From assembly GCA_958296045.1 (NCBI GenBank), contig CATQHT010000003.1, positions 1,623,246 to 1,687,245 on the forward strand: a DNA stretch of 64,000 nucleotides, given 5' to 3'. The DNA comes from Rhodothermales bacterium (lineage in GTDB: Bacteria; Bacteroidota; Rhodothermia; Rhodothermales; Bin80). Shown here one piece after another: positions 1 to 64,000 of the stretch (positions within the stretch are counted from its first letter, which is position 1; every line of letters starts with the position of its first letter). The notes beneath the pieces are model-generated. The model was given only the letters and a program-made list of their open reading frames with translations, made no database searches and was not told the DNA's origin. The translations under genes and the position numbers were made by a program.

Positions 1-835
1 GCCATGAGACACGTTGAATGGCCACCGCATCGCCGATCGTTTCTATCGCGCCCACGAGCGTGACGAAAATGAATGCAGGCAAAAGTGACCAGAAGGTGGC
101 GCTGAAGCTGAGGTCGAACCCGGGCCAGCCGCTGGTCGGCATGCCGATCCAGGCGGCATCGGTGATCTGACCGATGTCGTAGATGCCATAGAAGGCACCG
201 ACAATGGTGCCTGCCACCACACCGATCACCGGTGACCAGAGCCGGAAAGCCCCTCGCGCACGCAGGCCGATAAGGACGATAACGACGATGGTTACCAGCG
301 CGCTCATGGCCGCGGCATTGACCGAAGCACCCTCAGGCACATCGGTCAGCATGTCGAAGATTACCGGCATGACGGTCACCGGTATCAGCATGATGACGGT
401 GCCCGCCACCGCAGGAGTCAGGATGTGGCGAAACAGCTGAAGCCTGCCAGCCAGCGCAAACTGAAACAGGGCCGAAATCACCACCAGCGTGCAAAGCATT
501 GCTGGCCCGGCCATTTGCAGTGCTCCGACGCAAACCGAGATAAACGCTGCAGACGTTCCCATCAGCAGGATGTATCCCGAGCCGATGCGCCCAAGGCGCA
601 CTGCCTGAAGGGTGGTCGTGATTGACGAAACCAGTACCGCGGCGAAGACCGCCCAATTGAGGAAGTCTTCGGAACCTCCGCCTGCGCGGATGACAATGGC
701 AGGCGTGAGGACAATGCCTGCAATACACAGGATGGCAAACTGGAAGCCGAGGCCCGCGGTAATTGCCAGCGGGGGGCGCTCGTCGTTCTGGAAGCGGATG
801 CTCGGGCGTCCGGTGGAGTCTCCTTGGGGATTCAT
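1..835 (-). CDS. NCS2-family xanthine/uracil permease, partial
   Basis: Reading the minus strand from an ATG at 833-835 gives an open frame that runs off the left edge of the window (278 residues seen). It starts MNPQGDSTGRPSIRF and soon enters successive hydrophobic segments typical of a polytopic carrier. The stretch FIFVTLVGAIETIGDAVAIQ near the edge, in which a membrane helix is followed by an E-x-x-G-D pattern, is the conserved helix 8 signature of the nucleobase:cation symporter-2 (NAT/NCS2) family. The role is therefore probably uptake of a purine or pyrimidine base across the inner membrane. The exact substrate cannot be told. The C-terminal third, which contains the second family signature, is outside the window. 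The opposite-strand frames here are shadows. Confidence 0.8.
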   Translation of the reverse strand, partial: MNPQGDSTGRPSIRFQNDERPPLAITAGLGFQFAILCIAGIVLTPAIVIRAGGGSEDFLNWAVFAAVLVSSITTTLQAVRLGRIGSGYILLMGTSAAFISVCVGALQMAGPAMLCTLVVISALFQFALAGRLQLFRHILTPAVAGTVIMLIPVTVMPVIFDMLTDVPEGASVNAAAMSALVTIVVIVLIGLRARGAFRLWSPVIGVVAGTIVGAFYGIYDIGQITDAAWIGMPTSGWPGFDLSFSATFWSLLPAFIFVTLVGAIETIGDAVAIQRVSW

Positions 836-1184
836 GAGAGCTGTTGGCGGATTCGGTGAAAAGCTACGTCAAGCATTCCGAGTTGTGAGACTTGGTGCAT
901 CGAAGCAGAAAACATATGCGCACGGCTGTGTGCACTTTCTATGCAAGGTTATGTCTTTTGGCCAGAACGTTGACACGGCGGTCCAAGAGCATGGCTCAGG
1001 GCTTAAGCAGATCTTGCAGGCGTCGCAAACCTTCCACAGTTAAGTTTCACCGATGGCTCCTGCGGTAAGGGTCAGGGCAGTGCTGGTAAGAGCGTCAGAC
1101 GGCCGGAGAGGCGCATAGATGGCTATAGCCTGTTACGTTGTGCGCGAATATAGGACAATAGTGCAAAGGCATGGCGGATGACGA
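836..1184. other. Intergenic stretch, no gene seen
   Basis: About 350 bases between the permease start and the end of the MBL hydrolase gene. I see no convincing coding frame, repeat or RNA gene. It must hold the promoter of the leftward permease gene, but I cannot pick out a reliable box. Confidence 0.5.
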
Positions 1185-1931
1185 TTAGAATGAGTAGCGC
1201 CCGCCCTCCTTGCCGAGTTCCGTAGCCGGGAATTGCTCCTGCGCCGACGCGAATGCTTGGTGGTCGATGATCGGCGGCAGGTGCACCAGCACTAGGCGCT
1301 CCACACCGGCGCGCCGCGCGACCTCAGCCGCCTGCTCCATAGTCGAATGACCAGGTAGCGCGCCGGTAGCTTCGTGGAGCAGCAGGCTGCAGCCGCGGGC
1401 CAGCTCGACAACGTCTTCGCACGGGCTGGTATCTGAGGAGTACACGAATGTCCCGCCTGTCTTCAGGCTTGTGATGCGCAGCCCAACCACCGGGACGGCA
1501 TGAACGCCACGGGCGGCATGAACGACCCATGCATCGTCCGAATAAACCGCCTTGCCTGGAGCAGGCGACAATGCGTGCCACTCCACCGGTGGTAAGCCTT
1601 CAAAGGCGCGTGTATCAAAGGATTCAAAGCATCGTGCTGCCTGCACTACGGCACTTGGAAGCCCGTGGACCGGCAGAGGATCGCGCCGACCTGCCAGCCA
1701 GAGTTTCTTGTAGAACAGCGGAAACCCGCCGACATGATCTATGTGCTCGTGCGTAAGGAACAGTGCCCGCACAGTGTCCACGGCCACGCCGACCACCTGC
1801 ATGCGCGCCACCGCATCGCCGCCACAGTCAATAACGAGCGTGGATGCGTCGTCACTCGCGCACAACATGGTCGTGGTCCGGCCCGCTCCGCTATAGGCCG
1901 CGCCGGTACCGAGCAAATGAAGAGTAGCCAT
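1185..1931 (-). CDS. MBL-fold metallohydrolase (RNase Z-like)
   Basis: A 248-residue protein beginning MATLHLLGTGAAY, the usual first strand and turn of the RNase Z/beta-CASP-free branch of the metallo-beta-lactamase fold. The zinc-binding motif HEHIDH follows LFLT at about residues 60-66. Later ligands are present as the aspartate of YSSDTS, the histidine of LLHEATG and the histidine of LVLVHLPP. All metal ligands of the fold therefore seem intact, so it is likely an active hydrolase with a dinuclear zinc site. It could be a tRNA 3' processing enzyme or a phosphodiesterase; the length is shorter than typical RNase Z (about 300), and the flexible arm is not obvious, so I leave the substrate open. 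It stands alone, without an operon partner. Confidence 0.8.
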   Translation of the reverse strand: MATLHLLGTGAAYSGAGRTTTMLCASDDASTLVIDCGGDAVARMQVVGVAVDTVRALFLTHEHIDHVGGFPLFYKKLWLAGRRDPLPVHGLPSAVVQAARCFESFDTRAFEGLPPVEWHALSPAPGKAVYSDDAWVVHAARGVHAVPVVGLRITSLKTGGTFVYSSDTSPCEDVVELARGCSLLLHEATGALPGHSTMEQAAEVARRAGVERLVLVHLPPIIDHQAFASAQEQFPATELGKEGGRYSF

Positions 1932-2149
1932 CGGTAATGCCCCTGGCTATGACAGGTATCCTAAAGTATGCCCGACGCTGCTTGGCAGCCTCATCTGTCG
2001 CAATCGGTATCCCTTGCCCCATAATGTAGCAAAGGTAGGTCGGCTGCAAAGCTTCAGGAGCGGACCCGGCCCGTGAAAATGATAGACTTATACACAAGAG
2101 TTGCCAAAACAATGGAACTCACGTGTGATATGCTAGCTGGACGCCTTAG

Positions 2150-3325
2150 CGTGGTGAAGACGCAGACATGTGGTGTCGCCAGACTAAGCAAGGCCGAGCG
2201 AGCCGCGCTTGGCAATTACTGGCTGCACCTGAGGTGGTTGCGCGACCAGGTGGTGGGATATTGCCGGGCCCGGTACAAGTAGGGCGAGAAGCATCCGAGT
2301 TAGCATGACCTGTGCAAGTGGATGCCAGCGTTGGTTAAAGGGGCGGACTACGAGACCCACTTCGCTCGTAGGGCACAGCGGAGTGTGATTCATCGGATTT
2401 GAAGGGGCTACACGCAGGCTGTCAAAACATTAAGCCGGTTTTACAGGTTGGGCGTGGACATCAACAGCTTCGAACTGTAAGAGGGCCAGCTCTGGCAGGA
2501 GCAAGACGGCAAGTGGGCGATGCAGGTGAAGCACGTAGATAAGTTGTACTTTGAGGATTATCGCCACCTCTTGAGATGATGACACGGTCAAGTACGTCCG
2601 GATCAAGCACATTCCAGTCGGCAGCGGCATTGAGGAACAGGAGATCTGCGAGTAGGAGGTTCCACCCGAAGGGGCGTGCGAGGACGCCGCGATTGGCATC
2701 GATCCTAGCCTGCAGGCTCATTGCACGTTGTCGAAGGGCGTGCAGTACACGCGTTCGGACGAGCGCAAACGCATCAAGTGGCAGCGCAGAAGGTATCGTG
2801 CTTGGAAAACAGTAAGAATAAGGAGAAGGCCAAGGCAACTGCACGTAGGAAATCCTCTAGGATAGCACAGCGCCGCAAAGCAACGGTACCCAACATCACA
2901 GCGAGCATCGTTTAGCAGAGCGGCAACATGGCGTGCGAAGACCTGCAGGTTGCCAACCGGACCCGCGTAGGTGGCGTGGTCAGAACCATGCCATACAGGA
3001 CTAGGCCATTGGGCTGGTGAAACAGCGTTTGCCTACAAGACCCAAGCAAAAGGGCGGCACCTTCGTACATGTGCCGCCCCGTAATACCACACAACAGTGT
3101 AGTGGCTGCTGCCAATTACCCGCTGAGAGAATCGCACAGCGGGAAACACATTACCTATGCGAACATTGTGGTAAAGCTATTGACCGCAACTCGCATGCTT
3201 CGATCAATATTGTTAGCAACGGTGCTGAGCTCCTGCGTGGGATGGGAGACCCCACGAGCTGGAAGAGGAATATGCCGAGTCCCTGGAGTTGCTCAAACAG
3301 AGCACTAGACTCAGCTACAGCTTAG
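2150..3325 (+). pseudogene. Decayed tnpB (IS200/IS605-type)
   Basis: Pieces of a TnpB protein can be read in order but in different frames, with several stops. Around 2300-2480 there is KWMPALVKGADYETHF and a later LSRFYRLGVDINSFEL. Around 2690-2810 comes IGIDPSLQAHCTLSKG, the RuvC-I strand containing the catalytic aspartate (GIDxG in live proteins). From 3060 there is the C-terminal zinc ribbon with C-x2-C (CSGC) and C-x2-C (CEHC) followed by DRNSHASINI, the RuvC-III aspartate block. TnpB is the RNA-guided nuclease of IS605 elements and the ancestor of Cas12. This copy is clearly dead: at least three frame changes. No tnpA is seen beside it. Ends are approximate. Confidence 0.75.
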
Positions 3326-3399
3326 AATCAGGTGCGTAGGCGTTAACGTTCGTAAATCAGGCTCCTAAACGGCCACCAGGGATTGTGAAAACGGTGCCA

Positions 3400-4398
3400 T
3401 CAGCGCTTGCGCGTGGTGACGTAGTCCGCCAGCGCAATCATGGCCTCTCGCGCGGGCGACGGGGGAAATGTGCTCAGCGTTTCCTGTGCGGCTTGCACGC
3501 ATGCGACCATGCGGCTCCTGGCATATTTCAGCCCGCCATGCTCCTTGACAAAGGCCAGTGTCGCGGCAAGATCATCGGGATGTCGGCCGCGGCGACGCAA
3601 GATGCGCACCATCTGTCGACGGCTTGCGCGGTCGGCCTGATCCAGTGCAAATACGAGCGGCAGCGTGGTAAGCTTCTCTTTAAGGTCCAGCCCCACGGGC
3701 TTGCCGATACCCTGCGTGCCGTAATCAAAGAGGTCATCACGGATCTGAAACGCCAGACCAAGCTGCTCCCCGACCGTTTCCATGCGCTCCCAGGCCGTGG
3801 CGTCATCACTGGCGCTGACGGCGCCGCACATGGTGCAGGCGCTGATCAGCGATGCGGTCTTGTCGGAAATGATGCGAAAGTATGTCGCCTCATCAAACCC
3901 AAGGCTGCGGGCACGCTTGACCTGCAGCAGCTCGCCCTCTGCCATGCGACGCACCGCGTCGGAAAGGATGCGTAGCATCCGGGTGTCGTCGTGCTTGAGT
4001 GCGAGCAGCAGCCCCTGACTCAGAAAGTAGTCGCCAACCAGTACCGCCACCCTGTTGCCCCATAACGCATTGACCGAAAAGGCTCCCCGGCGCGTCTCGG
4101 CCTCGTCAACGACGTCGTCGTGCACCAAGGTAGCCGTATGGAGCAGCTCAACCAGGGTGGCGGCCCGAAACGTCGCCTCCGTAATACCGCCGCACACTTT
4201 GGCTGCTAACAGCACCAGCGTGGGGCGGATACGCTTGCCCTTCTGACGTAGTACATAGCGGGTTACCGTGTTGAGAAGCCCGCTGCTGCCAGACACAGAT
4301 GCCCGAAAGGATCTCTGGAATGCGGTTAACTCCTGCTGCACTACTGACTGAATGTCGCGTAGCGTGCGCGCGTCAGGTGCTGAAGGTTCTTCCGACAT
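3400..4398 (-). CDS. Polyprenyl diphosphate synthase
   Basis: A 332-residue trans-isoprenyl diphosphate synthase. The first aspartate-rich motif is visible as HDDVVDEAETRRG (DDxxD) and the second as FQIRDDLFDY, followed by the lysine-bearing GKPVGLDLKEKLTTLPL segment. Both Mg-diphosphate sites are complete, so it should be active, condensing isopentenyl units to make the long side chain of menaquinone or a related quinone (family knowledge). Length fits the IspB/HepT type. Product chain length cannot be read from the sequence. It lies 54 bases downstream of the FecCD permease on the same strand, so co-transcription is possible, though the functions are unrelated. Confidence 0.88.
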   Translation of the reverse strand: MSEEPSAPDARTLRDIQSVVQQELTAFQRSFRASVSGSSGLLNTVTRYVLRQKGKRIRPTLVLLAAKVCGGITEATFRAATLVELLHTATLVHDDVVDEAETRRGAFSVNALWGNRVAVLVGDYFLSQGLLLALKHDDTRMLRILSDAVRRMAEGELLQVKRARSLGFDEATYFRIISDKTASLISACTMCGAVSASDDATAWERMETVGEQLGLAFQIRDDLFDYGTQGIGKPVGLDLKEKLTTLPLVFALDQADRASRRQMVRILRRRGRHPDDLAATLAFVKEHGGLKYARSRMVACVQAAQETLSTFPPSPAREAMIALADYVTTRKR

Positions 4399-4452
4399 TA
4401 GGATCTGCCTGGTGGTGGTGCCTTGACGATACCCTTTGGCTAGTGTTCGAAG

Positions 4453-5478
4453 CTACGCAAACTCATACGCCTTTCTGCGCAAGAGCGCAAGGAAGAATGG
4501 CACCCCGCAAAGCGCTGTGATGATGCCCACCGGCAGCTCTTGAGCAGGTAGAAGGATGCGAGCCGCAAGGTCGGCCCAGAGTAAGAACAACGCACCTGCA
4601 AAAAAGCACGCTGGCAGGAGGCGGCGATGGGTGACCCCCGTGAATGAGCGGACCGCGTGCGGAATGATAAGGCCAACAAAGCCAATCGCGCCGCTGGCCG
4701 CCACCAGCGTTCCGGTAACTAGGGCGGCTATCACGATAAGCAGCTTCTTTAGAGCCTCTACCCGCATCCCCAGGCCTTGGGCGGCATCATCACCCAGCAG
4801 CATAGCATCCAGAGGGCGGGCAAGTGCCAAAAGCACCAGGAGCCCGGCACCTGTCACCAGGGCTGGCGCGGGCAGCAGGGACCACGTGGCCCGGTGCAGC
4901 GAGCCGAGGAGCCAGAACAAGACCGCGCGCAGCCGATCCGGGTCGGGCGAGGACAACGTGACAAACGATGTGACCGCCCCCATCAGTGCTGCCATGGCTA
5001 CGCCCGCCAGCAGCAGTCGCGCCACGGACAAACGTGTCGTGGTGCGCGCCACCATGTAGACGATGGTCATGGACAACAGTCCCCCCAAGAACGCAGCAAG
5101 CGGCATCGTAAGGGCCTTCGAAAGCAAGGGCGGCAGCAATCCCATAAAAAACAAGGAAGCTCCGGCCGTAGCGCCGCTGGAGATGCCAAGGATATAGGGT
5201 TCCGCCAGCGGGTTGCGCACCAGCGTCTGCATGGCAGCACCGACAACTCCTAGCCCGCCGCCGACCACCAGCGCCAGTACGGCTCGCGGCATGCGTAAAC
5301 GCCAGATGATGCGGTCGGCTACAGGGTCGGGCACCGGGCCATCTGCGCCCAACAGGCGAAAGCGCAAGGCGCCCAAGACAGCTTCGATATCCAGGGATTC
5401 TCCGATAGCAACCGCAACGCCCACACTGGCCAAAAGAAGCGCCGCCAGACCGACGGCCGCCCACCATGCGTGCTTCAT
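4453..5478 (-). CDS. FecCD-type ABC transporter permease (BtuC-like)
   Basis: A 341-residue membrane protein starting MKHAWWAAVGLAALLL. I chose the ATG at 5476-5478 because it forms an ATGA overlap with the stop of the binding-protein gene; a longer frame exists back to 5523 but adds only a proline-rich stretch inside that gene. The family signatures are clear: RMPRAVLALVVGGGLGVVG after the first helix, NPLAEPYILGISSGA, the coupling-helix region LGVGM-like QGLGMRVEALK, and GFVGLIIPHAVR. About nine or ten helices are expected. It imports a vitamin B12 or siderophore-like compound together with the adjacent binding protein. No ATPase subunit gene is present in the window, so that subunit must be encoded elsewhere or shared. 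Confidence 0.88.
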   Translation of the reverse strand: MKHAWWAAVGLAALLLASVGVAVAIGESLDIEAVLGALRFRLLGADGPVPDPVADRIIWRLRMPRAVLALVVGGGLGVVGAAMQTLVRNPLAEPYILGISSGATAGASLFFMGLLPPLLSKALTMPLAAFLGGLLSMTIVYMVARTTTRLSVARLLLAGVAMAALMGAVTSFVTLSSPDPDRLRAVLFWLLGSLHRATWSLLPAPALVTGAGLLVLLALARPLDAMLLGDDAAQGLGMRVEALKKLLIVIAALVTGTLVAASGAIGFVGLIIPHAVRSFTGVTHRRLLPACFFAGALFLLWADLAARILLPAQELPVGIITALCGVPFFLALLRRKAYEFA

Positions 5479-6428
5479 CGGGAGGCCACTAGGTCCGGGT
5501 GCAGGCGCGCGGCAAGCTGCCAAGCGCCTTCCACCAGGCGGGGCCCGGGCCTAAAGAGCAGGTCGCCGTCTATGCCGTACACGCGATGCGCCACGGTGGC
5601 GGGTACGACATCGAAGGTTGGGTGATGCTCGAGGATCGCCTCCCGCAGGATGTCGTCCGCTGCGGCAGCACCCACGAAAATCACCTCGGGCAAGTGGCTC
5701 AGCACGAATTCGTCCGACAGGACAGGAGCGCTGCTCGAGTGGTCTTCGGTCACACTTGCGCCTCCAGCGAGCGCGATCAGCGAGTGCATGTAGCTGCCTT
5801 GGCCAAAGGAATACAGCGTACCGGGAGAGACGAGGACCAGCGTGCGGGGCCGTTGGTGCACGGTGTCCGTCAGCGCCCGCAAAGCACGGATGGACGCGGC
5901 GAGTGAATCGGCTGCTATGGCGGCGCGCGTGGCGGTGCCGAGCAACCGGCCAGCCGTCAGGACACCGCGCATAACGTCGTCCAGGGTGCGCACGCCAACA
6001 AAAAATACGGGCGGACCGACGGCAGCCAGCGTGGAAGCGTCCTGGGGACTGTTGACCTGATCCGAAGCGAGTACGAGGTCCGCCTTCAGCTGCAGGACGG
6101 CCTCGAAGTCGATGGGAAGCGCGCTGAACCTGGGCAGCTCTTGCGTAGCGGGTGGATAGTTGTCCGCGGTAGTGACACCAGCCACACGACTTCCGGCGCC
6201 AGCGATAAAGACGAGCTCTGTAACACTGGGCGCTAACGTGACGACACGCTCCACGATGGTCGGGACGGCCACCTGCCGCCCCAGGTCATCAGTGACGAGA
6301 ACAGTTTTCGCATTGCCGCTTTCGGTGGATGTGCACCCGTGCCCCAGAAGACTGCTCCACAAGAGAAGTACGACAGCGAGCTTCCGAAGGGCCAGTGGCG
6401 ATGGTAGTGGCGGAGCATGAGGCATCAA
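5475..6428 (-). CDS. ABC transporter substrate-binding lipoprotein (BtuF/FhuD-like)
   Basis: A 317-residue secreted protein. A hydrophobic signal segment (LAVVLLLWSSLLGHGC) ends at a cysteine (C32) suitable for lipid attachment, though the -3 residue is not the usual leucine. The mature part begins with the class III binding protein pattern TDDLGRQVAVP, then VVTLAPSVTELVF and LKADLVLASD, which line the cleft in vitamin B12 and siderophore-binding proteins. The gene is first in a two-gene unit: its stop overlaps the start of the permease gene by four bases, consistent with translational coupling. No B12 riboswitch box was recognised in the 117 bases upstream, so the ligand (cobalamin or ferric siderophore) stays undecided. 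Confidence 0.85.
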   Translation of the reverse strand: MMPHAPPLPSPLALRKLAVVLLLWSSLLGHGCTSTESGNAKTVLVTDDLGRQVAVPTIVERVVTLAPSVTELVFIAGAGSRVAGVTTADNYPPATQELPRFSALPIDFEAVLQLKADLVLASDQVNSPQDASTLAAVGPPVFFVGVRTLDDVMRGVLTAGRLLGTATRAAIAADSLAASIRALRALTDTVHQRPRTLVLVSPGTLYSFGQGSYMHSLIALAGGASVTEDHSSSAPVLSDEFVLSHLPEVIFVGAAAADDILREAILEHHPTFDVVPATVAHRVYGIDGDLLFRPGPRLVEGAWQLAARLHPDLVASR

Positions 6429-6545
6429 TTCAATTTAACCCATGCTGCCAGAAAAAGAGCCGCAGCGACATACAACAACGTGCCACGCACGGCGTTTTAA
6501 GTATGATACTTCAAAGAAGCAGGCAAGTAGCCTTCCCAACATTCT

Positions 6546-7376
6546 ATGGACGAGGTGCAGCGTAAAGCTGTGGCGCAATGGCTTGTGACCAAGGCAGTCC
6601 CGATGGCTCCTAGCCGTGACCCTGCCTTGGACGCACTCTGGGCCATGGCCGATGCCGGTACAAGCCACATCGGCATTCTCTGGGAGCCTCAGCCTGCGCC
6701 GGCGGAGATATGCGAACAGACATTCCCGCTGGCGCGCATCATTGACCATACGGCGCTGAAGCCTGCAGCGACTGAAGGCACCATTCGCACATTGTGCAAG
6801 GAGGCAATCAGGTTCGGCTTTGCGTCGGTGTGCGTGCCGCCCTGCTACGTACCATTGGCGAGCGAGCGACTCAAGGGTACGGCGGTAGCGGTCTGTACGG
6901 TAGCCGGTTTTCCGCTAGGGAGCAGCCAGCACCAGATCAAGGCGGCTGAAAGCAGACAGGCGGTACGCGACGGGGCCCGGGAAGTCGACATGGTGCTCAA
7001 CGTGGGGCTGCTTAAGAGCGGCCGCCTTTTTGATGTCGAGCGTGACATCAGGGCGGTGGTGACAGCATGCAAAGCTGAACGTGCACGTGTGGTCGTTAAG
7101 GTGATTGTGGAGTGCTGTCTGTTGAGCGACGAGGAGAAGGTGATCGCCTGTGTTTTGGCCCGGCATGCCGGGGCCGACTTTGTAAAGACTTCGACAGGCT
7201 TCGCTGGAGGCGGTGCCTCCGTGGAAGATGTAGGACTGATGGCCCGTGTGGTGGGGAAGCGGATGGGTATCAAGGCAGCGGGGGGAATTCGCACCAGGAA
7301 GCAGGCCCTAGCTCTGGTGGCACACGGAGCCACCCGTATCGGAGCCAGTGCCTCCGTAGCCTTCCTTGGCGACTGA
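6546..7376 (+). CDS. deoC: Deoxyribose-phosphate aldolase
   Basis: A 276-residue class I aldolase that cleaves 2-deoxyribose-5-phosphate to acetaldehyde and glyceraldehyde-3-phosphate in nucleoside catabolism. The active-site blocks are all present: IDHTALKP at the start of the barrel, REVDMVLNVG with the catalytic aspartate, VKVIVE, the Schiff-base lysine in DFVKTSTGF, and the second lysine in GIKAAGGIRT. A family-atypical N-terminal extension of about 60 residues precedes IDHTALKP; such extensions occur in larger DeoC proteins. It is divergent from the transporter operon and followed 25 bases later by the SPOR lipoprotein gene. A nucleobase permease lies at the window start, but not in an operon with it. 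Confidence 0.93.
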   Translation: MDEVQRKAVAQWLVTKAVPMAPSRDPALDALWAMADAGTSHIGILWEPQPAPAEICEQTFPLARIIDHTALKPAATEGTIRTLCKEAIRFGFASVCVPPCYVPLASERLKGTAVAVCTVAGFPLGSSQHQIKAAESRQAVRDGAREVDMVLNVGLLKSGRLFDVERDIRAVVTACKAERARVVVKVIVECCLLSDEEKVIACVLARHAGADFVKTSTGFAGGGASVEDVGLMARVVGKRMGIKAAGGIRTRKQALALVAHGATRIGASASVAFLGD

Positions 7377-7401
7377 CAGGTCGCGTTATTACTTTTGTGT
7401 T

Positions 7402-7953
7402 ATGAGTAGCATTTACCGAGTGGTTGCCAGTCTGCTGTCGCGGTCCTTACTCCCTAGTCTGGTATTTATAGCAGCCTGCTCAGGGCCTCGGACGGTCATT
7501 GTGGTTCCTGAGGAGAAGCTGGTGCCTCCGGTCGAGACCGTGGTGATAGAAGAGTTTGACGCTACCCCGTACAGGGAGGAGGCACCCCCAGAGGCTGTGG
7601 TGATCGAGCATGATGTGCCGGACGTGTTACTTGAGGGCACAGCGGGTGACCCTTCTCTGATGCAGGATGGTTTTCGGATCCAGATTCTTTCGACGCGCAG
7701 CAAGGACGAGGCAGACCTTATACGGGCACAGGTCATTCAGTGGTGGATAGCCGAGCGGGAGAATGGCAGGCTGCGCAATCTGTCTCCAATTGCTGGCGGC
7801 GCGCCCCCGGTCTATCAGGACTTTCTGCAGCCATACTGGCGCGTGCGGCTGGGCGACTTTGTGCAACGCGTGGAGGCAACGGCCGCCTTACGTGTCGCGC
7901 GAGCCCAATTCAGTGGAGCGTTCGTGGCTCCTGCCAAGATTCCGGTCCGATAG
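7402..7953 (+). CDS. SPOR-domain lipoprotein
   Basis: A 183-residue protein; the ATG at 7402 is preferred because a signal peptide with lipobox I-A-A-C (C26) then starts at the right distance. After a low-complexity, acidic and valine/proline-rich linker (about residues 30-80) comes a C-terminal SPOR-like fold: GFRIQILSTRSKDEADLI at its start, and VRLGDFVQRVEATAAL with FVAP near its end, the pattern of beta-alpha-beta repeats that bind denuded septal peptidoglycan. In this lineage such proteins are outer-membrane or periplasmic and act in cell division or envelope upkeep (family knowledge). The exact partner is unknown. It directly follows deoC. Confidence 0.75.
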   Translation: MSSIYRVVASLLSRSLLPSLVFIAACSGPRTVIVVPEEKLVPPVETVVIEEFDATPYREEAPPEAVVIEHDVPDVLLEGTAGDPSLMQDGFRIQILSTRSKDEADLIRAQVIQWWIAERENGRLRNLSPIAGGAPPVYQDFLQPYWRVRLGDFVQRVEATAALRVARAQFSGAFVAPAKIPVR

Positions 7954-8050
7954 CGGTCTTCTGAAGCATGCCGATAGCGCATGGTTCGAGGCGCAGACGC
8001 ATTGGGCTGCGCAGCTGTGTGCCTAATCCAGCGGAGGTTACGCGCACGTA

Positions 8051-8153
8051 GCAGACTGCGCTGCAGGAATCCTTAGGAACGACAGTAGGCAGCTTGCGCC
8101 TATAGCGGTCTGCTTGGCGTTATGATGTCCGCTATTGCCCATGCTCGACTTTG
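8051..8153. repeat. Diverged repeat shared with 55930-56023
   Basis: The stretch around 8080-8153 can be laid beside 55930-56023 with only scattered differences: both contain GCTTGCGC, then TAT-x-GCGGTC or TATCGGTC, then CTTGGCG, then TGATGTCCG-TATTG-CCATGC. The second copy abuts a tnpB remnant, so this may be a mobile-element end or a fragment of a larger decayed element. By eye the two are roughly three quarters identical. Confidence 0.5.
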
Positions 8154-8183
8154 TCACTTGTAGTGAAGTGAGAGGTCGGACCT

Positions 8184-8214
8184 CCCCTGTCCCCGTTTTT
8201 GGGGGCGTTTTTCC
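8184..8214 (+). terminator. Terminator-like hairpin with T tract
   Basis: A short stem of the form TCCCC / GGGGG with a GTTTTT loop is followed at once by CGTTTTT. It lies about 230 bases after the SPOR lipoprotein gene and before the end of the IS1634-like transposase. It could end transcription or be part of the IS terminal region. Confidence 0.35.
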
Positions 8215-8402
8215 GGGTGCTATGGAGCCTTTCTGATTACCGGAGCGGTCGGTGGTGGCTTAGGGGGTGTTCGCCCCTGTCTTGCGTGTCCTTCGTCGTA
8301 TTGGGGCCCCTTGATCGGGTCTCATCTGTCCGAATCGGACACAGCTCACGCTACTCCTTCTGGAGTGGGTACTGGCGTGAGGCATGGGGGGCGTCACAGG
8401 AT

Positions 8403-9320
8403 TCATGAATCAGGAGGTTTTTTTAGATCGTTCGGCTCACTGGAGTATTCCTCCTTGCTTCTTGTCGCCGCGGGATCGTAGCTCATGCCCAGACAATGGA
8501 CGATCCGCTGCAAGCATGGCGTCAACTTCTGATCCACTTTGAGGACGATATAGCGGTGCTTACTCTTTGGTAGCACCGTGGTAATCCGATGGATCCGGTT
8601 GAGTTTGAAGCGGAGCGCATTCCAGCTTTCATGGACATGGTTGGCCTTGAGCTTGGTGCGGATCAAATGGGACACGTGGTAGGCCAGCACGGTAATGAAC
8701 AGATGTCCTTCAATCCGCTCATCTTTGCTGTGATAGATAGGCCGTAATCCCAGGTCGGACTTCATGACTCGGAACGTGGCCTCAATCTCCGTGAGCCGCC
8801 AGTAGGTGCGCGCAATCTTTTTGGCAGACCAGGTGGTATGGCTGGTGCTGAGCACATACCCTCCGGCGGCCTGGGTTTTTTTCTGATGGGAGGTACGCTT
8901 GCTAAACGTGACCGATGCGGCACGCTGTGTCCCCTCCTTCTGCTTCACCTCAACCTCATACAGGTGGGCCACCGACTTGTACTTCTCCTGCAGGCGACCA
9001 ACCTTGCGTTCGACTTTCTTGATATTTTTCAGGCGTCTGGGCACGGGCAGTCCCTCATGGAGGTATTGCAGTGCCGCTTCAAACTGGTCACATTTGGTCT
9101 GCAAGATCTGCTCGTCGGTGGCCTGCCGGGCTTCACTGTGTACATAGACGCGCACTACTCCCTCCTCCTCGGGGAGCTTCCAAGCCCGGACTTTCACCTC
9201 ATTAGCGGTTACAAACTCTTGATCGGGTGCCTGGGTGGGCACAGGAGGCACCCTTTTTCGCTCCACACAGATCCAGTTGAGGTTGTTTTCCTTCAAGTAC
9301 GCCAGATTTGCTTCGGTGGC
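8403..9320 (-). CDS. IS1634-like transposase, 3' exon (C-terminal half)
   Basis: 305 codons plus stop, resuming with GCC ACC GAA GCA (A-T-E-A-N-L-A-Y-L-K-E-N-N-L) directly after the intron. It contains YWRLTEIEATFRVMKSDL, which carries the final catalytic glutamate in the Y-x2-R-W/L-x-I-E-x-x-F form typical of IS4-like transposases, then PIYHSKDERIEGHLFITVLA. Together the exons encode about 596 residues, a normal length for an IS1634 transposase, with all three acidic residues plausibly intact. I infer a functional enzyme if the intron is spliced out. Confidence 0.8.
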   Translation of the reverse strand, partial: ATEANLAYLKENNLNWICVERKRVPPVPTQAPDQEFVTANEVKVRAWKLPEEEGVVRVYVHSEARQATDEQILQTKCDQFEAALQYLHEGLPVPRRLKNIKKVERKVGRLQEKYKSVAHLYEVEVKQKEGTQRAASVTFSKRTSHQKKTQAAGGYVLSTSHTTWSAKKIARTYWRLTEIEATFRVMKSDLGLRPIYHSKDERIEGHLFITVLAYHVSHLIRTKLKANHVHESWNALRFKLNRIHRITTVLPKSKHRYIVLKVDQKLTPCLQRIVHCLGMSYDPAATRSKEEYSSEPNDLKKPPDS

Positions 9321-9999
9321 GTCGAGTAGCCCGGGGGAATCTCACCCCCAGGCCCTCACAGATCCGGACGTGCGCGTCTCCACGCATCCGGCTCCTCCCG
9401 GCCCGTCAGACGGTTGTTTCCAACCCTCCAGAGCTGCCTCCCAAAGGAACCTCCCGTTTCCGGTTGTCCTAAGATCAACAACAGACCAGGGTACTCCCTT
9501 CGCTCCACCTCCATTACAGAGGGTTCATCGCTACTACGAAGTACTCCGCCCCTGTGCCCCGCATCGGTACTCAATCGCTTGAGGTATTTCCTCTTGCGAG
9601 TCTCCCTTAACATCAGGACGACAGGTTCCCACGTTCCACACAAGAGCCTAATCCGACCTCTTGCCGCCTTTATGCCGGAGGCCACCAGGGCAGTAAGCAG
9701 ATCTCTCCCTGACTGTTCCCGGAGCAGGTACCCAACCCCGGTTTTGACCTCTTCTAAGGAGGTTTCGACACGTCATCAGCGGTTCGCTTGCGCTCAACTT
9801 GAACGGATCACACCTGACCCGATCTTTGCCGGGCCTTTTCTTGCCTGCTTACCACCACGCCTCTTAAGCGCAGCAGCGGCAAGCGGTTTGGTGCCTCCGT
9901 CTGCACGGCGGCACCGAGGGGCCTACCCTCATCTCCTGTGCAGCATAGCTGCAGGAAGGTTACGTCATATCAGTAACCCTCCGCGCCTTCGTGGCGCAC
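9321..9999 (-). ncRNA. ORF-less group II intron
   Basis: On the minus strand the element begins GTGCG at 9999-9995, the canonical group II 5' end, and ends GAC at 9323-9321 (AY-type 3' end). Domain V is the 34-base hairpin at 9394-9361, starting GAGCCGGATGCG and closing CGCACGTCCGGATC. Domain VI at about 9357-9327 is a G/C hairpin with a GTGAGAT loop region. The inner part has typical intron core text such as CGTGGGAACCTGTCGTCCTG and GTAATGGAGGTGGAGCGAAG. AATACC at 9588-9583 complements the last six exon bases GGTATT, a candidate EBS1/IBS1 pair. Joining the exons gives D-A-G-I|A-T-E-A-N in frame. At 679 bases it has no room for a reverse transcriptase, so splicing would need a maturase from elsewhere. 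Confidence 0.88.
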
Positions 10000-10872
10000 A
10001 ATACCGGCATCCATGATGATGGTGGGCGTCGCTCCGTTCAGGTTCTCTATGGCCTTTTGGAGCGTAGCCGGCTCGCTCGCGTTGCCAGGTAGAATCTCCA
10101 CACCGCGCGGGAATCCCGAGGCATCGAGCGTCAGCGCCAGCGTGACCAGAGGACAATCGCTCCGCTTCTCTTTGCTGCGCCCACGACGAAGGAGTTCTCC
10201 TTTCTCCCGACCGTGATAAAAGGCATTTGTTAAATCATAAAACACGATCGTCTCGTCAAAATCCAACACCCTCTTTGTGTTTCCAAAGAGGCGGTTCATG
10301 ATCTCATGCCGGTGCTTGTGCAACCGGTCTGAGCATCGGTACAGCATGCTCAGACTTGGCTCCTGGAGGTTCAGCAGCTCCAGGATACTGGAGGCCTCCG
10401 CCATCCACTTATGGGTGCGCCGTTCACTGCCGGGACAGAGCATGCGTCCGACGATCAACGCACAGGCGAGTTTGATATGATTTTCGGGAAACTCGAGTTC
10501 ACGCAAAAGTTCTTCCATGCCCAGCAGTTCGAGCGCTTGCAGCGCTAGGCGCTCCCCTCCGACGGTCTTGGCGTCGGGGTTGTAGACCTTGTCTGTAAGA
10601 ATGGTGTCGCGACCATCCGGGTGTTTTGCATTGATGTCAAAGCCTTGGTCCAGAAGTCGTTTGACGATATCATCGACCGCGTTCTTCAGGTGCTCATCCT
10701 CTTCCTGTACGGGGATGCGCGCTTGTCCTTTCAGTCGGGCGGTGACCTGCTTGGCGAGTTCGGGCCAGTCTTGCTTAGGGATACTGAAATCCCGTCCGAG
10801 GTTGAGTAGGGTACGGTGGGTGGATTGTCCTTCGACGCGTACGGATTGAAGGAGCGCGAATGAGGTTCGCAC
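10000..10872 (-). CDS. IS1634-like transposase, 5' exon (N-terminal half)
   Basis: 291 codons of an IS1634/IS4-group DDE transposase, with HRTLLNLGR near the start and the first catalytic block FYDLTNAFYHG, then LTLDASGFPRGVEILPGN and, at the end, TIIMDAGI. The last codon before the intron is ATT at 10002-10000. The frame continues into the intron and stops about ten codons later, so the unspliced message gives only a truncated protein. The frame begins with GTG at 10872; upstream codons read I-F-V-R-A-S-N-Y-R-R-K-N-G-Q, which resembles the usual MFVR start of the family with ATC (10914-10912) where ATG is expected. The true start may therefore be lost or a rare AUC. Confidence 0.8.
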
Positions 10873-11029
10873 CTGGCCGTTTTTGCGGCGGTAATTAGAG
10901 GCTCGTACGAAGATGGCGCTGCGCGTCTGGTCCGGGGTGGTGTTACGGCGCCGATCGCGACGCGTTCCCGGAGGCCCTATCTATTTCACTACAACGCGAT
11001 CGGCGACAATATCGACGAAAAACGGCGCT

Positions 11030-11172
11030 GAAATCAGCCCGCTAGGAGGAAAATGAGGAAAAACGAGGCCCCGCCGTCAGCCTGAGTGACAAAGATGGCC
11101 GAAATCGGCCCTCCAGGCGGATAATTGAGGGCGAACGAGGCCCCGCCGTCAGCCCGAGTGCCAAAGATGGGC
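11030..11172. repeat. Two tandem copies of a ~71-base unit
   Basis: Unit 1 (11030-11100) and unit 2 (11101-11172) share GAAATC-GCCC, then ATGAGG or TTGAGG, then CGAGGCCCCGCCGTCAGCC and GAGTG-CAAAGATGG. They differ at roughly one base in five. The pair sits between the IS1634-like element and IS1182 debris, and may be an old element end. Confidence 0.75.
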
Positions 11173-11274
11173 ATGGGTTCTGGCTGTTGGAGATGTACGC
11201 TGCTGGTCGCCATCGCTGCTGTACCAATGGGAACAGCGTTGCGCGCTTACCGGCCCACTGAGGCGCGCTTGCTT

Positions 11275-11545
11275 CCTGGGTCGATCCGGGACTGGCTGCT
11301 GGAGGATCACTTGGTCTACTGTGTGTCTGATTTTGTGAATCGGCTGACTTTGAGTGCATTTTCACTCCCTACGCCGATGATGGTCGCCGCAGCGGTCCGC
11401 ACCATCCGGTGCTGATTTATGCGGATGTGGTCAGGGTGTTGTCGTCTCGCGAGATTGCTGCCCGTTTGGAGACTGACGTAGCATTTCGGGCATTAGCAGC
11501 TGGCAATCGTCCGAGTCTCTGGAGCTTGAGGCGACACCTTACTGG
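11275..11545 (+). pseudogene. Fragment of IS1182-type transposase (N-terminal part)
   Basis: The plus strand encodes DWLLEDHLVYCVSDFVNRL, then in shifted frames LIYADVVRVLSSREIAARL and ETDVAFRALAAGNRPS. These line up with LPEDHLAFFVSDFVDRADL, LIYAYATGVTSSRQIAQKL and ETDIAFRVLAANNMPH of the nearly complete IS1182 transposase at 32353-33912. Only the DNA-binding N-terminal region is left and it is frameshifted. Debris of the same or another element probably continues to about 12220 (charged, alanine-rich frames), but that part I could not assign. Confidence 0.65.
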
Positions 11546-11645
11546 GTGTGGCGGGTTCGCATAGATTGGCTGTACCATGCGCGGCATCGTTTCAACAAGA
11601 CGGTGGAGCCGTACGCGCTCAACAAGGAGTCGCTGGCAAGGAAAA

Positions 11646-11667
11646 CCGCCTCGGTGCACCGAGGCGG
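11646..11667. repeat. Perfect 22-base palindrome
   Basis: The half-site CCGCCTCGGTG is followed directly by its exact reverse complement, with no spacer. It lies in transposon debris, so it may be an IS-related hairpin rather than an operator. Confidence 0.7.
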
Positions 11668-12573
11668 CCGTGAAGAAAGCAGAGCGCAGCCTGGAGTGGC
11701 ACCCGCCCCCCGCTGCAGAAGGCGGAGCGTGCCAAAGCCGAGGCGGCCACACGCAGCGAGCGTGTCTGTTCAGAATTCAGACGCTGGTGCGCGAGTTTGC
11801 CGGGTCGGACGCTGTCATGGCCTTTACATTGCTTCCAGTGGCGGTAACGCAGCTTGGCTTGGAGAGCGCGCTGCTTGCTATGCGATTGCGTCCAGAGCGC
11901 ATGGGTCCGCCTACTTCGTCGCGACCGCAGTGCCTTTGGCAGCGGGCAGTGTTGGAGCGAGCCAAGGGCAGCCCCCGTCACACGCCTTGAGGCAGAGGTG
12001 CGAGCCTATGCCAGAGCGCAGGCCAAGGCTACTGCTGGACGTGGTATCGCAGAGTACCGTCACGCCACCCAAAAGGGAGAGAACACGCTGCGTGCATTAC
12101 GCTATGCCCTTGAGCAGGCCGCACCGGAGCCAAGGCGCCCTGTCCCAGGAGCAACATGAAGCGCTCGCCGCCTATGAACTCGGGCGGAATAGGAGGCGCG
12201 AAGTGGCAAATCACAAGCTGTGAGTGCTACATTGTGCCACTTTTCGTTTCTTGCCCTTGAAAGCGCTAATCCCGCAACACTCCCGCCAGCATTCCTACGC
12301 TAGTTACAATGCCGCCGACAGACCTATGGAACCGAAGCATGACATGGGATGTCGCGAAAACGATTGCTTTCGTATCGGTCGCAACAATCTGGATGGAGCG
12401 TCAGGGCAGCTGTTTTGGAACGAACTACTGGTAGTGTCTACCGCTGGGCAAGTAGCTAATCAGGAAAGGGAGAATCGTCCATGTCTAACTACAATGACAA
12501 AGACGATTGTGCGTATCGGCTACGGCGCACCCCACGTTCGGCCCAACCAGACTAGTGTCGCGAGGACAAGGGT

Positions 12574-13722
12574 ATGACTCGGGTATCGGTGCAGCCCGAC
12601 ATGCTTCGTTGGGCCTGCGAACGTGCCGGCTATGACGTGGCGCACTTTGCGGAGCAGATACCTCAGCTCTGGGCCTGGGTCCGACGTGAGAAACAGCCGA
12701 CGCTGAAGCAGCTAGAGAAGCTGGCCAAACGTACACATACGCCGTTCGGTTACCTGTTTCTCCCCGAGCCCCCCGACGAATGCCTTCCGGTTCCTGACTA
12801 TCGCACCATGGCGGGTATGGCGGAAGCTAGGCCGAGCCCCAACCTGCTCGACACGTTATACACGATGCAGCGCCGACAGATGTGGCTGCGCGAGTGCCTC
12901 GCCGAAAAAGGGGTGGAACCATTGGGCTTCGTGGCGAGTGCCCATCTGGCCGATGAGCCGGAGGCTGTGGGTCGCGAGATGCGGCGGGTGCTCGGCCTCC
13001 AAGGTGGATGGGCCGCCGGAGTCCGCACTTGGCGGGAAGCCGTCAGTGCATTGCGTCGTGCGATCACGCAGCTCGGTGTGATGGCGGTGATCAATGGTGT
13101 GGTGGGGAACAACACGCATCGCCGGCTGAGCGTAAAGGAGTTTCGCGGCTTCGCGCTCAGCGATCCCTACGCGCCTCTGATCTTCGTGAATGGTGCGGAT
13201 GCGAAATCTGCGCAGATGTTCACGCTTGCCCACGAGCTGGCGCACATCTGGCTTGGTACAGAGGGCCTTTCGGGCTTCGAAACTCTACTCCCCGGAGGTA
13301 CGTATGTGGAGACCTGGTGCAACCGGGCGGCAGCGGAGCTCCTCCTGCCAACACGGGAGCTCCGAGCGTGCTGGGAGGAAGTCAGCCAGGAAGAGAGCCC
13401 CTTTGAGGTGCTCGCTCGGAGGTTCAAGGTGAGCCCCGTGGTCGCCTCCCGGCGCGCTCTCGACATGAATCTCGTTGATCGCAGCACGTTCATTGATTTT
13501 TACAAGCGTTACGTCAATCGCGAACGCACGGGAGGCACGCCGTCGGGCGGCGGCGATTTCTATAACAACCAGAATACGCGTATTGGCAAGCTGTTTGCGA
13601 CGCAGGTGCTGCGCGCTGCGATGGAGGGCCGCATCGGGTTTAAGGAAGCCTATGACCTGACAGGGCTGCATGGAGGCACTTTCCGGGAGTACGCCAGGCG
13701 GCTGGGGGTGGCTCTCCCTTGA
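12574..13722 (+). CDS. ImmA/IrrE-type metallopeptidase with helix-turn-helix region (antitoxin-like)
   Basis: A 382-residue protein. The N-terminus (about residues 1-60) looks like a divergent XRE-type helix-turn-helix (ACERAGYDVAHFAEQIPQLWAW, then PTLKQLEKLAKRTHTPFGYLFLP). The middle has the zinc protease motif HELAH with H220, E221 and H224, inside FTLAHELAHIWLG, and the downstream N-x-A-A-E-L-L-L-P helix that supplies the third ligand. This is the COG2856 type, commonly paired with a PIN-domain toxin of the DUF4411 family; here that partner starts four bases before this gene ends. Family knowledge suggests it binds the operon DNA and neutralises the partner. No promoter or operator could be picked out in the 340 bases upstream. 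Confidence 0.85.
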   Translation: MTRVSVQPDMLRWACERAGYDVAHFAEQIPQLWAWVRREKQPTLKQLEKLAKRTHTPFGYLFLPEPPDECLPVPDYRTMAGMAEARPSPNLLDTLYTMQRRQMWLRECLAEKGVEPLGFVASAHLADEPEAVGREMRRVLGLQGGWAAGVRTWREAVSALRRAITQLGVMAVINGVVGNNTHRRLSVKEFRGFALSDPYAPLIFVNGADAKSAQMFTLAHELAHIWLGTEGLSGFETLLPGGTYVETWCNRAAAELLLPTRELRACWEEVSQEESPFEVLARRFKVSPVVASRRALDMNLVDRSTFIDFYKRYVNRERTGGTPSGGGDFYNNQNTRIGKLFATQVLRAAMEGRIGFKEAYDLTGLHGGTFREYARRLGVALP

Positions 13723-14243
13723 CGGTGGATCGAACCTACCTCGTGGATGCGGACGTCTTCATTACGGCGAAGAATCTGTATTACTCGTTTGACATCTGCC
13801 CCGGCTTCTGGAAAAGCCTAGTTCACCACCACCTAGAGGGTCGAGTGTTCAGCGTCGACAGGGTTCGCAGCGAACTACTCGTGGGTCGCAGGACGGAGGA
13901 TCTCGTTCAGTGGGTGAAGAACGAAGTCCCGAACGGGTTCTTCGTTCCGGTGGACACAGGCAAGGTGGAGCGTGCCTATATGGACGTCATGATGTGGGTT
14001 CAGCGCCATACGACGTATTTCGACCATGCGAAGGCGAAATTCGCTTCGGGTGCGGACGGTTGGCTAGTCGCCTACGCACAGGTACACGATATCACCGTCG
14101 TCACCAATGAGCAACCTGCACCCGAGTCCAAGAGGGCAGTCAAGTTGCCCGATGTATGCGATCAGTTCGGAGTGCGGCGCGACAACATGTTCGCCATGCT
14201 TCGAGCCCTGAGTGTCCACTTCGATTGGGCAGAAGGTAGCTGA
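13719..14243 (+). CDS. DUF4411 PIN-domain protein (putative toxin)
   Basis: A 174-residue protein whose start codon is TTG at 13719, overlapping the antitoxin-like gene's stop as TTGA; the tight overlap makes this start likely. The PIN fold acidic residues are visible: the aspartate in YLVDADVFI near the N-terminus (with the typical TYLVDADVFITAKN pattern), the glutamate in SVDRVRSELL, and the aspartates in SGADGWLVAYAQ. VVTNE-like strand text (ITVVTNEQPAPESKRAVKLPDVC) completes the DUF4411 layout. It is probably a ribonuclease toxin of a type II toxin-antitoxin module. The pair is complete and all acidic residues appear present, so the module is probably alive. Confidence 0.82.
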   Translation: MTVDRTYLVDADVFITAKNLYYSFDICPGFWKSLVHHHLEGRVFSVDRVRSELLVGRRTEDLVQWVKNEVPNGFFVPVDTGKVERAYMDVMMWVQRHTTYFDHAKAKFASGADGWLVAYAQVHDITVVTNEQPAPESKRAVKLPDVCDQFGVRRDNMFAMLRALSVHFDWAEGS

Positions 14244-15183
14244 GTGATCCGTGCCATCGGTAAGCCACCTTCGATTCTAGGAATCTGCGCCGCAGAAGAA
14301 TGTACAGTCCAAGCATATCCGCTGTTGACCAACAAAGCACGGGAACAGCAACGTACGAGCCTATTCTCGTCGACGTTGCTGCTCCATATAGTAACATACA
14401 GCTACAATAACCTATATAAATCATGTAAGTATCAAATTCGTCGAATATAAGCGTCTCGGAAGGCATTCCGCCATACTTGGTTGGCATTCGGCAAGTTGTT
14501 GTGGGTGTGGGCCATCGCTTCCACCCTCGCTTTTCGTTCATATGAACCCGTTCCGGCCTGTCTTGAGGAGCACCAAGGCTCCCGCAGATGCCCAGATTGC
14601 TCTCCCTGATGGCTCGCGTCGACTTCTGATGAAGCTCTGCACCGACATGCTGCAACAATTGACGGTCGACTGGCCGATTGCCCCAGCGCAGCAGCCGCCT
14701 GTACCACCGCCCGTAGAGGCCCGAGCTATTGCAACGTATCCGTCCGAGAGTTTGCATATTTGGACAGGTGACTGTTGGGCAAACACAGCGAACAGGTGAA
14801 ATTTGCAAGCATCTGCACTTGAGTGGTGGCTTCCGATGTCTCCGCTTATGCGGCGAGGAACTGAATCGTTATCGGCTGCTCAATCCGGTGGCTCGTACAG
14901 TTTCGGGGTTACCGATCGAAGAATAGGCACCGCACAGCTGAGTACGATTGGCAACGCCGTATGACGTTACCATGAGGCACCTTCCGGCTGCGCGGCGGGC
15001 GCACGGGCATTTCGCCGCTGAATTCATAGGTTCGCCTGTTCTAGCCATAACTTGGGGACCCAAGCCGCCAAACCTGCCGGACATACCAATACACTTGGCT
15101 TGCAGCGCTCATTCGCCTGATCTGCGCTCCGCTCTGCCCGTAATTTATTCTTGCGAATTGGCCCAGTAAGGTAGCACTACTTG
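14244..15183. other. Long gene-free stretch
   Basis: About 940 bases between the toxin-antitoxin pair and the DUF418 gene. Several frames of 60-220 codons cross it, but none has recognisable motifs or membrane/signal pattern. The low G+C patch at 14380-14450 (many TATA and ATAA runs) stands out from the surroundings. It may be remnant mobile DNA. Confidence 0.45.
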
Positions 15184-16425
15184 ATGAAGCGAACACGACC
15201 TGAACAGACCGCCGCCCCTGTTGCCAACAGGGAGCGCATCGTATCAATTGACATCTTGCGCGGGTTCGCCGTCTTGGGTATCCTCATTGTCAACCTTCAA
15301 GGGTTTGCGCGAGTGCCCGCTGCATACAGCAACCCCACATCAGGCTCAGCATTTGACGGTGCAGAGCCATGGATTTGGGCGGTAGTTTACATCTTGGCGG
15401 ATACCAAATTCATATCCATTTTCTCGATGCTCTTCGGCGCAGGTATCGCGATGATGAGCGAGCGAATGATAAGCCGCGGCCTCTCGGGTACCGGCCTCCA
15501 CTATAGGCGCCAATTCTGGCTATTGGTGATAGGTCTGGTTCATGCGTATCTGATCTGGTACGGTGATATTCTGGTTGTGTACGCCTTATGCGGATTCCTT
15601 CTATACCCGCTGCGCAAGCTTCCACCGCGAACGTTGCTGTGGATCGGCGGGTGTGCGGTCGCCGTAGTGATCCCGCTCTGGACAATGTTCGGACTGTCAC
15701 TCCAGTACTGGCCGGAGACAGACCGCGCGGCACTGGCCGCAGACTGGGCACCGCCTCCAGAGGTTCTAGAATCGCAGATAACTGCATTTCGGGGAAACCT
15801 GAGTGAACAGATGTCCGTGCGCGTGCCCACCGCATTCCTATTGCAGACCGTAGTATTCCTGACCCTTTATCTGTGGCGCGGGGGAGGACTCATGCTGGTC
15901 GGTATGGGCCTCTACAAACTATGCGTGTTGAATGCAGCGCAATCGCGCACATTCTACCGCAGAATGGTGGTCATTGGGCTAGCCAGTGGGTTTCCCGTAA
16001 CAGTGGCTGGCGCCACATACCTGCTCAACCATAGGTTTGCGTTTGAGACATCAATGTTTCTCGGAGCCCTTTTCAACTACGTGGGTTCTGTCGGGATCTT
16101 CTTGGGATATGTGGGACTCGTCTTGTTAATAGTCCAGCGTAACTGGCTTCCCGCGCTAAGCGCCCGCCTGGCCGCAACCGGACGGATGGCGCTGACCAAC
16201 TATATCATGCAGAGCATCATCTGCACATTCATCTTCTATGGCCACGGCCTAGGCCTCTTCGAGCGCGTCGGGGCACCCATCCAAGTCAGTATTGTAATCG
16301 GCATCTGGTTCCTACAGCTGACCTGGTCACCATGGTGGCTAAGGCGCTATTGCTTTGGGCCCCTTGAATGGTTGTGGCGGTCGGCTTCCTACATGCGACT
16401 CCAGCCCATGAGGCGGCATATGTGA
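15184..16425 (+). CDS. DUF418-type integral membrane protein
   Basis: A 413-residue polytopic protein; the ATG at 15184 follows an in-frame TTG and is preferred. The N-terminus carries the family signature VSIDILRGFAVLGILIVNLQ, followed by FISIFSMLFGAGIA and HYRRQFWLLVIGLVHAYLIWYGDIL. The C-terminal part has the DUF418 block GRMALTNYIMQSIICTFIFY and a terminal GPLEWLWR. These match the YeiB/DUF418 family, which has about ten helices and is related to the acyltransferase-3 and heparan-acetyltransferase membrane folds. No biochemical function is established, and the neighbours (transposon debris, toxin-antitoxin) give no clue. Confidence 0.88.
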   Translation: MKRTRPEQTAAPVANRERIVSIDILRGFAVLGILIVNLQGFARVPAAYSNPTSGSAFDGAEPWIWAVVYILADTKFISIFSMLFGAGIAMMSERMISRGLSGTGLHYRRQFWLLVIGLVHAYLIWYGDILVVYALCGFLLYPLRKLPPRTLLWIGGCAVAVVIPLWTMFGLSLQYWPETDRAALAADWAPPPEVLESQITAFRGNLSEQMSVRVPTAFLLQTVVFLTLYLWRGGGLMLVGMGLYKLCVLNAAQSRTFYRRMVVIGLASGFPVTVAGATYLLNHRFAFETSMFLGALFNYVGSVGIFLGYVGLVLLIVQRNWLPALSARLAATGRMALTNYIMQSIICTFIFYGHGLGLFERVGAPIQVSIVIGIWFLQLTWSPWWLRRYCFGPLEWLWRSASYMRLQPMRRHM

Positions 16426-16895
16426 GCCGCTGGCAACTGCATGCCACCTGTAGGACACAACTCCTTCGGAATGCCAGACGGTGGGAGGCCGCCTGGAATA
16501 CTTCGGACCCAAAGTCTGTTAGCACTAATCCGTTGACTCACCGGTGTAGTAAGCACGGGGTGCCTGGCCGCCACTTATTTCACGCCGTGTTCGTTCTTGC
16601 ACTCTGGTAAGACCACCTCCCACCTGCGAAAATACTGGGCCGCACCGGCAGCGGACCGTTGAGCGGATGCGCACTCAGAAAACGGTGCTGTGCGTGCAGG
16701 ATGGCATATACCTTATTTGCAGCACGCGTTGGCAGTGTGACGGATTGGAAGTAATCGGTTGCAATTCGAGTAGCCTGAGGGACTCTCACCCTCAGGCGAC
16801 TTAACTGCCGCACAGTGGTGGCTTAGTGCCATCTAGTGGATTCAGGCCTTGCCTGAATTTCCATTGGCATTTGGGGGTGTAACCTGCTGGGGAAG

Positions 16896-17553
16896 TCAAG
16901 CGAACCGCATCTGGAGGGGCTTCTCGTCGAGCCATAATATGGGTAGCTGTCGCTGATGGAACTTAGCGTGCATGACGCAGGGATTTTCGGTCCTTCGGGC
17001 GAAGGTCACGATGATGTTGTATCCGGTGATTTTGACGTGTGCCCTCTTGGGGACGAGGTTGTGGTAAATGGTGCGGGCTTCGGCGACTTCGAAACCTTGT
17101 TTCGACACGCCCGCCGACCAAGCGATACAGTACGCTGGTTATGACAGTAAGCTGGATATAAACTTTGATGCTCATGGGTACGGCGGCACTGTGGGCATCC
17201 ATGTGGAAGACGTCTATGGTGTCGCTGATGACGTTGTCGATCAGCATGCAGCGTGCGTAAGGATCTACGAGTCGTACTGCGGACCCGCTCATCTGGTTAG
17301 TGACCAGGAGTGTGGGTTTATCATGTCCCAAGCCGGTGGTAGCAATTTGCCGCAGCGTGCCAGGATAATGTCGCACGTTGACATGGCTTTCGTTGATACG
17401 GGGTGTACGATACTTGCGTCCTACTGCTTTTGCGCGTGATGTGGCGCCACTGGTCTGCGGGCCGTGACAGGATCTGCTGTACGAGCTTCTTGACGTGTAT
17501 CTAAGACGATTGATGACTACATAGACATCACCTGACAACGGATGCCGTGTCAT
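16896..17553 (-). pseudogene. Frameshifted IS4-like transposase, C-terminal half
   Basis: On the minus strand one frame reads GRKYRTPRINESHVNV, YPGTLRQIATTGLGHDKPTLL and then RCMLIDNVISDTIDVFHMDA, the last block holding the catalytic glutamate/aspartate region of this transposase type. It continues to LTVITSVLYRLVGGR, where the frame is lost; the other frame then picks up VSKQGFEVAEARTIYHN and ends ILWLDEKPLQMRF, a typical C-terminal strand. The breakpoint is near 17108. The N-terminal part is missing. This element is unrelated to the IS1634 copy at 8.4-10.9 kb. Confidence 0.7.
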
Positions 17554-18084
17554 CCCCGAACGAACCAGACCGCACTAGCCATCAAATCCCTTCCGTACGT
17601 CCACAGGTTCTCAATACACGTAAGCGCAGTCAGCAGGACCCAGCGCTAACATGAGCTGCCACCCTCGCCATGAATCAGCGCCGACAGAAACGACGACGAT
17701 ACCGGCGAAAACACACGTAACAGGCGCCGCCCGGAAATTGCTACGCCGTCCACGCTCCTCCGTCCCGCCGAACACGGGAAGGAGCCTCTACAAACGCGTC
17801 GCTCACCACCGCTGACGAAGATGCCGCGTACTTGTGGCACCAGTAAAACAGCTGACTATACGTTATGCCCTACTCCTGGCAAAATGCCCCCCGCACCCTA
17901 CGTACCACGCAAGTAGCACGCGATCAACGACAACATCACCTCTGATATGCCACGGACTCTCGCTGCCATGCCCCGACCTCACGGATCGGTCATTAGAAAC
18001 ACCCAAAAGCGCGGGCAATAATACTACCTGTCCAATTTGCAAACCTAAGCATGGATACCCCGCAGCTGCTCAGACCTTGCCCCG

Positions 18085-18170
18085 CATCGCGGTAGCCCCA
18101 GGGTCTCCCCTGGGGCCCCGCACAGATCCGCGCGTGCGTTAACGCATACGGCTCCTCCCGCAGGTCGCGC
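18085..18170 (-). ncRNA. 3' end fragment of a second group II intron
   Basis: Read on the minus strand, 18154-18125 gives GAGCCGTATGCG - loop TTAA - CGCACGCGCGGATC, a domain V hairpin very like the one at 9394-9361, preceded by the same CGGGAG lead-in. It is followed by a G/C-rich domain VI hairpin (18120-18094, GGGGCCCCAGGG / CCCTGGGGC) and an ending CTAC. No 5' end (GTGCG) or intron core text was recognised further upstream, so this looks like a truncated copy or one inserted by incomplete reverse transcription. Confidence 0.65.
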
Positions 18171-18404
18171 TGGCGCGCATGACGTTAGGAAGTAGTGCCT
18201 TTGCCATCGATATGTGTACAGGTGAGGCCTGTACCAATGGACAAGCTGTCCCTGGAGCGTGTGGATCGAATACCCGGGAACATGCCTCGCCCACACTGCG
18301 CTACGCAAGGACCCGGTCCCGGGCTTCTCATGCAGATTCAAACGGGTGGCACTCGCCACAACGCGTGCTGATCTGATACCAGGGCTTCATCACGATGGCA
18401 CTGC

Positions 18405-19172
18405 TTATGCGGTCTTACTTTCCTCCTCAACAGGAACCGGCCGCGCAGCGCACGCCGCGCCAATAATGCCAGCCTCGTTCTGGAGCTGGGCCGGGACTAG
18501 CCGGGCACTGGTGGTTAGGTGAGGCATGAACTTGGGCACTTTCTTGGGACGACTCACGCCCCCACCGACAATAATGAGGTCCGGTGCAAACAAGAACTCC
18601 ACATGGGCCAGGTATTCCTGAACCCGTCTAGCCCAGGATCGCCACGACAATTTCTCACGCTTGCGCACACTGGCGGCGGCATAGCCTTCTGCCGTGCCAC
18701 TTTGCAACTCCAAATGCCCAAGCTCAGTGTTGGGCACCAGCGTGCCGTCCACAAACAGCGCGCTGCCAATGCCGGTGCCAAAGGTGAGCATCAGAATGAT
18801 ACCCTTGGCCTGACGCCCAGCGCCAAACGCCATCTCAGCCACGCCAGCCGCGTCTGCATCATTCAAGACCGTGGCGGCACAGCCGGTAGCCCGTGTAAAC
18901 AGCGCGCTGGCATCAACGCCGATCCACCGATCGTCAATGTTGGCGGCGGTATGCATGACACCCTGTTTAACCCGACCAGGCATCGTAAGCCCGATGGGTC
19001 CATTCCACTCGAAGGCGTCTGCCAAGATGCGTACGACGTCAGCCACGTCTGAAGGCCGGCCATGTGATGGCGTGGGTATACGGAGCCGGTCGTGGGTAAG
19101 CGTCCCGCGGACAATGTTCACCGGGGCTCCTTTGATGCCGCTTCCGCCGATGTCAATGCCAAGAATTTCCAT
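18405..19172 (-). CDS. ppgK: ROK-family kinase, polyphosphate-glucokinase-like
   Basis: A 255-residue kinase starting MEILGIDIGGSGIKGAPV; this ATG at 19172 is chosen over a start 13 codons upstream because the phosphate-binding DIGGSG strand then begins the protein as usual. Other family blocks are LTMPGRV, the catalytic-site NDADAAGVAEMAFG, LTFGTGIGSALF and the ELGHLEL motif that in the ROK superfamily approaches the sugar site. Length and the pattern of motifs fit the polyphosphate/ATP glucokinase branch, which phosphorylates glucose in the cytoplasm. Polyphosphate specificity is inferred from similarity of layout only. It is transcribed away from the small lipoprotein and dnaG. Confidence 0.78.
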   Translation of the reverse strand: MEILGIDIGGSGIKGAPVNIVRGTLTHDRLRIPTPSHGRPSDVADVVRILADAFEWNGPIGLTMPGRVKQGVMHTAANIDDRWIGVDASALFTRATGCAATVLNDADAAGVAEMAFGAGRQAKGIILMLTFGTGIGSALFVDGTLVPNTELGHLELQSGTAEGYAAASVRKREKLSWRSWARRVQEYLAHVEFLFAPDLIIVGGGVSRPKKVPKFMPHLTTSARLVPAQLQNEAGIIGAACAARPVPVEEESKTA

Positions 19173-19255
19173 CTGAGCGTGTCTCCGTGATCCAAGAAGG
19201 GGAAGCTGCACGCGCTAAGCGCGTATATTGCAGCAGCAATCAATACAAGCAAAAT

Positions 19256-19369
19256 ATGAAAAGGCTGCTGCTATTGGTCTGCCTTATGACCTGCCTCGCC
19301 GCTGGTGCCTGCCAGTGTTCAGAAAAGCCGGAAACGGCCCCGGTACAGCAGGTGAGTACACCCGCTTAA
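19256..19369 (+). CDS. Small lipoprotein (37 residues)
   Basis: The ATG at 19256 starts a short frame, MKRLLLLVCLMTCLAAGAC, then QCSEKPETAPVQQVSTPA and stop. Basic start, leucine-rich core and the L-A-A-G-A-C ending make a textbook lipoprotein signal, leaving a tail of only about 18 polar residues. Small lipoproteins of this kind are often seen in this lineage with no known role. Because the mature part is so short it could also be the intact stub of a truncated gene. It sits between ppgK (divergent) and dnaG. Confidence 0.5.
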   Translation: MKRLLLLVCLMTCLAAGACQCSEKPETAPVQQVSTPA

Positions 19370-19615
19370 GCGTTGCAGCGAGCCATTTCGCAAGCGGCGT
19401 GGGCTGCAGGGCATGTCGGGTGATTCCGCGCCGCAAGCACGGTCTGGTGCACGAACGTCCGATGCGCCTGCAACGCGCGACAAGGCCGCTGGGGATGGCC
19501 AGAGAGCGCTACGCACAAGGAACGTTAGGATCGCTCTGTTTCCTTCTAAGGTGGTAGCTCCCTCGCTAAGAGCGCGCCGCACAGGTCCAGCGCCACAAAG
19601 CAACCCGCCTAAGGC

Positions 19616-22600
19616 ATGGTAGAATTTGATTCTATAAAGGAGCAGGTCCGGGCCGCCACGGATATCGCGGAAATCGTCGGCGGATACGTAAAGCTGAAAA
19701 GAAGGGGTAAAAGCCTTGTCGGGTTGTGCCCATTCCACAACGAGCGCACTCCCTCGTTTTACGTGACGCCCGATATGGGTATGTACAAGTGCTTCGGATG
19801 TGGCCAGCGGGGTGACGTTTTTGGATTCGTGATGGCAATGGAGTCCAAAACTTTTCCAGAAGCTATGCGGAGCCTAGCAGAGCGGGCACAGATCCCAATG
19901 CCCGAGCGCGGAAAAAGCGGCACTCGCGCGAAGCAATACGCTCGCAACCGTGCTGCGCTGGAGCTGGCGGCGACATTTTTTCGGACGCAACTTCAGAAGG
20001 CGCCCCCAGGCGGGCCGCTTCAGCAAGAGCTCCGCAAGCACCATGTGACAGATGCCCTAGTACGGGAGTTCGGCATAGGGTACGCGCCCGATGACGTTGA
20101 TGGCTTAGTGGGTGCGGCGCAAGCTGGGCAGGTATCCCTCAAGGCGCTGAAGGAGGCGGCGCTGATTGTGTCCTACGACGGTGACGAAGAGTACCGCGAC
20201 CGGTGGCGCGGGAAGCTTGTCTTACCGATGCACTCCAAGGATGGCCGCCTTGTCGGGTTTGCAGCGGGAACCCTGGCGGGCCCTGAGCATGAGCTGGCGT
20301 TCCATCATCGCTTGCACAGCCCCCGCCGAGTGCTGTTCGGGCATGTGCAGGCGCGTGCCGCCATGCGTGCAGCAACAGAGGTGTTCTTAGTGCGCGACAT
20401 GGCGGATGTCCTGGCCATGCATAAGGCTGGCATCACCAATGTGGTCGCCTGCCTGGGCACCTCCCTAACGCCAGACCATCTACAGATGCTAAAGCCTTTC
20501 GCCCAGCGCTTAGTGTTGGTGCACGACGCTCAGCCGGCAGCGGTGGGCTCGGCGATCCGCATGGTGCACACGGCACTGCGTGGGAGCATGAGCGTGTATG
20601 CTGTCACGCTGCCGCAGGGGTTGGGTCCAGCAAGAGTGATTGAGACCGATGGCGTAGAGGAGCTGCAGACGTGGCTCCGGGATCACCGCACCGACTTCTT
20701 GAGCCTCATAGCAGCAGCCCAGGAGCCTGTGCGCGGACGACCGGCGGCGCAGGTGAAGCACGACGCGTGTCGCGCCATCGCGACAGCCCTGGCCAACGTG
20801 GAGGATCCGCTACTGCAGGGAGAGTATTCCCTGAAGGGTGCTTCCACACTGACGCTTGAACCGGAACTGATGCGCGGGGCGATCAGCAAGGCGCATAAGG
20901 AGCGAACGATCCAGGTCGCGCTGGAGCATTACCAGGACGAGCTGCTTCATACGACCATGGGCAGGACCGTGTGTGCGCACCTGGAGCAGAGGTACGGACT
21001 GCGCAATCACCACATTGACCAGTTTGGCCTCGGCTTCGCGCCCGAACAGTGGGATGGTCTTAAGCGTGCTGCTCTTAGGCGCGGCCTGACAGAATCCGCG
21101 CTTTACGAGGCGGGCCTAGTCAGAATGAAAGAGCGTCCAGAAGGGCCGTGGCATTATGATCGATTCCGGGGTCGAATCATGTTGCCGCTCTATTCAATTG
21201 AGGGTCGCCTCTTAGCACTGCGAAGCGCACACATGTCTGGAATCCAGACATCGAGACGTTTTGGCAAGGTGGTCGAGGACACGGATTCAGATGTGCACAC
21301 GCTGTTCGGGCTTGCCCAGTGCTCAGCAGCCGCGGGCAGACATAAAGAGGTGTGGGTCGTCGACGACTTTCGCGATGTGCTGGCGCTTCATGCGGCTGGA
21401 GTAACGAATGTGGTATCTGTGGTGGGCGGAGCGCTGACGTCTGAGCAAGCTGCCGCCTTGCGGCTGGTCGCTCCACGCATGGTGCAGATCACCAAGGCTC
21501 AGGATGTCGAATCGAAGCCGCTATTGCGCACACTTGCTGCGGCCCTGGCCGCTGGCCTTGGGGCCGATGCGGTTGAACTTCCTGGTGGCAGCTGTCGCCA
21601 GATGTTGCGCAAACTGGGACCAGAAGCCATTGTCGAAACGGTAAAGCAGCATCGGCGCGACTTTGTGCAGATGGTATACGAAGATCAACATGCGCGCGGG
21701 CTACTCACGGATGCGCATCAGCTGAACCGTGTCCAAGAGGAGCTGGCGACGATGACCGGCCGGATCGCGGACAACACAACACGACAATGGTACGAGGCAC
21801 GCGCAGCAGCCATGGACCGCGTGGAACGCATCTACGATGCTGTGGCGTTTGCCGCACATTTTTTTCGGAGCCAGCTCAATGGCAAAAAAGAAGGAACCGA
21901 GGCTGCACGCTACCTCAAGGATCGCGGGCTGCACGCCGAGATCATCGAAGCATTCGGGTTGGGATTTGCTCCCAACCGATGGGACGCGCTCCTGAAGGCC
22001 GCCCAGCGCCACGGGATATCACAAGAGATTCTAGAAGCCGCAGGCCTTATACGCCCGGGCACGGATGGCAGGCGGCCGTATGACTATTTTCGGGGACGCG
22101 TGATGTTTCCGATTCGCGACACACGCGGGGAGATTCGTGGCTTTGGGGGGCGCATCCTGCAGCCGAATGAACGGGCACCCAAGTACCTGAATACGCCCGA
22201 AACGCCCATCTTCAGAAAGCGCCAAGTGCTGTATGGTCTACCGCAAAGCATGCGCCACGCCCGAACCGCTGGTGAGATGATCCTCGTGGAGGGGTACACG
22301 GATGTGCTTGCGTTGCACCAGGCGGGCATCAGGCATGCGGTGGCCGCGTGTGGGACAGCCCTTACCGGGGGCCAAGTCAGCGTCATGCGCCGCTACGCGG
22401 ATCGTTTATTGCTGCTCTACGACGCGGACCCGGCCGGCGCTAAGGCAGCTGTGAGTGCTATTGACCTTGCGCTGGAAGGCGGCCTGGTACCGTTTGTCGT
22501 TGCGCTACCAGAAGGTGAGGATCCAGACTCGTATGTGGTGCACCACGGCGCGGAGGCTCTGCAGGACTACTTGGCGCGGCACCGCAGAGACTTTGTGACG

Positions 22601-23374
22601 TTTCTGCACGAGCATTCTGGCGCGCAGGGCGCTTTCGACACGCCAGAAGGTAGGGCGGAAGCCACCCACAAGGTGTTGGATGCTATTGCTTTGGCCCAGG
22701 ATGCGACGTTAAGGAGGAAGGCGATGAAGCGGGCTAGTACATTGTTTAATGTACCGATGGAAGATATTGAGAGGGTGGTGGGTGAGAAGGTGCCGCACGA
22801 TTCCGATCCGCGCGAGCAGGTGCCGGATCCCGAGCCACCCGAGCGCGATGCCTCCAGACGGATGCATGATGCGAAAAGAAAGCCGGCTTCGGTGCGGCTG
22901 CATGCTTCGGAAATCGCACTCCTTGAGCTGATGGTAACGGGTGGCCGCGAAATGACCGGATTCATTATGCGGCAGCTGAACGAGGAGCATTTCACTAAGG
23001 GTCCGGCGAGACGTCTGGTGATACTGCTGCTGGAGGCATACCGGCGTGATATGTCTGGCATAGCGTTGCCACCGGACGATGCAGAGCTGGATCGCTTGGT
23101 TAGCAAGCTTAAGGAGGACAAGCCTGTCCCATCAGAGGGCTGGCAGAAGCGGAAGATGGGCAGCGTCCAATACAATATGGACAGAGAGGACGCCGCTCTT
23201 GGTGCGATCCGGCGCCTCAAGCTGCTCCGGCTGGAGGAAGCGAGGATGGTGTTAGAGAGGCGTCTTCGCGCCGCTGGTCCAGCCGACCAGGATCGCCTAT
23301 TGCAGGAGCTGATGGAGCTGGATCGTATAAGAGCCGGACTGGGCTCGCTCGACCACAATAGCGACAGCCCATAG
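19616..23374 (+). CDS. dnaG: DNA primase with three tandem catalytic-core copies
   Basis: A 1252-residue DnaG, about twice the usual 600-650. Residues 1-100 are the CHC2 zinc domain (C38, H41, C59, C62; CPFHNERTPSF and CFGCG). Then the RNA-polymerase core occurs three times: about residues 110-370, 435-693 and 736-1000. Each copy has the AAxFFRxQL-type helix, an FGxGxAPxxWD block, a FRGR(V/I)M-P strand and a TOPRIM fold with LALHxAG. Only copy 3 keeps the metal sites: E892-G-Y-T-D896, D936-A-D938 and D969-P-D971. In copy 1 these are R260, D264, D304/Q306 with the third pair lost; in copy 2 D583, D587, K627/Q629 with the third pair lost. The C-terminal 250 residues are a helical, helicase-binding-like region. 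The duplicate cores are diverged but the frame is open throughout, so they are probably selected. Confidence 0.95.
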   Translation: MVEFDSIKEQVRAATDIAEIVGGYVKLKRRGKSLVGLCPFHNERTPSFYVTPDMGMYKCFGCGQRGDVFGFVMAMESKTFPEAMRSLAERAQIPMPERGKSGTRAKQYARNRAALELAATFFRTQLQKAPPGGPLQQELRKHHVTDALVREFGIGYAPDDVDGLVGAAQAGQVSLKALKEAALIVSYDGDEEYRDRWRGKLVLPMHSKDGRLVGFAAGTLAGPEHELAFHHRLHSPRRVLFGHVQARAAMRAATEVFLVRDMADVLAMHKAGITNVVACLGTSLTPDHLQMLKPFAQRLVLVHDAQPAAVGSAIRMVHTALRGSMSVYAVTLPQGLGPARVIETDGVEELQTWLRDHRTDFLSLIAAAQEPVRGRPAAQVKHDACRAIATALANVEDPLLQGEYSLKGASTLTLEPELMRGAISKAHKERTIQVALEHYQDELLHTTMGRTVCAHLEQRYGLRNHHIDQFGLGFAPEQWDGLKRAALRRGLTESALYEAGLVRMKERPEGPWHYDRFRGRIMLPLYSIEGRLLALRSAHMSGIQTSRRFGKVVEDTDSDVHTLFGLAQCSAAAGRHKEVWVVDDFRDVLALHAAGVTNVVSVVGGALTSEQAAALRLVAPRMVQITKAQDVESKPLLRTLAAALAAGLGADAVELPGGSCRQMLRKLGPEAIVETVKQHRRDFVQMVYEDQHARGLLTDAHQLNRVQEELATMTGRIADNTTRQWYEARAAAMDRVERIYDAVAFAAHFFRSQLNGKKEGTEAARYLKDRGLHAEIIEAFGLGFAPNRWDALLKAAQRHGISQEILEAAGLIRPGTDGRRPYDYFRGRVMFPIRDTRGEIRGFGGRILQPNERAPKYLNTPETPIFRKRQVLYGLPQSMRHARTAGEMILVEGYTDVLALHQAGIRHAVAACGTALTGGQVSVMRRYADRLLLLYDADPAGAKAAVSAIDLALEGGLVPFVVALPEGEDPDSYVVHHGAEALQDYLARHRRDFVTFLHEHSGAQGAFDTPEGRAEATHKVLDAIALAQDATLRRKAMKRASTLFNVPMEDIERVVGEKVPHDSDPREQVPDPEPPERDASRRMHDAKRKPASVRLHASEIALLELMVTGGREMTGFIMRQLNEEHFTKGPARRLVILLLEAYRRDMSGIALPPDDAELDRLVSKLKEDKPVPSEGWQKRKMGSVQYNMDREDAALGAIRRLKLLRLEEARMVLERRLRAAGPADQDRLLQELMELDRIRAGLGSLDHNSDSP

Positions 23375-23477
23375 GGGTCAGGCGCGTCGATGTCAAACGT
23401 CTGCGCGCATGGATGCGGCGCCAGAGGTCGCGCACCTGTACCGGTTTGGTGGGTGGATCACCGCCCGCTTGCTGGTG

Positions 23478-24221
23478 TTAGGGGCGACGATCCACCGCTG
23501 AGCATTCGCCGCGTCGCGTGCTGGTCTTGTCGGCCCCCGAATGGTTCTGCGCGCGCCTTATCAGGTCCTCAAACAGCGGTAAGCCGCGCATGCCCATGCG
23601 CTCGGGATGAAACTGGACGCCCATCAGCGCGCCATGTTCATCTTCGATGGCCTCAATGATACCGTCCGGTGCATGAGCGGTGGCCATATACCCATGGCCA
23701 GGCTCGGCGATGGCCTGCACATGGTGCGTATTGACGGGGAGGGAGGTTGTGCCCAGGATGCCCGCCAGCCTTGATGTGGCTTTTATCGCCACCTTATGAT
23801 CCTTGGCCCCCCGTTCATCACTGTGAGATGTCGCGAGGGCCACATCCCGCTCCACATCGCCGTATATGGTGCCTCCAGCTACTGCGCTAATAAGTTGCAT
23901 GCCGTAGCATATCCCCAGGACAGGCAATTCGTGGCGCCGGCATGCCCTAAGCCAAAGGCGGTCGCTCTTCTGGCGCAGTGGATCCACATGGGCCAAATCC
24001 TCCGGGATGGCACCAATCAGCCCCTCCATGATAGCCGGCCCGCCGGGGATGATCAGTCCATCTACACGCGCCGCCAGCACTTCCGCCTGGGCGCGGTGCA
24101 TAACGATGGGAAGGATGACCGGCATTCCCCCTGCCGCGAGCACGGCCTGCACATAGCGATAGTCCAGGCTCTGTTGTCCCCTAGCAAAGGAGGTGGTAAG
24201 GCCAATGATGGCGGTCGTCAT
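23478..24221 (-). CDS. Class I glutamine-amidotransferase-like hydrolase (PuuD/peptidase C26)
   Basis: A 247-residue protein starting MTTAIIGLTTSF at 24221 (preferred over a start 15 codons earlier). It has LIIPGGPAIMEGL, the nucleophile elbow VLGICYGMQLI with the catalytic cysteine, NTHHVQAI, and VQFHPER with the catalytic histidine and glutamate. This is the gamma-glutamyl-gamma-aminobutyrate hydrolase type (PuuD-like), which frees small amines from gamma-glutamyl conjugates; the substrate here is not shown. It is convergent to dnaG and lies 55 bases downstream of arsC on the same strand, so it may be read with arsC and dnaE. Confidence 0.85.
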   Translation of the reverse strand: MTTAIIGLTTSFARGQQSLDYRYVQAVLAAGGMPVILPIVMHRAQAEVLAARVDGLIIPGGPAIMEGLIGAIPEDLAHVDPLRQKSDRLWLRACRRHELPVLGICYGMQLISAVAGGTIYGDVERDVALATSHSDERGAKDHKVAIKATSRLAGILGTTSLPVNTHHVQAIAEPGHGYMATAHAPDGIIEAIEDEHGALMGVQFHPERMGMRGLPLFEDLIRRAQNHSGADKTSTRRGECSAVDRRP

Positions 24222-24275
24222 ACGCAGGCAGCTAAAGCGGCTTTGTTGGGGCTTCGCCAGGCGCAAAGCGGGGCA

Positions 24276-24689
<414 letters not shown>

Positions 24690-24702
24690 TGGGTAAGAAA
24701 GT

Positions 24703-27700
24703 CTACAATTTGGAAGATTCCACGAGGATGTTGCGCTCGCCAAGTAGCTTCGTGAGCTCCCGCAGCAAGGTGCCCGTGGGACGTACCTGATACGATCTGC
24801 TGCGCAGGCGCAGGTAGCCTCCCTTGGCCTCGGCGTCCTTAAGAAAAACATTCACATGGCATGGTCCAGGGTGAATACGGCAGATGCCACGAATACGGTC
24901 GACCTCCTCGCTGCTCAAGGTAGCTGCGTCAAGGCGGATCTCCACCGCGGTAAGCTTCTTGTCGCGCACTACCGACAAGGGCATCACATCTGACGCCATC
25001 ACCTCCACGGTACCTCCCCGAACCTGAAGCTCACCTGTGACCAGAACCACGGCTCCCATCTTGATCGCAGGCTCTAGGCGCTCCACATCGCTAGGCCAGA
25101 TCGTCAGCACTCCTGAGCCGAAATAGTCCTCGATCGTGGCGCTGATCATCCGTTTACCCTTTTTCGTGGTGCGCACGCTGACCTTGGTGATAACGCCGCA
25201 GACTATTGCCTTACGTCGCTTACCATCCTTGGTAGCTAAGTCGACTAGCCGGGAGGCCCCCAGTTCGCCAGTAGCCAGAGACTTAGCCTCGATCTTGTAG
25301 TCGTCCAGCGGATGCCCAGAGATGAATATGCCGGTAAGTTCGCGCTCCGTACGCTGCTGCTCCTCCCGGGTCCATGGCTCTACCTTGGCCAAGGGCGGGA
25401 TGGCCGCGACATCTGGCTGTGGCCCCGCGACCGCGAACAGTGACATCTGACCCATAAGCTCCAGCCTCCGGCTATCACGGGCCGCGGCGTAGGTCGCCTT
25501 GATAGAATCGTGGAGCTGCCTGCGGTGGCCTTCAAGGTCATCCAGCGCGCCAGCCATGGCCAGATTTTCCAGGGTCTTCTCGGGCACCTTCTGCAGATCT
25601 AGCCCTTTGAGAAGGCTGTAAAGCGTCTGAGCACTCTTCCCCTCTTTGCGCGCCTCCACCAGCTCATGAACGGCGCTTCGCTGCACCCCCTTGATGGCGC
25701 ACATCCCAAACCGAATATGGCCGTCCTCCACGCTGAATTCCACCTGGCTGGAGTGTACGGAGGGTGGCAGCAGCCTGATGCCGCTCTGAGCAGCTTCGGC
25801 GCGCAGCATGTTGAGCACTTTCGCACTGGTGTTGGGATGGCTCATTACTGCGGCCATAAACTCCGGTGCGTAGTTGGCCTTTAGATAGGCCGTCCGGTAC
25901 GCAAGCAGCGAATACGCCGCGCTGTGACTCTTGTTAAAGCCGTAGCCTGCAAACTTCTCCATCTTGTCGAAGACCGCCTGGGCCACCTCTTCTTCTACGC
26001 CCTGCTGCCGCGCGCCTTCCACAAACGTCGTGCGCTGGCGAGCCATCTCTTCTGGCTTCTTCTTGCCCATCGCGCGTCGCAAGATGTCGGCCGCACCCAG
26101 CGAATAGCCGCCCATAACCTGGGCCATCTGCATGACCTGCTCCTGATAGACCGGGATGCCGAACGTGCGCTTGAGCACAGGTTCGAGCATGGGATGCCCA
26201 TAGTCAGGCTTCTGGCGACCGTGCTTGCGCTCGACGAAGTCTGGAATCAGGTCCATAGGACCTGGCCGATACAACGCATTCATGGCTATTAGGTCATCGA
26301 TCGAGGTGGGCCTTAGCTTCGTCAGCCAGTTGCGCATGCCTTCACTCTCAAACTGAAAGATGCCTGAGGTATCGCCGCGCTGGAAAATTTTGAAGGCCGG
26401 TCCATCGTCCAGCGGGATGGATTCCAGATCTATCCGCTCGCCTCTGTACTTGAGGATATTCGCGCAGGCGTCGTCCAGAGTGGTGAGTGTAGACAGCCCC
26501 AACAGATCCATCTTCAGCAGCCCGAACCGCTCAACCCATCTCCCATCGTACTGACTGACGCGCACCTCTTCGCCGGACGTATCCCGGCTCTTCTTCTTTT
26601 GGATGGGTACGAAGTCCTGTACCCGGCCCGGCGCGATAATGACACCCGCGGCATGGATGCTCGTGTGCCGTGCGGATCCCTCCAGCACTTTGGCGTACTG
26701 CAGCAGTTTCTGGATTTCGGGGCGTTCGTCGGTCACGAGTGCTCGAAATTTCGGCACCTGATCCATGGCTTTGGCCAGGGTAACCTTCGGGCCTTCGGGA
26801 ATCAGCTTAGCGATGCGGTTCGTTTCGCGCTGCGGAATCTTAAGGACACGTGCTACATCGCGGACCGATGTCTTGGCCCCCATACTGCCGAATGTGATTA
26901 TCTGGCAGACGGCTGCGCGTCCGTATTTCTTAACGACGTAGTCGATAACTTTTCCTCGCCCACGGTCATCGAAGTCGATATCGATGTCGGGCATCGAGAT
27001 GCGTTCGGGGTTTAGAAACCGCTCAAACAGAAGGTCATACTGTAGGGGATCGATGCTGGTGATGCCGAGGCAATACGCCACGGCACTGCCAGCCGCTGAC
27101 CCGCGTGCTGGCCCCACGCTGACCTTCATTTCGCGGGCGGCCGTGGTAAAGTCCTGCACGATCAGGAAGTAGCCCGCGTACCCCATCTGGGCAATGATGC
27201 CGAGCTCGTGATTCAGGCGGGCAACGATGTCCTCGCTCAACTCAGACCAGCGTCGTTGGGCGCCCTCGAACACTAGGTGGCGCAGGTAGGCATCCATATT
27301 GCCGTCAAATCCGCCAGGCAGCGGATAATGCGGCATAAGGAGTTTCCCAGTGCTGAGCTCGAACTGGCATCGATCGGCAACCTCGGCAGGCGTGTGCACG
27401 GCTTCCTCTATTAGCTTGTCTGGCAGAAAGCTCATGGCCTGGCGCATCTCGCTGGTATCTTTCAGATAGTATTGGTCTGAATCGAAGCGGAGACGTCTTG
27501 GATCATCCAGGTCCTTTCCCGTCTGGAGGCACAGCAGGATGTCCTGGGCCGCGTGATCTTCGCGCGCAACGTAGTGCACATCGTTGGTGGCCAATACACG
27601 AATGTTAAGCTCACCCGCCCAGCGTACCAGCACGCTGTTGATCCGTTGTTGCTGCTCGAGCTCATGGTTCATCAGTTCAATGAAGTAGTCCTCGCCAAAG

Positions 27701-28188
27701 ACCTCGCGAAAACGCTCAAGCCAAGCACGCGCCTCCTTTTCCTGGTCCTTCAATATCAGCTGCGGCACGTGCCCTTGCAGGCAGCATGTCGTGGCGACTA
27801 GTCCTTCGCTGTGTGCCTCCAGCGTTGCAAAATCTATGCGCGGCTTATAGTAGAATCCTTCCAGAAAAGACTTGGACGAAAGCGCGATCAGGTTGCGGTA
27901 TCCTTGCTCGGACTTGGCCCAAAGCACCTGGTGGTAGCGCGTATCATTGATGCGCTCCTGCATTGGCGTCGTGCACAGATAGAATTCGCAACCGATCACC
28001 GGCGAGATACCCGCCTTTTTGGCAGCGAAGTAGAATTCCGGTACGCCGTACAGATTACCGTGGTCTGTGATTCCGAGGGCTCCCATATCGAGTGCTGCCG
28101 CTTTTTGCACCAGCCTATCAATGCGGGCCGCGCCGTCAAGCAACGAATAGGAAGTATGGCAATGGAGGTGGCAGAAGCTGCTCATCAA
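24703..28188 (-). CDS. dnaE: DNA polymerase III alpha subunit
   Basis: A 1161-residue replicative polymerase. The N-terminal PHP domain begins FCHLHCHTSYSLLDG and ITDHGNLYG. The polymerase active site has GSAAGSAVAYCLGIT followed by PDIDIDFDDRGR, whose aspartates bind the catalytic metals, and VCQIITFGSMGAKTSVRDVARV. The fingers segment RPGPMDLIPDFVERKHG and YQEQVMQMAQVMGGYS are standard. The C-terminal OB-fold (KAIVCGVITKVSVRTTKKGKRM) and a tail follow. All of this fits the DnaE1 type that copies both strands of the chromosome. A TTG/ATG choice at the start is minor (28188 or 28185). It is divergent to the T9SS plug gene. Nothing is missing. Confidence 0.95.
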   Translation of the reverse strand: MMSSFCHLHCHTSYSLLDGAARIDRLVQKAAALDMGALGITDHGNLYGVPEFYFAAKKAGISPVIGCEFYLCTTPMQERINDTRYHQVLWAKSEQGYRNLIALSSKSFLEGFYYKPRIDFATLEAHSEGLVATTCCLQGHVPQLILKDQEKEARAWLERFREVFGEDYFIELMNHELEQQQRINSVLVRWAGELNIRVLATNDVHYVAREDHAAQDILLCLQTGKDLDDPRRLRFDSDQYYLKDTSEMRQAMSFLPDKLIEEAVHTPAEVADRCQFELSTGKLLMPHYPLPGGFDGNMDAYLRHLVFEGAQRRWSELSEDIVARLNHELGIIAQMGYAGYFLIVQDFTTAAREMKVSVGPARGSAAGSAVAYCLGITSIDPLQYDLLFERFLNPERISMPDIDIDFDDRGRGKVIDYVVKKYGRAAVCQIITFGSMGAKTSVRDVARVLKIPQRETNRIAKLIPEGPKVTLAKAMDQVPKFRALVTDERPEIQKLLQYAKVLEGSARHTSIHAAGVIIAPGRVQDFVPIQKKKSRDTSGEEVRVSQYDGRWVERFGLLKMDLLGLSTLTTLDDACANILKYRGERIDLESIPLDDGPAFKIFQRGDTSGIFQFESEGMRNWLTKLRPTSIDDLIAMNALYRPGPMDLIPDFVERKHGRQKPDYGHPMLEPVLKRTFGIPVYQEQVMQMAQVMGGYSLGAADILRRAMGKKKPEEMARQRTTFVEGARQQGVEEEVAQAVFDKMEKFAGYGFNKSHSAAYSLLAYRTAYLKANYAPEFMAAVMSHPNTSAKVLNMLRAEAAQSGIRLLPPSVHSSQVEFSVEDGHIRFGMCAIKGVQRSAVHELVEARKEGKSAQTLYSLLKGLDLQKVPEKTLENLAMAGALDDLEGHRRQLHDSIKATYAAARDSRRLELMGQMSLFAVAGPQPDVAAIPPLAKVEPWTREEQQRTERELTGIFISGHPLDDYKIEAKSLATGELGASRLVDLATKDGKRRKAIVCGVITKVSVRTTKKGKRMISATIEDYFGSGVLTIWPSDVERLEPAIKMGAVVLVTGELQVRGGTVEVMASDVMPLSVVRDKKLTAVEIRLDAATLSSEEVDRIRGICRIHPGPCHVNVFLKDAEAKGGYLRLRSRSYQVRPTGTLLRELTKLLGERNILVESSKL

Positions 28189-28398
28189 TGTGGACTATGT
28201 GACTTCAGACTGGACGCGCCCAGGAGAGAGCATCCCTGTACAACGCGCCTAATTTCATGACCCAAGGTACGCACGCAGTGCTTGCGGCGGTGCCGTAGGC
28301 TTATAGGGCAGGTGAATCGAGCGGCATCTATTGGTACCAATTGGTACCTTTTGCAGCACACACCTTCTTCACCTGCCTCCACTTTTTCCAGCGCGCTG

Positions 28399-29679
28399 AT
28401 GGCGGACCGCTCCTGGCTGACGGTGTGTCTCACTCTGGCTCTGACCGCTTGCGCTGGACCTGCGGAAACCCAGCGATCCCGCCCGCCGCGTTCCAAGGCC
28501 GAGGGCCTCAGGTACGCGATGCCCACCGACGAGGTCCGTACGGTGCAGCTGTATGCGCATCGCGAGAATGCGCTGCCGATATACCAGATGGGCCAGGAGT
28601 TGCCGCTGACGCTGGAATTTGACCTGATGGGCTCCCGCCAGCGGCCGCTGTCGATATACTTTTACCATGCTGACCGGCAATGGCGGCGCGATCTGACCGG
28701 AGGCGAATATCTGAGCGCCTTTCATCGCGACGACCTCTTTGATTATGAGGTATCTACCAGTACGCAGTTGCGCTACGCGCATTACCGATATGCTTTTCCC
28801 AACAGCAGCATCGGGTTCAGGCTAAGCGGCAACTACATCCTTCGCGTGTCGGAGCAGGGGCAGGAAGATGAGGTGCTCTTTGAGCGGCCTTTCTATGTTG
28901 CCGAGGATGCAGGTCCGGCGTTATTAGATCTGCAGAACCTTCTAGCAGGCAGACAGTCGTTGCGAACGGTGCAGCCGATCCTGCGCTTTACGCCACCCTC
29001 GCGGTTGGCTGCAGACGTGTTCGACTACAGCGTCTGCTTTATTCGCAACGGGCAGCACCGCATGCCGCGGTGTGCGGAGCGCCCCAACCTGTCCGCGCAG
29101 CCGGCCCTTTTGTTTTACCTGGAGCCTGACGAGGCTTTCCGTTCCCAGGAGGGTGACTACTACCTTGATCTAAGGCGCCTGCAGCCTGGCGGCGACATCG
29201 AAAGCGTCAGCTTCATGGATTCGCCGTACGAAGTCGTCTTGCATCCTGACTATGCTCGTTTTGTTAGCACAAGCGCGGACCCGCTGCTCAACGGCCAGTC
29301 TGTCATTGCACGTGCTCAGACGCACGCACCAGATCCAGATACCGGCGGCGAATATGTGCGAGCCACGTTTCGGTATGTACCTCCAGACGAGAAGCGTCTA
29401 CGTGGCGGCATCTATGTGGTAGGAAGCTTCAATGGGTGGGGCGTGGATCTGGGGCGGCAGTTGCGATGGAACGTGGACGAAGCCCGCTACGAGGGATCGA
29501 TGCTAGTCAAGCAGGGCGAGTACGAGTACCGGTACACATCCCCTGACCCTAACGTGCGCCAGGCTCTGCGTGCACCACTGCCTCGGGTGGACAACCAGTA
29601 CACCGCATTTGTTTACTATCGGGATCTTATCTTTGCCACAGATCGGCTGCTAATGTTTCAGCAAGGCGTGTCCCGGTAG
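28399..29679 (+). CDS. DUF5103-type T9SS plug lipoprotein
   Basis: A 426-residue protein starting at the ATG at 28399, chosen because a lipobox then follows (M-A-D-R-S-W, hydrophobic core, L-T-A-C with C18). The body holds paired beta-domains: an N-terminal region with VQLYAHRENALPIYQ and LTLEFDLMGSRQRPLS, then FSTSTQLRYAHYRYAFPN and FRLSGNYILRV. At about residues 330-400 a run-like VVGSFNGWG and GSMLVKQGEYEYRY form an early-set (CBM48-like) fold. This layout is that of the type IX secretion plug protein (DUF5103), which associates with the outer-membrane translocon. The gene is divergent from dnaE. It supports the presence of a working T9SS in this organism. Confidence 0.8.
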   Translation: MADRSWLTVCLTLALTACAGPAETQRSRPPRSKAEGLRYAMPTDEVRTVQLYAHRENALPIYQMGQELPLTLEFDLMGSRQRPLSIYFYHADRQWRRDLTGGEYLSAFHRDDLFDYEVSTSTQLRYAHYRYAFPNSSIGFRLSGNYILRVSEQGQEDEVLFERPFYVAEDAGPALLDLQNLLAGRQSLRTVQPILRFTPPSRLAADVFDYSVCFIRNGQHRMPRCAERPNLSAQPALLFYLEPDEAFRSQEGDYYLDLRRLQPGGDIESVSFMDSPYEVVLHPDYARFVSTSADPLLNGQSVIARAQTHAPDPDTGGEYVRATFRYVPPDEKRLRGGIYVVGSFNGWGVDLGRQLRWNVDEARYEGSMLVKQGEYEYRYTSPDPNVRQALRAPLPRVDNQYTAFVYYRDLIFATDRLLMFQQGVSR

Positions 29680-29748
29680 GAAGCCCCCGCTGGCAGTAGT
29701 GCCTGGTCGCCATTGTGAGCCATGGTCTTCCATTAACGAACTGCCGTT

Positions 29749-32214
29749 ATGTCAAATTTGCTCAGCGCGAGTGTTGTGATGCTTCTTCTGCTTTCTGCTG
29801 CCGGATGCGCGACCAGTAAGCAAGCCGCGCCGCCATCGGCGGATACGTCAAAGTCGGAGGAGAAGAAGGACGACATGAAGGCGTACAGTGACATCGTTAC
29901 GGATGATGCCGTCACCGATGACGGTCTTTTCACGGTGCATCAGGTCGACGACAAGGTCTACTACGAGATCCCCGACTCGCTTCTTGGCGCTGAAATGCTG
30001 CTCGTGTCCCGTACCTCGGCGACCAGTGACGGCATCGGCTATGGAGGCATGAAGTCGAATACACAGGTGCTGCGTTGGGAGAAGAATAAGAAGACGATCC
30101 TGCTGCGTATCGTCAGCTACGAGAACGTGGCCGACGAAGACAAGCCGATCTACCAGGCGGTGCGAAACTCGAATTTCGAGCCCATCCTCAAGTCGTTCAA
30201 GGTAGAGTCACTCGGCAAAGACTCTACCGGCAGCGTAATTGACGTAACGGGTCTCTTTACCGACGACGTCGCGCCTTTGGGGCTTTCGTCGTTCAGGCGC
30301 GAAGCGTATCGGGTACGCCGTCTGGACAAGGAGCGGAGCTTTATCACATCGGTGAGCAGTTTTCCGCGCAACATTGAGGTAAAGCATGTGCTGAGCTATG
30401 ATGCTGCTCAGCCGCCGTCGAATAGCTCTGGCTCCACGATATCGGTCGAGATGAACCAGTCGATGATCATGCTGCCCGAGGACAAGATGCAGCCGAGGCT
30501 GTGTGACGAGCGCGTAGGGTACTTCAGTGTGACCATGACCGATTACGGCCGTGAGGAGCACAAGGCGGTGGAGCGATGCTACGTCACTCGGTGGCGTCTG
30601 GAGCCGTCCGACCCTGAGGCGTATGCGCGCGGCGAGCTCGTCGAGCCGGTCAAACCTATTGTGTACTACATCGATCCAGCCACTCCCATGAAGTGGCGTC
30701 GTTATCTCAAACAGGGCATTGAGGACTGGAACAGCGCCTTTGAGCATGCCGGATTCAAGAATGCGATCATGGCCAAGGATCCGCCCTCAAAGGAGGAGGA
30801 CCCTGAGTTCAGCCCTGAGGATGTGCGTTACAGCGTGATCCGCTACTTCTCGTCCGACATTCAGAATGCCTTCGGTCCGCATGTCCATGATCCTCGTACC
30901 GGAGAGATCCTAGAGAGCGACATCGGCTGGTTCCACAACGTGATGAACCTCCTTCGCAACTGGTTCTTTGTGCAGACTGCGGCGGTTAACCCGGATGCAC
31001 GCGGCGTTGAGTTCGAAGAGGAGGTAATGGGTCGCTTGGTGCGCTTTGTATCAGCCCACGAGGTGGGCCATACGCTGGGTCTGCCCCACAACTGGGGATC
31101 CAGCTATGCGTATCCGGTGGATTCGCTGCGTTCGCCGTCCTTTACTGATGCGCATGGCACGTCGCCCTCCATCATGGACTATGCGCGCTTCAACTATGTG
31201 GCGCAGCCCGGTGACGGGGTCACGAACCTTATGCCTGATGTCGGGATTTATGACAACTGGTCCGTAAAGTGGGGCTATTCCGTGTTAGAGGGCACCTCGG
31301 CTGACGACGAGCGTGCTACGCTCAACGAGTGGGTCAAAGAGCGAGCTGGCGACCCCCTGTATTTCTATGGTCGACAGGGGCTGCGTGTGGATCCCCGTTC
31401 ACAGAATGAGGATTTGGGCAACGACAATGTGAAGGCCAGTGATTACGGCCTCGCAAACTTGAAGGTGATCTTGGATCAACTCTTGGAATGGACCTCCGAA
31501 GATGCCAAGGACTATGAAGATCTCACCGAGCTCTACGGGCAAGTGACCAGCCAGTGGAACCGTTATGTGGGACATGTGGCTATGAACATCGGAGGGCACT
31601 ACGAGAACTTCAAGACTTATGACCAGGACGGCGTAGTGTACACGCCGGTAGAGAAAGCGCGGCAGGAGGAGGCTATGGCATGGCTGGACCGTGAGGTGTT
31701 CACCACGCCGGAATGGCTGCTCAATCATGACGTGTTGCGCCGCATCGAGGGTGTGGGTGCATTGAATCGAATAAGATCTTACCAGGTGGGTGCGGTTAAT
31801 ACACTCTTGTCAGTCTACCGTCTGGGTCGCATGATGGAAAACGAGGCGATGGGCGAAGAGGAGGTGTATACGGTTGCGGAGCTCTTTGCGGATCTGCGCA
31901 GCGGCATCTGGGGCGAGCTCAGCCGGGGCCACGCGATTTCTCCTTACCGTCGTGCATTGCAGCGCGGCCATCTCGAGCGTCTGGAGTACTTGATGACTAC
32001 GCAGCCGCCACAGTTGCCCTCGTTTGCTACAACCTTGGGCTTACCTAACGTTGATGTGAGCCAGTCGGATCTGGGCGCATATGCGCGGGGTGAGCTGAAG
32101 TCATTGCAGCGTGACATCCGCCGCGCGGTGTCCCGGACCCGGGATCGGATGACCAAGCTTCACCTGGAAGACCTGGACGACCGTATCGACGACATCCTGG
32201 ACACCAACGACTAG
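29749..32214 (+). CDS. Zinc-dependent metalloprotease lipoprotein (DUF5117/DUF5118)
   Basis: An 821-residue lipoprotein: signal MSNLLSASVVMLLLLSAAGC with C20 as the lipidated residue. The N-terminal third has the DUF5118/DUF5117 pattern (YEIPDSLLGAEMLLVSRTS, KTILLRIVSYENVADEDKP, IVYYIDPATPMKWRRYLKQG). The protease core has H437-E438-V-G-H441-T-L-G-L-P-H447, an HExxHxxGxxH metzincin motif, and a downstream SIMDYARFNYVAQP that forms the Met-turn. The C-terminal part is a long helical region. It should act outside the inner membrane, anchored by its lipid. The gene lies 69 bases after the T9SS plug gene in the same direction. Confidence 0.88.
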   Translation: MSNLLSASVVMLLLLSAAGCATSKQAAPPSADTSKSEEKKDDMKAYSDIVTDDAVTDDGLFTVHQVDDKVYYEIPDSLLGAEMLLVSRTSATSDGIGYGGMKSNTQVLRWEKNKKTILLRIVSYENVADEDKPIYQAVRNSNFEPILKSFKVESLGKDSTGSVIDVTGLFTDDVAPLGLSSFRREAYRVRRLDKERSFITSVSSFPRNIEVKHVLSYDAAQPPSNSSGSTISVEMNQSMIMLPEDKMQPRLCDERVGYFSVTMTDYGREEHKAVERCYVTRWRLEPSDPEAYARGELVEPVKPIVYYIDPATPMKWRRYLKQGIEDWNSAFEHAGFKNAIMAKDPPSKEEDPEFSPEDVRYSVIRYFSSDIQNAFGPHVHDPRTGEILESDIGWFHNVMNLLRNWFFVQTAAVNPDARGVEFEEEVMGRLVRFVSAHEVGHTLGLPHNWGSSYAYPVDSLRSPSFTDAHGTSPSIMDYARFNYVAQPGDGVTNLMPDVGIYDNWSVKWGYSVLEGTSADDERATLNEWVKERAGDPLYFYGRQGLRVDPRSQNEDLGNDNVKASDYGLANLKVILDQLLEWTSEDAKDYEDLTELYGQVTSQWNRYVGHVAMNIGGHYENFKTYDQDGVVYTPVEKARQEEAMAWLDREVFTTPEWLLNHDVLRRIEGVGALNRIRSYQVGAVNTLLSVYRLGRMMENEAMGEEEVYTVAELFADLRSGIWGELSRGHAISPYRRALQRGHLERLEYLMTTQPPQLPSFATTLGLPNVDVSQSDLGAYARGELKSLQRDIRRAVSRTRDRMTKLHLEDLDDRIDDILDTND

Positions 32215-32352
32215 GGGCGTTCGCCGTAGGAACGATCACATTTGCTTTCGTGGGCCGGATTGCAGGTCAGCCGTACAGCCCAAGGGAAATGGTGTCTGTT
32301 GGCAGCCCTTTCTTGTCTTGGAGCAGCCCTATTCACCTGATTCTTGTTGCCT

Positions 32353-33912
32353 TTACGTCACATTTGCCACCTGCATTGCAAATAGCCTTCTCAGATTCAG
32401 ACTTAAGCACACCAGGTCCCACTCGCCAGCAACCTTTTTCAGTCCCCGAACACTGAATTGTCGAAAGCCGAGGACAGACTTTGTCCAACCGTTGGGTGCC
32501 TCCGAGAGCCACTTGCGCTCACGGTAGACCGCGCGCCCCTCCTTCGTGCGCAGCTTGTCCCACATGCGGTCCGTAGCGGGCCGTGTCTCTGGATTGATGG
32601 ATACCACCTTCCCGCTTTCCCGACCGACGGCGATATAGCCATCTATGCCGCGGGCGTTCAACGCGGTGATATTGGCCTCGCTGCAATAGCCTGCGTCCGC
32701 TATCACAATAGCTAGCTGCTGATCATAGGTGTCTTGGGTGGCCGTTACCATCGACAAAAGCTGATCTTGGTCTGTAGCCTGGTTAGTCACGCGTGTTTCC
32801 ACGATAAACTGGTTGCGCCCGTCCGCTACCGTTTGTGCATTGTAACCTTGCTGGAAGCCATCCTGGCTCGTCAGCATGATGCGGCTTTCGGGATCGGTAA
32901 AATTGCTTTGTGCCTTGGCTTCGGGTTCCCCGAACGGACGCTTGTACGCTGGACCCCCTTTCGGATTGCGCTTCTGACCCGGCTTACGCCCCTTAGCCTC
33001 ATCCCGCTCTCGCTGTCTGGCCTTCAAGTTGGACTTGGCCTTTCGGATGTTGGCAAGCTTCTTCCGCCTGCGTGCAATCTCCTCCTCCACACTGCTATCC
33101 GCGGGGACTTCTACGAACAGGCCGGTCGTATTCGTCGGCAATTCTGGAGACGATGGGGACGACTCCACTGCCTCGGTGGGCTATGTCGTGTCAACCCCCT
33201 GCGTTTTGCTGCCAACCGCCTTGCTCGCACGCGTGCGCTCCGCCTCCATTGCATCAAGAGCGGCTTTACGACCTGCGCGAGTAGACAGCGCCGGCGGCAA
33301 CTCGTCGCCCCGCACTTCCTCTCCTAACAACGCGTCATCTACTTCACCCTCCTCCTGCGCTTGCGCCAACAGCGCGTCAACCTCTGACTGCAGCCGCTTC
33401 TCCGCCTTGCTCATTCGCGCGTAGCTCATCGCCTTACGCTTACTCGCATTCGCCCTGACTTTGGTGCCATCAATCGTAACCTTCCCCCAATCAATCAATC
33501 CAGAATTCTTTGCCATAAAGACGACCTGAGCAAACAAAGCGCGGAAATCCTGAAAATGATGCTGCCGGAACGCACAAATCGTACGATAATGCGGCATGTT
33601 ATTGGCCGCCAGTACACGGAAGGCAATATCAGTCTCCAACTTCTGCGCAATCTGCCGCGATGAGGTGACCCCTGTGGCATAAGCGTAAATCAACACCTTC
33701 AACATCATGGCAGGATGATAGGGTCTATTGCGGCGCCCATCCCCCTCGTATGGAGTAAGAAAGGGCGCAAGGTCCGCGCGGTCTACAAAGTCAGACACGA
33801 AAAACGCCAGATGATCCTCTGGAAGCCAGTCCCGGAGCAATGGTGGCATCACAACCGGATCCTCTGGTGCATACGGGCGAAACGTTGTCGGCATGGGCTT
33901 AAGGGACGGCAA
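32353..33912 (-). pseudogene. IS1182-type transposase interrupted by one amber codon
   Basis: A single frame runs from MPSLKPMPTTFRPYAP (33912) to the end at 32353 with only one stop, TAG at 33183-33181, in the linker between domains. The N-terminal part has LPEDHLAFFVSDFV and MLKVLIYAYATGVTSSRQ; DGTKVRANASKRKAMSY carries the first catalytic aspartate. After the stop come QKRNPKGGPAYKRPFG, NQFIVETRVTNQATDQD, AIVIADAGYCSE (second aspartate) and the end LVCLSLNLRRLF. With the stop read as an amino acid the protein is about 519 residues, normal for IS1182. The nonsense codon is probably a recent inactivating mutation. Ends of the element were not found. Confidence 0.85.
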
Positions 33913-34174
33913 GTAGTGTTAACACACATATATATGTACCTACAATCATAAAGATGCATATATGCAGTGGGTACAGGGTGACTGTTCCAAAGATGCCGCG
34001 TCAGCAAGCACCGCCACCATGCATAACGGGTGTTACTGCATCGAAGAATCCTAGAGCTGCCAGCTCAGTCTTGGGTCTACTGAAACCTTGAGGCCCGTTC
34101 GCTCAGCGATTGGGGCCGATGGTGGGGCTTGTGCGCTGGGTCTTTGCCTGGGTGGTGGATCGAGGGTCGCGAGC
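33913..34174. other. Flank of the IS1182-type element
   Basis: About 260 bases with an A/T-rich patch (repeated CATATAT at 33925-33965). No gene seen. Confidence 0.4.
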
Positions 34175-35204
34175 CTAGGGTATCCGCACCAGATGCTTCT
34201 GGAGCGTGGTGTTCGGCGTCTGGCATCGTGCGAAATATGGGCTGGCAGGCACAGGTGTGCCCACGCGCGTGCGTCCGTCCCAGACCACATCGATCTCACC
34301 GCATGAGTGCCATCCATCATGCAGCGTGACTACTCGGAGGCCAGTTGTATCCACGATGAGGATTGACACGCTGGAAAGATGTTGCGTATGGCATGCGATA
34401 TGTACTGCGCTGCTTGCGGGTGACGGATAGGTACTCAGTGTACTATGGAGTTCGGGGGCGTAGATGGCAACGCCCGTCGAAACGTCGGGAGACAATGTTG
34501 TACCATCCGCATCAGCGCCGATAAGAGTCAGTCCGCCCACCCTAGATAGACCGCGACCGGCGAGGATCAGCGCGCCGGTCAGATTTGTGAATCCGCTAAT
34601 TTTCAGGTAGTAAGTGCCGAGGGCGATGTCGGTTGCGGATTGAATCACCTCATAGTTGAATCCCTGCAGCGCGATACGTTCGTAGATGCCAGCGCAGCCG
34701 AAGCCGAAGTTGTTGAAAAGCATGCGAACGACTCCATTACTGCCAAACGGGTCTCGCATGTGCAGGTCTATCGGCCCGGTGTCGGGTGCGCCGTGAATGG
34801 CCCTGAACACGCGAACGCTCGGCCGCTGGCTGAACACCGGTTCGCAGCACGACGTGAGGCGAATCTCGCGTGCCGATGGCGGCGAATAGGCTGCGGGATC
34901 CGGCAGCGACTAAGAGCGACCAGCGTGTAAGGGAGTACGCGAATGCCGTATCCGCCTACGTATCGTATACCGCAAGAGTATAGTCAGCGACCTGGACCGG
35001 AGGACAAGGGGTGGCTGCCAGGTATGTCACCTTTAAGCAAAGAGATGATCGTCAATATAGATCCACAGGACCAGCGTCCGCGATGACATGCACAAACTGG
35101 ACGGAGCCTAACATGCCTCCGTGGGCACACGCGGAACCGCAGATGAGCGTGCAGGCAATACGTAGTATGGGGCCGGAGGCGACAGGGGCCACAAGCGTGG
35201 GCAT
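34175..35204 (-). pseudogene. Secreted DUF4397-like protein with T9SS C-terminal sorting domain, frameshifted
   Basis: The start at 35204 gives MPTLVAPVASGPILRIACTL, a possible signal peptide, then SVQFVHVIADAGPVDLY, the first strand of a DUF4397-like domain. The frame then breaks; around 35000 VADYTLAVYDT belongs to the same fold in another frame. From about 34830 a second such domain begins (VRVFRAIHGAPDTGPIDLHM) and continues to GTYYLKISGFTN. The end has LSTYPSPASSAVHIACHT, ILIVDTTGLRVVTLHDG, VVWDGRTRVGTPVPASPYF and a final hydrophobic/basic strand: the shape of a T9SS type A sorting domain (Y-P-x-P-A start, LxGRxV-like middle, G-x-Y-like end). At least two frame breaks make it dead. Confidence 0.72.
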
Positions 35205-35406
35205 CAGTCTATAGGCGGCAGTAAGCACCCGTTGCTCAGCAGGGATCTTAGCAGCACTTACCAGGTGTGCCCCCCTCCAAGTCGCGGCCAGCGGCGCGTA
35301 ATATGAAAATCGTATCAATCCAGCATCATGGAAGCGCTTGCTAATCGAACCTTTCTGTCGTGCGCCGTAAGCCTGCCTGACCTGATCACCAGACCTCTCA
35401 GACACG

Positions 35407-35706
35407 ATGATCACGAAGAGTCTCAGCCCCAAGGGGCGTTCAGTCCGCGTGATGTTTTCATTCCCCGCCGCGGAGGCTACCGAAAGCGTTGTCATCGCGG
35501 GCAGCTTTAATGACTGGAGCGTTACCCGTCATGCTATGGCGCTTAACAGGCGGCGTGGTATATGGCATAAGCGGGTATCGTTTCGGCCGGGCACGCGTGT
35601 GGAGTTCCGTTACCTTATTGATGGCAAGCGCTGGGCCAACGAGGCGGACGCTGATGCGACGGCGCCGACGCCGTACTTCAGCGAAAACAGTGTGCTTGAG
35701 CTGTAG
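35407..35706 (+). CDS. Small CBM48/early-set domain protein
   Basis: A 99-residue protein consisting of one immunoglobulin-like early-set domain: VRVMFSFPAAEATESVVIAG, then SFNDWSVTRHAM, and RPGTRVEFRYLIDGKRWANE followed by YFSENSVLEL. The FNDW, FRYLIDG-W and final NSV strands match the glycogen-binding CBM48 fold that usually precedes isoamylase or branching-enzyme catalytic domains. No catalytic domain follows here. Such stand-alone proteins are common in Bacteroidota-like genomes and may bind alpha-glucans or act as an accessory subunit. No signal peptide is seen, so it is likely cytoplasmic. Confidence 0.78.
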   Translation: MITKSLSPKGRSVRVMFSFPAAEATESVVIAGSFNDWSVTRHAMALNRRRGIWHKRVSFRPGTRVEFRYLIDGKRWANEADADATAPTPYFSENSVLEL

Positions 35707-36626
35707 CCTGCCCATTCGTAGGAGCATGAGTCGGCGCAGAGCAGCTTCGCAGCTGCGTGTCTTGGTGGCGCGGGCCTGTCAGCGTGGGGTTTTTCCTGCG
35801 GCACTAGGCTCGTCGGCAGCAATGGTCGCGCCCCGCGACGAAACGCTGCTAAGGGTCGGGGAGCCCTGCGGGGATGTTGGACTTAGCCAAGGCTCCACTT
35901 GCCCAGGCGCAGGGCTGGTACAGGAGCGTCGGAGTGGTGAGGGGGCATGCTTAGGCAAGCTCACTGCCTTGCCGTGGTCCCGGTGCGATAGCGAGGCTGT
36001 CGACAGAGTGGAGCGACGCGCGGAGACGAACCGAGATCAGGCGCCATGTCGTTCGATAGGCCACGTTGGCTTCCTTGCCTGTGACGTATGGCTCTAGATG
36101 GTGGAGGACTTGGTGCAGTGCTGCAGTGCTGCAACAGTCAGCCACCTGGCGTACAAGAGCGATGCACGGATGCTGGACCGAACGCTCACGTCGGAATGCA
36201 AAACCACATCTGAGCAATGAGTCGTAAACGCAACTCCTTGCCGATCACGACTCCTTGGGACAGACCGCTGCAGGCTGGCGAATACACCGTCCGAATTGAC
36301 GCAAGCGATCTGCCAGCTCGTCTGAACATATTCGTTTTCTAGACGCCTGCGGATCGTCTCACCGGAAACATGATTGAGGCCCGCTGATCGTGGCAAGCCA
36401 GCCCGCTGGCCATAGACAGCATCAGTTTAAGCCGAGAATCACGTGCGCGCTTACCGTCGGTTTCTAAGGCGGCGGCGCTGGTGGCACAGGCTGGCGCACA
36501 GTTAGCCACATGAGCCCGTAGCAGCATTGCGTGGCTGCCTCGTGCGCATAGGACGCCCGGGGCATCGCGGGAGTAGAGGAAGGGATACGCCGAGGTACAG
36601 GCAACGCATCCTGGCCATCGCCCCGC
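35707..36626. other. Long gene-free stretch
   Basis: About 920 bases. One minus-strand frame (36094-36396) includes HVSGETIRRRLE, weakly reminiscent of an IS630-type helix-turn-helix, but too little follows to call it. Otherwise I see nothing. Confidence 0.4.
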
Positions 36627-37169
36627 TTAACCGAACAGCAGAAGCACTATGTACACCGCTACGAACATTGCGAAAATGTCGGCGATAAGACCTGCTGGCA
36701 CGGCATGACGCGTCTTTCTGATGTTAACAGCGCCGAAATACACGGCGATGACGTAAAACGTGGTCTCGGTAGACCCGAACATGGTGGCTGCCATCTTGAC
36801 CAGGATAGAGTCTTCTCCGTGTTGGCCGATCATGTCGAGCACAACGGCGGCGGAGCCGGAGCCGGTCAAGGGCCGGATCAGGCCCATAGGCACCACTTCG
36901 GACGGTATGCCGATCGCACCCAGCACCGGGCGCAAGCCCTCGGTCAAGAAATCCAGAGCGCCGCTGGCCCGAAACATACCGATCGCAAACAGGATCGCTA
37001 TGAGATAGGGGATGATCATTACCGCGACCCCAAAGCCCTCTTTGGCACCTTCCACAAATTCCTCGTATACGCGCACCTTCTTGATCATCCCGTACAGCGG
37101 GAAGCCCACAATGATAGCGGGCAACACAAAGGCGGACGTATAGTCTATTAGCAGTCTCAGGATTTCCAT
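36627..37169 (-). CDS. spmB: Spore-maturation-protein-B-like membrane protein (nucleoside-recognition Gate domain)
   Basis: A 180-residue membrane protein with the Gate (nucleoside recognition) pattern: FVLPAIIVGFPLYGMIKKV at the start, GFGVAVMIIPYLIAILFAIG, then PMGLIRPLTGSGSAAVVLDM and FGSTETTFYVIAVYFGAV, whose STETTF motif is diagnostic for SpmB. Its start codon shares one base with the stop of the SpmA-like gene (TGATG). In spore formers the pair takes part in core dehydration; in non-spore formers the role is unknown and the two are thought to form a transporter or channel. It ends the two-gene operon. Confidence 0.88.
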   Translation of the reverse strand: MEILRLLIDYTSAFVLPAIIVGFPLYGMIKKVRVYEEFVEGAKEGFGVAVMIIPYLIAILFAIGMFRASGALDFLTEGLRPVLGAIGIPSEVVPMGLIRPLTGSGSAAVVLDMIGQHGEDSILVKMAATMFGSTETTFYVIAVYFGAVNIRKTRHAVPAGLIADIFAMFVAVYIVLLLFG

Positions 37170-38128
37170 CAGCTTGTCTCAGGGTTGGTGCGCCGGTAAG
37201 TCCGAAGGCGGCCCAGCAGCTTGGCCGCTGCAATCGCCACTACAAGCGATAGCGCGGTGGTGATAAGGATGGAGAAAAAGAGCTGGTTCACATGCAGCCC
37301 CATGATGGCGACCAGGAGTACGGGCGGCACGATCTGGACGCTGGCCGTGTTCATAGCCAACAGCATTACCATGCTGTCGGTGGCGGTATCCTCCGACGGG
37401 TTGAGCGTCTGTAGCTCCTGCATGGCCTTGATGCCCAAGGGTGTAGCGGCATTGCCGAGCCCAAGCATGTTGGCCGTCAGATTCAGCACAATCATACCCA
37501 TCGCCGGATGTCCTTCTGGAATCTTGGGAAACAGCGGCCTGAGCAACGGCTGCGTCAGTCGGACCAAAGAGTACAGGAGGCCGGATGCTTCGGCGATCTT
37601 TAGCAGTCCCATCCACAGACCTAGGCCGCCGATAAGCCCCAGCGCGATCGTCACCGCAGTCTCGGCAAAGTCCAGTGCGGCCGCCGCGATGGCGTTCATC
37701 TTGACCCATCGAACAGGCGCAAAGGCTACCGCTGCGACAAACGCGCCACCCACTGGCGTGCCTTCCAGGGTCGCTCTGCAGTCGTCATCGCGGGCATGCG
37801 CGTCGCACATCGTGCGCAGTGGCTCGGGAAGATCACTATTCTGGTCAAAGCGGAGCTGATTTCCCTCCTTGGTTTGAATCAGCTCGACGTCAAGCACGAG
37901 CGGTGCGTCAGGAGCCGTCGTTCCAAAGTGCTCGGCAAAGACCGCCGGCGTTGCATGCACCGTAGCCGACTGTCGACGCGCTTCGGAGTCAAGGGCACCG
38001 TCAAGCGTCACCGTGACCGGCAGAGGCCGGCCATTCGCATAGGTGTCCTCGGCCATGTCGCGCACATCGCTCGTGAGCGCAAAGAGCAGGCTGAACACAA
38101 TCAGACCACCCCAGATGTAGTTGAGCAT
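37169..38128 (-). CDS. spmA: Spore-maturation-protein-A-like membrane protein
   Basis: A 319-residue protein, much longer than the roughly 200 residues of Bacillus SpmA. It opens with the usual helix MLNYIWGGLIVFSLLFA and then has a periplasmic-looking insert of about 100 residues (VTLDGALDSEARR to CDAHARDDDC). The Gate domain follows: ALGLIGGLGLWMGLLKIAEA, PEGHPAMGMIVLNLTANMLG, LGNAATPLGIKAMQEL and LLAMNTASVQIVPP. These match the SpmA signature strongly. The extra soluble segment is also found in SpmA homologues of Bacteroidota-like bacteria, to my knowledge. Co-translated with spmB. Confidence 0.88.
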   Translation of the reverse strand: MLNYIWGGLIVFSLLFALTSDVRDMAEDTYANGRPLPVTVTLDGALDSEARRQSATVHATPAVFAEHFGTTAPDAPLVLDVELIQTKEGNQLRFDQNSDLPEPLRTMCDAHARDDDCRATLEGTPVGGAFVAAVAFAPVRWVKMNAIAAAALDFAETAVTIALGLIGGLGLWMGLLKIAEASGLLYSLVRLTQPLLRPLFPKIPEGHPAMGMIVLNLTANMLGLGNAATPLGIKAMQELQTLNPSEDTATDSMVMLLAMNTASVQIVPPVLLVAIMGLHVNQLFFSILITTALSLVVAIAAAKLLGRLRTYRRTNPETS

Positions 38129-38508
38129 ATCTTCAAGGTCTATTGAGGAGGCAGGCGCAGCAGTTTGGCTACGTGCGTGGGTCTTAACTTCTGGTTAAGA
38201 TTCGCTAGGCCGCTACGTAGCACCTTGGTTACGATGATGTCTCAGCTCTGCCGGTAAGGAAGGGTGTGTCCCGGATTGGACGCCATCCTGTCCCGATAGT
38301 AAAGAAAAGCTGCTTAGCTGTCATACACGTACCTAGAGCGGCTGGCGTAAGGTGCGCGGTCCGATGCCCTTGTCCTGTTTATGGCGCCCCTGGCAGAAAG
38401 TGCCATACCTCTGTGTGCCTATAATATGCGCAACACTTTTTGGCTCAGCGATTATGCAGCATTGCACATGGCGCGACGGGAATGCGGCTGGATTTCCTCG
38501 TTCACTAC
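38129..38508. other. Gene-free stretch upstream of spmA
   Basis: About 380 bases; should hold the spmA promoter. Nothing else recognised. Confidence 0.4.
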
Positions 38509-38880
38509 ATGAATTCAACTACCATGAAAAAGCCTGATTCAACCGTCCAGAATAGCCGCCCTGGCGTGCCGCCCACTGAGTTTCCGCTGCGTCCGAAGCG
38601 GCAGCGCTATACCTTGGCGTATAAGCGGCGGATCTTACAGGAGTCGGCACGCATGGGCCGCAGGTGGCATCATCAACGTACAGGCTGCAGTCACTGTTGC
38701 CCGTGGGTATCCGCACATCGGGAGTAAACATTCTAAGCAGTTTTCCCTGGAGTATCTCCAGATCGGCAGAATCATGCAGCATGAAGGCCGATGGATTCGT
38801 CAAGAATGGCGCCCCGGGCGCTACAGGCGTCGGTCTGGAACGCTTGCACCCCTGTACGAGGTGGCCGCCGGCTATGAGCG
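38509..38880 (+). pseudogene. Transposase orfA-like (IS3-type) helix-turn-helix remnant
   Basis: From the ATG at 38509 the frame encodes FPLRPKRQRYTLAYKRRILQES, the start of an IS3-type OrfA (R-x-Y-T/S-x-E-Y-K-x-x-I-L), then falls apart after about 30 more codons. In another frame near 38755-38870, IMQHEGRWIRQEWRPGRYRR and GTLAPLYE recall the second half of such a protein. There is no orfB. Decayed. Confidence 0.45.
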
Positions 38881-38907
38881 TTAGCATGTTGTGGCGATCC
38901 GGCGTAA

Positions 38908-40773
38908 TCACGAGCCCGGTTTGGGGCTTTTGGCCTTCTCCTTCACATATTTGCCGATAGAGGCGGCAGCTCGGGACCCAACAACCGCAGCCAGTGCCTC
39001 TGGCGTGGCCTCCTTCACCTTGCGAACAGTGCCGAAGGTCTTGACGAGATCCTTAGCGCGCTTCGGGCCGATGCGAGGGATGTCCAGCAGCTCCGAATGC
39101 AAAGCCTTCTTGCGGCGCTGCCGCCGCTGCAGCTCCACCGCGAACCGGTGCGCCTCGTCCCTTACGCGCTGCAGGAGCTGAAGGGACGCGCTCTGTCGGG
39201 CAATAAAGATGGGATCCGGCTCCCCAGGTATAAACAGAGACTCCATACGCTTGGCGAGCCCTACCATAGGGAAGAGACCTATGGCATCCACCTCCTTAAG
39301 CGCCTGCACGGCGCTCGAAAGCTGGCCCTTGCCTCCATCGATAAGAACCAAGTCTGGCTGGGCGTGAGCGCGGTCCCGCAGCACCCGCCGATAGCGGCGG
39401 TGCACCACCTCATGCATCGCGGCAAAATCGTCCGCCTTGCCGTCCGCCACGCTGCGGATCCTGTAGCTGCGGTACTCACTCTTACGCGGCTTACCGTCCT
39501 GAAATACGACGCACGAAGCCACGGTCCCCGTACCACCAAGGTGGGAAATGTCGAAGCACTCAATGCGGCGAGGCAGGCGCGGGAGCTCTAAATCCTTCTG
39601 CAGAGCGCGCACCGCGAACGGGATTCGGTCCTCACCCCGCCGGACCAGCTGCTGCACCCAGTCGTCGATGACTACGCGGGCGTTGGTCTCAATCATGCGC
39701 ATAAGCGCCGCCTTTTCGCCGCGTTGGGGCACCTTCAGCAGCACTCGGCGCCCCCGGCGCCTAGCAAGATACGCCTCTAGCGCCTCCGGGCTGGTACACG
39801 GACTAGCCAGGAAAACCTCCGCGGGGATGAATGCGGCCTCCGTATACGTGCGCTCCAGGTAGGTCTGCATAAGGTCCGCCTCGCTGTGTCCCGCGATACC
39901 AGAAAGAATCTTTTGCTGCTTACCGATAATTTTACCGTCCCTGACCTTGAAACGCACGGCCGATGCGACATCCTCTTCGCGGTGCGTGGCAACAGCAAAG
40001 AGATCCCGATCCACAGGCGTATCAGTCACCACCTTTTGCTTTTCCGCATAATTCTTGACGGCTGCCACCTGGTTGCGCAACAGTGCGGCCTCCTCAAAGC
40101 GAAGCGCTTCGGCCGCCTGGCGCATAGCAGATTCGAGCATCTCCACAAGCGCCGTCGTCCGGCCACGCAGAAAAGCCTCCACGCGGCGGATGGTCGCGTC
40201 GTAGTCTTCCGGCGTCTGGTAGCCGACACAAGGACCTGCACAGTTCTTGATATGGTACTCAAGGCACGTCTTGTACTTACCTTGGGCGATGGCGCGTTCG
40301 CTCAGATTCAGCGTGCACGTTCGCAGCTGAAAAATTTGGCGAACCGAACGGAGCGCCCGCCGCATGTTGCCGACATCGGTGTAAGGACCAAAATACCTGG
40401 ATCCGTCATTAATGCGGCGCCTTGTGGGAAAGACGCGCGGAAAGGGTTCGCGTTTGATGCAGATGAAGGGATAAGACTTGTCGTCACGCAGGTTTATGTT
40501 GTAGCGTGGCCGGTGCTGCTTGATAAGGTTGTTTTCCAGGATGAGGGCTTCGGTTTCGGTGTCGGTGACAATCACCTCAACGTCGCTCGTTTTCCTGTAC
40601 AGCACCTTGTGGCGGCCTTCGAGCTGCTCATGCCGTCCGAAGTGGCTGCGCACGCGGCTTCTGATGTTTTTGGCTTTACCCACATAGAGGAGTCTGCCAT
40701 CGGAGTCTTTGAACTGGTAAACGCCATTGACCGTTGGAAGCGTAGCGATCTTCTCTAACAGCGCGTCCGTCAC
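38908..40773 (-). CDS. uvrC: Excinuclease ABC subunit C
   Basis: A 621-residue nucleotide-excision repair nuclease. The GIY-YIG domain is at the N-terminus (GVYQFKDSDGRLLYVGKAKN and the downstream EALILENNLIKQHRPRYN with the catalytic glutamate). The Cys-rich segment CLEYHIKNCAGPCVGY follows, then the UvrB-binding helices (about 200-235), then the RNase H-like endonuclease domain with IECFDISHLGGTGTVASCVVF and VLIDGGKGQLSSA. A C-terminal helix-hairpin-helix (LLDIPRIGPKRAKDLVKTF) completes it. It starts with GTG at 40773 that overlaps the stop of the epimerase-like gene as GTGA, so the two are probably translated from one message. Confidence 0.95.
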   Translation of the reverse strand: MTDALLEKIATLPTVNGVYQFKDSDGRLLYVGKAKNIRSRVRSHFGRHEQLEGRHKVLYRKTSDVEVIVTDTETEALILENNLIKQHRPRYNINLRDDKSYPFICIKREPFPRVFPTRRRINDGSRYFGPYTDVGNMRRALRSVRQIFQLRTCTLNLSERAIAQGKYKTCLEYHIKNCAGPCVGYQTPEDYDATIRRVEAFLRGRTTALVEMLESAMRQAAEALRFEEAALLRNQVAAVKNYAEKQKVVTDTPVDRDLFAVATHREEDVASAVRFKVRDGKIIGKQQKILSGIAGHSEADLMQTYLERTYTEAAFIPAEVFLASPCTSPEALEAYLARRRGRRVLLKVPQRGEKAALMRMIETNARVVIDDWVQQLVRRGEDRIPFAVRALQKDLELPRLPRRIECFDISHLGGTGTVASCVVFQDGKPRKSEYRSYRIRSVADGKADDFAAMHEVVHRRYRRVLRDRAHAQPDLVLIDGGKGQLSSAVQALKEVDAIGLFPMVGLAKRMESLFIPGEPDPIFIARQSASLQLLQRVRDEAHRFAVELQRRQRRKKALHSELLDIPRIGPKRAKDLVKTFGTVRKVKEATPEALAAVVGSRAAASIGKYVKEKAKSPKPGS

Positions 40774-41639
40774 GCTTGCGCGGATCTGAAGTGAGCCAAA
40801 AGTACCGCTGTGAGCAGCTCTGGATCCGCGTGCGCGTTACCCCTGTCTTGCTGGCCTGTAGGCAGGATACAGAGGTCGCTGTCCGCTATCCGACTATGCA
40901 GGCGTACGGCCTGGGCGGCGTGCCCGGCGTTGGCGCAGACTAGGACTGGGACGCGGCACTGGCCGGTGGCCGCGTCTGCAGGCGCGCCCATCGCATAGAG
41001 CGTGAGCGAATGGCAGAACGCATCAGCGCAGTGCAAAGCCTGTCCTTCCTGGCCGGAGCCAATCACCACCCAGTGTTCACGTCCCAGTTGCTTACTTTGG
41101 GCCTCTTGGCCCGCGGCCGCGACCGACGGTGCGGTCACCAACGTGGCCCGGCCCCTAAGTGCTTCTGCAAGTTCAGGACAGCGGTTCTTGCCGATCAGAA
41201 CCACGGGGTCTAAGGGATGCGAGGCTTGGCAGAATTCAAACAGGATGCCCGCCGTGTCGCGAGGGTGAAGAAAAAAGATCCGCTTACCACCCGCACCAAT
41301 ATTGGGCTGGGACCCCAGTGGGGTCAGCCCAGCGCTCTGCGCCTCTTGAAACGCCGCATCAATGTTCGGTACCGAAAAGGCCAGGTGGTGCACGCCACCG
41401 GTGCGCTTGGCAAGAAACCTGGCGACAGGCGAGTCGGGCCCCAGCGCCTCCAGAACCTCAATAGAGGTTTCGCCGGGCCCGAAAAAGTGCACGCGAACCC
41501 CCTGCCGCCGCACTGTTTCGCTGAAATGGGACGTAAGCCCCAGATGGGTGACCAGAAGCTCCTGGAGCGTCGCTACGTCTCTGGAGGCAAGCCCTACATG
41601 ATCAAGTCGGAGCGGCATGGATCTCTGAGCAGGCGCCAT
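40770..41639 (-). CDS. Methylmalonyl-CoA epimerase with unassigned C-terminal domain
   Basis: A 289-residue protein. The N-terminal 140 residues are a glyoxalase/VOC fold of the methylmalonyl-CoA epimerase type: LRLDHVGLASRD, FFGPGETSIEVLEALGPDS, GGVHHLAFSVPNID and the end GILFEFCQ, with metal ligands H, E, H and E in the expected places. The enzyme interconverts (R)- and (S)-methylmalonyl-CoA. The last about 145 residues (from PVVLIGKN) look like an alpha/beta domain with strands VTLVTAP-like, HWVVIG and VPVLVCANAG, and I do not recognise the family. It overlaps uvrC by four bases. Confidence 0.75.
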   Translation of the reverse strand: MAPAQRSMPLRLDHVGLASRDVATLQELLVTHLGLTSHFSETVRRQGVRVHFFGPGETSIEVLEALGPDSPVARFLAKRTGGVHHLAFSVPNIDAAFQEAQSAGLTPLGSQPNIGAGGKRIFFLHPRDTAGILFEFCQASHPLDPVVLIGKNRCPELAEALRGRATLVTAPSVAAAGQEAQSKQLGREHWVVIGSGQEGQALHCADAFCHSLTLYAMGAPADAATGQCRVPVLVCANAGHAAQAVRLHSRIADSDLCILPTGQQDRGNAHADPELLTAVLLAHFRSAQA

Positions 41640-41683
41640 AATCCTGATACGCAGCCGGATGACCGTTATTCCGGCGTTACCTG

Positions 41684-42994
41684 ATGCCAGAGCTTGCAGT
41701 CCGTGCGCATCGACTGGCCGTGCGGCACCTACTCAGGATAGAGGTCGGGGGCGCATACGTAAGTAAGGTACGGCAATCAGAAAAAGATCCTCGTGCGACA
41801 CGGAGGGCTATGGACCTCACTGCATCGGTGACGCGCTGGCGTCGCTGGCTGGACTTTCTGCTGAGCACATTCTACCGTGGCAACTACCGGAAGGTCGAGC
41901 CGCCGCTGAAGCAGATTCTGCGTATCGCCGCGTTCGAGTGTTTCGTGGCCCATCGTCCGCCGCACGCGGCGGTGTCGCGCGCGGTGACCCTGGCGTCCAC
42001 CATGGTGCGCCCGGGCGCCGGACGTCTGGTCAATGGCGTGCTGCGCACCATGTTGCGCAGCACGCTTCCAGAGCCGTCCAGCGGGGACACTACCGACGAC
42101 CTAGCTACGCGCCATTCGCACCCCACTTGGATGGTGAGGCGCTGGCAAGAGCGTCTGGGGCTGCCACGAACGCTGGAGCTGCTAAAGCACAACAATCAGC
42201 GGCCGTGGTTTGGCGTCCGCTGCACGCCGCAGATGCCATCGGTGACCCAGCTCAAAGCGCAGCTGACGCAGTTGGGCGTGGCATGGCAGGAGCCGGCATG
42301 GCTGCACGACTTTGTGCGCGTTTCGAAGGTCGGGCCACTGTTGCGGGCGGGCCTTATGGAGCAGGGGCGCTGCGCCGTCCAGGATGAGGGGGCCGGTCTG
42401 GTGGTGCGCCTTCTGGATCCGCAGCCCGACGAACGTATCATTGACCTGTGCGCCGCGCCCGGTGGCAAAACGCTTTACGCGGCCGAGAGGATGTGCAATC
42501 GCGGAGCAATCATTACCAACGACATGCACGAGGGCCGCCTGCAGCCGTTGGAGGTGGCAGCCAATGCGCATGGCATCTCCATCATTGAAGCGTCACACGC
42601 GGATGCTCGCCGCCTGGATATACCGCCGGCTGTGCGCGTACTGCTTGATGTGCCCTGTACTGGCACAGGTGTACTGGCCAAACGGGCTGACCTCCGGTGG
42701 CGGCGCAGCCCCGAAGACCTCGACAGAATCGCGCTTGTGCAACAGGAACTCTTGGATGCGGCAGCACGCCTAGTGCGCAGAGGAGGCATCCTGGTGTACA
42801 GCACCTGTTCCATCGAGGCGGAAGAGAATGAAGCCCAGGTGGCGGCCTTTCTCGCGCGCCATCTGGACTTTGTGGTGGAAACCGCCGCGGATCTAGTGCC
42901 TAGCGACGTAGTGTCGCGTGAAGGTTTTTTGCGAACTTTACCGCCAGACCACCCAGCCGATGGCACGTTTGCGGCCCGCATGCGTCGGACCTGA
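41684..42994 (+). CDS. rsmB: 16S rRNA (cytosine-967-C5)-methyltransferase
   Basis: A 436-residue protein with an N-terminal NusB-like RNA-binding domain (LRIAAFECFVAHRPPHAAVSRAV and VNGVLRTMLR) and a C-terminal SAM-dependent methyltransferase. The blocks VQDEGAGLVVRLLDPQP, DLCAAPGGKTLYAAE (SAM binding), LLDVPCTGTGVLAKRADLRW and LVYSTCSIEAEENE contain the two cysteines (PC and TC) used by RNA m5C methyltransferases. The enzyme modifies C967 of 16S rRNA. Start at 41684, 45 bases away from and divergent to the epimerase-like gene. All catalytic residues intact. Confidence 0.92.
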   Translation: MPELAVRAHRLAVRHLLRIEVGGAYVSKVRQSEKDPRATRRAMDLTASVTRWRRWLDFLLSTFYRGNYRKVEPPLKQILRIAAFECFVAHRPPHAAVSRAVTLASTMVRPGAGRLVNGVLRTMLRSTLPEPSSGDTTDDLATRHSHPTWMVRRWQERLGLPRTLELLKHNNQRPWFGVRCTPQMPSVTQLKAQLTQLGVAWQEPAWLHDFVRVSKVGPLLRAGLMEQGRCAVQDEGAGLVVRLLDPQPDERIIDLCAAPGGKTLYAAERMCNRGAIITNDMHEGRLQPLEVAANAHGISIIEASHADARRLDIPPAVRVLLDVPCTGTGVLAKRADLRWRRSPEDLDRIALVQQELLDAAARLVRRGGILVYSTCSIEAEENEAQVAAFLARHLDFVVETAADLVPSDVVSREGFLRTLPPDHPADGTFAARMRRT

Positions 42995-43029
42995 GCCCCA
43001 GGCATACCAAGGTATATTCAACGAAGGAC

Positions 43030-46000
43030 GTGACAAACAGAAATAAGATGTTCCCAATGGCGTGGGCAATCCTGCCATGCCTCGCCCTGCTTTGGGCGGC
43101 TTGCCAGCAGCGCAGCATGCTCGAAGACGCGCTGCTCCATGTGGTGCACAACGACTCTGCCGCCACGCTGTCGGTGTTCCAAGGGCAGGATGCGGCGCCG
43201 ATCCTGGTGCAACACGCGGCCGAAGCGCACCGGCCGTTTCTGCATCCCATCATGTCGCCGGACCGGCAGAGCGAGGTGACACAATACAGTCCAGGCCACC
43301 ACCCACACCAAACGGGATTGTACTGGGGCCTTACGCGCCTTAATGGCCGCGACTATTTTCACAATCCGGGCAGTAACTACTGGCGTCGACGTGACGTGAC
43401 GGTGGTAGAAGACCAAGGTCCAACGGTACGTTGGGAGGTGTCTTATGACCTCCTGGACTCGACAGGCGCCGCGGTGTTGACCGAGACGCAGGAGTGGGCG
43501 ATGAAGGCCAAGCCCGACACCTTCGTGCTGGATCTGGTCTGGCGTGGCCGTGCCCATACTGACGTTACGGTGGGTCGTTATGACTATGGAGGGCTGTTTC
43601 TTCGGATGCCATGGCACCCGGGCATCGCTGGAAGCGCCGTCAACGCAGCGCGCCAGCGTGACCGGATGGCCGAGGGAAAGCGTGCGATGTGGATCGATGT
43701 GGGGATGCAGCTTCAGGGACGATCCGACTTCGCGCATGTAGCGATCTTTGACCATCCTGCCAACGGGGGCTTTCCTCAGCCTTGGCGCGTGGATGGGCAG
43801 CTGGGCGTGGGCCCGGTGCGAGCTCGCCTGGGGGACTGGCATATCCCTTCTGGGGCGGACGAGGTCATCCGGCATCGGGTGCTGGTGTACAGCGGCGCTC
43901 TGGACGACATGCAGCTTCGAAAAAGCTGGGAAGCATACACGGGCCAGGAGGGTGCCATGTATTCTACCGCGTCGTTGTGGGGCATCGCGCAGCAGGAAGC
44001 GCGCGAGGCCACCTATCTGACACCGGACGAGGCGGCTGCCGCGATGACGGTGCCGGAAGGCTATGAGGTGACTGCCTGGGCTGGCGAACCCATGCTGACG
44101 CAGCCCATGGCATTTGCGTGGGACGATCGCGGGCGCCTATGGGTGGCAGAAAATCGTGACTATGAGTCCCGCCAGGAGGGCTTTTCTTCCTCTGGGGACA
44201 GCCGTATCGTCATTCTGGAGGACGTAGACCGGGATGGCCGAGCCGACATGCGGACGGTGTTTCTGGAAGGGATCGCCTTTCCGGCCGCGTTGGCGACAGG
44301 CTTCGGCGGCGTGTTTGTGGGAGCACCTCCACATCTGCTGTTCATTCCAGACAGCAACAACGATGATCGGGCCGACCTTAACGATGTGCAGGTGCTGCTA
44401 ACCGGCTGGGGCATCCGGGACCGGCACGAAACCATCAATAGCCTGCACTGGGGCCCAGACGGCTGGCTGTACGGGCTTGAGGGGTTTGCTACGCCAAGCA
44501 AGATTCGCAAGCCGCAACCGGGCACTGCCATGTACCGTGGGGGAGATCCCTTTCCAGAGGATCTGCTCAAGGGCGACGGCGTGGATATCGATGGTGGGGT
44601 CTGGCGCTATCATCCAGTGCTGGAGCGCTTTGAGGTTGTAGCACACGGATTCAGCAACCCATGGGGCATCGACTATGATGCACACGGACAAATGTTTATC
44701 AGTGCGTGCGTCATCCCGCACCTTTTTCACGTGATTCCAGGGGGCATCTACCAGCGCCAGGGAGGCCGTCACTTCAATCCGTATATCTATCAGGACCTAG
44801 CGCCTATCGTCGACCACCGTCACCGCTCGGCGCATGGCGGAGCCCGCATCTACCAGTCAGACGCCTTTCCGCGGCGGGAGCAGGGCCGCCTATTTATGGC
44901 CAACATTCATGAGCATGCGGTTCTGAGCGATGTGCTCGACATTGATCGCTCGGGATTCGTAGCCCGACACGGTGACGACTTCATGCTGGCCAATAACGCC
45001 CAGTGGGTGGGGTTCAGCATGGAGATCGGGCCTGAGGGTGGTTTGTACGTGCTGGACTGGCACGACGCGGACATCTGCGGCGCGGACGTTCATGACAAGG
45101 ACACCGGGCGCATCTTTCGCATTCTGCCCTCCAACTCGCTCGCTGACGAATGGGACCGCCGTTATGAAGATCTGCGAAGCCATTCTGACTCAAGCCTAGC
45201 CGCCTACCAGGCAAGTCCCAGCGACTGGCATGCGCGGCGCGCCCGGGTGGTTTTGCAGCACCGTGCGACCGAGCGCACCATCGATCCTGCGGCGGTCCAG
45301 GTTCTCATGGACCTTTTCACCCAAGCATCAACCACGACTGTGCGTCTTAAGGCACTGTGGGCGCTACATGTGACCGGAGGGTTGCCCAAGGCGCGGCTCA
45401 TTGAGGCGCTTCGCGACACTGATGAATATGTGCGCGCCTGGGCAATCCAGCTCCTTCTGGAGGCCGGCAATCCGGCAGATGACATCGTAGACCACCTTGT
45501 ATCTATGGCCAAGCGGGATAGATCTCCCGTTGTTCGCAAGTACTTGGCTGCTGGTCTGCAGCGCATAGACGTGGCGCGGCGTGCGCCCCTGGCGGCTGCA
45601 CTTACTAGGCGGGAAGAGGATGCCGACGATCCAAACATTCCGCTTTTGATATGGACGGGAGTGGAGCCGATCGTTGAGCCAAATGCATCGGCTGCTCTCG
45701 CGATCGCCGATCAGTCGCGCTTACCGCTGGTCACACGCTTTATTGCTCGGCGCGTGGTGGATGCGGATATGACAGATGATTTGGTGCGTGCGCTGCCGGG
45801 CAGCCGCAGGGCACGTGTGCCCTTACTCGAAGGGATGTTGGCTGGCCTTGAGGGTCGTCGCGATGCGGCCCGCCCGACGGAATGGGAGGAGACTGAACGG
45901 GCACTTAGCCGCGACAGGCGCACGACGGACCTGGCAGCGCGTATTGCGCGCACATTCAGCGATCTGGAAGCTGCGCAATCGCTCGTGGCCACTCTAAGCC

Positions 46001-46860
46001 AGGAGGAAGGCGACGCAGGGGCACGGCAATCTGCACTTCGGCGCTTAGCACTGAGCCAGCGCGATGAGCTGGCGGAGCTGCTGCCCAGTCTTGTGCAGGA
46101 TCCTCAGATGCGTGTGGAGGCTATTCGAGCGATGGCGGCATTCGACATGCCTGCACTCGGCGTGGAGCTGTTGAAGTTGTATCCAAAGCTGAGCGCCAAT
46201 GAGCGGGCAGAGGCGGTGCAGGCACTGGCATCTAGGCCCCGCTACGGCTGGCTTCTGACAAAAGCTATTGAGTCGGGCGCGGTGGCTCGCGCCGACGTGG
46301 CCCCACATGTGGCTCGTCAGCTCAGGCGTGTCGTGGGCAGCGGGTTCGTGGAAATCTGGGGCCCGATCGATCAGCTGCCTTATGATAAGATCGAGCTGGA
46401 AGCCCGGTATCGCACGTTGCTTACTGTGGATAGGCTGCAGCAGGCGGATGTGCAAGCGGGTCGCGCCATCTTTGCAACCGCCTGCGGCGCCTGTCACCAG
46501 ATGTATGGAGAGGGTGGACTGGTGGGACCCGACCTGACGGGAAGCAACCGCACCAGTCTGGATTATGTCCTGAGCAACGTGATAAGTCCTGGCGAAGAGA
46601 TCCAGGATGATTATCGTATGGTGATTGTCACGATGCGTGACGGGCGCACCCATATAGGCAGCATTGCCCAGGAGACGGATCGCCAGGTCACGATGCGTCT
46701 GGTGAGCCAGCCCGCAGTGGTGCTAAGTCGCAGTGATATCCAGTCGATAGAGGTGTCGAACATGTCGCTGATGCCGGAAGGCCTTTTCGAACCGCTTACG
46801 GACCAAGCGGTGGTGGACCTTGTCGCTTACCTGCGCACGGCGGAGCAGGTGCCGCTGTAG
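43030..46860 (+). CDS. DUF6807 + PVC-type dehydrogenase + HEAT repeats + cytochrome c fusion
   Basis: A 1276-residue secreted protein, start GTG 43030 or ATG 43048, with a signal peptide (MAWAILPCLALLWAAC) and a lipobox-like cysteine. About residues 40-310 match the DUF6807 (PmoA-type) fold: HRPFLHPIMSPD, SPGHHPHQTGLYWGL and YDYGGLFLRMPWH. Residues 335-720 resemble the PVC-type membrane-bound dehydrogenase beta-propeller: MAFAWDDRGRLWVAENRDYE, INSLHWGPDGWLYG, GAHGFSNPWGI-like and GLYVLDWHDADICG. Residues 735-1100 are HEAT-like repeats. Near the C-terminus C1152-G-A-C1155-H1156 is a heme c site (YGEGGLVGPDLTGSN follows). Known planctomycete proteins have the last three parts; the DUF6807 N-terminus is an addition. 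Likely an extracytoplasmic sugar-related oxidoreductase. Confidence 0.8.
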   Translation: MTNRNKMFPMAWAILPCLALLWAACQQRSMLEDALLHVVHNDSAATLSVFQGQDAAPILVQHAAEAHRPFLHPIMSPDRQSEVTQYSPGHHPHQTGLYWGLTRLNGRDYFHNPGSNYWRRRDVTVVEDQGPTVRWEVSYDLLDSTGAAVLTETQEWAMKAKPDTFVLDLVWRGRAHTDVTVGRYDYGGLFLRMPWHPGIAGSAVNAARQRDRMAEGKRAMWIDVGMQLQGRSDFAHVAIFDHPANGGFPQPWRVDGQLGVGPVRARLGDWHIPSGADEVIRHRVLVYSGALDDMQLRKSWEAYTGQEGAMYSTASLWGIAQQEAREATYLTPDEAAAAMTVPEGYEVTAWAGEPMLTQPMAFAWDDRGRLWVAENRDYESRQEGFSSSGDSRIVILEDVDRDGRADMRTVFLEGIAFPAALATGFGGVFVGAPPHLLFIPDSNNDDRADLNDVQVLLTGWGIRDRHETINSLHWGPDGWLYGLEGFATPSKIRKPQPGTAMYRGGDPFPEDLLKGDGVDIDGGVWRYHPVLERFEVVAHGFSNPWGIDYDAHGQMFISACVIPHLFHVIPGGIYQRQGGRHFNPYIYQDLAPIVDHRHRSAHGGARIYQSDAFPRREQGRLFMANIHEHAVLSDVLDIDRSGFVARHGDDFMLANNAQWVGFSMEIGPEGGLYVLDWHDADICGADVHDKDTGRIFRILPSNSLADEWDRRYEDLRSHSDSSLAAYQASPSDWHARRARVVLQHRATERTIDPAAVQVLMDLFTQASTTTVRLKALWALHVTGGLPKARLIEALRDTDEYVRAWAIQLLLEAGNPADDIVDHLVSMAKRDRSPVVRKYLAAGLQRIDVARRAPLAAALTRREEDADDPNIPLLIWTGVEPIVEPNASAALAIADQSRLPLVTRFIARRVVDADMTDDLVRALPGSRRARVPLLEGMLAGLEGRRDAARPTEWEETERALSRDRRTTDLAARIARTFSDLEAAQSLVATLSQEEGDAGARQSALRRLALSQRDELAELLPSLVQDPQMRVEAIRAMAAFDMPALGVELLKLYPKLSANERAEAVQALASRPRYGWLLTKAIESGAVARADVAPHVARQLRRVVGSGFVEIWGPIDQLPYDKIELEARYRTLLTVDRLQQADVQAGRAIFATACGACHQMYGEGGLVGPDLTGSNRTSLDYVLSNVISPGEEIQDDYRMVIVTMRDGRTHIGSIAQETDRQVTMRLVSQPAVVLSRSDIQSIEVSNMSLMPEGLFEPLTDQAVVDLVAYLRTAEQVPL

Positions 46861-47136
46861 TCCCCAGGCAGCGCGGCGACCGGACCACCAGTTGCGTCTG
46901 GCATGAGGCGCAGGATCAGGTCCGAGACTCTGCCCGGTGGCGGGGCTCAACAAATGCGGCACTTCGCCGTTGCACACGTCCAAGGAGTAATGGTAGGCGT
47001 GTACTATGGGCCATCAAGCGCACAATCAGTTCGATTGTTGGCACATGCCCTCCCCTCCCAACAGGTGCCGCGGCAGTTGTGGTCTTCTCTTCTCTGTTTC
47101 GGTTGCGCCTTCTGGCCGCGAGGTGTGTACCCTGTT

Positions 47137-48312
47137 ATGGAACCCGTTCAAACAGTGCTGATCGCCGTGCATAGATTTCTGCAAGCCGCCTTGTGCTGTT
47201 GCCTCGCAGGCATGTGGGGCCTAGTGCCACCCACCGAGCTTCATGCTCAGCGTATCGCCAAGTACGGGGCGGACTTCTTGGCAGGAGGCGTAGGTGCGCG
47301 TGCGCTGGCTATGGGCGGGGCCCATGTCGCGCTCACGCAAGACGTGTCAAGTGGGTACTGGAACCCAGCCGGACTGGGTATGGCCGTATATCCAGAATTC
47401 GCCTATATGCACGCCGAACGCTTTGCTGGCGTGGTCACGTTCGATTACGCAGGCGCTGCCTATCCCATCAATGCCACTAGCACGGTGGGGTTCAGCTTTT
47501 TTCGCAGCGGCGTGAATGACATCAAGAACACGCTGAATGCGTGGGATGCGGAGCGCAATCAGCCCAAGCCCGATCCAGAGTCCCACATAACGAGCTTTTC
47601 TGCGGCGGACATGGCGTTTTTTGTCAGCTATGCCCGGCGCTGGCGCGGCAGATACTATGTTGGCGTGTCCGCCAAAATTGTGCGGAGATCGATCGGTGAC
47701 TTTGCTGATGCGTGGGGCTACAGCTTCGATATCGGGGTGCAGCATCGCGGCAAGCGTTTTCTGCTGGGCCTCCAATTGCAGGATGCCAGCACCATGCTGC
47801 AGAGCTGGAGCGTCAACCCATCTGCATTTAACATCGATGGTACCAATCCTAGCACAGGCAACCCGTATACGTTTGAGGAGGTGTTTGCGCAGGAACTACC
47901 CACGGGAGAAACCTTCCTTGTTCTGCCTGTGGCCCGGCTTGGCAGCGGCATCATTTTTCCGGTAGGGCTGCGCAACGCGCTAACCGTTGGTATGGACGTT
48001 GATGTCGCTTTTGACGGTCAGCAGGCCAACGCCTTCAGCGTGGGAGACCTGTCGGTACATCCGCGCGCAGGTGCGGAGTTCAGCTTTAGCGATGTGCTGG
48101 CGCTTCGGGCTGGCATCAGCCGCATCAGCAGCACCCGTGGCTACGGACTGGACATCGTTCCGTCGGTAGGGGCTGGTGTACGTTTGTATGCTTTTGCCAT
48201 TGACTATGGGTTTGGCGACTTTGGCGGCCTTGCGTCAGAGTTGGGATTCTCCCACCGCATCTCTGTCCATTTTAGTTTGGAGCAGGAATCGTTGCGTAGA
48301 GCGGATAAGTAG
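47137..48312 (+). CDS. PorV/PorQ-family outer-membrane protein
   Basis: A 391-residue protein. The ATG at 47137 starts a usable signal sequence ending near LHAQ; longer frames upstream add no recognised sequence. The mature part begins with GADFLAGGVGARALAMGG, then AHVALTQDVSSGYWNPAGLG, the hallmark start of PorV/PorQ and related FadL-fold barrels. Amphipathic strands continue to a C-terminal strand (GFSHRISVHFSLEQESL). In T9SS bacteria PorV shuttles cargo proteins to the attachment complex, and PorQ is a sister; which of these it is I cannot say. It sits between the large fusion gene and mtnA in the same direction and may share their transcript. Confidence 0.8.
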   Translation: MEPVQTVLIAVHRFLQAALCCCLAGMWGLVPPTELHAQRIAKYGADFLAGGVGARALAMGGAHVALTQDVSSGYWNPAGLGMAVYPEFAYMHAERFAGVVTFDYAGAAYPINATSTVGFSFFRSGVNDIKNTLNAWDAERNQPKPDPESHITSFSAADMAFFVSYARRWRGRYYVGVSAKIVRRSIGDFADAWGYSFDIGVQHRGKRFLLGLQLQDASTMLQSWSVNPSAFNIDGTNPSTGNPYTFEEVFAQELPTGETFLVLPVARLGSGIIFPVGLRNALTVGMDVDVAFDGQQANAFSVGDLSVHPRAGAEFSFSDVLALRAGISRISSTRGYGLDIVPSVGAGVRLYAFAIDYGFGDFGGLASELGFSHRISVHFSLEQESLRRADK

Positions 48313-48321
48313 GAACGACCT

Positions 48322-49362
48322 ATGATTGCGCCGCTCACCTACAATTTGGAGGAGCATGTTGTTCGGCTCTTAGATCAGACGCTGCTTCCTTCTAGAGAGC
48401 ACTGGCTGCGTATCAAGACTCCTGAGGTGATGGCCGAGGCCATCCGCATGCTGCGCGTGCGCGGTGCCCCCGCGATCGGTATTGCTGCTGCCTATGGTGT
48501 GGTCCTGGCGCTCAGGGTTCCGGTAGACGGCCCACACGAGGAAGTCGCGCGGGCGATTGAGTTCCTGGAAGCGACACGGCCCACCGCGGTGAATTTGCCC
48601 TATGCTATGGCGCGCATGCGGCGCGTTGCGGAAGCGCAGCCACGGCAGCAGTGGGCGCTGCGCGACGCGCTTCTGGCAGAAGCCCGCGCCATTGAATCCG
48701 AGGACCGTGCAGCGGGGCGGAAGCTTGGGGCATACGGCCTTGAGGTGATGAAGCCGGGCATGAGCGTGCTGACGCACTGCCATACCGGAGGCATCGCCAC
48801 TAGCGGCTACGGAACGGCCCTAGCGCCGCTGATACTGTCTCGAGAGCGCGGCATGGGGCTGCGCGCGTATGTCGATGAGACGCGGCCGCTATTGCAGGGC
48901 AGCCGCATTACGGCGTGGGAACTCGGCAAAGCAGGCGTGGAAACGACGCTGATCACCGACTCTATGGCGGCGCACGTAATGAAGGAGGGGCGCATTGATG
49001 CGGTGATTGTGGGTGCGGACCGTATAGCAGCCAATGGCGATACGGCGAACAAGATCGGTACGTATTCGCTGGCACTGGTGACCCGGGCACACGGGTTGCC
49101 CTTTTACGTGTCTGCGCCGTTATCCACCGTGGACTTTGCCACCGCGAGCGGGAAAGGGATAAGGATCGAAGAGCGTGCGGCCGACGAGGTGACACGCGGC
49201 TTCGGGAAGCAGACTGCACCGGACGGCGTGCACGTTTATAACCCGGCGTTTGATGTGACGCCACACCACCTTATTAGCGCCATCATCACGGAGCTGGGCG
49301 TCCTGCGCCCGCCGTTTGCCGACTCGCTCGCCGAAGCGCGGCAGCGCATAGCGACCGGTTAA
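48322..49362 (+). CDS. mtnA: S-methyl-5-thioribose-1-phosphate isomerase
   Basis: A 346-residue enzyme of the methionine salvage pathway that converts methylthioribose-1-phosphate to methylthioribulose-1-phosphate. The family blocks are clear: RVRGAPAIGIAAAYGVVLAL, ATRPTAVNLPYAM, LTHCHTGGIATSGYGTALAP with the catalytic cysteine, DETRPLLQGSRITAWEL, and VGADRIAANGDTANKIGTYS with the catalytic aspartate. PFYVSAPLSTVDF and AFDVTPHHLI complete it. Ten bases after the PorV-like gene. No other mtn genes are in the window. The eIF2B-alpha-like fold paralogues lack the CHTG motif, so I prefer mtnA. Confidence 0.93.
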   Translation: MIAPLTYNLEEHVVRLLDQTLLPSREHWLRIKTPEVMAEAIRMLRVRGAPAIGIAAAYGVVLALRVPVDGPHEEVARAIEFLEATRPTAVNLPYAMARMRRVAEAQPRQQWALRDALLAEARAIESEDRAAGRKLGAYGLEVMKPGMSVLTHCHTGGIATSGYGTALAPLILSRERGMGLRAYVDETRPLLQGSRITAWELGKAGVETTLITDSMAAHVMKEGRIDAVIVGADRIAANGDTANKIGTYSLALVTRAHGLPFYVSAPLSTVDFATASGKGIRIEERAADEVTRGFGKQTAPDGVHVYNPAFDVTPHHLISAIITELGVLRPPFADSLAEARQRIATG

Positions 49363-49380
49363 CGCGCTGGTCGCGCCGGA

Positions 49381-50238
49381 TCAGTCGGCGCGAAGGCCCT
49401 TGAGGTAAGTGGCGCTATCGGGCAGCGTGTCTGGTCCCATCTCCACGTATATGTTCTGAAGGCCACCCTCTTTACCAGCATCGAAAAAGTCGGCCCAGTC
49501 CACCACTCCGGCGCCAATGGGCACCTGCGTCTCGTCTTCACCGGACCAGTCCGAAAGGTGCGCCGAAATGAAGCGCCCCGGGTGTGCACGAAAATAGTCG
49601 GCGGCCTTGTACCCGGCGATCACCACCCACACCTGGAACTGCATCTTGACCACCTCAGGATCCAGATGCGCCAGAAGGACATCATAAATCAGCTCGCCTT
49701 CCAGCTTCTCAAATTCAAAGTTGTGGTTGTGGTACACGAACTGGAGCCCATCGGTAAGCGTCGCTTTGCCCATCGTGTTGAGCTCATCGCAGACGCCCTT
49801 GTAATCATCGAGCGTGGCCTCACTGCCGAGTCCCGGGTGCGCTACCACCATCTGTGTTAGTCCCATCGCTTGGGCGAAGCCAATGCTGGACATCAGATCC
49901 TCGCGCAGCTCGGCGATAGTGAAGTGGCTGCTGGTGCAGTTGAGTCCGGCATCACCAATGATACCTTTGAGGCCGTCCGTACCATATTGGGCCATATGGC
50001 CGAATCCATACTTGCCATACCCTGCCGGAGAACAGAGCTCCAACGACTCGTAACCAGCGTCGGCCAGGCTGCTCAGCGATCCGGTGATGTCTTCCTCCAG
50101 CGCCTCACGCACAACCCACGTCTGAAAACCGATGGTAAGGTCCGTGCGGGGACCGAAAGCGGAAGTAAGGCGCGGCATCAGCAACCCAGCCCCGGCTGCG
50201 GCAGCGGTAGACTGCAAAAACTGTCTTCTTGTCTGCAT
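49381..50238 (-). CDS. Tat-exported sugar phosphate isomerase/epimerase-like protein
   Basis: A 285-residue protein starting at the ATG at 50238, where a Tat signal begins (MQTRRQFLQSTAAAAGAGLL). A longer frame back to 50280 only adds residues ahead of the twin arginines. The body has the AP-endonuclease-2 TIM-barrel pattern: YESLELCSPAGYG, MVVAHPGLGSEATLDDYK, GLQFVYHNHNFEFEK and VVKMQFQVWVV, FISAHLSDWSG; acidic/histidine residues at strand ends should bind a metal. Substrate likely a sugar or inositol derivative; not shown. It is divergent from the Gfo/Idh/MocA oxidoreductase gene, also Tat-exported, and the two probably serve the same pathway. Confidence 0.83.
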   Translation of the reverse strand: MQTRRQFLQSTAAAAGAGLLMPRLTSAFGPRTDLTIGFQTWVVREALEEDITGSLSSLADAGYESLELCSPAGYGKYGFGHMAQYGTDGLKGIIGDAGLNCTSSHFTIAELREDLMSSIGFAQAMGLTQMVVAHPGLGSEATLDDYKGVCDELNTMGKATLTDGLQFVYHNHNFEFEKLEGELIYDVLLAHLDPEVVKMQFQVWVVIAGYKAADYFRAHPGRFISAHLSDWSGEDETQVPIGAGVVDWADFFDAGKEGGLQNIYVEMGPDTLPDSATYLKGLRAD

Positions 50239-50367
50239 AACGAAAGATTCGGACGACACACAACGACATGCTGCGCACAAAGATACGCGCTAAGGGTCAA
50301 CACTGCAGCATAATTCGTATATTTCGCAAGGAAGTTGTATTCTGATAGGACAAGATCAGAGGTGCTT

Positions 50368-51861
50368 ATGTCCGCTTCATTTAGCCGCCGCCAGTTTCTG
50401 GCCACCGCCGCAGGAGTTTCCGCGGCCGTCGTTGTTCCGCGCCGAGTGCTGGGCGGCCCGGGCTTTGTCGCCCCCAGCGACCGATTGAATGCCGCGCTTG
50501 TAGGGAGCGGCACTCAGGCTCTTCGGCAGCTAATGGGGGATTGGCTACCACGGGAGGACCTGCAACTTGTGGCCGTCTGCGACCCAAACCGTGACTCGGA
50601 CGACTACCGCGATTGGAGTCAGCATGGACTGCGTGATCGCATCCGTCGCTTTATGGGCAACGAGAGCTGGGGCAGCGAGACAGGCATCCGTGCTGGCCGC
50701 GAAGCGGGCAGAGAGCTTATCGAGCATTACTACGCGGCTATCCGTGAGCAGAGCAGCTATAACGGCTGCAAGACGTATGTAGACTACCGCGAGATGCTGG
50801 CGGAATCCGAGTCGGTCGACGTAGTCATCGATATGACGCCAGACCATCTGCACGGCGTAGTGAATGTCCATGCGATGCAGGCCGGAAAGCATGTAGTGGC
50901 CCACAAGACCCTGGCCAATGTATGCAACGAAGTCAGGCGCTGCGTGGAGGTTGCCAAAGAGACCGGAGTAACGACGCACCTGATGGCATGGAACAATGAT
51001 CCAGGATTTTACCAGCTAAAGGATTGGCTTCATGCGGGCATCATCGGTAAGGTGAAGGAGGTGCACAACTGGACCAATCGGCCGGTATGGCCGCAGGGAT
51101 GGCTGGATAATCCAGCTACCCCCATGGAGGTCCCAGACGGCTTGGAATGGGACCTGTGGCTGGGCTGCGTGCCTGACCGTCCGTACCATCTCGACTACAC
51201 GCATGCGCTATTCAGGGGCTGGTACGACTTCGGTGCCGGCTGTCTGGGCGACATGGGTAACTACAGCCTGTGGCGCACCTATCGCACGCTTGACCCCGGC
51301 CCGGTGGTGAGCGTGAGCGCGACGCCTGCGACGGGATGTGTCATTGTGGGCAACCAGTGTCAGTGGCGGCGCTCCGCAGTGGCTTTTCCTGATGCCAGCA
51401 CGGTCCATTTCGAGCACAAAGAGTTGGATATCTTTTGGTATGACGGCGGGATGAAGCCGCGCTTGGCCAAGGGGTTGCTGCCCCGAGGGGAGTCTCTGCC
51501 TCGCGAAGGCATCCTTTATGTCGGGGAGTACGGCACGATTCTGGCCAACTTCTTGGGCCATAATTTCCGGCTTTTGCCAGAGGACCGCATGACTGCGCTG
51601 GTCGGGTCCATCCCTGCAGCTCGTGCTGAGGAGGATGTGGTGGATCCTGTCGACGAGTATGTGGGTGCCATGAAGGAGGCGAAGCAGAGCCGCGGCAGTT
51701 TCATCAATGTTAAGGATCTGGCAGAGGCTACGTGCCTGGCTGCTGTGGCGCTGCGCACGGGTAGGCACCTGATGTGGGATGCCGATGCGATGATCTTTAC
51801 CAACGACGACGAGGCTAACGCCTACTTAACCCGCGAATACCGTCCGGGCTGGGAGATTTGA
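50368..51861 (+). CDS. Tat-exported Gfo/Idh/MocA-family oxidoreductase
   Basis: A 497-residue protein. The start at 50368 puts the Tat motif (MSASFSRRQFLATAAGV) at the N-terminus; an upstream frame start at 50335 is disfavoured. The Rossmann part begins LNAALVGSGTQALRQLMG, with LQLVAVCDPN as the second strand; VDVVIDMTPDHLHGVVNVHA and AGKHVVAHKTLANVCNE are the usual nucleotide-binding and catalytic-lysine (EKP-like, here HKT) regions. The C-terminal domain has YDFGAGCLGDMGNYSLWR. EKP being HKT is seen in this Tat-exported planctomycete-type subfamily. The substrate is unknown. The 130 bases between this gene and its divergent neighbour must hold both promoters. Confidence 0.87.
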   Translation: MSASFSRRQFLATAAGVSAAVVVPRRVLGGPGFVAPSDRLNAALVGSGTQALRQLMGDWLPREDLQLVAVCDPNRDSDDYRDWSQHGLRDRIRRFMGNESWGSETGIRAGREAGRELIEHYYAAIREQSSYNGCKTYVDYREMLAESESVDVVIDMTPDHLHGVVNVHAMQAGKHVVAHKTLANVCNEVRRCVEVAKETGVTTHLMAWNNDPGFYQLKDWLHAGIIGKVKEVHNWTNRPVWPQGWLDNPATPMEVPDGLEWDLWLGCVPDRPYHLDYTHALFRGWYDFGAGCLGDMGNYSLWRTYRTLDPGPVVSVSATPATGCVIVGNQCQWRRSAVAFPDASTVHFEHKELDIFWYDGGMKPRLAKGLLPRGESLPREGILYVGEYGTILANFLGHNFRLLPEDRMTALVGSIPAARAEEDVVDPVDEYVGAMKEAKQSRGSFINVKDLAEATCLAAVALRTGRHLMWDADAMIFTNDDEANAYLTREYRPGWEI

Positions 51862-52248
51862 ATTCACCTTGAGCACCAAGTGCTGCTCCTTACCCATATA
51901 GAGAGCTAGTCTGACGACTTTGCGGGTGCGTCGGACATGTCTTCAGGCCCAGCAATAGTGCTCAGGTCGCAGCGACGAGTGAGCATGCCAGCACCCTTGC
52001 TGGCTCTGTGTACTTCGGAGTCCGTAAGGTTTCGACATGCCGTTACTCAATGTCCGTTCAGACATGCATTACGGGTATCAGGTACTTACGATGCCGGTGA
52101 TACTCCTTCGTAGCGTGCCAATGGCTCGTGCGTTGCTGCGCGACAGGTACAAGACATTATGCTGCTCCCATGGCCATAGTCGTAGCCAAGCCCTACGGGA
52201 TACACTGCTGGCAACATTTCGTAGCTAAGCAAATGGTAGATACTCGCT
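51862..52248. other. Gene-free stretch
   Basis: About 390 bases between the oxidoreductase and the transposase. No gene or clear element end recognised. Confidence 0.4.
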
Positions 52249-54375
52249 CTAATCCGCCCGAGCATAATTGGAAAGAGTAACCAACTCCATTGGAGAGGTT
52301 ATCAGTTCAGCGTCTAATCCAGGGACGGCACGCCCCAGTAAGGTGAGCATCATGACATAGCAGGCGATCACGCAGTGAATCGCCAACCCACGTTCTGGAC
52401 GCGTTCCCAAACGCATTCCCATGCATTCCACCTTGCAGCCACTCTTGAGCACACGGAAAAAGTCCTCAACACGCCATCGCCGCGTATAATAAGTCAGGAT
52501 CTGCACCGCTTCTTCTGCGCTGTGCACCGCCATACTGGTCAGCAGATACCATTCCACCGCCTTCTCTCCCTTCGGGGGCGCGATCTCCAGGACATGCACG
52601 CCGTACATCATTACGGGATCCACTTGCGGCTCGGTGGCGGGCAACTGTACGCAATGGTAGCGTACCTCGGCTTGGGCGATACGGTGACTGCGCCCGCGGC
52701 GCACCTTCTTCCTTGAAGACTTCTCACGCGCCGTGATCCGTTGGATCTTTATTCCCACCTTCGCTGCGGCAGGACCGCTGCGAAGCGTCTCATACAGCTG
52801 TCTATCCTTCGACAGTCTTCGGTCATGACGGGCGCGTACCAGGATTTCCACGCGATCCTGTGCCTGCTGGGCGGCAAATAGCGCAAAGTTATCTGCCTCC
52901 CGGTCCATCACGCAGATGAGGCGACACTGCTTGGAAACCTCCTCTGCTGCTTCGCAGATGTCCAGAAATCCGTCTAACCACTGCTGCGATCGAGGTTTGA
53001 GCGGTCCCGTATCTGGATCCCGATAACTACAACGTAATATCCCCAGGGGCAGGCCATCGGTAGTAGTAACCAGCGTGGCATGAAGGGGCATCCCACGGGA
53101 TGTTGCTTTCGTCTGGTTGGTACCTATGACCTGCACGTCTTCACGGGCGGGTCGCGTACTGAAATTCAGCTTGGTGGTATCCTGTATGCAGAGTACCACC
53201 TTCTGACTCCGTATCCGCTCAATCGTACGTTTGCGATGCGGCACCAGCATGTTTTCGGGAGTTACGTCCGCCTTCTGGTTGCTCAGAAGCCGGTAATGGG
53301 CCTGCACCGCCGCCCTATTATGGCTTATATGGGAGTTTATAGGCTTTCCTATCACTTCGGCCAACAACGATGCGCTCTTCACCAGCCGCGTGGACAGCCG
53401 GTTGTCTCCCAGCGCAGCACCTCCAAACTCTGCCTCAACCCAGTCGTCCATGCCTTCATGCGGTTGCCTGACCGGACGCAGTGCCACCTCGGGTACGCCC
53501 AAGTACGAGCGCCACCGACGGTCCACTGCGTACATGAACAAGGCTTTCCGCGCTTCTTCTTTGGAATGTGCGTAGCGCTTGCGCCCAGCAGTATAGCCGA
53601 TGTGCAGAAAATTGGCCGCCTTGAAGCACGTACCTTTCCATGGAGGTTCCACATACGTTTCTATCAACCAGGGGTGGTATCCATAATGCGCATAACAGTC
53701 GTCAGGTAACTGCTTCAACACCCTGCTGAGTACATGACTGGCCAGGTATTTGCAGGTGCCGCGTATCAGAAAGCGGCTCAAACAGAAGATGCGGTAAAGG
53801 TGCGCTTGACGTTGGGCATCGCTCCATGCCATGAAGTGTTCCCTTGCGACCAAGCGCAAGGCCGGGGCGGAAAAGCCTACCGCGCCCAGATATCCATGTG
53901 CGCTCACTACCAGGTACCGCAGCTGTGCACCAAAAAAGGTGGTCGTACCACGAGGATGCTCATGGTGCAGCAGGGTATTCCACACCGCACGCTGTGCTGC
54001 GGTCCGAACTCTTACCAGTGCAAGACCTTTCACCTTACCCAATATCGCTGGCATCGCCACCGGTGGAGGAACCGCTTCGTCCAACAGGCGGGGCGAAGCC
54101 TGCGCAGCATAATTGTGGAGCGGTGCTGGCAGCGTGATCTCACCCCGCGCCTCCAGCTTCAAGAGGGCTTTCGCGCAGGTAGCTACTTGTGCCCTGCCTT
54201 TGGCATCTACAAATCCAAAGTCCTCGCACGTACGGCGCGCAATCGCGTTGCGATTGCGAAGGCTCTCGTCGGAGAGCACCTTCTTTAAGCGCATGCGCCC
54301 CCGGGGCGCACTTAGAGTCCGCAAAATCTGATTCTGCTCGAACATGCTGCAAGAGTAAGCATTACGACTGAACAA
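52249..54375 (-). CDS. DUF4338 (DruA-like)/Tn5-type transposase fusion
   Basis: A 708-residue protein of two parts. Residues 20-300 match DUF4338, the family that includes DruA of the Druantia anti-phage system: LVRVRTAAQRAVWNTLLHHE, PRGTTTFFGAQLRYLVVSAH, GYLGAVGFSAPALRLVARE, RFLIRGTCKYLASHVLSRVL and GTCFKAANFLHIGYTAGRKR. Residues 310-708 are an IS4/IS50 (Tn5)-type transposase: DDWVEAEFGGAALGDNRLS, HISHNRAAVQAHYRLLSN, CIQDTTKLNFSTRP (first catalytic aspartate), LICVMDREADNFALF (second) and YYTRRWRVEDFFRVLKSGCK (glutamate). The frame is open with all motifs intact, so it may be active. It should be a complete mobile element with this one gene; the inverted repeats were not matched. I infer the DUF4338 part acts with the transposase on DNA. 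Confidence 0.85.
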   Translation of the reverse strand: MFSRNAYSCSMFEQNQILRTLSAPRGRMRLKKVLSDESLRNRNAIARRTCEDFGFVDAKGRAQVATCAKALLKLEARGEITLPAPLHNYAAQASPRLLDEAVPPPVAMPAILGKVKGLALVRVRTAAQRAVWNTLLHHEHPRGTTTFFGAQLRYLVVSAHGYLGAVGFSAPALRLVAREHFMAWSDAQRQAHLYRIFCLSRFLIRGTCKYLASHVLSRVLKQLPDDCYAHYGYHPWLIETYVEPPWKGTCFKAANFLHIGYTAGRKRYAHSKEEARKALFMYAVDRRWRSYLGVPEVALRPVRQPHEGMDDWVEAEFGGAALGDNRLSTRLVKSASLLAEVIGKPINSHISHNRAAVQAHYRLLSNQKADVTPENMLVPHRKRTIERIRSQKVVLCIQDTTKLNFSTRPAREDVQVIGTNQTKATSRGMPLHATLVTTTDGLPLGILRCSYRDPDTGPLKPRSQQWLDGFLDICEAAEEVSKQCRLICVMDREADNFALFAAQQAQDRVEILVRARHDRRLSKDRQLYETLRSGPAAAKVGIKIQRITAREKSSRKKVRRGRSHRIAQAEVRYHCVQLPATEPQVDPVMMYGVHVLEIAPPKGEKAVEWYLLTSMAVHSAEEAVQILTYYTRRWRVEDFFRVLKSGCKVECMGMRLGTRPERGLAIHCVIACYVMMLTLLGRAVPGLDAELITSPMELVTLSNYARAD

Positions 54376-54533
54376 GTTAAGATATCCCTTATGGATATAG
54401 GGCAGGGCTTAGGCCGAGCGAGCGATACCTACCCCAAGAGTTCCCGTACCAAACAGTAGCGCGCCGCCCTCCTGAAGCTACACGTGCGTCGTGAACCAGG
54501 TTTCTGTGCCAGAGTTCGAGCTTGCGCTCAAAG
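54376..54533. promoter_or_regulatory. Intergenic region between divergent transposase and methyltransferase genes
   Basis: About 160 bases; includes the inverted repeat TATCCC TTAT GGGATA-like segment at about 54382-54398 (TATCCCTTATGGATA). No promoter box assigned. Confidence 0.35.
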
Positions 54534-55931
54534 ATGGCGTTCATGTCCACACCCAACTGGAAGAACCGCACGCTATATCATGCCGACAACTTGGATGTGT
54601 TGCACCGCATGAACAGCGATAGCGTGGACCTCATTGCAACCGATCCGCCCTTTAACAAGAGCAGGAATTTTCACGCTACGCCAGACAGTCTTGCGCAAGG
54701 CGCACAGTTTCAGGACAGGTGGACTTGGGCAGATATCCATGAAGAGTGGAAAGACACTATTAACAACGATAATCAGCCCTTAGCCGAGGCGATTGAATCC
54801 GCCCGCTTCGCGCATTCCGAAGGTATGGGGGCGTACATGTGCTTCATGGCTGTTCGCCTAATGGAGATGCGCAGGGTACTCAAGCCCACAGGCAGTATCT
54901 ACTTACATTGTGATCCGACAGCAAGTCACTATCTGAAGGCCTGCCTGGATGCCATATTCAAGCCCAGCTGCTTCCGCAATGAAATCATCTGGAGCTACGG
55001 ACTTGGGGGGAGCAGCAAACGGTATTGGTCCAGAAAGCACGATGTCATTTTGTACTATACCAAGGCTATATCGCTGAAGGCACACACCTTCCACAAGCCA
55101 ACCATTCCGGCTACCAGTGCAAGGCTGAAGGGCATGCAGAAAGGCTGTACAGACACGTGGATGGACATCCCATCACTGAACAATATGGCCAAGGAGCGCA
55201 CCGGTTACCCGACACAGAAACCTCTTGTCCTCTATGAGAGAATCATCAAGGCCAGTTCGAACAAGGGGGATATAGTACTCGATCCCTTTGCAGGTTGTGC
55301 GACAACGTGCGTAGCAGCAGAACGTCTGGGTAGGCGGTGGGTTGGCGTCGATATCTGGCCAAAGGGACACGAGGTCGTCCTTGCACGGTTTCGACGACTG
55401 GGATACAGCATAAATGGAGAGCATGGTGGAGCCTCACAAATATTCAGCTTCGGTGATGTGATCTATACGGATTGCCTGCCTGATCGTACGGATGAAGGTA
55501 ACCGTGCAGGTGCAAGGTTAGCAGCAATCTGGGACTGGAGAAGGATCCAGGAACCATGGTACAAACTGACTAACCGACAGATGAAGGAACACCTTGCAGT
55601 CTGGCAGCGCTCCGGTAGTTCCGATCTTATCACATGTGCAGGCTGTGGCAGGCAATTAGAGCTGGAGTTCATGCAGCTGGACCATATCACACCTAGGCGT
55701 GGTCGAGCGGGTGGTTTTCAGGCCCCTAATTCCATCGACAATCGCATCTTGTTGTGCGGCCCGTGCAACCGCAAGAAGAGCAACGTTTTCACGTTGGACG
55801 GGCTGCGTCGTCAAAACCTGAAAGACGGCTGGATGCGCAACCACAACCTTGCCAGGCATGCCGACAATGGTATGCAGAAAGGTTTTGATGAATTAGTGAG
55901 GAATAGCAGGCCTCCATTGGCGCCTTCCTAG
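54534..55931 (+). CDS. DNA methyltransferase fused to HNH nuclease
   Basis: A 465-residue protein; the ATG at 54534 is chosen over a TTG at 54522, with another ATG at 54543. Catalytic motif IV is TDPPFN (residues 36-41), and the SAM-binding motif LDPFAGCATTC starts at D250, so the order IV-then-I marks a beta-class amino-methyltransferase (N6-adenine or N4-cytosine). The IIWSYGLGGSSKRYWSRKHD and YPTQKPLVLYERII segments are typical. The C-terminal 110 residues contain a zinc-bound HNH nuclease: C368-x2-C371, QLDHITPRR with D383/H384, and C408-x2-C411 followed by N412. Family knowledge: such fusions act as single-chain restriction-modification or as nuclease-coupled methyltransferases. No separate specificity subunit is visible. 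Confidence 0.85.
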   Translation: MAFMSTPNWKNRTLYHADNLDVLHRMNSDSVDLIATDPPFNKSRNFHATPDSLAQGAQFQDRWTWADIHEEWKDTINNDNQPLAEAIESARFAHSEGMGAYMCFMAVRLMEMRRVLKPTGSIYLHCDPTASHYLKACLDAIFKPSCFRNEIIWSYGLGGSSKRYWSRKHDVILYYTKAISLKAHTFHKPTIPATSARLKGMQKGCTDTWMDIPSLNNMAKERTGYPTQKPLVLYERIIKASSNKGDIVLDPFAGCATTCVAAERLGRRWVGVDIWPKGHEVVLARFRRLGYSINGEHGGASQIFSFGDVIYTDCLPDRTDEGNRAGARLAAIWDWRRIQEPWYKLTNRQMKEHLAVWQRSGSSDLITCAGCGRQLELEFMQLDHITPRRGRAGGFQAPNSIDNRILLCGPCNRKKSNVFTLDGLRRQNLKDGWMRNHNLARHADNGMQKGFDELVRNSRPPLAPS

Positions 55932-56023
55932 CAGTCTTCGCCGCAGAAACGCTTACGTGCGACGGTGGGCGGCTTGCGCTTATATCGGTCGCCTTGGCGG
56001 CCTGATGTCCGTTATTGTCCATG
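55930..56023. repeat. Diverged repeat shared with 8051-8153
   Basis: See the copy at 8051-8153. This copy directly precedes the tnpB C-terminal scrap, which suggests it is part of the same mobile element. Confidence 0.5.
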
Positions 56024-56160
56024 CAGAGATGCAGCGCTTGCCATCACAAGCCGGAGGAAAGGCTACGCCTGGCTGACAGGAAGCATCGTTGTGCCATGTG
56101 CGGAAAGACCCAGTGCCGCGACGTTAACGCGGCGTTGAACGTGTTGTATCGGGGCCTTTG
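56015..56160 (+). pseudogene. tnpB C-terminal zinc-ribbon fragment
   Basis: The frame encodes QRCSACHHKPEERLRLADRK, HRCAMCGKTQCRDVNAALNV and LYRG: two C-x2-C pairs of the TnpB zinc ribbon and the RuvC-III block (R-D-V-N-A-A-L-N). The rest of TnpB is missing and the frame carries on to 56359 as unrelated residues. A truncated relic. Confidence 0.7.
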
Positions 56161-56583
56161 CCCTGATGGATGGGCGGCGAGCCTATCGTACGCGCAACAC
56201 GTGTCTGCTCACCCGGACGCTGAGCGGCATCCGCTGTTGGATGCTGTGGCGGGTCTGGGGAGTGTACAGCATCGTGCTCGTGAGCTGCATCCGCAGGGGT
56301 GTTGCGCACCCACGAGTGCAGGCGAAATTGACCACAGGCCAACTAGGCAGATAGGTTAATTTTTCTCCAGCCCTAAGGGAAACCGTGCAGTCCTTCGACG
56401 TACCGAACGCAGCGCTGGATGCTGACTGCGCGTCCCATAGGATGAATCGGTTACGGCTGCGGGTTGGCTTGCCGAAACGTCATGCGCGGCAGCGCTACCC
56501 AAGAAAACATCCAGATGCGTTAGTGCGCACGGTCGGATTTGTGCGCCGCCCGGGGAGACCTGGGGGCTACTGCGAAGGCCTTT
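56161..56583. other. Gene-free stretch
   Basis: About 420 bases after the tnpB scrap up to the ATPase stop. No recognisable gene. Confidence 0.4.
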
Positions 56584-58881
56584 TCAGCGGTCCTCCCGAA
56601 ACCGGGCGAGGTCTCTGAGTATATCGCGCGCGACCTCCTGGACCTCGACAGCGACCCGGGGCTGCATGCCCATCTCGAGCTCGAGTGCGGTAGTGAGGGC
56701 AAGTAGTCGATCGGCGGAAGGGGACTTCCTGATCAGCACGGCCGAACGGTCGATTCCAAGTTCGAGGCTGGCATGCATCAAGGATTCAAGCGTCCATTTA
56801 GAAATAGAATTCAGCCGTGGTAGGATCCGTGACAGAACCTGATCAAAAGTAGAACGCTGATCTTCGGTTCGACCCAGAACGCCCAATACACTGATCTTAA
56901 GAAGTAGCGTGCGCACTACGATATCCAGCAGTTCCGAGGATGCAGCCCCCTCGAAGCGACAGACGACTTGGTCGCATACATCGATGGATTCCCTCCACCG
57001 CTTCATTATACCCAGTTTGCCAGCCTTTCCGAAAAGCGTATGCGCAACGATGGAGAGAATGGGAACCGACTCGCTGGATCCGAAGCGCCGTACAACGTCG
57101 TCATAGGCGTCCAGCTCATCGTCCAGCTGTCCCAGTTCGCCCTGCATGAGTCCACGGGCCAGAAAAGCCGCCGCCAGTGATATGGAAACCTGCGGGGGAC
57201 CACCAGTGCCGAAACAATCAATCAGTTTGTCGCATGCCGCTAGTCCTTCTCTTGGTCGCCCCAACTCGTGAAGGCATCCGATCTTGTTGATGAGGGTGGC
57301 CGCTAGTGCGCCGCGAAGGGCGGGTGACCTTGTGGTTTCGAACTTCTGGAACGCTTCATCGGAGGTGGCAATCACCTCCTCGTTGCGTTTTTCGCGGACC
57401 AGGATGTTGCTTTTCTCAAACAGAGCCCTTGCCAGGACCTCCTGAACGGGGGCCGCCTCGTCTGAATCCCACTGGCGCAGGAGAGTATCGAATACCCGCA
57501 GCGCCTCATCGAGATCACTTTTTTTGACCCTTTCAAGACCACGAAGTAAAAGGGCACCAGCCTTCTTCACCTCGTCAGTAACCAACTCGGGGTATTTCTG
57601 AAAGAGATGCCAAGCCAACTTGGGAAGTCTACTCAGGTGGTCGAACGCCAAACGTAATATCGCCTGAGTCTGCCGGTCTGCCGTTTCCATGTCCACCGCC
57701 ATGCGGTCCACGATCTCTTTCAACTCCGAACCTGAATAGTATGCATCCATGAACTCAACCAGAGCCCCAACTAGGCTGTCGCTCCCCCTGCTTCTTCGCA
57801 GCAGATGGTAGATGCTATAGAGGCGTTCGCTAACATAGTATTGCTTCCTGCGCTTGGTTCCGCCCGCGGGCGACACTATGCCGCGGCCGATCAGACGCCT
57901 GAGTTGAGCGCTGCACTTGCTCGTGTGTATACGCGCCCGCTCGGCGACTTCCTTCGCTGTCGCCGGCTTCCAGAGTTCTGCGAGCGCGAGATACACCCTG
58001 CGTTCCTGTGGAGGCAACGATGCCAAATGGCCTTTGAAGTAGGGCGTGAGCTCGTCAACTAGGTCTAGAAGGTTGGACATGAGCGTACGAAACGACCGCG
58101 CCGCCCCGAACCGGGCCAGGATCGCGAGCAGCCTAGGGCTTCCGCCCGTGAGGATTTGCAGTCGGCGCGCCGCCCCGGGCTCGAACGGTCGCCCAGATAC
58201 GGTTTCGCACAGTTTTGCACTTTCGTCTCTGCGTAGCGGACGCAGTGATAGAATCCGGAAGAGGTCGTACAGTGCCCGATCGGGCCGGTCGATCTCATCA
58301 AACCTACTCGTTGCGCTTCCGATCACCATGATTCGTGGTTCGGTCTGAAGCGTTTTGCGCAGGCACCATCCTGCATGTGGATCCAGCATGTCCGAGAAAA
58401 CCACATTGAGGTTTTCCACCTCGAGGACCAATCGCTTGTCTTCTCTGTCCGCGAATTGAAGCAATGCGCCTAGACACCGTTCGCGGAGCGACCGATCGTC
58501 CCGCTCACGACGTGCCTCCTCCAGGGTCCGCCCGAGATCGAATTCGCTGGAGCGGTCACGAACCTGACGGGCCAAGAGCGAAAGGCATTCCAACCAGAAT
58601 TCGCCGCACGTGCTGATCCCATAGCTCTCCTCTGCATAGACTATCGGGTACAACCGTGACGACAGGGCAGGGTCGGACCTGATTTCCAGAGCGACCCTTA
58701 GGAGCAGTGAGGTCTTTCCGCTGCCGGGCGCACCAACGACAATGACATGTTGGTTCGATGCGCCGGTGTTTTCGCGAAGCGTCTCGACGAGCGAGTCGAA
58801 TTCGGCCGTTCTCACGCAGAACGACGCCCTGAGTTCGGTGTCTGTAAGAAATCCCGGGTTGTAGCTTTTAACGACACTCAT
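56584..58881 (-). CDS. STAND-like AAA+ ATPase with winged-helix and helical-repeat C-terminus
   Basis: A 765-residue protein; start at 58881 chosen because it overlaps the upstream ATPase stop as ATGA. The NTPase has Walker A VVGAPGSGKTSLLLRV (K56), then YPIVYAEESYGISTCGEFWLE, a Walker B position LVLEVENLNVVFSDM in which the usual aspartate is replaced (V-E-N), and the sensor IMVIGSATSRFDEID. A helix-turn-helix follows (LPPQERRVYLALAE, ATAKEVAERARIHTSKCSAQ). From about residue 430 to the end a series of about 40-residue helical repeats (for example DEALRVFDTLLRQW, ALRGALAATLINKIGCLHEL, GRPREGLAACDKLID, LFGKAGKLGIMKRWRES) forms a TPR-like array. The layout is that of STAND proteins, which sense a ligand through repeats and signal through the NTPase; no effector domain is visible. 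Possibly defence, possibly regulation. Confidence 0.8.
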   Translation of the reverse strand: MSVVKSYNPGFLTDTELRASFCVRTAEFDSLVETLRENTGASNQHVIVVGAPGSGKTSLLLRVALEIRSDPALSSRLYPIVYAEESYGISTCGEFWLECLSLLARQVRDRSSEFDLGRTLEEARRERDDRSLRERCLGALLQFADREDKRLVLEVENLNVVFSDMLDPHAGWCLRKTLQTEPRIMVIGSATSRFDEIDRPDRALYDLFRILSLRPLRRDESAKLCETVSGRPFEPGAARRLQILTGGSPRLLAILARFGAARSFRTLMSNLLDLVDELTPYFKGHLASLPPQERRVYLALAELWKPATAKEVAERARIHTSKCSAQLRRLIGRGIVSPAGGTKRRKQYYVSERLYSIYHLLRRSRGSDSLVGALVEFMDAYYSGSELKEIVDRMAVDMETADRQTQAILRLAFDHLSRLPKLAWHLFQKYPELVTDEVKKAGALLLRGLERVKKSDLDEALRVFDTLLRQWDSDEAAPVQEVLARALFEKSNILVREKRNEEVIATSDEAFQKFETTRSPALRGALAATLINKIGCLHELGRPREGLAACDKLIDCFGTGGPPQVSISLAAAFLARGLMQGELGQLDDELDAYDDVVRRFGSSESVPILSIVAHTLFGKAGKLGIMKRWRESIDVCDQVVCRFEGAASSELLDIVVRTLLLKISVLGVLGRTEDQRSTFDQVLSRILPRLNSISKWTLESLMHASLELGIDRSAVLIRKSPSADRLLALTTALELEMGMQPRVAVEVQEVARDILRDLARFREDR

Positions 58882-60152
58882 GGACCGACCCTTAACGGTA
58901 GTTGCTGGTCGAAGGGCATGAAGGATGTACCAAAGCGTGTGCGCCACCAGTCCTCCACGAGCCCCGAAACGAAACGGTAGCCATCGCCGTCACGGGTCAA
59001 GTAACCATCGTGCTCCAACACATGAAGCACGTCCCTAATCCGTACGCCCTCATGGTCGGGCAAAGAGGCGAGATTCTTGCCGTACTGCCGAATCGACGTG
59101 TCCCTGATTCTGCCATCGCTAACCGCAGCCTGTGTCAGTATTCTCAAGGCGACCTTATACGCCTTGTCGCCCAGGACCATCCGCAGTCGGCCGCGGTAGT
59201 GCTCCAGACTAGCTTGGCCTCGCACGCTAAGCATTTCCTTGTTGTAAACTTGTTCCACATCAGCCTTGGAGGCTTCACTGCGGTTAGCGCGGCGTAGATA
59301 CTCGTGGAACTTGTCGAAGAACTGTTGGACATGGTGCGGTACGCAGCACCGAAGACGACAGCACATCGCCCTGCACACATCTTCGTGAATACTGAGACCG
59401 TACGTGTGCGCCAGCTCACGCAGACATGCGATGGCCGTCTGCTCATCCCACGGCTTCAGGTCAAAGGGCTCGAAAATGTTGGCGTGAGCGCTCAGCTCGG
59501 CCTGTTCCAGGATAGGTTCAAGGCCTACGCTCCCAGACACGACGAGTGTGATGCGCCCCCGGTGCTCCTGTCCGATCTTGCGGAACCAGCTCAGGAATTC
59601 GTCTGCGTCTCGCCGTCTCTCCGTCGTGATCTCGTAATCGTGTCCCTTGAGGAGTCGGCTTACCATAATCGAGAATTCGTCGATCGCAAGAACGACCGGC
59701 TTTCCGCTCGCTGCGAGCGACGCAAACACCTTGTTGCCGTGTGGCCTCCAGCTTCCCGCGTCGATCCGTTCGCGGAGCTTCACTTTGAACTCGCCGAGCC
59801 CAAATTCGTCGATATGGGAAATCGTCGTGTTGGTGAGCTTCGCGATCCAGTCTTTCAAGCGGCTCCCCAATCCCAGAGCTTTCCCGCTTTCGGCTGCAAT
59901 CTCCACAACCACATCCGCTGCCGTGGCTGCATCCTCCACGTCAACGAAGACGGTCGTGAAGTCTCCCAATTCATCGAGGCGTCGCAGCAGCTTCCGAACC
60001 AGACTTGTCTTCCCCATTCGGCGCTGGGCGGTCACCAGCGTGTGGATTCTATCCTCGACGCGCTCCTCAAGCGCCTCGATTTCGACCTCTCGATCAAAGA
60101 AGCGGTCGCCCGCGACCCAGTTTCCTCCCCCCTTTCTAAGTGAATTGCCCAT
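58878..60152 (-). CDS. AAA+ ATPase of the COG1672 type
   Basis: A 424-residue protein; the ATG at 60152 is chosen over a TTG at 60158. It begins GNWVAGDRFFDREVEIEALE, then Walker A TAQRRMGKTSLVRKLLRRL (K48), Walker B VVLAIDEFSIM (D158, E159), and a sensor-like ITLVVSGSVGLEPI. After about residue 230 comes the helical lid with PFDLKPWDEQTAIACL, and a winged-helix region near the C-terminus (DTSIRQYGKNLASLP, IRDVLHVLEHDGYLTRDGDGYRFV, WWRTRF). COG1672-type ATPases are common in archaea and bacterial mobile or defence loci, with unknown substrates. Its stop overlaps the start of the STAND-like ATPase gene, so the two are almost certainly made together. No other conserved gene lies in the operon. 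Confidence 0.83.
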   Translation of the reverse strand: MGNSLRKGGGNWVAGDRFFDREVEIEALEERVEDRIHTLVTAQRRMGKTSLVRKLLRRLDELGDFTTVFVDVEDAATAADVVVEIAAESGKALGLGSRLKDWIAKLTNTTISHIDEFGLGEFKVKLRERIDAGSWRPHGNKVFASLAASGKPVVLAIDEFSIMVSRLLKGHDYEITTERRRDADEFLSWFRKIGQEHRGRITLVVSGSVGLEPILEQAELSAHANIFEPFDLKPWDEQTAIACLRELAHTYGLSIHEDVCRAMCCRLRCCVPHHVQQFFDKFHEYLRRANRSEASKADVEQVYNKEMLSVRGQASLEHYRGRLRMVLGDKAYKVALRILTQAAVSDGRIRDTSIRQYGKNLASLPDHEGVRIRDVLHVLEHDGYLTRDGDGYRFVSGLVEDWWRTRFGTSFMPFDQQLPLRVGP

Positions 60153-60599
60153 TTGCAATCAGACTTGTTGCCAACGAAGTTGATGGCAACAGAGCTGCTG
60201 GCGAATGACTCGGTTCCGCCAAGTATCGTCGCAGAACGATGCTTTTGGCTGGTCGGGGATAGAATCTCAGGTGCAGGCGATGTTGTTTGTTTCACTAGTC
60301 GCGGCAGCGCTTGGCGGTCTTCCTGCAAGGATATCTGGAGGAGTGCGACCTATCGGGTAGGGGGAATCCGTCTGGAAGTCCGGTTATTTGAGCACGTTTC
60401 AGCTGATCGGTGCCGCGCAGACGTGATTTGGGGCCATTTATTGGCTTCAGGCTGGGTACTGCAAGGTCGTGGGGATGCTGGGCGCATCCGGTTGGCAGCT
60501 TACCTTGCTGGCATGAAGGTGCTACGGCATCTGCCCGAGCGGCCTGATGAGTACTCCAGAGAAGATTGCGGTGGGTGCACGCGGGGCGCTTGGGAAGAC
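60153..60599. other. Region upstream of the ATPase operon
   Basis: About 450 bases that should contain the operon promoter. The plus-strand frame 60153-60716 has no recognisable motif and overlaps the DUF4338 relic in antisense, so I do not call it a gene. Confidence 0.4.
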
Positions 60600-61378
60600 C
60601 GGGTTTATCGTCGGCCTATCGTTTACCACCGGCCGTATAGCCAATGTGCTGAAAGGTTGCCGCCTGGAAGCAGGTGCCCATCCACTTCGGATCCACATGG
60701 GTCTCCACAACCCTAGGGCGGCACCTGCAACGCTCTTCAAAGTCATGGGCAGCTGCCTGAGCACATGCCCAGGACATGACTGGCCAGGTACTAGCAGCGG
60801 CCCCGCATCAGAATGCGGCTCAGAGACTCCACACGACCCAGGTGGGCCTGCCGCTGGGCGTCAGTCCAGGCCATCCAGTGCTCGCGGGCAGCCGCTGAAA
60901 GGCCTACCGAACCCAGGTAGCCAGGCGCGCTACAGATAAGATAGCGCCCGCGCGCACCGCAGAACGATGTAGTGCCGCGCGGATGTTCATGATGCAAAAG
61001 CGGGGTCCAGACCGCGCGCTGCGCGTCGTCGGTTACGCGCACCACGACCAAGTTCTGTACATCTTGCACCGTATCTGGACACACATGCAGCACTGGCACG
61101 GACACTGGCAAGAGGCGGGCGCCGACACTGGCGGCATCCGCGTTCGTCGGCGCCGCCAGCGCCACGAAGCCTCAATCCTCCAGCTACGCAAGCACCTTGG
61201 CGCAACTAGCCACCTGCAAGCGCCCACGCGCGTCAGCCAAGCCGAAACTCACACCCCACGGACCAACGCCGCGCGAGTCTTCAGCCGCGCATCTGACAAG
61301 ACGGCCTCGAGCCGCGCCTGTGAATCCGCCGCACTCAGCGTGCGCAACACTTGGTTCTGCGTGAACAGATCGCATTAG
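60600..61378 (-). pseudogene. Decayed DUF4338-type gene, transposase part missing
   Basis: In order but with frame breaks, the minus strand encodes LFTQNQVLRTLSAADSQARL, then FGLADARGRLQVASCAKVLA, then LVVVRVTDDAQRAVWTPLLHHE, PRGTTSFCGARGRYLICSAP, GYLGSVGLSA and HWMAWTDAQRQAHLGRVESL. These line up with the N-terminal 240 residues of the fusion at 52249-54375 (for example EQNQILRTLSA, FVDAKGRAQVATCAKALL, NTLLHHEHPRGTTTFFGAQL). Stops and shifts separate the pieces. The remains further down (SEVDGHLLPGGN-like, in a wrong frame for GTCFQAATFQHIGYTAGG) show it once continued past 60700. The Tn5-type half is not present. Confidence 0.78.
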
Positions 61379-61675
61379 CTATGCGGCAGATATCAGAATG
61401 TCAAGTGGGAATCCTGGAGACACGCCAAGCTAAGCATGGTCATTGGCCAAGTAGACGGGCATCCTATACCAGGTCGGACGAGTAGCGGCCGTGGCAAACC
61501 CATGGATGAACGCCATCAGCATATGAGGTACGGTTTAGCAATGGTCTGCCGATACCATTAGCGATAGCAGCCCCCAGGGTCCGCTTGTGCGCCAGACCGG
61601 TGATTGCGCGAGCAGACCACTAGCGGCAGAAGGAGGCACTCACCTCATGGCTCCTAGGCATGTCAGGCTACAGGT
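61379..61675. other. Gene-free stretch
   Basis: About 300 bases between the DUF4338 relic and the sulfatase stop. Nothing recognised. Confidence 0.4.
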
Positions 61676-63322
61676 TCAGGGCGTTCTGAAGGTAACGGTG
61701 TCGCTGGGGGCGAATCCCAGGCGATGCGCAACGGCATGCACGGTGGCATCGCTACTAAGAAAAATGGGGCCGCTGTACACATCCCATGCCGGACTGAGCG
61801 ATTCGCTACCCAACAGGAGCTGATAGCCGATAGAGGCGCCTTCGGTGTCCGAACGCAGCACAATGGCTTCACCTTCCCTCTCTAGTGCGGGTGCTGCGGT
61901 GATGGGCTGCACCATGCCTGGCCAAATGCTTTCAACCAAAAGCCTCTCGTCCCCTGCGCCTGCATCGCCCGTAGCGGCCATCCAGCGGTCCAGCTCTTCT
62001 CGGAGTTCGACCAACTTGTCTGCATACGCCGAATCGGCAGCGATGCTGTGCATCTCGTGCGGATCTTCGAAGGTGTCGAACAACTCCTCTTCAACTTTTG
62101 ACGGTCTGAACCACTGCGCCTGCGCCGCATTTAGCCCGGCCTCATCACGCAGCCGCAGGAGTTCCTGCATGGTAGCCATCTGCTCCCGGTACGTTACCGC
62201 GAGGTAATAACCCCGGTCCGGCTGCAGGTTGCGGATATACTTGTAGCGCTTATCACGAACCGCCCGCTTGGTGTCGTATATCGCGTCAAAGCGGTCTGCT
62301 GCTGCGTGGATATACCGGCGCGGCGCCGCTGCTTGCATCGGTCCCAGGAATGCCTGCCCTTCCAGGTACGCTGGCAGCGGGAGGCCCGCCAACGAAAAGG
62401 TGGTCGGCGCCAGATCCACAAAGCTGATCAGCTGATCATCACGCGCGCCCCCGAGCTGCGCATCTGGAAACCGAATCATGAGCGGTACATGTAGGCCCGA
62501 ATCGTAGAGCTGGCGCTTCTGGCGTGGTAGGGGGCCACCATGGTCTGCATAAAAGACGATGATGGTCTCATCGGTCAGTCCATCTTCATCCAGCTGCGCA
62601 AGGAGCTGCCCGACCTGTTCATCTAGCAGTTTCAGGTTTGAGTAGACCCTGCGAATGTCACGCAGAGCCGGTTCAGTGTTCGGCAGGTAGGGCGGCACCG
62701 GCACCTCGAAGTCGGGCGGTACACGTAGCGTGTCGTTGGCGCGCGCCCAGACCTGGGATTCGTGCGTAACGCCAAAGTTGAATACGGAGAAAAATGGTTT
62801 TCCTGCCGGCCTGTTGCGCCAGTGCGCCCTGCGGCTGCTTTCATCCCAGGCGGTAACCGGCGCCCGAAGCTGATAATCCTGTTTGGCGTTGTTGGTAGCA
62901 TAGTATCCGCGCTGCCGCAACACCTCACTCATGAAGCGCACCGATGGCGGAGGTACGGCTTCGTATGGCGGAATGCCGGTCACCTCATGGTATTCAGGTC
63001 GCATGGTGGTCCGCATATGCTGCGCTTTACCGCTGGTCGTGTAGATGCCCGTGGCGATGGAAAAGCGGCTGGGCGCGCATACACCCGAAACCGAGTACAT
63101 ATTTGTGTAGGTGACGCCTTCACTAGAAAGCCTGTCCAGGTTGGGTGTGGAGACCGTTGAGTCGCCATAAGCGGCTAGGTAGGGGCTGAGGTCTTCGGCT
63201 ACAATCCAGAGGAAGTTCGGCTGGGCGGCCAGCTTCAGATCGCTGTAGTCGGGGCCTTGATTGGGCGGGGCGCCGCAGGCACTTGCAAGAAGCAACCCGA
63301 AAACCAGAATGAGCCGGTACAT
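61676..63322 (-). CDS. Lipoprotein sulfatase (type I, formylglycine-dependent)
   Basis: A 548-residue protein. The signal MYRLILVFGLLLASAC ends in lipobox L-A-S-A-C with C16. The sulfatase fold starts PNFLWIVAEDLSPYLAAYGD (metal aspartate), STPNLDRLSSEGVTYTNMY, and the modified-cysteine motif SGVCAPSRFSIATG, with C82 as the future formylglycine in the C-x-P-S-R consensus. Later blocks are FSVFNFGVTHESQVW, IVFYADHGGPLPRQKRQLYDSG with metal ligands D-H, and LISFVDLAPTTFSLAGLP. It should remove sulfate esters from a polysaccharide or glycan outside the cell. The ending (after about 470) is a small beta-rich domain common in these enzymes. No sulfatase-maturing enzyme is seen in the window. Confidence 0.9.
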   Translation of the reverse strand: MYRLILVFGLLLASACGAPPNQGPDYSDLKLAAQPNFLWIVAEDLSPYLAAYGDSTVSTPNLDRLSSEGVTYTNMYSVSGVCAPSRFSIATGIYTTSGKAQHMRTTMRPEYHEVTGIPPYEAVPPPSVRFMSEVLRQRGYYATNNAKQDYQLRAPVTAWDESSRRAHWRNRPAGKPFFSVFNFGVTHESQVWARANDTLRVPPDFEVPVPPYLPNTEPALRDIRRVYSNLKLLDEQVGQLLAQLDEDGLTDETIIVFYADHGGPLPRQKRQLYDSGLHVPLMIRFPDAQLGGARDDQLISFVDLAPTTFSLAGLPLPAYLEGQAFLGPMQAAAPRRYIHAAADRFDAIYDTKRAVRDKRYKYIRNLQPDRGYYLAVTYREQMATMQELLRLRDEAGLNAAQAQWFRPSKVEEELFDTFEDPHEMHSIAADSAYADKLVELREELDRWMAATGDAGAGDERLLVESIWPGMVQPITAAPALEREGEAIVLRSDTEGASIGYQLLLGSESLSPAWDVYSGPIFLSSDATVHAVAHRLGFAPSDTVTFRTP

Positions 63323-63393
63323 GGTGGACTCGTGTTGTGGAGAGTGGAGAGACCCTAAATTACGGCTTCAGCCGTAGGTTAATATGGGCCGTG

Positions 63394-64000
63394 ATGAGGC
63401 GCATGCAGTTTTTTGGGGTTCGGACCGCGGGATCAATGGCCTTTAGGCTGTTCGACCGGTGGGCCAGGACGATGGGGCTCCAAGATGCTGTGCTGGAGGG
63501 CATAGATTTGCCACTTGAGGGTGGCACTGCAGCCCACCGTGCCGCGGTGCAGGCCCTTAAGCTAGATGCGACCATCCAAGGCGCCCTCATCACCGCTCAC
63601 AAGCTCAGCGTAGTGCGAGCAGCCGGTGACCTGATTGATGTGTACACTCAGGACGCTCAGGACTGCCAAGAGGTATCTGCACTGTACAAACGAGGCGGCA
63701 GTCTGTGGGGTGATGCGTGCGATGCGGCGACTAGCGGGCTGGCGCTAAGTCATTTCCTGGGACCCCAATACTGGCGCGCACATCCAGAAGCCGAAATATT
63801 GAGCCTGGGCGGTGGTGGTGCGACGGTGGCGCTCAAGTACTATCTGCTCACACGTGCGCCATGGCGACCTCGGCGGCTTACCATCGTGGACATCCGAGAG
63901 GACAACCTAGCGCACTGCCAGGTGGTGGCGGCTGGGATGGACCGTGCTGGCATGCAGATCACGTACAAGCTTAGCACTTCTGCTACCTACAACGATGCAC
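63394..64000 (+). CDS. Shikimate-dehydrogenase-like protein, partial
   Basis: Open frame from the ATG at 63394 to the right edge (202 residues seen). The N-terminal part has the substrate-binding domain features: FFGVRTAGS, the catalytic-lysine strand GALITAHKLSVV (usually N-V-T-x-P-H-K), GDACDAATSGLALSHFLG, and the Rossmann loop ILSLGGGGATVAL followed by LTIVDIRED. This is the overall plan of AroE/YdiB-type enzymes. The T-A-H-K in place of T-x-P-H-K and the late position of the dinucleotide loop suggest it may be a divergent paralogue rather than the aromatic-pathway AroE. Upstream, 71 bases separate it from the divergent sulfatase gene. Confidence 0.72.
   Translation, partial: MRRMQFFGVRTAGSMAFRLFDRWARTMGLQDAVLEGIDLPLEGGTAAHRAAVQALKLDATIQGALITAHKLSVVRAAGDLIDVYTQDAQDCQEVSALYKRGGSLWGDACDAATSGLALSHFLGPQYWRAHPEAEILSLGGGGATVALKYYLLTRAPWRPRRLTIVDIREDNLAHCQVVAAGMDRAGMQITYKLSTSATYNDA

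Follow-up and report, generated by a model that had tools for sequence, protein, structure and literature searches.

The only DnaG primase found in the assembly of a Rhodothermales bacterium (GCA_958296045.1) carries three tandem copies of its catalytic core in one chain, of which only the last keeps the catalytic residues. The two dead copies, which are predicted to remain folded, are retained in three related Rhodothermales genomes. The gene lies in a 64,000-nucleotide stretch (hereafter the window; contig CATQHT010000003.1, positions 1,623,246 to 1,687,245 of the forward strand), and encodes an uninterrupted protein of 1252 residues comprising one zinc domain, three full RNA-polymerase domains (RPDs), each consisting of DNAG_N, TOPRIM and a helical subdomain, and one C-terminal domain. 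Pfam search identified a single Zn_ribbon_DnaG (PF01807, residues 8-97, 110 bits against a cut-off of 24.9), three DNAG_N stretches and three Toprim_2/Toprim_4 stretches, whereas the NCBIfam model TIGR01391 (dnaG) matched the protein with 670 bits in three stretches. The second and third DNAG_N matches have E-values of 1.5e-14 and 1.1e-12 for one genome, and thus are not due to chance. A profile built from 32 single-core DnaG frames of relatives aligned to residues 5-431, 433-734 and 731-1241, which shows that the repeat unit is the whole RPD including its helical subdomain. The last alignment reaches position 616 of 627 of the profile and thereby covers the C-terminal helicase-binding domain, although the Pfam model PF10410 scored only 16.5 bits, below its cut-off of 20.6.

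Table. Features of the triple-core dnaG and of its surroundings, in window coordinates; residue numbers refer to the 1252-residue protein.
Position	Strand	Feature	Residues	Remarks
19616..23374	+	dnaG, triple-core primase	1-1252	stop codon included
19616..19906	+	CHC2 zinc-binding domain	1-97	ligands C38, H41, C59, C62 present; structural match to 1d0q (Foldseek)
19928..20905	+	Copy 1 RPD, catalytically dead	~105-430	R260 for Glu; D304/Q306; third Asp pair lost
20906..21814	+	Copy 2 RPD, catalytically dead	~431-733	D583 for Glu; K627/Q629; ssDNA-tracking residues W479, R516, R518 kept
21815..22780	+	Copy 3 RPD	~734-1055	all catalytic residues present
22883..23371	+	C-terminal domain	~1090-1252	aligned to the C-terminal domain of single-core relatives
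20861..20950	+	Predicted continuous helix joining copy 1 to copy 2	416-445	AlphaFold model
21773..21883	+	Predicted continuous helix joining copy 2 to copy 3	720-756	AlphaFold model
21245..21292	+	Degenerate counterpart in copy 2 of the NTP-binding PKYLNSPET loop	544-559	predicted disordered (pLDDT < 50)
22289..22303	+	Active-site motif of copy 3	E892...D896	
22421..22429	+	Asp pair of copy 3	D936/D938	
22520..22528	+	Asp pair of copy 3	D969/D971	
9321..9930	-	Group II intron pieces		RF00029 at 9321-9396, RF01999 at 9812-9930
8403..9296	-	DDE transposase frame		beside the group II intron pieces

The first-pass annotation had described a primase with three tandem cores, two of them with ruined TOPRIM sites, and this observation proved correct in frame, length and every residue named. 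The repeats are somewhat longer than it gave, and NTP-binding basic residues are lost in addition to the metal ligands. The conditions it had set as possible refutations were examined. The frame is uninterrupted, and a search of the assembly (4.78 Mb, 4 contigs, 96.7% complete) for DNAG_N and CHC2 returned no match other than this gene, so that a second functional dnaG is excluded as far as the assembly allows; an assembly error is likewise excluded, as shown below, and relatives outside one small clade do have an ordinary dnaG.

Two other genomes of the same family, placed in a different genus from the window's genome (G000), have the same build: G002 (Rhodothermales bacterium, a single 3.2-Mb contig, OX638318.1), whose DnaG has 1358 residues, and G006 (Rhodothermales bacterium Plut_88872, JAAXGV010000039.1), whose DnaG has 1217 residues. 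The G002 gene (locus L034, 5495-9574) carries in addition a partial TOPRIM plus helical subdomain inside copy 2 (residues 690-844), giving four TOPRIM-like units in one primase. All other genomes tested have no more than one core per frame, typically in ordinary DnaGs of ~600-700 residues. These comprise 111 others in the order (three of which had no match and a few of which are fragmentary), about 390 Bacteroidota genomes (a few have two DNAG_N matches, and none has three apart from the window's genome), and the other 78 loci of a set of named relatives, a few of which are the only representatives of phyla other than Bacteroidota. An origin from a phage or plasmid was also considered and rejected: a scan of viral contigs found no relative, and in the phage and plasmid matches (the top six records of each) the two query copies align to one stretch of about 0.8-1.05 kb, i.e. 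single cores.

Phylogenetic analysis of the RPDs showed that the copies group by position, with copy 1 of the three genomes forming one clade (support 100/100), copy 2 another (100/99) and copy 3 a third (99/97). The triplication thus preceded the split of the two genera, and the copies have evolved separately since, although long branches meet in the tree and leave the order of the duplications unresolved. A tree of DnaB, an independent marker, also groups the three genomes, with modest support (80/84). The likely sister in this tree, G004, could not be used for comparison, as its own DnaG is missing from its assembly, which holds only a different, plasmid-like primase. This 607-aa frame (locus L038, 778-2601) has an unusual swapped order, with the DNAG_N/TOPRIM core before the CHC2 zinc domain, and probably comes from a mobile element.

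To assess which cores are alive, we compared 71 columns that are near-invariant in the 32 single-core DnaGs, using E. coli numbering, over the three genomes. Copy 3 keeps 17/18 metal-ligand cells, 12/12 NTP-contact cells and 8/9 cells of the ssDNA-tracking site W165/R199/R201. In contrast, copy 1 keeps 4/18, 3/12 and 4/9, and copy 2 keeps 6/18, 2/12 and 8/9, respectively, whereas the other near-invariant positions are about half kept in copies 1 and 2 (89/174, 91/174). K229, Y230, N232 and E265 are lost in both dead copies of all three genomes. The roles of the tracking and NTP residues are experimentally defined in E. coli, S. aureus and B. subtilis (summarised in PMC5429622). In copy 2 the tracking site is kept more than the metal and NTP residues (Fisher p 0.0015) and more than the other invariants (p 0.03); however, these counts are small and non-independent, resting on three positions in three genomes, and the retention could instead reflect a structural role of W165/R199/R201. 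Moreover, copy 2 of G006 has lost R199. The active copy 3 of the window's primase has Tyr in place of R199, while its dead copies 1 and 2 keep Arg there, and the active copy 3 of G002 has Ala at the position of D347, an Asp kept in all 32 single-core DnaGs compared. The net charge of the cores was uninformative.

The first-pass annotation inferred selection on the dead copies from the absence of stop codons. Its conclusion is supported but its argument is not, because an open frame upstream of an essential core is kept anyway. Better evidence comes from the conservation of the copies across two genera, and from nonsynonymous divergence that is below synonymous divergence for every copy and pair (dN 0.52-0.74 for copies 1 and 2, 0.32-0.42 for copy 3), although dS is saturated and the ratios are only a rough guide. 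In addition, 20 residues in copy 1 and 7 in copy 2 are invariant across the three genomes but rare or absent in 35 active cores. AlphaFold predicted all three RPDs as well-formed folds, with a mean pLDDT of 87 over residues 1-1062, joined by long continuous helices. Copy 2 modelled alone has a pLDDT of 88.7, and structural similarity search aligned it to solved DnaG RPDs, including the ssDNA-bound 3b39, with a TM-score of about 0.80. However, the pTM of 0.58 means that the mutual placement of the cores should not be trusted.

We tentatively propose that this protein is the replicative DnaG primase of a lineage in which the RPD became three tandem copies in an ancestor shared by at least two genera. 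What our analysis establishes is the domain architecture, the restriction of the catalytic and NTP-binding residues to copy 3, the maintenance of copies 1 and 2 as position-specific lineages, and the prediction of an RPD fold for each copy; the mechanism that follows, including primer synthesis, attachment to DnaB and template holding, is inferred. In this view, copy 3 makes all primers, and the C-terminal domain tethers the chain to DnaB as in ordinary DnaG; the genome encodes one ordinary DnaB frame of 474 aa. The dead copies would act as a partly stiff arm of folded scaffold modules between the zinc domain and the active core, which are separated by 830 residues from zinc-domain Cys to active Glu, compared to 198-201 in single-core relatives. 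Copy 2, with its ssDNA-tracking groove largely intact, would probably hold template near copy 3, whereas copy 1 would be mainly a spacer or protein-contact module. One such chain would supply in cis part of what several DnaG molecules on one DnaB hexamer supply in trans, with effects on template capture, the site where priming starts and primer length, not on chemistry. The interpretation in the first-pass annotation, that the pseudo-cores serve template holding, primer length or inter-subunit regulation, is therefore only partly supported: template holding finds support for copy 2 alone and only as a lead, whereas a role in primer length or inter-subunit regulation is merely plausible from the ~630-residue insertion between zinc domain and active core. 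A further-reaching version, unlikely on present evidence but not excluded, is a single-chain primosome arm, in which the dead cores form a dedicated device that holds template ssDNA and positions the zinc domain away from its own active site, so that initiation-site choice and primer length are set by pseudo-cores within one molecule, replacing the multi-molecule DnaG assembly on DnaB.

A serious rival, possible though somewhat less favoured, is that copies 1 and 2 are trapped relics. In this reading the triplication was fixed by chance, the two copies lost activity because one core suffices, and they persist without a function of their own only because a misfolded or truncated in-frame domain would destroy the essential copy 3 and C-terminal domain downstream; purifying selection may then only mean that they must fold. 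Consistent with this, the active-site residues decayed differently in each genome (the Glu265 position is R/P/T in copy 1 and D/N/Q in copy 2), copies 1 and 2 diverge faster (32-42% identity between the genomes versus 50-59% for copy 3), the conserved residues are largely structural motifs, and G002 even carries the further partial TOPRIM. By contrast, a clean deletion restoring the single-core build would be selectively free under this reading and was not seen in three genomes of two genera, and both the copy-specific invariant residues and the selective keeping of the tracking residues in copy 2 argue against it. A less likely alternative is that the dead cores bind other replisome proteins, other DnaG chains or a regulator rather than DNA, and tune primase recruitment or switching. 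Copy 1 has lost NTP, metal and most ssDNA contacts yet has the most copy-specific invariant residues, and pseudoenzyme domains of this kind are common in general; however, no partner was identified, and DnaB in these genomes is a single ordinary frame. An assembly or annotation artefact, such as a mis-joined or collapsed paralogue set, is refuted for practical purposes by the same build in independent assemblies, one a single contig, by the cross-copy identity of only about 25-35%, and by the absence of a second dnaG.

Compared to ordinary bacterial DnaG, which has a single RPD, the protein has all domains in order and a complete active site in copy 3, with R/K/N of the NTP site, but two further, dead RPDs lie between the zinc domain and the active RPD. 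The nearest precedent for a kept but dead primase core is the mitochondrial helicase Twinkle, for whose N-terminal domain the term pseudo-primase is used (PMC9723800), and which the structural search returned as a distant match. Copies 1 and 2 similarly combine a predicted primase fold with the loss of catalytic residues; however, Twinkle is fused to a helicase and has no active primase core, whereas here dead and active cores share one chain, in which no SF4 helicase domain was found. In the multi-primase primosome, three DnaG helicase-binding domains can occupy a DnaB hexamer (one when DnaB is on ssDNA; PMC12418098), and the zinc domain of one DnaG can act on the RPD of another (Corn 2005, as cited in PMC12418098). 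Several RPDs are likewise near one helicase there, but they belong to separate, identical active chains; the triple-core chain could supply several RPD-shaped modules from a single tether. In phage T4, a single gp61 primase sits on the helicase, and the linker between its zinc domain and RPD was proposed, with only weak support, to measure primers (PMC10359460); that linker is ~19 residues long and changing it had only a subtle effect, compared to ~630 folded residues here. In agreement with the first-pass annotation, which knew of no described primase of this build, our searches of the open-access literature found no triple-core primase.

Replicative primase is essential, and its domain build is highly constant across bacteria. 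A lineage that replicates with one live and two dead cores in its primase offers a natural experiment on how many RPDs a primosome needs, whether zinc domain and active core work in cis or in trans, and whether a core can serve as a template holder separate from chemistry, and makes the job of extra primase cores at the replication fork testable. The DnaB comparison further revealed that, in ten of sixteen genomes of the family (loci L154-L158, L162-L164, L166 and L167), DnaB carries an insert of ~240-280 residues after reference residue ~218, probably an intein, which is lacking in the three triple-core genomes and in three others (G005, G012 and G014).
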